The position numbers and the translations under genes were made by a program. Shown one piece after another: positions 1 to 9,102 of a DNA stretch of 9,102 bases. This stretch comes from a bacterium (GTDB lineage: Bacteria > Cyanobacteriota > Vampirovibrionia > Gastranaerophilales > UBA9971). Location of the stretch: positions 1 to 9,102 of the forward strand of contig JBAWVS010000071.1 in the NCBI GenBank assembly GCA_037147175.1. The letters are read 5' to 3'. Below the pieces are notes generated by a model, which ran no database searches, had not been told where the DNA came from, and saw nothing but the letters and a program-made list of their open reading frames with translations. The first letter of the stretch is position 1, and every line of letters begins with the position of its first letter.

Positions 1-94
1 AGTGCTTTCGCAAAAAATATTTCATTTCTTAATTACTTTTTCAGAGCACTATAGCCAAAACCGGAGCCCGTGAAGTATTCTCAGTTATAAACCC
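1..94. other. Unassigned window edge
   Basis: No gene can be assigned here. The plus strand has a frame open from the window edge to a TAG at 52-54 and another to a TGA at 71-73; either could be the tail of a gene outside the window, but neither end is recognisable. On the minus strand an ATG at 25-23 opens a frame running off the window (starting MKYFLRKH) without a clear ribosome binding site. AGTGCT at 1-6 and AGCACT at 45-50 are inverted copies, too far apart and without a T-tract to be called a terminator. Confidence 0.3.
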
Positions 95-122
95 AAAAAA
101 GAAGACCGCCTGTAAAGCGGTC
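95..122 (-). terminator. Intrinsic terminator of the small membrane protein pair
   Basis: Read on the minus strand, GACCGC and GCGGTC form a 6-bp GC-rich stem around a 7-nt loop, followed by TTCTTTTTT. It lies 15 nt after the stop of the 33-aa gene, so it ends that transcript. Stem, loop and T-tract are almost the same as those of the terminator at 524-552. Confidence 0.85.
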
Positions 123-136
123 AAAATTTTAAATTT

Positions 137-238
137 TTATATTTCTTTAAATTTTTCAGTATCCTTAATGGAGCTGTAATATAGAACACCTGCTATTATG
201 AGGACACCTGCCAGCCCCAAAATATCATAAAAACTCAT
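137..238 (-). CDS. 33-aa single-pass membrane microprotein
   Basis: This is a 33-residue frame starting MSFYDILGLAGV and ending KFKEI. Residues about 5-21 form one hydrophobic stretch and the tail is charged, so it is predicted to be a single-pass inner-membrane peptide. The start is well supported: AAAGGAG lies 5 nt before the ATG, and the ATG overlaps the TGA of the upstream 79-aa gene as ATGA, the usual arrangement for translational coupling. A terminator follows directly. I do not recognise the family. Possible roles include a small subunit or modulator of the upstream two-helix protein; this is inference from coupling alone. It could be missed by gene callers because of its length. Confidence 0.7.
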   Translation of the reverse strand: MSFYDILGLAGVLIIAGVLYYSSIKDTEKFKEI

Positions 239-474
239 GGTTTCTCCTTTTCAAGTTTATTTATAAGTTTTACTATATATTCATCTCTTTTAAAACAGCC
301 TTTAATTATTATCAAAATAAAAATAAGTCCCAAAATAAACATTATAAGTTCAATTAATCCCTCTTTAATTTTAAAGACAAGACTTGTAGTGCCTGTTGCT
401 AAAAGCAAAAAGACAGTCCATTGGGCATTTCTTAATTGCACTTGATAATTAATTTCTTGTTTTAATTTTTCCAT
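235..474 (-). CDS. 79-aa two-helix membrane protein, function unknown
   Basis: The protein has a polar N-terminus (residues 1-18, MEKLKQEINYQVQLRNAQW), a first hydrophobic segment at about 19-35, a short charged turn (KIKEG), a second very hydrophobic segment at about 40-58, and a Lys/Glu-rich cytoplasmic-type tail. This suggests a small hairpin membrane protein with both ends in the cytoplasm. No catalytic motif is visible. It is the first gene of a pair with the 33-aa microprotein, overlapping it by 4 nt. There is no good Shine-Dalgarno before the ATG, and a TATAAT-like box lies only 6-11 nt upstream, so the mRNA may be nearly leaderless. I do not recognise a named family. Confidence 0.75.
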   Translation of the reverse strand: MEKLKQEINYQVQLRNAQWTVFLLLATGTTSLVFKIKEGLIELIMFILGLIFILIIIKGCFKRDEYIVKLINKLEKEKP

Positions 475-480
475 AAATAA

Positions 481-512
481 ATTATATTATATATTTTTAA
501 TTGTGGCATCAA
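481..512 (-). promoter_or_regulatory. Possible promoter of the 79-aa gene
   Basis: On the minus strand TTGATG (512-507) is followed by overlapping TATAAT boxes at 491-486 (15-nt spacer) and 486-481 (20-nt spacer). Neither spacer is ideal. The box nearest the gene would start transcription almost at the ATG, which fits the missing ribosome binding site. Confidence 0.35.
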
Positions 513-523
513 TTTATAAACAC

Positions 524-552
524 AAAAAAATAAGACCGCCTGTAAAGCGGTC
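524..552 (-). terminator. Intrinsic terminator of the EF-hand-like gene
   Basis: On the minus strand the GACCGC/GCGGTC stem with a 7-nt loop is followed by TTATTTTTTT. It begins 20 nt after the stop of the 195-aa gene. It is a near-duplicate of the terminator at 95-122, including the flanking TTATAAAC on the plus strand. Confidence 0.85.
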
Positions 553-571
553 GGGGGTCTGTTTATATAGT

Positions 572-1159
572 TTATTGAGTTATGGGGTGTGGGGTTTTAA
601 ATTCCTGTTCTAAATTGTTGATGCCGTGCCCAAAATAAAGAATATTTAATTGCTCTTTAACCCTTTCAGGATCTTCTTGTACCATCATCAAAGCGGTGTA
701 AGCTTCTTTAGGAGAAATAACTCCGTTATAAAAATCAACACAATCCTGAAAAATTAGCCAGGTAAGAAATTTCCCGGGAGTAATTTTGCCGTAAGGAGCA
801 ACAAAATCAATAACATAACCTAAAGGACCGGCTTGCTGAGGAAGCAGAGCGCCGTCATTATCCTGATCAAAAGCTTTTATGTAGACTGAAGCATAAGCCA
901 GACCGTATTTATAATCAGGAACACTTGTTTCTTCATCAACGGGCATATAGGTGATATAAGCGGATGCTAAAGCTTCTTGGGCTTCGTTTCTGGAAGCTTC
1001 TTCAAGCCCGATTTCACCGTTCATAAATTGTCTTACTTTTTTGTCGGCGATTTTTTTGATTTCTTCATAGTATTTAACCACGTTATGAGCGGCATTAGCG
1101 CCTCTGCCTTCAGAAGTTTCCGCGTTGTAAGGTCCGTGCAAATTATTGATTAAAATCAT
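572..1159 (-). CDS. 195-aa protein with degenerate EF-hand-like loops
   Basis: The start is firm: GAGGAG lies 8 nt before the ATG. The protein has no signal peptide or membrane segment, so it is probably cytoplasmic unless exported another way. Residues 98-109 (DQDNDGALLPQQ) match the first half of an EF-hand calcium loop, with Asp at positions 1, 3 and 5 and Gly at 6, but Gln replaces the usual Glu at position 12. Similar half-loops with G-x-[IL] occur at residues 47-54 (NGEIGLEE), 123-130 (YGKITPGK) and 145-152 (NGVISPKE); these lack the acidic first half. Each is followed by a helix-like stretch. Calcium binding is therefore possible at one site and doubtful at the others. I do not recognise a named family. 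It is a single-gene unit ending in its own terminator. Confidence 0.8.
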   Translation of the reverse strand: MILINNLHGPYNAETSEGRGANAAHNVVKYYEEIKKIADKKVRQFMNGEIGLEEASRNEAQEALASAYITYMPVDEETSVPDYKYGLAYASVYIKAFDQDNDGALLPQQAGPLGYVIDFVAPYGKITPGKFLTWLIFQDCVDFYNGVISPKEAYTALMMVQEDPERVKEQLNILYFGHGINNLEQEFKTPHPITQ

Positions 1160-1445
1160 CCCTATATCTCCTCTATCCCACTAAACTACGTTTTTTTATC
1201 CCCAAAAAAGGACTGTTTATTAAAAATAAAAAATTCAATCCCTTTATATTAATATAAAAACAAGCGCACCGAAAAAATTGCCCTTTTTGAAAAAATTTTT
1301 TTAAATAATTTAAATTAGATGAAAATTATTTATATTTTTGCCACTCTGAGTTTTCTGTATACTAAGCCTCTTTTGGCATTACAGCTTCTTTTATAATTTT
1401 AAGCAACTTTTGTAATCCTAAATATTTTGACTCCCTTAGTTAATT

Positions 1446-1604
1446 GTCATCCTGAGCGAAACGAAGGATCTGCCCGCCTAAGAACAAAACTTATAAGCCA
1501 AATTAACCTGTCATTGCGAGGAAGCTCAAAGAGCTGACGCGGCAATCCATCCGGACTTTAAAACCAAATAGATTTTCACGCTCCTGTTAGTCGCTCAGAA
1601 TGAC
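1446..1604. repeat. MITE-like element with 14-nt inverted ends
   Basis: GTCATCCTGAGCGA at 1446-1459 is matched by an inverted copy at 1591-1604 with 13 of 14 bases complementary. The left arm continues as an imperfect palindrome (ATCCTGAGCG...GAAGGAT). The 39-nt repeat at 1512-1550 is nested inside. No coding capacity is seen, so it would need a helper in trans if it moves. REP-like sequences with such arms are common in several bacterial groups. Confidence 0.55.
1512..1550. repeat. 39-nt REP-like repeat, copy 1
   Basis: It begins CATTGCGAGGAAGCTC and ends GCGGCAATCCAT. A second copy at 5587-5625 has the same length and matches at 36 of 39 positions. CATTGC and GCAAT(CC) near the ends make it partly palindromic. 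Confidence 0.75.
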
Positions 1605-1711
1605 AAATAAATGGTAAAATCCTGATACAGCTTTAATATCAAAATTCTTGACAAAGAAAAGAACAATTATTGTTTTGTTAATTAACTCAAATCGCCAAAT
1701 CGCCAAAATCG

Positions 1712-1790
1712 TCATTGCGAGCATAATGAAGCAATCTATAATAAATAAAATAGATTGCCACGTCGAGTCTAAAGCCTCTCCTCGCAATGA
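1712..1790. repeat. Nested inverted repeat, REP-like
   Basis: TCATTGCGAG at 1712-1721 is perfectly inverted at 1781-1790 (CTCGCAATGA), and GCAATCTA at 1731-1738 is perfectly inverted at 1751-1758 (TAGATTGC). An AT-rich 12-nt centre lies between. The outer arm shares CATTGCGAG with the 39-nt repeat, so it belongs to the same broad repeat family. As RNA it could form a long hairpin. Confidence 0.7.
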
Positions 1791-1824
1791 AGGATATATT
1801 TAATTAGAGATTCAAGTTAGTTAT

Positions 1825-1851
1825 TTGCCAAAATTATTTTAGATGTATAAT
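1825..1851 (+). promoter_or_regulatory. Possible hppA promoter
   Basis: TTGCCA at 1825-1830 and TATAAT at 1846-1851 are separated by 15 nt, shorter than the usual 17. The -10 match is perfect. This would give a leader of about 70 nt that carries the palindrome at 1871-1885. Confidence 0.35.
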
Positions 1852-1870
1852 TAATTAAATCGTGTCTTTT

Positions 1871-1885
1871 ACTATTATAAATAGT
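1871..1885. promoter_or_regulatory. 15-bp palindrome in the hppA leader, possible operator
   Basis: ACTATT-ATA-AATAGT is a perfect inverted repeat with 6-bp arms, 42 nt before the hppA start. It could be a repressor site or an alternative AT-rich -10 region. In AT-rich DNA it could also be chance. Confidence 0.3.
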
Positions 1886-1926
1886 ATTTATAACTCACGT
1901 TTAAAACAGCTAAGAGGAGAAAAAAA

Positions 1927-4398
1927 GTGAGCTTTTTACCAAAAGTTAGTCGTGTCTTTAGTGCCGCTTTCGTTGCACTAATCGGACTACTGGCTGCATC
2001 AATGCCTTCAATGGCAAGTGAAGCAGATCTTGTAGTTCCAAATTTATCTCAAAATCCGGCAAGCTTCCATTTATTACTTATCGGAATGGGTGTTTGCGTA
2101 GCAGGATTAGTTTACGGGCTTGTGGAATATTTCAACGTAAAAAACAAACCTGCCCACAAATCAATGTTGGAAATAGGAAACCTTATTTTCGAAACCTGTA
2201 AAACATACCTTATCCAACAAGGCAAATTTTTATTAGTACTCGAATTATTCATTGCAGCATGTATCGGATTTTATTTCGGATTTTTGCAGCACATGAAAGC
2301 TTATGAAGTAGCTGCAATCCTTGGAATGTCAGTTGTAGGTATTCTCGGTTCCTATTCAATCGCGTGGTTCGGAATCAGAATGAACACTCTGGCAAACGCA
2401 AGAACCGCATTCGCTTCACTCACAGGAAAACCGTTCCAAATAATGCAGCTTCCTTTAAGAACAGGAATGAGCATCGGACTTTTACTCGTAAGCGTTGAAC
2501 TTTTAATAATGCTTGCAATTTTACTTTTCATACCTGGACACTTAGCAGGCGCTTGCTTTATCGGTTTCGCAATCGGTGAATCACTAGGCGCAAGTGCATT
2601 AAGAGTAGCAGGCGGTATCTTCACAAAAATCGCTGATATCGGTTCTGACTTGATGAAAATCCAGTTCAACATCAAAGAAGATGATCCTAGAAACCCGGGA
2701 GTTATTGCTGATTGTACAGGCGACAACGCAGGCGACAGCGTAGGACCTACGGCTGACGGCTTTGAAACCTACGGTGTAACAGGCGTTGCACTTATCAGTT
2801 TTATTCTTTTAGGCGTTCACGAAGAATTAAAAATCCCTTTACTTACATGGATATTCGTAATGCGTTATTTAATGATAGTAACATCAGTCGTATCTTACTT
2901 CTTGAATAACTTAGTATGCGAATCATTATACGGCAAAAGCAGCAAATTCGATTTCGAAATCCCTTTAACTTCATTAGTATGGGTAACATCAGTTTTATCT
3001 ATCGTAATGACTTTTGCAGTAAGCTACTGGCAGTTAAGTACCTTCTCAAACAACTTGTGGCTGGTACTTTCAATAATAATCAGCTGCGGAACATTAGGAG
3101 CTGCGTTAATTCCTGAATTAACAAAAGTCTTCACAAGCACAAACTCAAAACATACCAAAGAAGTTGTAACCGCATCAAGAGAAGGCGGAGCATCCCTAAC
3201 AATTCTTTCAGGACTTGTATCAGGAAACTTCAGCGGATTCTGGATCGGTTTATCAATCGTTGCTCTTATGGCTGGCTCATATTTCGCAAGCCTGCATCAC
3301 CTTGACGTTATAATGATTTACCCTTCAGTATTTGCTTTCGGGCTTGTAGCGTTCGGCTTCCTCGGAATGGGACCTGTAACAATCGCCGTAGACAGCTACG
3401 GACCAGTTACAGACAACGCGCAATCAGTATATGAACTTTCATTAATCGAAGAAATTCCTAACATCGCCGAAGAAATCAAAAACGACTTCGGATTCGAGCC
3501 TGACTTTGAAAACGGCAAAAAATTGCTGGAAGAAAACGACGGCGCAGGAAATACATTTAAAGCCACCGCAAAACCTGTTCTTATCGGAACAGCTGTTGTC
3601 GGAGCAACCACAATGATATTTTCACTGATTCTTGTAATCAAAAACACACTCGGAGTAAGACCAGAAGACCTACTTAACCTGTTAAATCCTTTCACATTGT
3701 TAGGATTGCTTTGCGGCGGAGCGGTAATATACTGGTTCACGGGCGCATCTATACAGGCAGTATCCACAGGAGCTTACAGAGCAGTAGAATACATTAAAAA
3801 GAACATCAACTTAGACGTTGCAGGCGGCAAAGCTTCAACCGAGAACTCAAAAGAAGTTGTTAAAATCTGTACAGTGTACGCCCAAAAAGGTATGTTCAAC
3901 ATCTTTATCGCATTATTCTCGTTTGCACTGGCTTTTGCCTTCTTCTCCGCGCCGTTTATGACCGGAGCAAACAAAGAAGCACCTGTTGCTTTCTTCGTAA
4001 GCTACCTTGTAGGCATCGCATTATTCGGCTTATACCAAGCAATCTTTATGGCTAATGCCGGCGGATGTTGGGATAACGCTAAAAAAATCGTCGAAACAGA
4101 ACTTTGTGAAAAAGGAACACCTCTTCATGAAGCTACAGTTATCGGCGACACAGTAGGCGACCCTTTCAAAGACACTTCATCAGTTGCAATGAACCCGATT
4201 ATCAAATTCACAACGCTTTTCGGACTTCTTGCAATGGAAATCGCAATCGCAGAAGCTTTCAGACCTTATGCACCTTATGCTGGGGCTTTCTTCTTCGTGG
4301 TTGCACTGGTATTTGTATGGAGATCATTCTATGATATGCAAATCCCCGTTCTCCCCGAAGCTGCTGAAAAAAAAACTGAAGAACTAGCTAACGTATAG
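1927..4398 (+). CDS. hppA: Membrane-integral ion-pumping pyrophosphatase, divergent type
   Basis: The enzyme hydrolyses PPi and uses the energy to pump H+ and/or Na+ across the membrane. The GTG start is supported by AGAGGAG 7 nt upstream. Residues 1-30 look like a signal peptide ending SMA; about 15-16 helices should follow. Family motifs are visible: DIGSDLMK (237-244), EDDPRNP (251-257), GDNAGDSV (265-272), the gate region D277/E280/T281, VDSYGP (488-493), GGCWDNAKK (712-720) and GDTVGDPFKDT (740-750). The usual GKVE after the first motif is shortened and altered. GNTFKA (541-546) has Lys545 where K+-dependent enzymes have Ala, which predicts K+ independence. At 823 aa it is longer than the common 660-730, because of the N-terminus and an acidic insert at about 505-540. 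It resembles the divergent, Na+-regulated H+-pumping clade; the pumped ion is not certain. Confidence 0.95.
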   Translation: MSFLPKVSRVFSAAFVALIGLLAASMPSMASEADLVVPNLSQNPASFHLLLIGMGVCVAGLVYGLVEYFNVKNKPAHKSMLEIGNLIFETCKTYLIQQGKFLLVLELFIAACIGFYFGFLQHMKAYEVAAILGMSVVGILGSYSIAWFGIRMNTLANARTAFASLTGKPFQIMQLPLRTGMSIGLLLVSVELLIMLAILLFIPGHLAGACFIGFAIGESLGASALRVAGGIFTKIADIGSDLMKIQFNIKEDDPRNPGVIADCTGDNAGDSVGPTADGFETYGVTGVALISFILLGVHEELKIPLLTWIFVMRYLMIVTSVVSYFLNNLVCESLYGKSSKFDFEIPLTSLVWVTSVLSIVMTFAVSYWQLSTFSNNLWLVLSIIISCGTLGAALIPELTKVFTSTNSKHTKEVVTASREGGASLTILSGLVSGNFSGFWIGLSIVALMAGSYFASLHHLDVIMIYPSVFAFGLVAFGFLGMGPVTIAVDSYGPVTDNAQSVYELSLIEEIPNIAEEIKNDFGFEPDFENGKKLLEENDGAGNTFKATAKPVLIGTAVVGATTMIFSLILVIKNTLGVRPEDLLNLLNPFTLLGLLCGGAVIYWFTGASIQAVSTGAYRAVEYIKKNINLDVAGGKASTENSKEVVKICTVYAQKGMFNIFIALFSFALAFAFFSAPFMTGANKEAPVAFFVSYLVGIALFGLYQAIFMANAGGCWDNAKKIVETELCEKGTPLHEATVIGDTVGDPFKDTSSVAMNPIIKFTTLFGLLAMEIAIAEAFRPYAPYAGAFFFVVALVFVWRSFYDMQIPVLPEAAEKKTEELANV

Positions 4399-4417
4399 AC
4401 TATTAAAAGAATATACA

Positions 4418-4456
4418 CAAAGAGGCGGACTGAAAAGCCCGCCTCTTTGCTTTTCT
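4418..4456 (+). terminator. Strong intrinsic terminator of hppA
   Basis: CAAAGAGGCGG (4418-4428) and CCGCCTCTTTG (4439-4449) form an 11-bp perfect stem with a 10-nt loop, followed by CTTTTCT. It lies 19 nt after the hppA stop and separates hppA from the next gene, which therefore needs its own promoter. Confidence 0.9.
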
Positions 4457-4551
4457 ATCCCAAATTTTCCGAAAATATTAAAAATAAGGCAATTCTGATA
4501 AATCCTATGTTTTTAATATATTAGAAGGAATTTTAGGAAGAAATAAAACTT

Positions 4552-5577
4552 ATGAACCAAACCATATTAAACAAAGTTACTTCAAGTTTTAACACCCCGA
4601 TAAACAAAGAAAACGAGCAGAATCCACCGCGGATAAACTCGCCAAAACTAAAGCAGCTTGAAAAAGACACCGTCTCTTTCAGCGCAAGACCTTCAACAAA
4701 AAAGATTCAGCACTTTTCTTTAGATATTTTAAAAGCCATTCCTTTTTCCGAGAAAACTCAAAGCTTAAGAGCAGAGGCAGAGCATATATATAACTTTGGA
4801 AAAGGCAAACTCTCAGCATTTAACGACCTTTGCCTCGATATTTTTCCCAACGGAGCCAAGACAACTAGAATTAAGAGTCCCAGATCAATAGAATCAAAAC
4901 TCAGGAACAAAATAAAACAAAATCAGACTAGAGACAAAAATTTAATGAATATTATAGGCGACCTTGCCGGAGCGCGCGGAATAACCGACGGCTCTCCGGA
5001 GGCAACAGACAAAATCGTTAATAATCTTGTTAAAAAAATTGAAGAAAAAGAACTTCAGATAACTTCGATAAGAAATTACAGGGGAACTTATACAGCGCCG
5101 TATTTTTCCCAAAAACATATAGATTTAATTACGGAAGCAAACAGAAAAGCAGGAAACAAAAACATAAAAATACTCAACGGAACCAATTCCATCAAAGAAA
5201 ACGGCTACACCGCAGGCCACATCACGGGTATAACAAAAGACAAATTAAACGTGGAACTCCAGATTAAAGGAAAACTGGTCAACAAAATCGATGAATCGAC
5301 GCATATAATCCACGATCTTTTCGTTGCAAAAGACTCTGCCTGCATCAATTCTCGTAGCAAAAGAAAGCTTTTGGAGCCTGTAATTAAAGCATATAACTCA
5401 TTATCACCTGCTAAAAAAGACAAATACAACAAGTATCTGAATGCTTGCTATCTCGAGGCAAGAAAAGCAGAAATTAACAACAAAAAACTGGTTTTGCCGC
5501 AGCTTATAAACGAAATCCCCGATTGCTTAAACCTTGATAAACTCTGGGATATCGCCCAACAATTCAAACTGTATTAA
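4552..5577 (+). CDS. RelA/SpoT-domain nucleotidyl (pyrophosphate) transferase-like protein
   Basis: The core matches the RelA/SpoT synthetase fold: R106-I-K108 and SIESKLR (112-118) in the ATP-binding region, DLAGAR (137-142) with the metal-binding Asp137, NGYTAGH (217-223) where family members have NGYrSlH with the guanine-stacking Tyr, and VELQIKG (234-240) with the catalytic-type Glu235 and Gln237, then a helix with H251/H254. This predicts transfer of pyrophosphate from ATP to GDP/GTP, or to another acceptor. There is no HD hydrolase, TGS or ACT domain, so it is a small monofunctional type. It is longer (341 aa) than typical small alarmone synthetases (about 200-260): an unstructured N-terminus of about 50 residues ending in DTVSFSARP, a middle insertion (about 145-210), and a helical C-terminus (265-341). 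Start: AGGAAG lies 11 nt upstream, a long spacing. No antitoxin-like neighbour is present. Activity is inferred. Confidence 0.8.
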   Translation: MNQTILNKVTSSFNTPINKENEQNPPRINSPKLKQLEKDTVSFSARPSTKKIQHFSLDILKAIPFSEKTQSLRAEAEHIYNFGKGKLSAFNDLCLDIFPNGAKTTRIKSPRSIESKLRNKIKQNQTRDKNLMNIIGDLAGARGITDGSPEATDKIVNNLVKKIEEKELQITSIRNYRGTYTAPYFSQKHIDLITEANRKAGNKNIKILNGTNSIKENGYTAGHITGITKDKLNVELQIKGKLVNKIDESTHIIHDLFVAKDSACINSRSKRKLLEPVIKAYNSLSPAKKDKYNKYLNACYLEARKAEINNKKLVLPQLINEIPDCLNLDKLWDIAQQFKLY

Positions 5578-5586
5578 CCGCCACGC

Positions 5587-5625
5587 CATTACGAGGGAGC
5601 TCAAAAAGCTGACGCGGCAATCCAT
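5587..5625. repeat. 39-nt REP-like repeat, copy 2, between convergent genes
   Basis: It matches the copy at 1512-1550 at 36 of 39 positions, in the same orientation. It sits in the 64-bp gap between the stops of the RelA/SpoT-like gene and the CxxCxxCC gene. No separate T-tract terminator is visible for either gene, so the repeat may be part of how transcripts end or are stabilised here. Confidence 0.75.
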
Positions 5626-5641
5626 TCAACCAAAACCGCCC

Positions 5642-6286
5642 TCAGGAAAACAATTTTTGATAATCGGGAATATCCATAAATATCCACTCATAAAGCATTC
5701 TGGAATCCCCCATGGGCAACTCCTGAAACGACTCAAGAATCCGCCCGAAACTGATATCGTAAAACTTAGGCTCTGTTTTTATTCCGAAAGCTTCAATTTT
5801 GGCTTTCGAAAAACTTTTTGCCTCGCTATTCCAAACATCTGCATAATTCAAACCCGTGCTGACGCAGTGAGGAAGATGGATTTTAGTTTTCGTATTTTCA
5901 AAATCCCTTGAAATCAAGCCATATGTCCTGCAAATAATAGGACGATAGCTATAAATAGAGCATTTGTCATTTTCAAGAAACGGACAGACATAAAAAAAAT
6001 TATGAACATTCGAGTCATTTTTTAAGAAATTTTGCCTGTTTTTGTATATTTCATGGGCTTTATCTTGCAGGTTCTTTATTTTTTCCTGCGAAAAATGAAG
6101 CTCAAGGCCTTTTTTAAGATACTTATATTCAAGCTCAAAAAGTGGATAATACCCCTTTGTACAGCAAATCCCGCACCCTGCGCTGCATTTAATAAAATCT
6201 TTCTGCTCGTCAAAATAAGAATTTATTTCCTCTGTAAGTTTTGCAAGCTTTAACTGATATTTTTCAAGCACTAAAATTACCTGCAT
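5642..6286 (-). CDS. YkgJ-type CxxCxxCC domain protein (Zn or Fe-S binding)
   Basis: The cysteine pattern is C34-x3-C38-x2-C41-C42, then C101-x7-C109 and C119 in the contexts CPFLEND and RPIICRTYG. This is the signature of the YkgJ/CxxCxxCC family (PF03692), believed to bind zinc or an iron-sulphur cluster; its reaction is not established. A further Cys141 lies in LPHC. There is no signal peptide or membrane segment. The C-terminal 60 residues are not distinctive. The ATG has no ribosome binding site, while a GTG five codons later (position 6271) has CAGG nearby, so the real start may be that GTG, giving 209 aa. It converges on the RelA/SpoT-like gene and is divergent from nothing; upstream lies the terminator of the coat gene. 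Confidence 0.85.
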   Translation of the reverse strand: MQVILVLEKYQLKLAKLTEEINSYFDEQKDFIKCSAGCGICCTKGYYPLFELEYKYLKKGLELHFSQEKIKNLQDKAHEIYKNRQNFLKNDSNVHNFFYVCPFLENDKCSIYSYRPIICRTYGLISRDFENTKTKIHLPHCVSTGLNYADVWNSEAKSFSKAKIEAFGIKTEPKFYDISFGRILESFQELPMGDSRMLYEWIFMDIPDYQKLFS

Positions 6287-6300
6287 ATAAGTGTTTCGAT

Positions 6301-6306
6301 ATTATA
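6301..6306 (-). promoter_or_regulatory. Possible -10 box of the CxxCxxCC gene
   Basis: A perfect TATAAT on the minus strand lies 14 nt before the ATG of the CxxCxxCC gene. No clear -35 is seen; the T-rich tract at the expected place belongs to the coat-gene terminator. A start this close leaves almost no leader before the ATG and favours the GTG start. Confidence 0.35.
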
Positions 6307-6322
6307 TTAAATGAAAATAATT

Positions 6323-6364
6323 AAAAAAAACAGGGCGAAAAGCAAAAAAAAAACCTTTCGCCCT
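6323..6364 (-). terminator. Intrinsic terminator after the coat gene
   Basis: On the minus strand AGGGCGAAA and TTTCGCCCT form a 9-bp perfect stem around a 15-nt T-rich loop, followed by eight T residues. It ends the scaffold-coat transcript, 143 nt after the coat stop, beyond both direct repeats. Confidence 0.85.
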
Positions 6365-6411
6365 ATGAGAGAGTTAGTAGGGAGACCTTGTAATAGTAAA
6401 TATATTGAGGT

Positions 6412-6451
6412 CGGCAAAGCCGTCTTTCAGACCGTCACTCCCGCTACGCAA
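6412..6451. repeat. 40-nt direct repeat, copy 1
   Basis: It is identical over 40 nt to 6476-6515, giving a 64-nt period. It contains two small palindromes, CGGC-AAA-GCCG and GTCT-TTC-AGAC, so each copy can fold as two tandem mini-hairpins in RNA. It lies in the untranslated tail between the coat stop and the terminator and is far more GC-rich than the surroundings. Confidence 0.85.
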
Positions 6452-6475
6452 GAGAATGAGTTTGGTCTTCCAAGC

Positions 6476-6515
6476 CGGCAAAGCCGTCTTTCAGACCGTC
6501 ACTCCCGCTACGCAA
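6476..6515. repeat. 40-nt direct repeat, copy 2, overlapping the coat stop codon
   Basis: It is an exact copy of 6412-6451. Its last eight bases, read on the minus strand, supply part of the final codons and the TAG stop (6508-6510) of the coat gene. The 24 nt between the copies (6452-6475) are not repeated elsewhere in the window. Confidence 0.85.
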
Positions 6516-7350
6516 CAGTACAAACAAGTTTAGCAAGGGCATGAGCCAGAACTGTTTTTGCGCCGTAGACATAAAGTCCTCTAACTGCAGTATCGAAGGA
6601 ATCATGAAGCCTTAAAGACTCGATTTCGACTACCTGAGAAGCAAAAGTAACGGCATCATTGGTTCCCGCAAGCACATAGAACTTACCCGATGTAGCAGTA
6701 AAATTAGTGCAAACAAGAACGTCAAGACCTGCAATCTTACCAATAGAGCCTTCTTTCAAGGTTTTATCACCTGTCTGATTAGCCTGAATAAATTCGGGAG
6801 CCTGAATCAAAAGAGCTTCAATGTCGGGATTGATGACAATCCATGGTTTTTGCCCTTTAGAAGTCGCATTAGCTTTCTTAAGCGCTTTTGCAATCGCCAC
6901 AAAGTTGGTATAAATGTTGTCTTTAGTTAATGCAATAGGCGTAGAATCAGTTCCAATAATATTTCCTGAAGGCACATCAACATGTTTGCCGAGCAAAAAC
7001 GAGTCTTTCGCCAAATCAATCGCCACTTTTGCCCTTTCAAGATACCCTGCCATAATATCGACATTTGACTGGGCTTTTGAGATATCGTCAACTTTAAAAG
7101 CAAAATACTTTTTCTGATCGATTAAAAGCGTGTCAGTGGGAGAAGTAAGGTCGTCATAAGTAATAGAACCCGAGTAATCTTTGACGGTAACATCCCCAAA
7201 AGTCCTAATATGTACAGTATCGCCGGAGTTTTTAATTTCACCCTCATAATTTCGGTTGACGCACTGCATCATAACGCCTGACTTGTCGAGAAGCGCGGTT
7301 AATTTTTGCGACCACACTTCAGAGATAAAATTTGATAAATCCTGTGTCAT
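6508..7350 (-). CDS. Phage major capsid protein, P22 coat family (HK97 fold)
   Basis: This is the shell-forming subunit of a tailed phage head. The family pattern is clear from the N-terminus: FISEVWSQKLTALLDKSGV (8-26), NRNYEGEIKNSGDTVHI (32-48), VKDYSGSITYDDL (56-68), IDQKKYFAFKVDDI (77-90), and near the end the SFDTAVRGLYVYGAKTV stretch (252-268) typical of the C-terminal part. At 280 aa it looks complete for the short P22-type coats of prophages. AAAGGA lies 10 nt before the ATG. It is the second gene after the scaffold-like gene, 38 nt apart, as in phage head operons. Its last codons and stop fall inside a 40-nt direct repeat, so the extreme C-terminus may have been reset by repeat insertion. 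No portal, terminase or tail gene is in the window. Confidence 0.9.
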   Translation of the reverse strand: MTQDLSNFISEVWSQKLTALLDKSGVMMQCVNRNYEGEIKNSGDTVHIRTFGDVTVKDYSGSITYDDLTSPTDTLLIDQKKYFAFKVDDISKAQSNVDIMAGYLERAKVAIDLAKDSFLLGKHVDVPSGNIIGTDSTPIALTKDNIYTNFVAIAKALKKANATSKGQKPWIVINPDIEALLIQAPEFIQANQTGDKTLKEGSIGKIAGLDVLVCTNFTATSGKFYVLAGTNDAVTFASQVVEIESLRLHDSFDTAVRGLYVYGAKTVLAHALAKLVCTVA

Positions 7351-7388
7351 AATTAATTTTTCCTTTCTTAAAAAAATTTATACCCGAA

Positions 7389-8081
7389 CTACTTAATCAG
7401 CCCTTTGTTTAACTGCTCAAAAATCGTCTTTTCGTTCCTGACAAAGTCATCAGGGGACATTGACTTAATTTCAGAGCGAGTAAAGATTTTATTCGATTGA
7501 TAATGAGGAACAGCGGAGTTCACCGCGGAAGTCATACGCGCTTTAGCAGAATCATTCTGGTTTTTCAGATTCAAAGCATCGTCATAACCTGCCCTGTAGA
7601 TGTTTGCCATATGATCCATGGCATCATGAAACCCCTGACTTCTCAAACTCAAATTCGGATCCAAATCCAGATCGATAAAAGCCTGAATAGCCTCTTTAAT
7701 AACGGGAACAGCGTACAAATCGCCGTATTTTGCGTGAACTTCCCTGATAAGAGCCTCGTTATCCAACTGAAGATTCAAGTGATTATTGACTATTTGCTGC
7801 TTAAGCCAGTTATTTGCCGCATCAACTCCGGAAGCATGAAAAATATTTTCATAGGTATTTTTCATTTCCTGAGTAATTTCTTTAGGGCTAAAAGAGTTTT
7901 GAGGGGTTACGGCTTGCTGATTATTAGCAAAATTGGCTCTAGAAGCCCCTTGCTCTGCCTTTTGCTCTTGTCCGTATTGACTTGAAACTGCCTGTCCTTG
8001 AGGGGACAACTGACTTTGTGCGGGGATTTGCGCTTTTCCACCTGAAAACACCTCCATTTGATTTTGATTTAAATTATTCAT
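7389..8081 (-). CDS. Putative phage scaffolding protein
   Basis: I chose the ATG at 8081 because GGAGG lies 4 nt upstream; a longer frame from 8123 would translate a terminator hairpin. The 230-aa product has a Gln/Asn/Ser-rich, poorly structured N-terminus (about 1-65), a helical, charged middle, and a C-terminal motif of type FTRSEIKSMSPDDFVRNE...L..GLIK (about 199-230). A disordered, Gln-rich start followed by helices, and position directly before a P22-type coat gene, suit a scaffold that guides capsid assembly and is then removed. The C-terminal helix-turn-helix of scaffolds binds coat; the basic tail here fits. The identification rests mainly on position and composition, not on strong sequence motifs. 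A minor virion protein is the main alternative. Confidence 0.65.
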   Translation of the reverse strand: MNNLNQNQMEVFSGGKAQIPAQSQLSPQGQAVSSQYGQEQKAEQGASRANFANNQQAVTPQNSFSPKEITQEMKNTYENIFHASGVDAANNWLKQQIVNNHLNLQLDNEALIREVHAKYGDLYAVPVIKEAIQAFIDLDLDPNLSLRSQGFHDAMDHMANIYRAGYDDALNLKNQNDSAKARMTSAVNSAVPHYQSNKIFTRSEIKSMSPDDFVRNEKTIFEQLNKGLIK

Positions 8082-8103
8082 AAAACCTCCTTTTTTTGAG
8101 TAC

Positions 8104-8138
8104 AAAAAAGCCCCCGAACTCAATAAAGTCGGGGGCTT
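8104..8138 (-). terminator. Intrinsic terminator of the ankyrin gene
   Basis: On the minus strand GCCCCCGA and TCGGGGGC form an 8-bp GC-rich stem, extended by flanking AA/TT pairs, around an 11-nt loop, followed by six T residues. It starts 16 nt after the ankyrin stop. Its T-tract ends only 22 nt before the scaffold start codon. Confidence 0.9.
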
Positions 8139-8154
8139 ATAAAATTTAAAATAT

Positions 8155-8862
8155 TTATTTATTTTGATAATCCACTAATAATTTTTCGATTTCAGTGTAT
8201 TTTTTCTTATGTGCTAATTTTATATTTGAAGGGAGAAACAAAGGCTTTTTAGTTATATCAGCGTTTTTTTCAAGCAGCATTTTTACAACTTCAGCCTGAT
8301 TTCTTCTTATAGCGATTCTCAAAGGCGTGTATCCTCTTACATAAGTTAGTCCCTTATTAGGATTAGCTCCTTTTTTTAATAATAAAACAGCGATTTCAGG
8401 CTGATTTTTATAAATTGCTATATAAAGAGCAGACTCTCCTGACGCACTGGTATTTGGGTCTACACCTTTTTCTATCAGCAATTTTGCAACTTCAGGCTCT
8501 TTTCCTACAATTGTGTAAAGCAAAAGGGGAATTCCCATAATTTTGGTATTTATATTTGCGCCTTTTTCTATCAACAATTTTGCAATTTCAGGCTGCTTTT
8601 CTGAAAAAGCGTATATAATTAGAGGCATTCCTGCATATTTATTATTTACATTCATCCCTGCATCAATAAAAAGACCCAAAGTATTAATATCGCCCTCTTT
8701 TATGCAATTTATTGCCTGTGTTGCGCTTTCATAATTTAAGCTTGAATCTGCTAATTGCCTTCTTGCTTCTTCTTTTGAAACCGCAAAAACAGAATTTGCA
8801 CAGAAAAAGAACAAAAATAAGCTTAAAATCGTTGTTCTAATAACAAAACTTTTTAATTTCAT
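8155..8862 (-). CDS. Exported ankyrin-repeat protein
   Basis: The start at 8862 is chosen because AGAGGA lies 8 nt upstream and because it gives a clean signal peptide (residues 1-27: MKLKSF, a long Leu/Phe core, then ANSVFA); an ATG at 8889 inside the preceding gene would add nine charged residues. The mature protein is made of about five or six ankyrin repeats (46-77, 79-110, 111-142, 143-177, 178-206 and a partial one at 210-235). Typical helix pairs such as EIAKLLIEKGANIN are present. No enzyme domain is attached. It is predicted to be secreted to the periplasm or outside, and to bind a protein partner. It is the second gene of an operon, 4 nt after the gene to the right, and ends at the terminator at 8104-8138. 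Ankyrin proteins occur in host-associated bacteria, but a role as an effector is only a guess. Confidence 0.85.
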   Translation of the reverse strand: MKLKSFVIRTTILSLFLFFFCANSVFAVSKEEARRQLADSSLNYESATQAINCIKEGDINTLGLFIDAGMNVNNKYAGMPLIIYAFSEKQPEIAKLLIEKGANINTKIMGIPLLLYTIVGKEPEVAKLLIEKGVDPNTSASGESALYIAIYKNQPEIAVLLLKKGANPNKGLTYVRGYTPLRIAIRRNQAEVVKMLLEKNADITKKPLFLPSNIKLAHKKKYTEIEKLLVDYQNK

Positions 8863-8866
8863 ATAT

Positions 8867-9102
8867 TTATTCCTCTTGCAAAGCTTCATTTACTCTGGTA
8901 ATAACGAATTCCTGACTGTTTTCAGGGTCGTAACAGTTAAATTTAATTGAAGGCTGACGATTTACAGCCTGTGTTTTATCAAAAATAGCTTTTACTTCAA
9001 TAAATTTACCTGATTCAAGCGTTAATTCCTGTTTAGGCAAATCGCTAATATTACTTTTAGCTTCTTTTTTAATATTATTATTTTTTACAGATAATTCTGT
9101 TA
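8867..9102 (-). CDS. C-terminal part of an unrecognised protein (cut by window edge)
   Basis: A frame open from the window edge gives 77 residues ending KFNCYDPENSQEFVITRVNEALQEE and stopping at 8867-8869. Nothing in it is recognisable: the start is Lys/Asn-rich, then comes a beta-like, charged stretch with a single Cys, and a helical tail. The frame is supported by its tight link to the ankyrin gene: the ankyrin ribosome binding site lies within its last codons and the gap between stop and start is 4 nt. It is therefore the upstream gene of the same operon. Its function should be sought in the sequence to the right. Confidence 0.7.
   Translation of the reverse strand, partial: TELSVKNNNIKKEAKSNISDLPKQELTLESGKFIEVKAIFDKTQAVNRQPSIKFNCYDPENSQEFVITRVNEALQEE

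Follow-up and report, generated by a model that had tools for sequence, protein, structure and literature searches.

The stretch of DNA analysed here (the window; 9,102 bp) is an entire contig (C71) of a Gastranaerophilales genome (G000; 2.66 Mb in 109 contigs), and towards its right end the reverse strand carries a gene for a major capsid (coat) protein with a scaffold-like frame directly upstream (Table 1). The coat frame matched two major head protein families (PHROG 267, E = 2.9 × 10−51; PHROG 283, E = 4.4 × 10−17). Family searches returned no match of its own for the scaffold frame, which aligns with the proteins at the scaffold position of relatives and has a conserved C-terminus; the ATG at 8081, after AAAGGAGG, is a likelier start for it than the TTG at 8123. 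The pair lies between two intrinsic terminators, both folding far better than shuffled sequences, and beside an ankyrin-repeat gene; coat, scaffold, terminators and ankyrin gene, all described in an earlier note made from the window's letters, proved real. Downstream of the coat gene follow a CxxCxxCC protein (5642-6286), a RelA/SpoT-domain protein and a proton pyrophosphatase, and the direct repeat at the coat stop codon has no other copies in the G000 genome.

Table 1 Features of the coat and scaffold region (positions in the window)
Feature	Position	Strand	Details
Intrinsic terminator 3′ of coat gene	6322..6366	-	Hairpin of −20.9 kcal/mol, z −6.8 versus shuffles, then U run
43-nt direct repeat, 2 copies	6412-6454 + 6476-6518	.	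98% identity; 64 nt apart; one overlaps coat stop codon
Major capsid (coat) protein, HK97 fold	6508..7350	-	280 aa, intact frame; evidence from PHROG 267, AlphaFold model, dN/dS
Scaffold-like protein	7389..8081	-	230 aa from ATG at 8081; frame open to 8123; immediately upstream of coat
Intrinsic terminator, ankyrin/scaffold gap	8103..8137	-	−23 kcal/mol for stretch, z −4.9 versus shuffles, then U run
Ankyrin-repeat protein, N-terminal hydrophobic stretch	8155..8889	-	Ank_2, E = 6.3 × 10−25; upstream cluster neighbour
Frame truncated by contig end	8867..9100	-	75% identity over 68 aa to part of G001 401-aa ankyrin protein

The earlier note had the pair standing alone, but this isolation is an assembly artefact: nothing of the 9.1-kb contig lies outside the window. 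In a sibling species (G001), whose coat is 94% identical to that of the window, the pair sits at the end of a ~31-kb cluster on a single 35,155-bp contig, where it shares contig and strand with terminase, portal, nozzle and adaptor genes. There, p7 comes first, followed by adaptor, nozzle, GNAT, holin and amidase; a stretch of ~15 kb with other genes leads on to p12, the terminase large subunit (TerL) and portal, after which come small genes, the ankyrin gene, scaffold, coat and pyrophosphatase. The truncated frame at the edge of the window (8867-9102), previously listed as an unrecognised gene, corresponds to part of the ankyrin homologue at the same place in G001. The same packaging genes occur in G000 on contig C42 (terminase, 3806-5074; portal, 397-2223; nozzle, 20105-21541), and when placed on the G001 contig, C42 and C71 fall next to each other with a gap of ~1.7 kb; their linkage in G000 is thus inferred from the sibling. 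With the G001 contig and C42 in hand, an orphan pair was rejected, and gene order indicates that the pair is the cut-off end (the last two genes) of a larger phage-derived DNA-packaging cluster.

By sequence, this cluster codes for a terminase large subunit, a portal, a scaffold, an HK97-type coat, an adaptor, a P22-gp10-like short-tail nozzle, a holin and an amidase. Motifs in the terminase are assigned as Walker A and Walker B (motor) and as nuclease-type. A match to the cyanophage A4 portal (PDB 9k09) was obtained for the portal family; SU10_portal and Terminase_2 are the families matched by the portal and the small terminase (TerS), respectively, of a relative, G024. In a Foldseek search, an AlphaFold model of the coat (pLDDT 84) had phage capsids as its top matches, Che8 being the best (E = 3 × 10−15), with encapsulins lower, and the G000 nozzle model matched the tail nozzles of the short-tailed phages Pa223, P22 (gp10), SU10, Pam1 and A4. 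The models thus predict an HK97-type coat and a P22-gp10-type short-tail nozzle. The label 'P22-type', previously attached to the coat, fits loosely: no P22 coat family was matched and the nearest solved relative is the Che8 major capsid protein, the P22-like part being the tail nozzle. Together, the gene set and fold models suggest that a DNA-filled, short-tailed particle is specified, and not a hollow compartment.

A comparison of the pair among relatives, proposed earlier, revealed strong purifying selection on the coat (dN/dS = 0.035) and a ratio of 0.23 for the scaffold (Nei–Gojobori counts, G000 versus G001, dS about 0.7-1.9). In the same comparison, dN/dS was 0.059 for TerL, 0.106 for the portal, 0.087 for the adaptor, 0.098 for the nozzle, 0.12 for the amidase and 0.16 for the holin, with 0.136 for the neighbouring pyrophosphatase. 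Most ratios for pairs of Gastranaerophilaceae genomes were similar or lower, at dS values that were often saturated. Substitution patterns therefore indicate that the cluster genes are maintained by protein-level selection.

Across the order, a group of non-photosynthetic cyanobacteria (Melainabacteria), the coat gene was found in 88 of the 146 relatives, nearly always in single copy, the portal in 90 and the nozzle in 84, and a terminase search at E 1e-40 across 386 genomes of the phylum gave matches in this order only. Occurrence is patchy in the window's own family (f1), where only 2 of 9 genomes have the coat. In the Gastranaerophilaceae (f2), the genes form a compact block of ~10 kb (p12, LuxR-type regulator, amidase, nozzle, coat, holin, scaffold, adaptor, TerS, p7, GNAT, portal, TerL and p13), with flanks common to different genera (several have a ZIP transporter and a radical-SAM gene there, g15 the DNA polymerase III alpha gene). 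TerS of f2 matches Terminase_2 over 1-133 of 141 positions, with the N-terminal DNA-binding part kept; no TerS was found in f1. Elsewhere the genes are dispersed: in one genome (G014) coat, scaffold and amidase lie on a different contig from terminase, portal and nozzle, and in another (G128) the terminase has moved away from the cluster. Within f2, the distances of eight cluster genes track those of RpoB (r 0.50-0.83) and genera are recovered both in the RpoB tree and in a concatenated cluster tree; co-inheritance with the host is accordingly indicated by the trees within Gastranaerophilaceae and falls short of proof across families. A second version of the cluster, more distantly related and in some genomes divided between two contigs, is present in two genera (g29 and g30; G105, G143, G085 and G131; L174 and L179-L182) and groups with a genome of another family (G011) in the concatenated tree.

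Relatives of the cluster were also recovered from what look, by gene content, like real phages. On two IMG/VR contigs, L050 and L051, the same packaging genes stand next to replication-type ones (read by eye). Together with a copy on contig C1 of genome G091, these contigs share homologous TerL (distant in L051), portal, coat, adaptor and nozzle genes with the chromosomal clusters, and differ from them in their replication-type genes and in the order TerL-portal-scaffold-coat-adaptor-nozzle. Genome G091 holds the compact block as well as this second, phage-ordered copy (L130, L217), which lies beside recombination- and methylase-like genes and is apparently a real prophage of the same lineage. 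In the TerL and nozzle trees, L050 adjoins the f1/f4 cluster; in the coat tree, its coat (8318-9160, L214) falls inside the window's genus and is 89% identical to the window's coat, whereas its portal is only 39% identical; this mismatch and the tree position suggest that coat genes moved between phages and chromosomal clusters. The f1/f4 and f2 clusters may represent separate domestications. A single vertical inheritance across the order was withdrawn as a proven claim, as the gene trees place L050 and G091:C1 among the cellular clusters.

We consider that the cluster is a domesticated podovirus-type packaging cluster working like a gene transfer agent (GTA), a reading to which we assign a probability of about 0.5 and which is the best supported of the options raised for the pair in the earlier note. 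Scaffold and coat would assemble a procapsid, into which the terminase, acting by a headful mechanism, would drive host DNA via the portal; the filled head would then be closed by adaptor and nozzle with a short tail, holin and amidase would lyse a few producer cells to release the particles, and these would carry DNA to kin. Beyond the encoding of, and selection on, these proteins, every step of this scheme is inferred, and we accordingly file the cluster as GTA-like and not as a proven GTA, with particles, host-DNA cargo and transfer all predicted from genes. Its support comes from the contiguous G001 cluster and C42, purifying selection, the nearly constant single copy, the shared flanks and distinct gene order of the f2 block, RpoB tracking within f2, dispersal in G014 and G128, the lack of a recognised integrase and the Vampirovibrionales relative described below, and it is opposed by the retained DNA-binding part of f2 TerS, the presence in 2 of 9 f1 genomes, the closeness of L050 and the replication-O-like and excisionase-like genes. 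As expected of a GTA, phage-derived structural and packaging genes lie in the chromosome. As to genes for self-transfer, no integrase was recognised in a direct scan of the larger C42 proteins or among the 25 most frequent flank families, yet the f1 cluster contains genes for a replication-O-like protein and for an HTH protein resembling excisionase, which were assigned to these two frames through matching HTH_36 and HTH_17 hits. Known GTAs are reported to have a small terminase without the specific DNA-binding domain (PMC11841831), a feature that is not a formal criterion and that f2 TerS does not share.

These O-like and excisionase-like genes fit a different, possible though somewhat doubtful, explanation, namely a lineage-specific temperate prophage of this genus, related to L050, whose missing phage genes lie in assembly gaps or went unrecognised. 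In both L050 and L051, the packaging genes shared with the cluster are accompanied by replication-type genes; TerL, nozzle and coat of L050 are close to those of f1/f4; and the patchy occurrence in f1 would be in keeping with such a phage. However, of the integrase, repressor and attachment sites that mark ordinary temperate prophages, neither an integrase nor a repressor was recognised; in both species ~15 kb of other genes, several of them on the opposite strand, separate two packaging blocks; the pyrophosphatase has remained the neighbour in both at dS about 1; and the genes are single copy per genome across many genera of the order. The earlier note had held that portal and terminase genes upstream would make the locus an ordinary prophage. 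Both genes are indeed upstream in G001, but the conclusion does not follow, because no integrase was found, there is one copy per genome over many genera, and the gene order of the f2 block is unlike that of related phages.

It is unlikely, in our judgement, that the cluster instead encodes a PBSX-like defective phage or killer particle, or belongs to a satellite-type element, and is maintained to kill rivals or to move another element and not for gene transfer among kin. The Terminase_3 and Terminase_2 families recognised here also occur in PBSX, and the set includes lysis genes, but no tail-fibre specificity switch, immunity gene or partner element was recognised next to the cluster. A decaying prophage remnant is less probable again: the portal frame of G001 is interrupted in its assembly, beside ambiguous bases, and the G000 ankyrin gene is split when compared with its G001 counterpart, but the head and tail genes of G000 all have open frames under purifying selection, and neutral decay is contradicted by the dN/dS values. 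Least probable, and rejected on gene content, is the lone, empty, encapsulin-like shell kept by the host that had been proposed earlier: encapsulins share the HK97 fold with the coat and appear among its structural matches below phage capsids, but terminase, portal, adaptor and nozzle are conserved and selected together with the coat, the scaffold is of phage type and no cargo enzyme was recognised beside the coat. We know of no encapsulin system with a portal or a terminase.

Few GTAs are known outside the Alphaproteobacteria. RcGTA and other alphaproteobacterial GTAs resemble the GTA-like cluster proposed here in that their packaging genes are phage-derived, single-copy, dispersed and under selection; they carry no self-transfer genes, and they differ from it in their capsid and tail families; to our knowledge, none is built on a short-tailed P22/SU10-like set. 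One podovirus-like, GTA-like element has already been reported, FpGTA of the gut bacterium Faecalibacterium, with a phage-derived 10.5 kb head-and-packaging operon (TerS, TerL, portal, scaffold and capsid), a separate locus for lysis and tail genes, and a TerS said to be without an obvious DNA-binding domain (PMC12946183). By description, it has the same podovirus-like kind of head and packaging genes in another phylum. Its TerS is unlike that of Gastranaerophilaceae, which keeps the DNA-binding part, and its particles and packaged DNA were demonstrated (PMC12946183), whereas those of the present cluster are predicted. We found no paper naming both Gastranaerophilales and gene transfer agents. 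If our reading is right, the cluster would be a second podovirus-like case, spread over the Gastranaerophilales and with a relative in the predatory Vampirovibrio, and would make gene exchange testable in a class that is hardly cultivated.

The relative just mentioned is also relevant to a published report in which a virus is said to provide its host with essential ribosomal proteins. In an annotated phage collection, the nearest coat (49%) is that of Microcystis phage MaAM05/PhiMa05 (MW495066), a record of 273,876 bp with annotated rpoD, smc, topA, ftsH, several tRNA synthetases, TCA-cycle enzymes, flagellar-motor genes and ribosomal proteins, which a 2026 paper interprets as a virus that donated ribosomal proteins to its host, noting that an integrase was not found (PMC13157829). 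Over 256 kb, the record is colinear with a Vampirovibrionales contig (G442:C2) at 86% identity; that contig runs at least 7 kb past the left end of the record and ends <50 bases from its right end. The sole packaging genes recognised in the record form a ~10 kb block homologous to the present cluster. The simpler reading of this alignment is that MW495066 is a fragment of a Vampirovibrio-like chromosome, and such a bacterial fragment may underlie the virus reported to have six ribosomal proteins (PMC13157829). Related blocks occur in Vampirovibrionales chromosomes, with portal, scaffold, coat, p7, adaptor and nozzle within 10 kb, and differ from the present cluster in that the coat is only about 50% identical and no Terminase_3 was found in the genomes with the block. 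More tentatively, the Vampirovibrionia (Gastranaerophilales and Vampirovibrionales) could carry, through much of the class, a selection-kept, podovirus-derived GTA that still swaps coat genes with live phages, and a piece of chromosome with this GTA would then have been published as a jumbo phage coding for ribosomal proteins. Adjacency to the pyrophosphatase was dropped as a class-wide marker: f1 and the PhiMa05 record have this gene at opposite ends of the block, and none of the Gastranaerophilaceae loci viewed had it next to the block. Likewise, c16, which follows the terminase in Gastranaerophilaceae, was rejected as a receptor-binding protein: it had no tail match, and the related PhiMa05 frame is far from the block.

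Several smaller observations concern the window itself. A 195-aa protein with no assigned function is encoded beyond the pyrophosphatase in the window (572-1159) and, with 77% identity, at the opposite end of the cluster in G001 (C53, 1181-1768), a difference in position that marks a paralogue or a rearranged region. A dispersed intergenic repeat (GCTCAAAGAGCTGACGCGGCAATCC-like) has copies in the window (1509-1550 and 5585-5630) and on G001 C53 (32216-32287), the latter copy sitting between scaffold and coat. Finally, an N-terminal motif like DTVSFSAR or VISFSGR, at about residues 40-50, is common to otherwise unrelated proteins in the window (4552-5577) and on C42 of G000 (12417-15035 and 15092-16318), and is possibly a sorting or targeting signal of the order.
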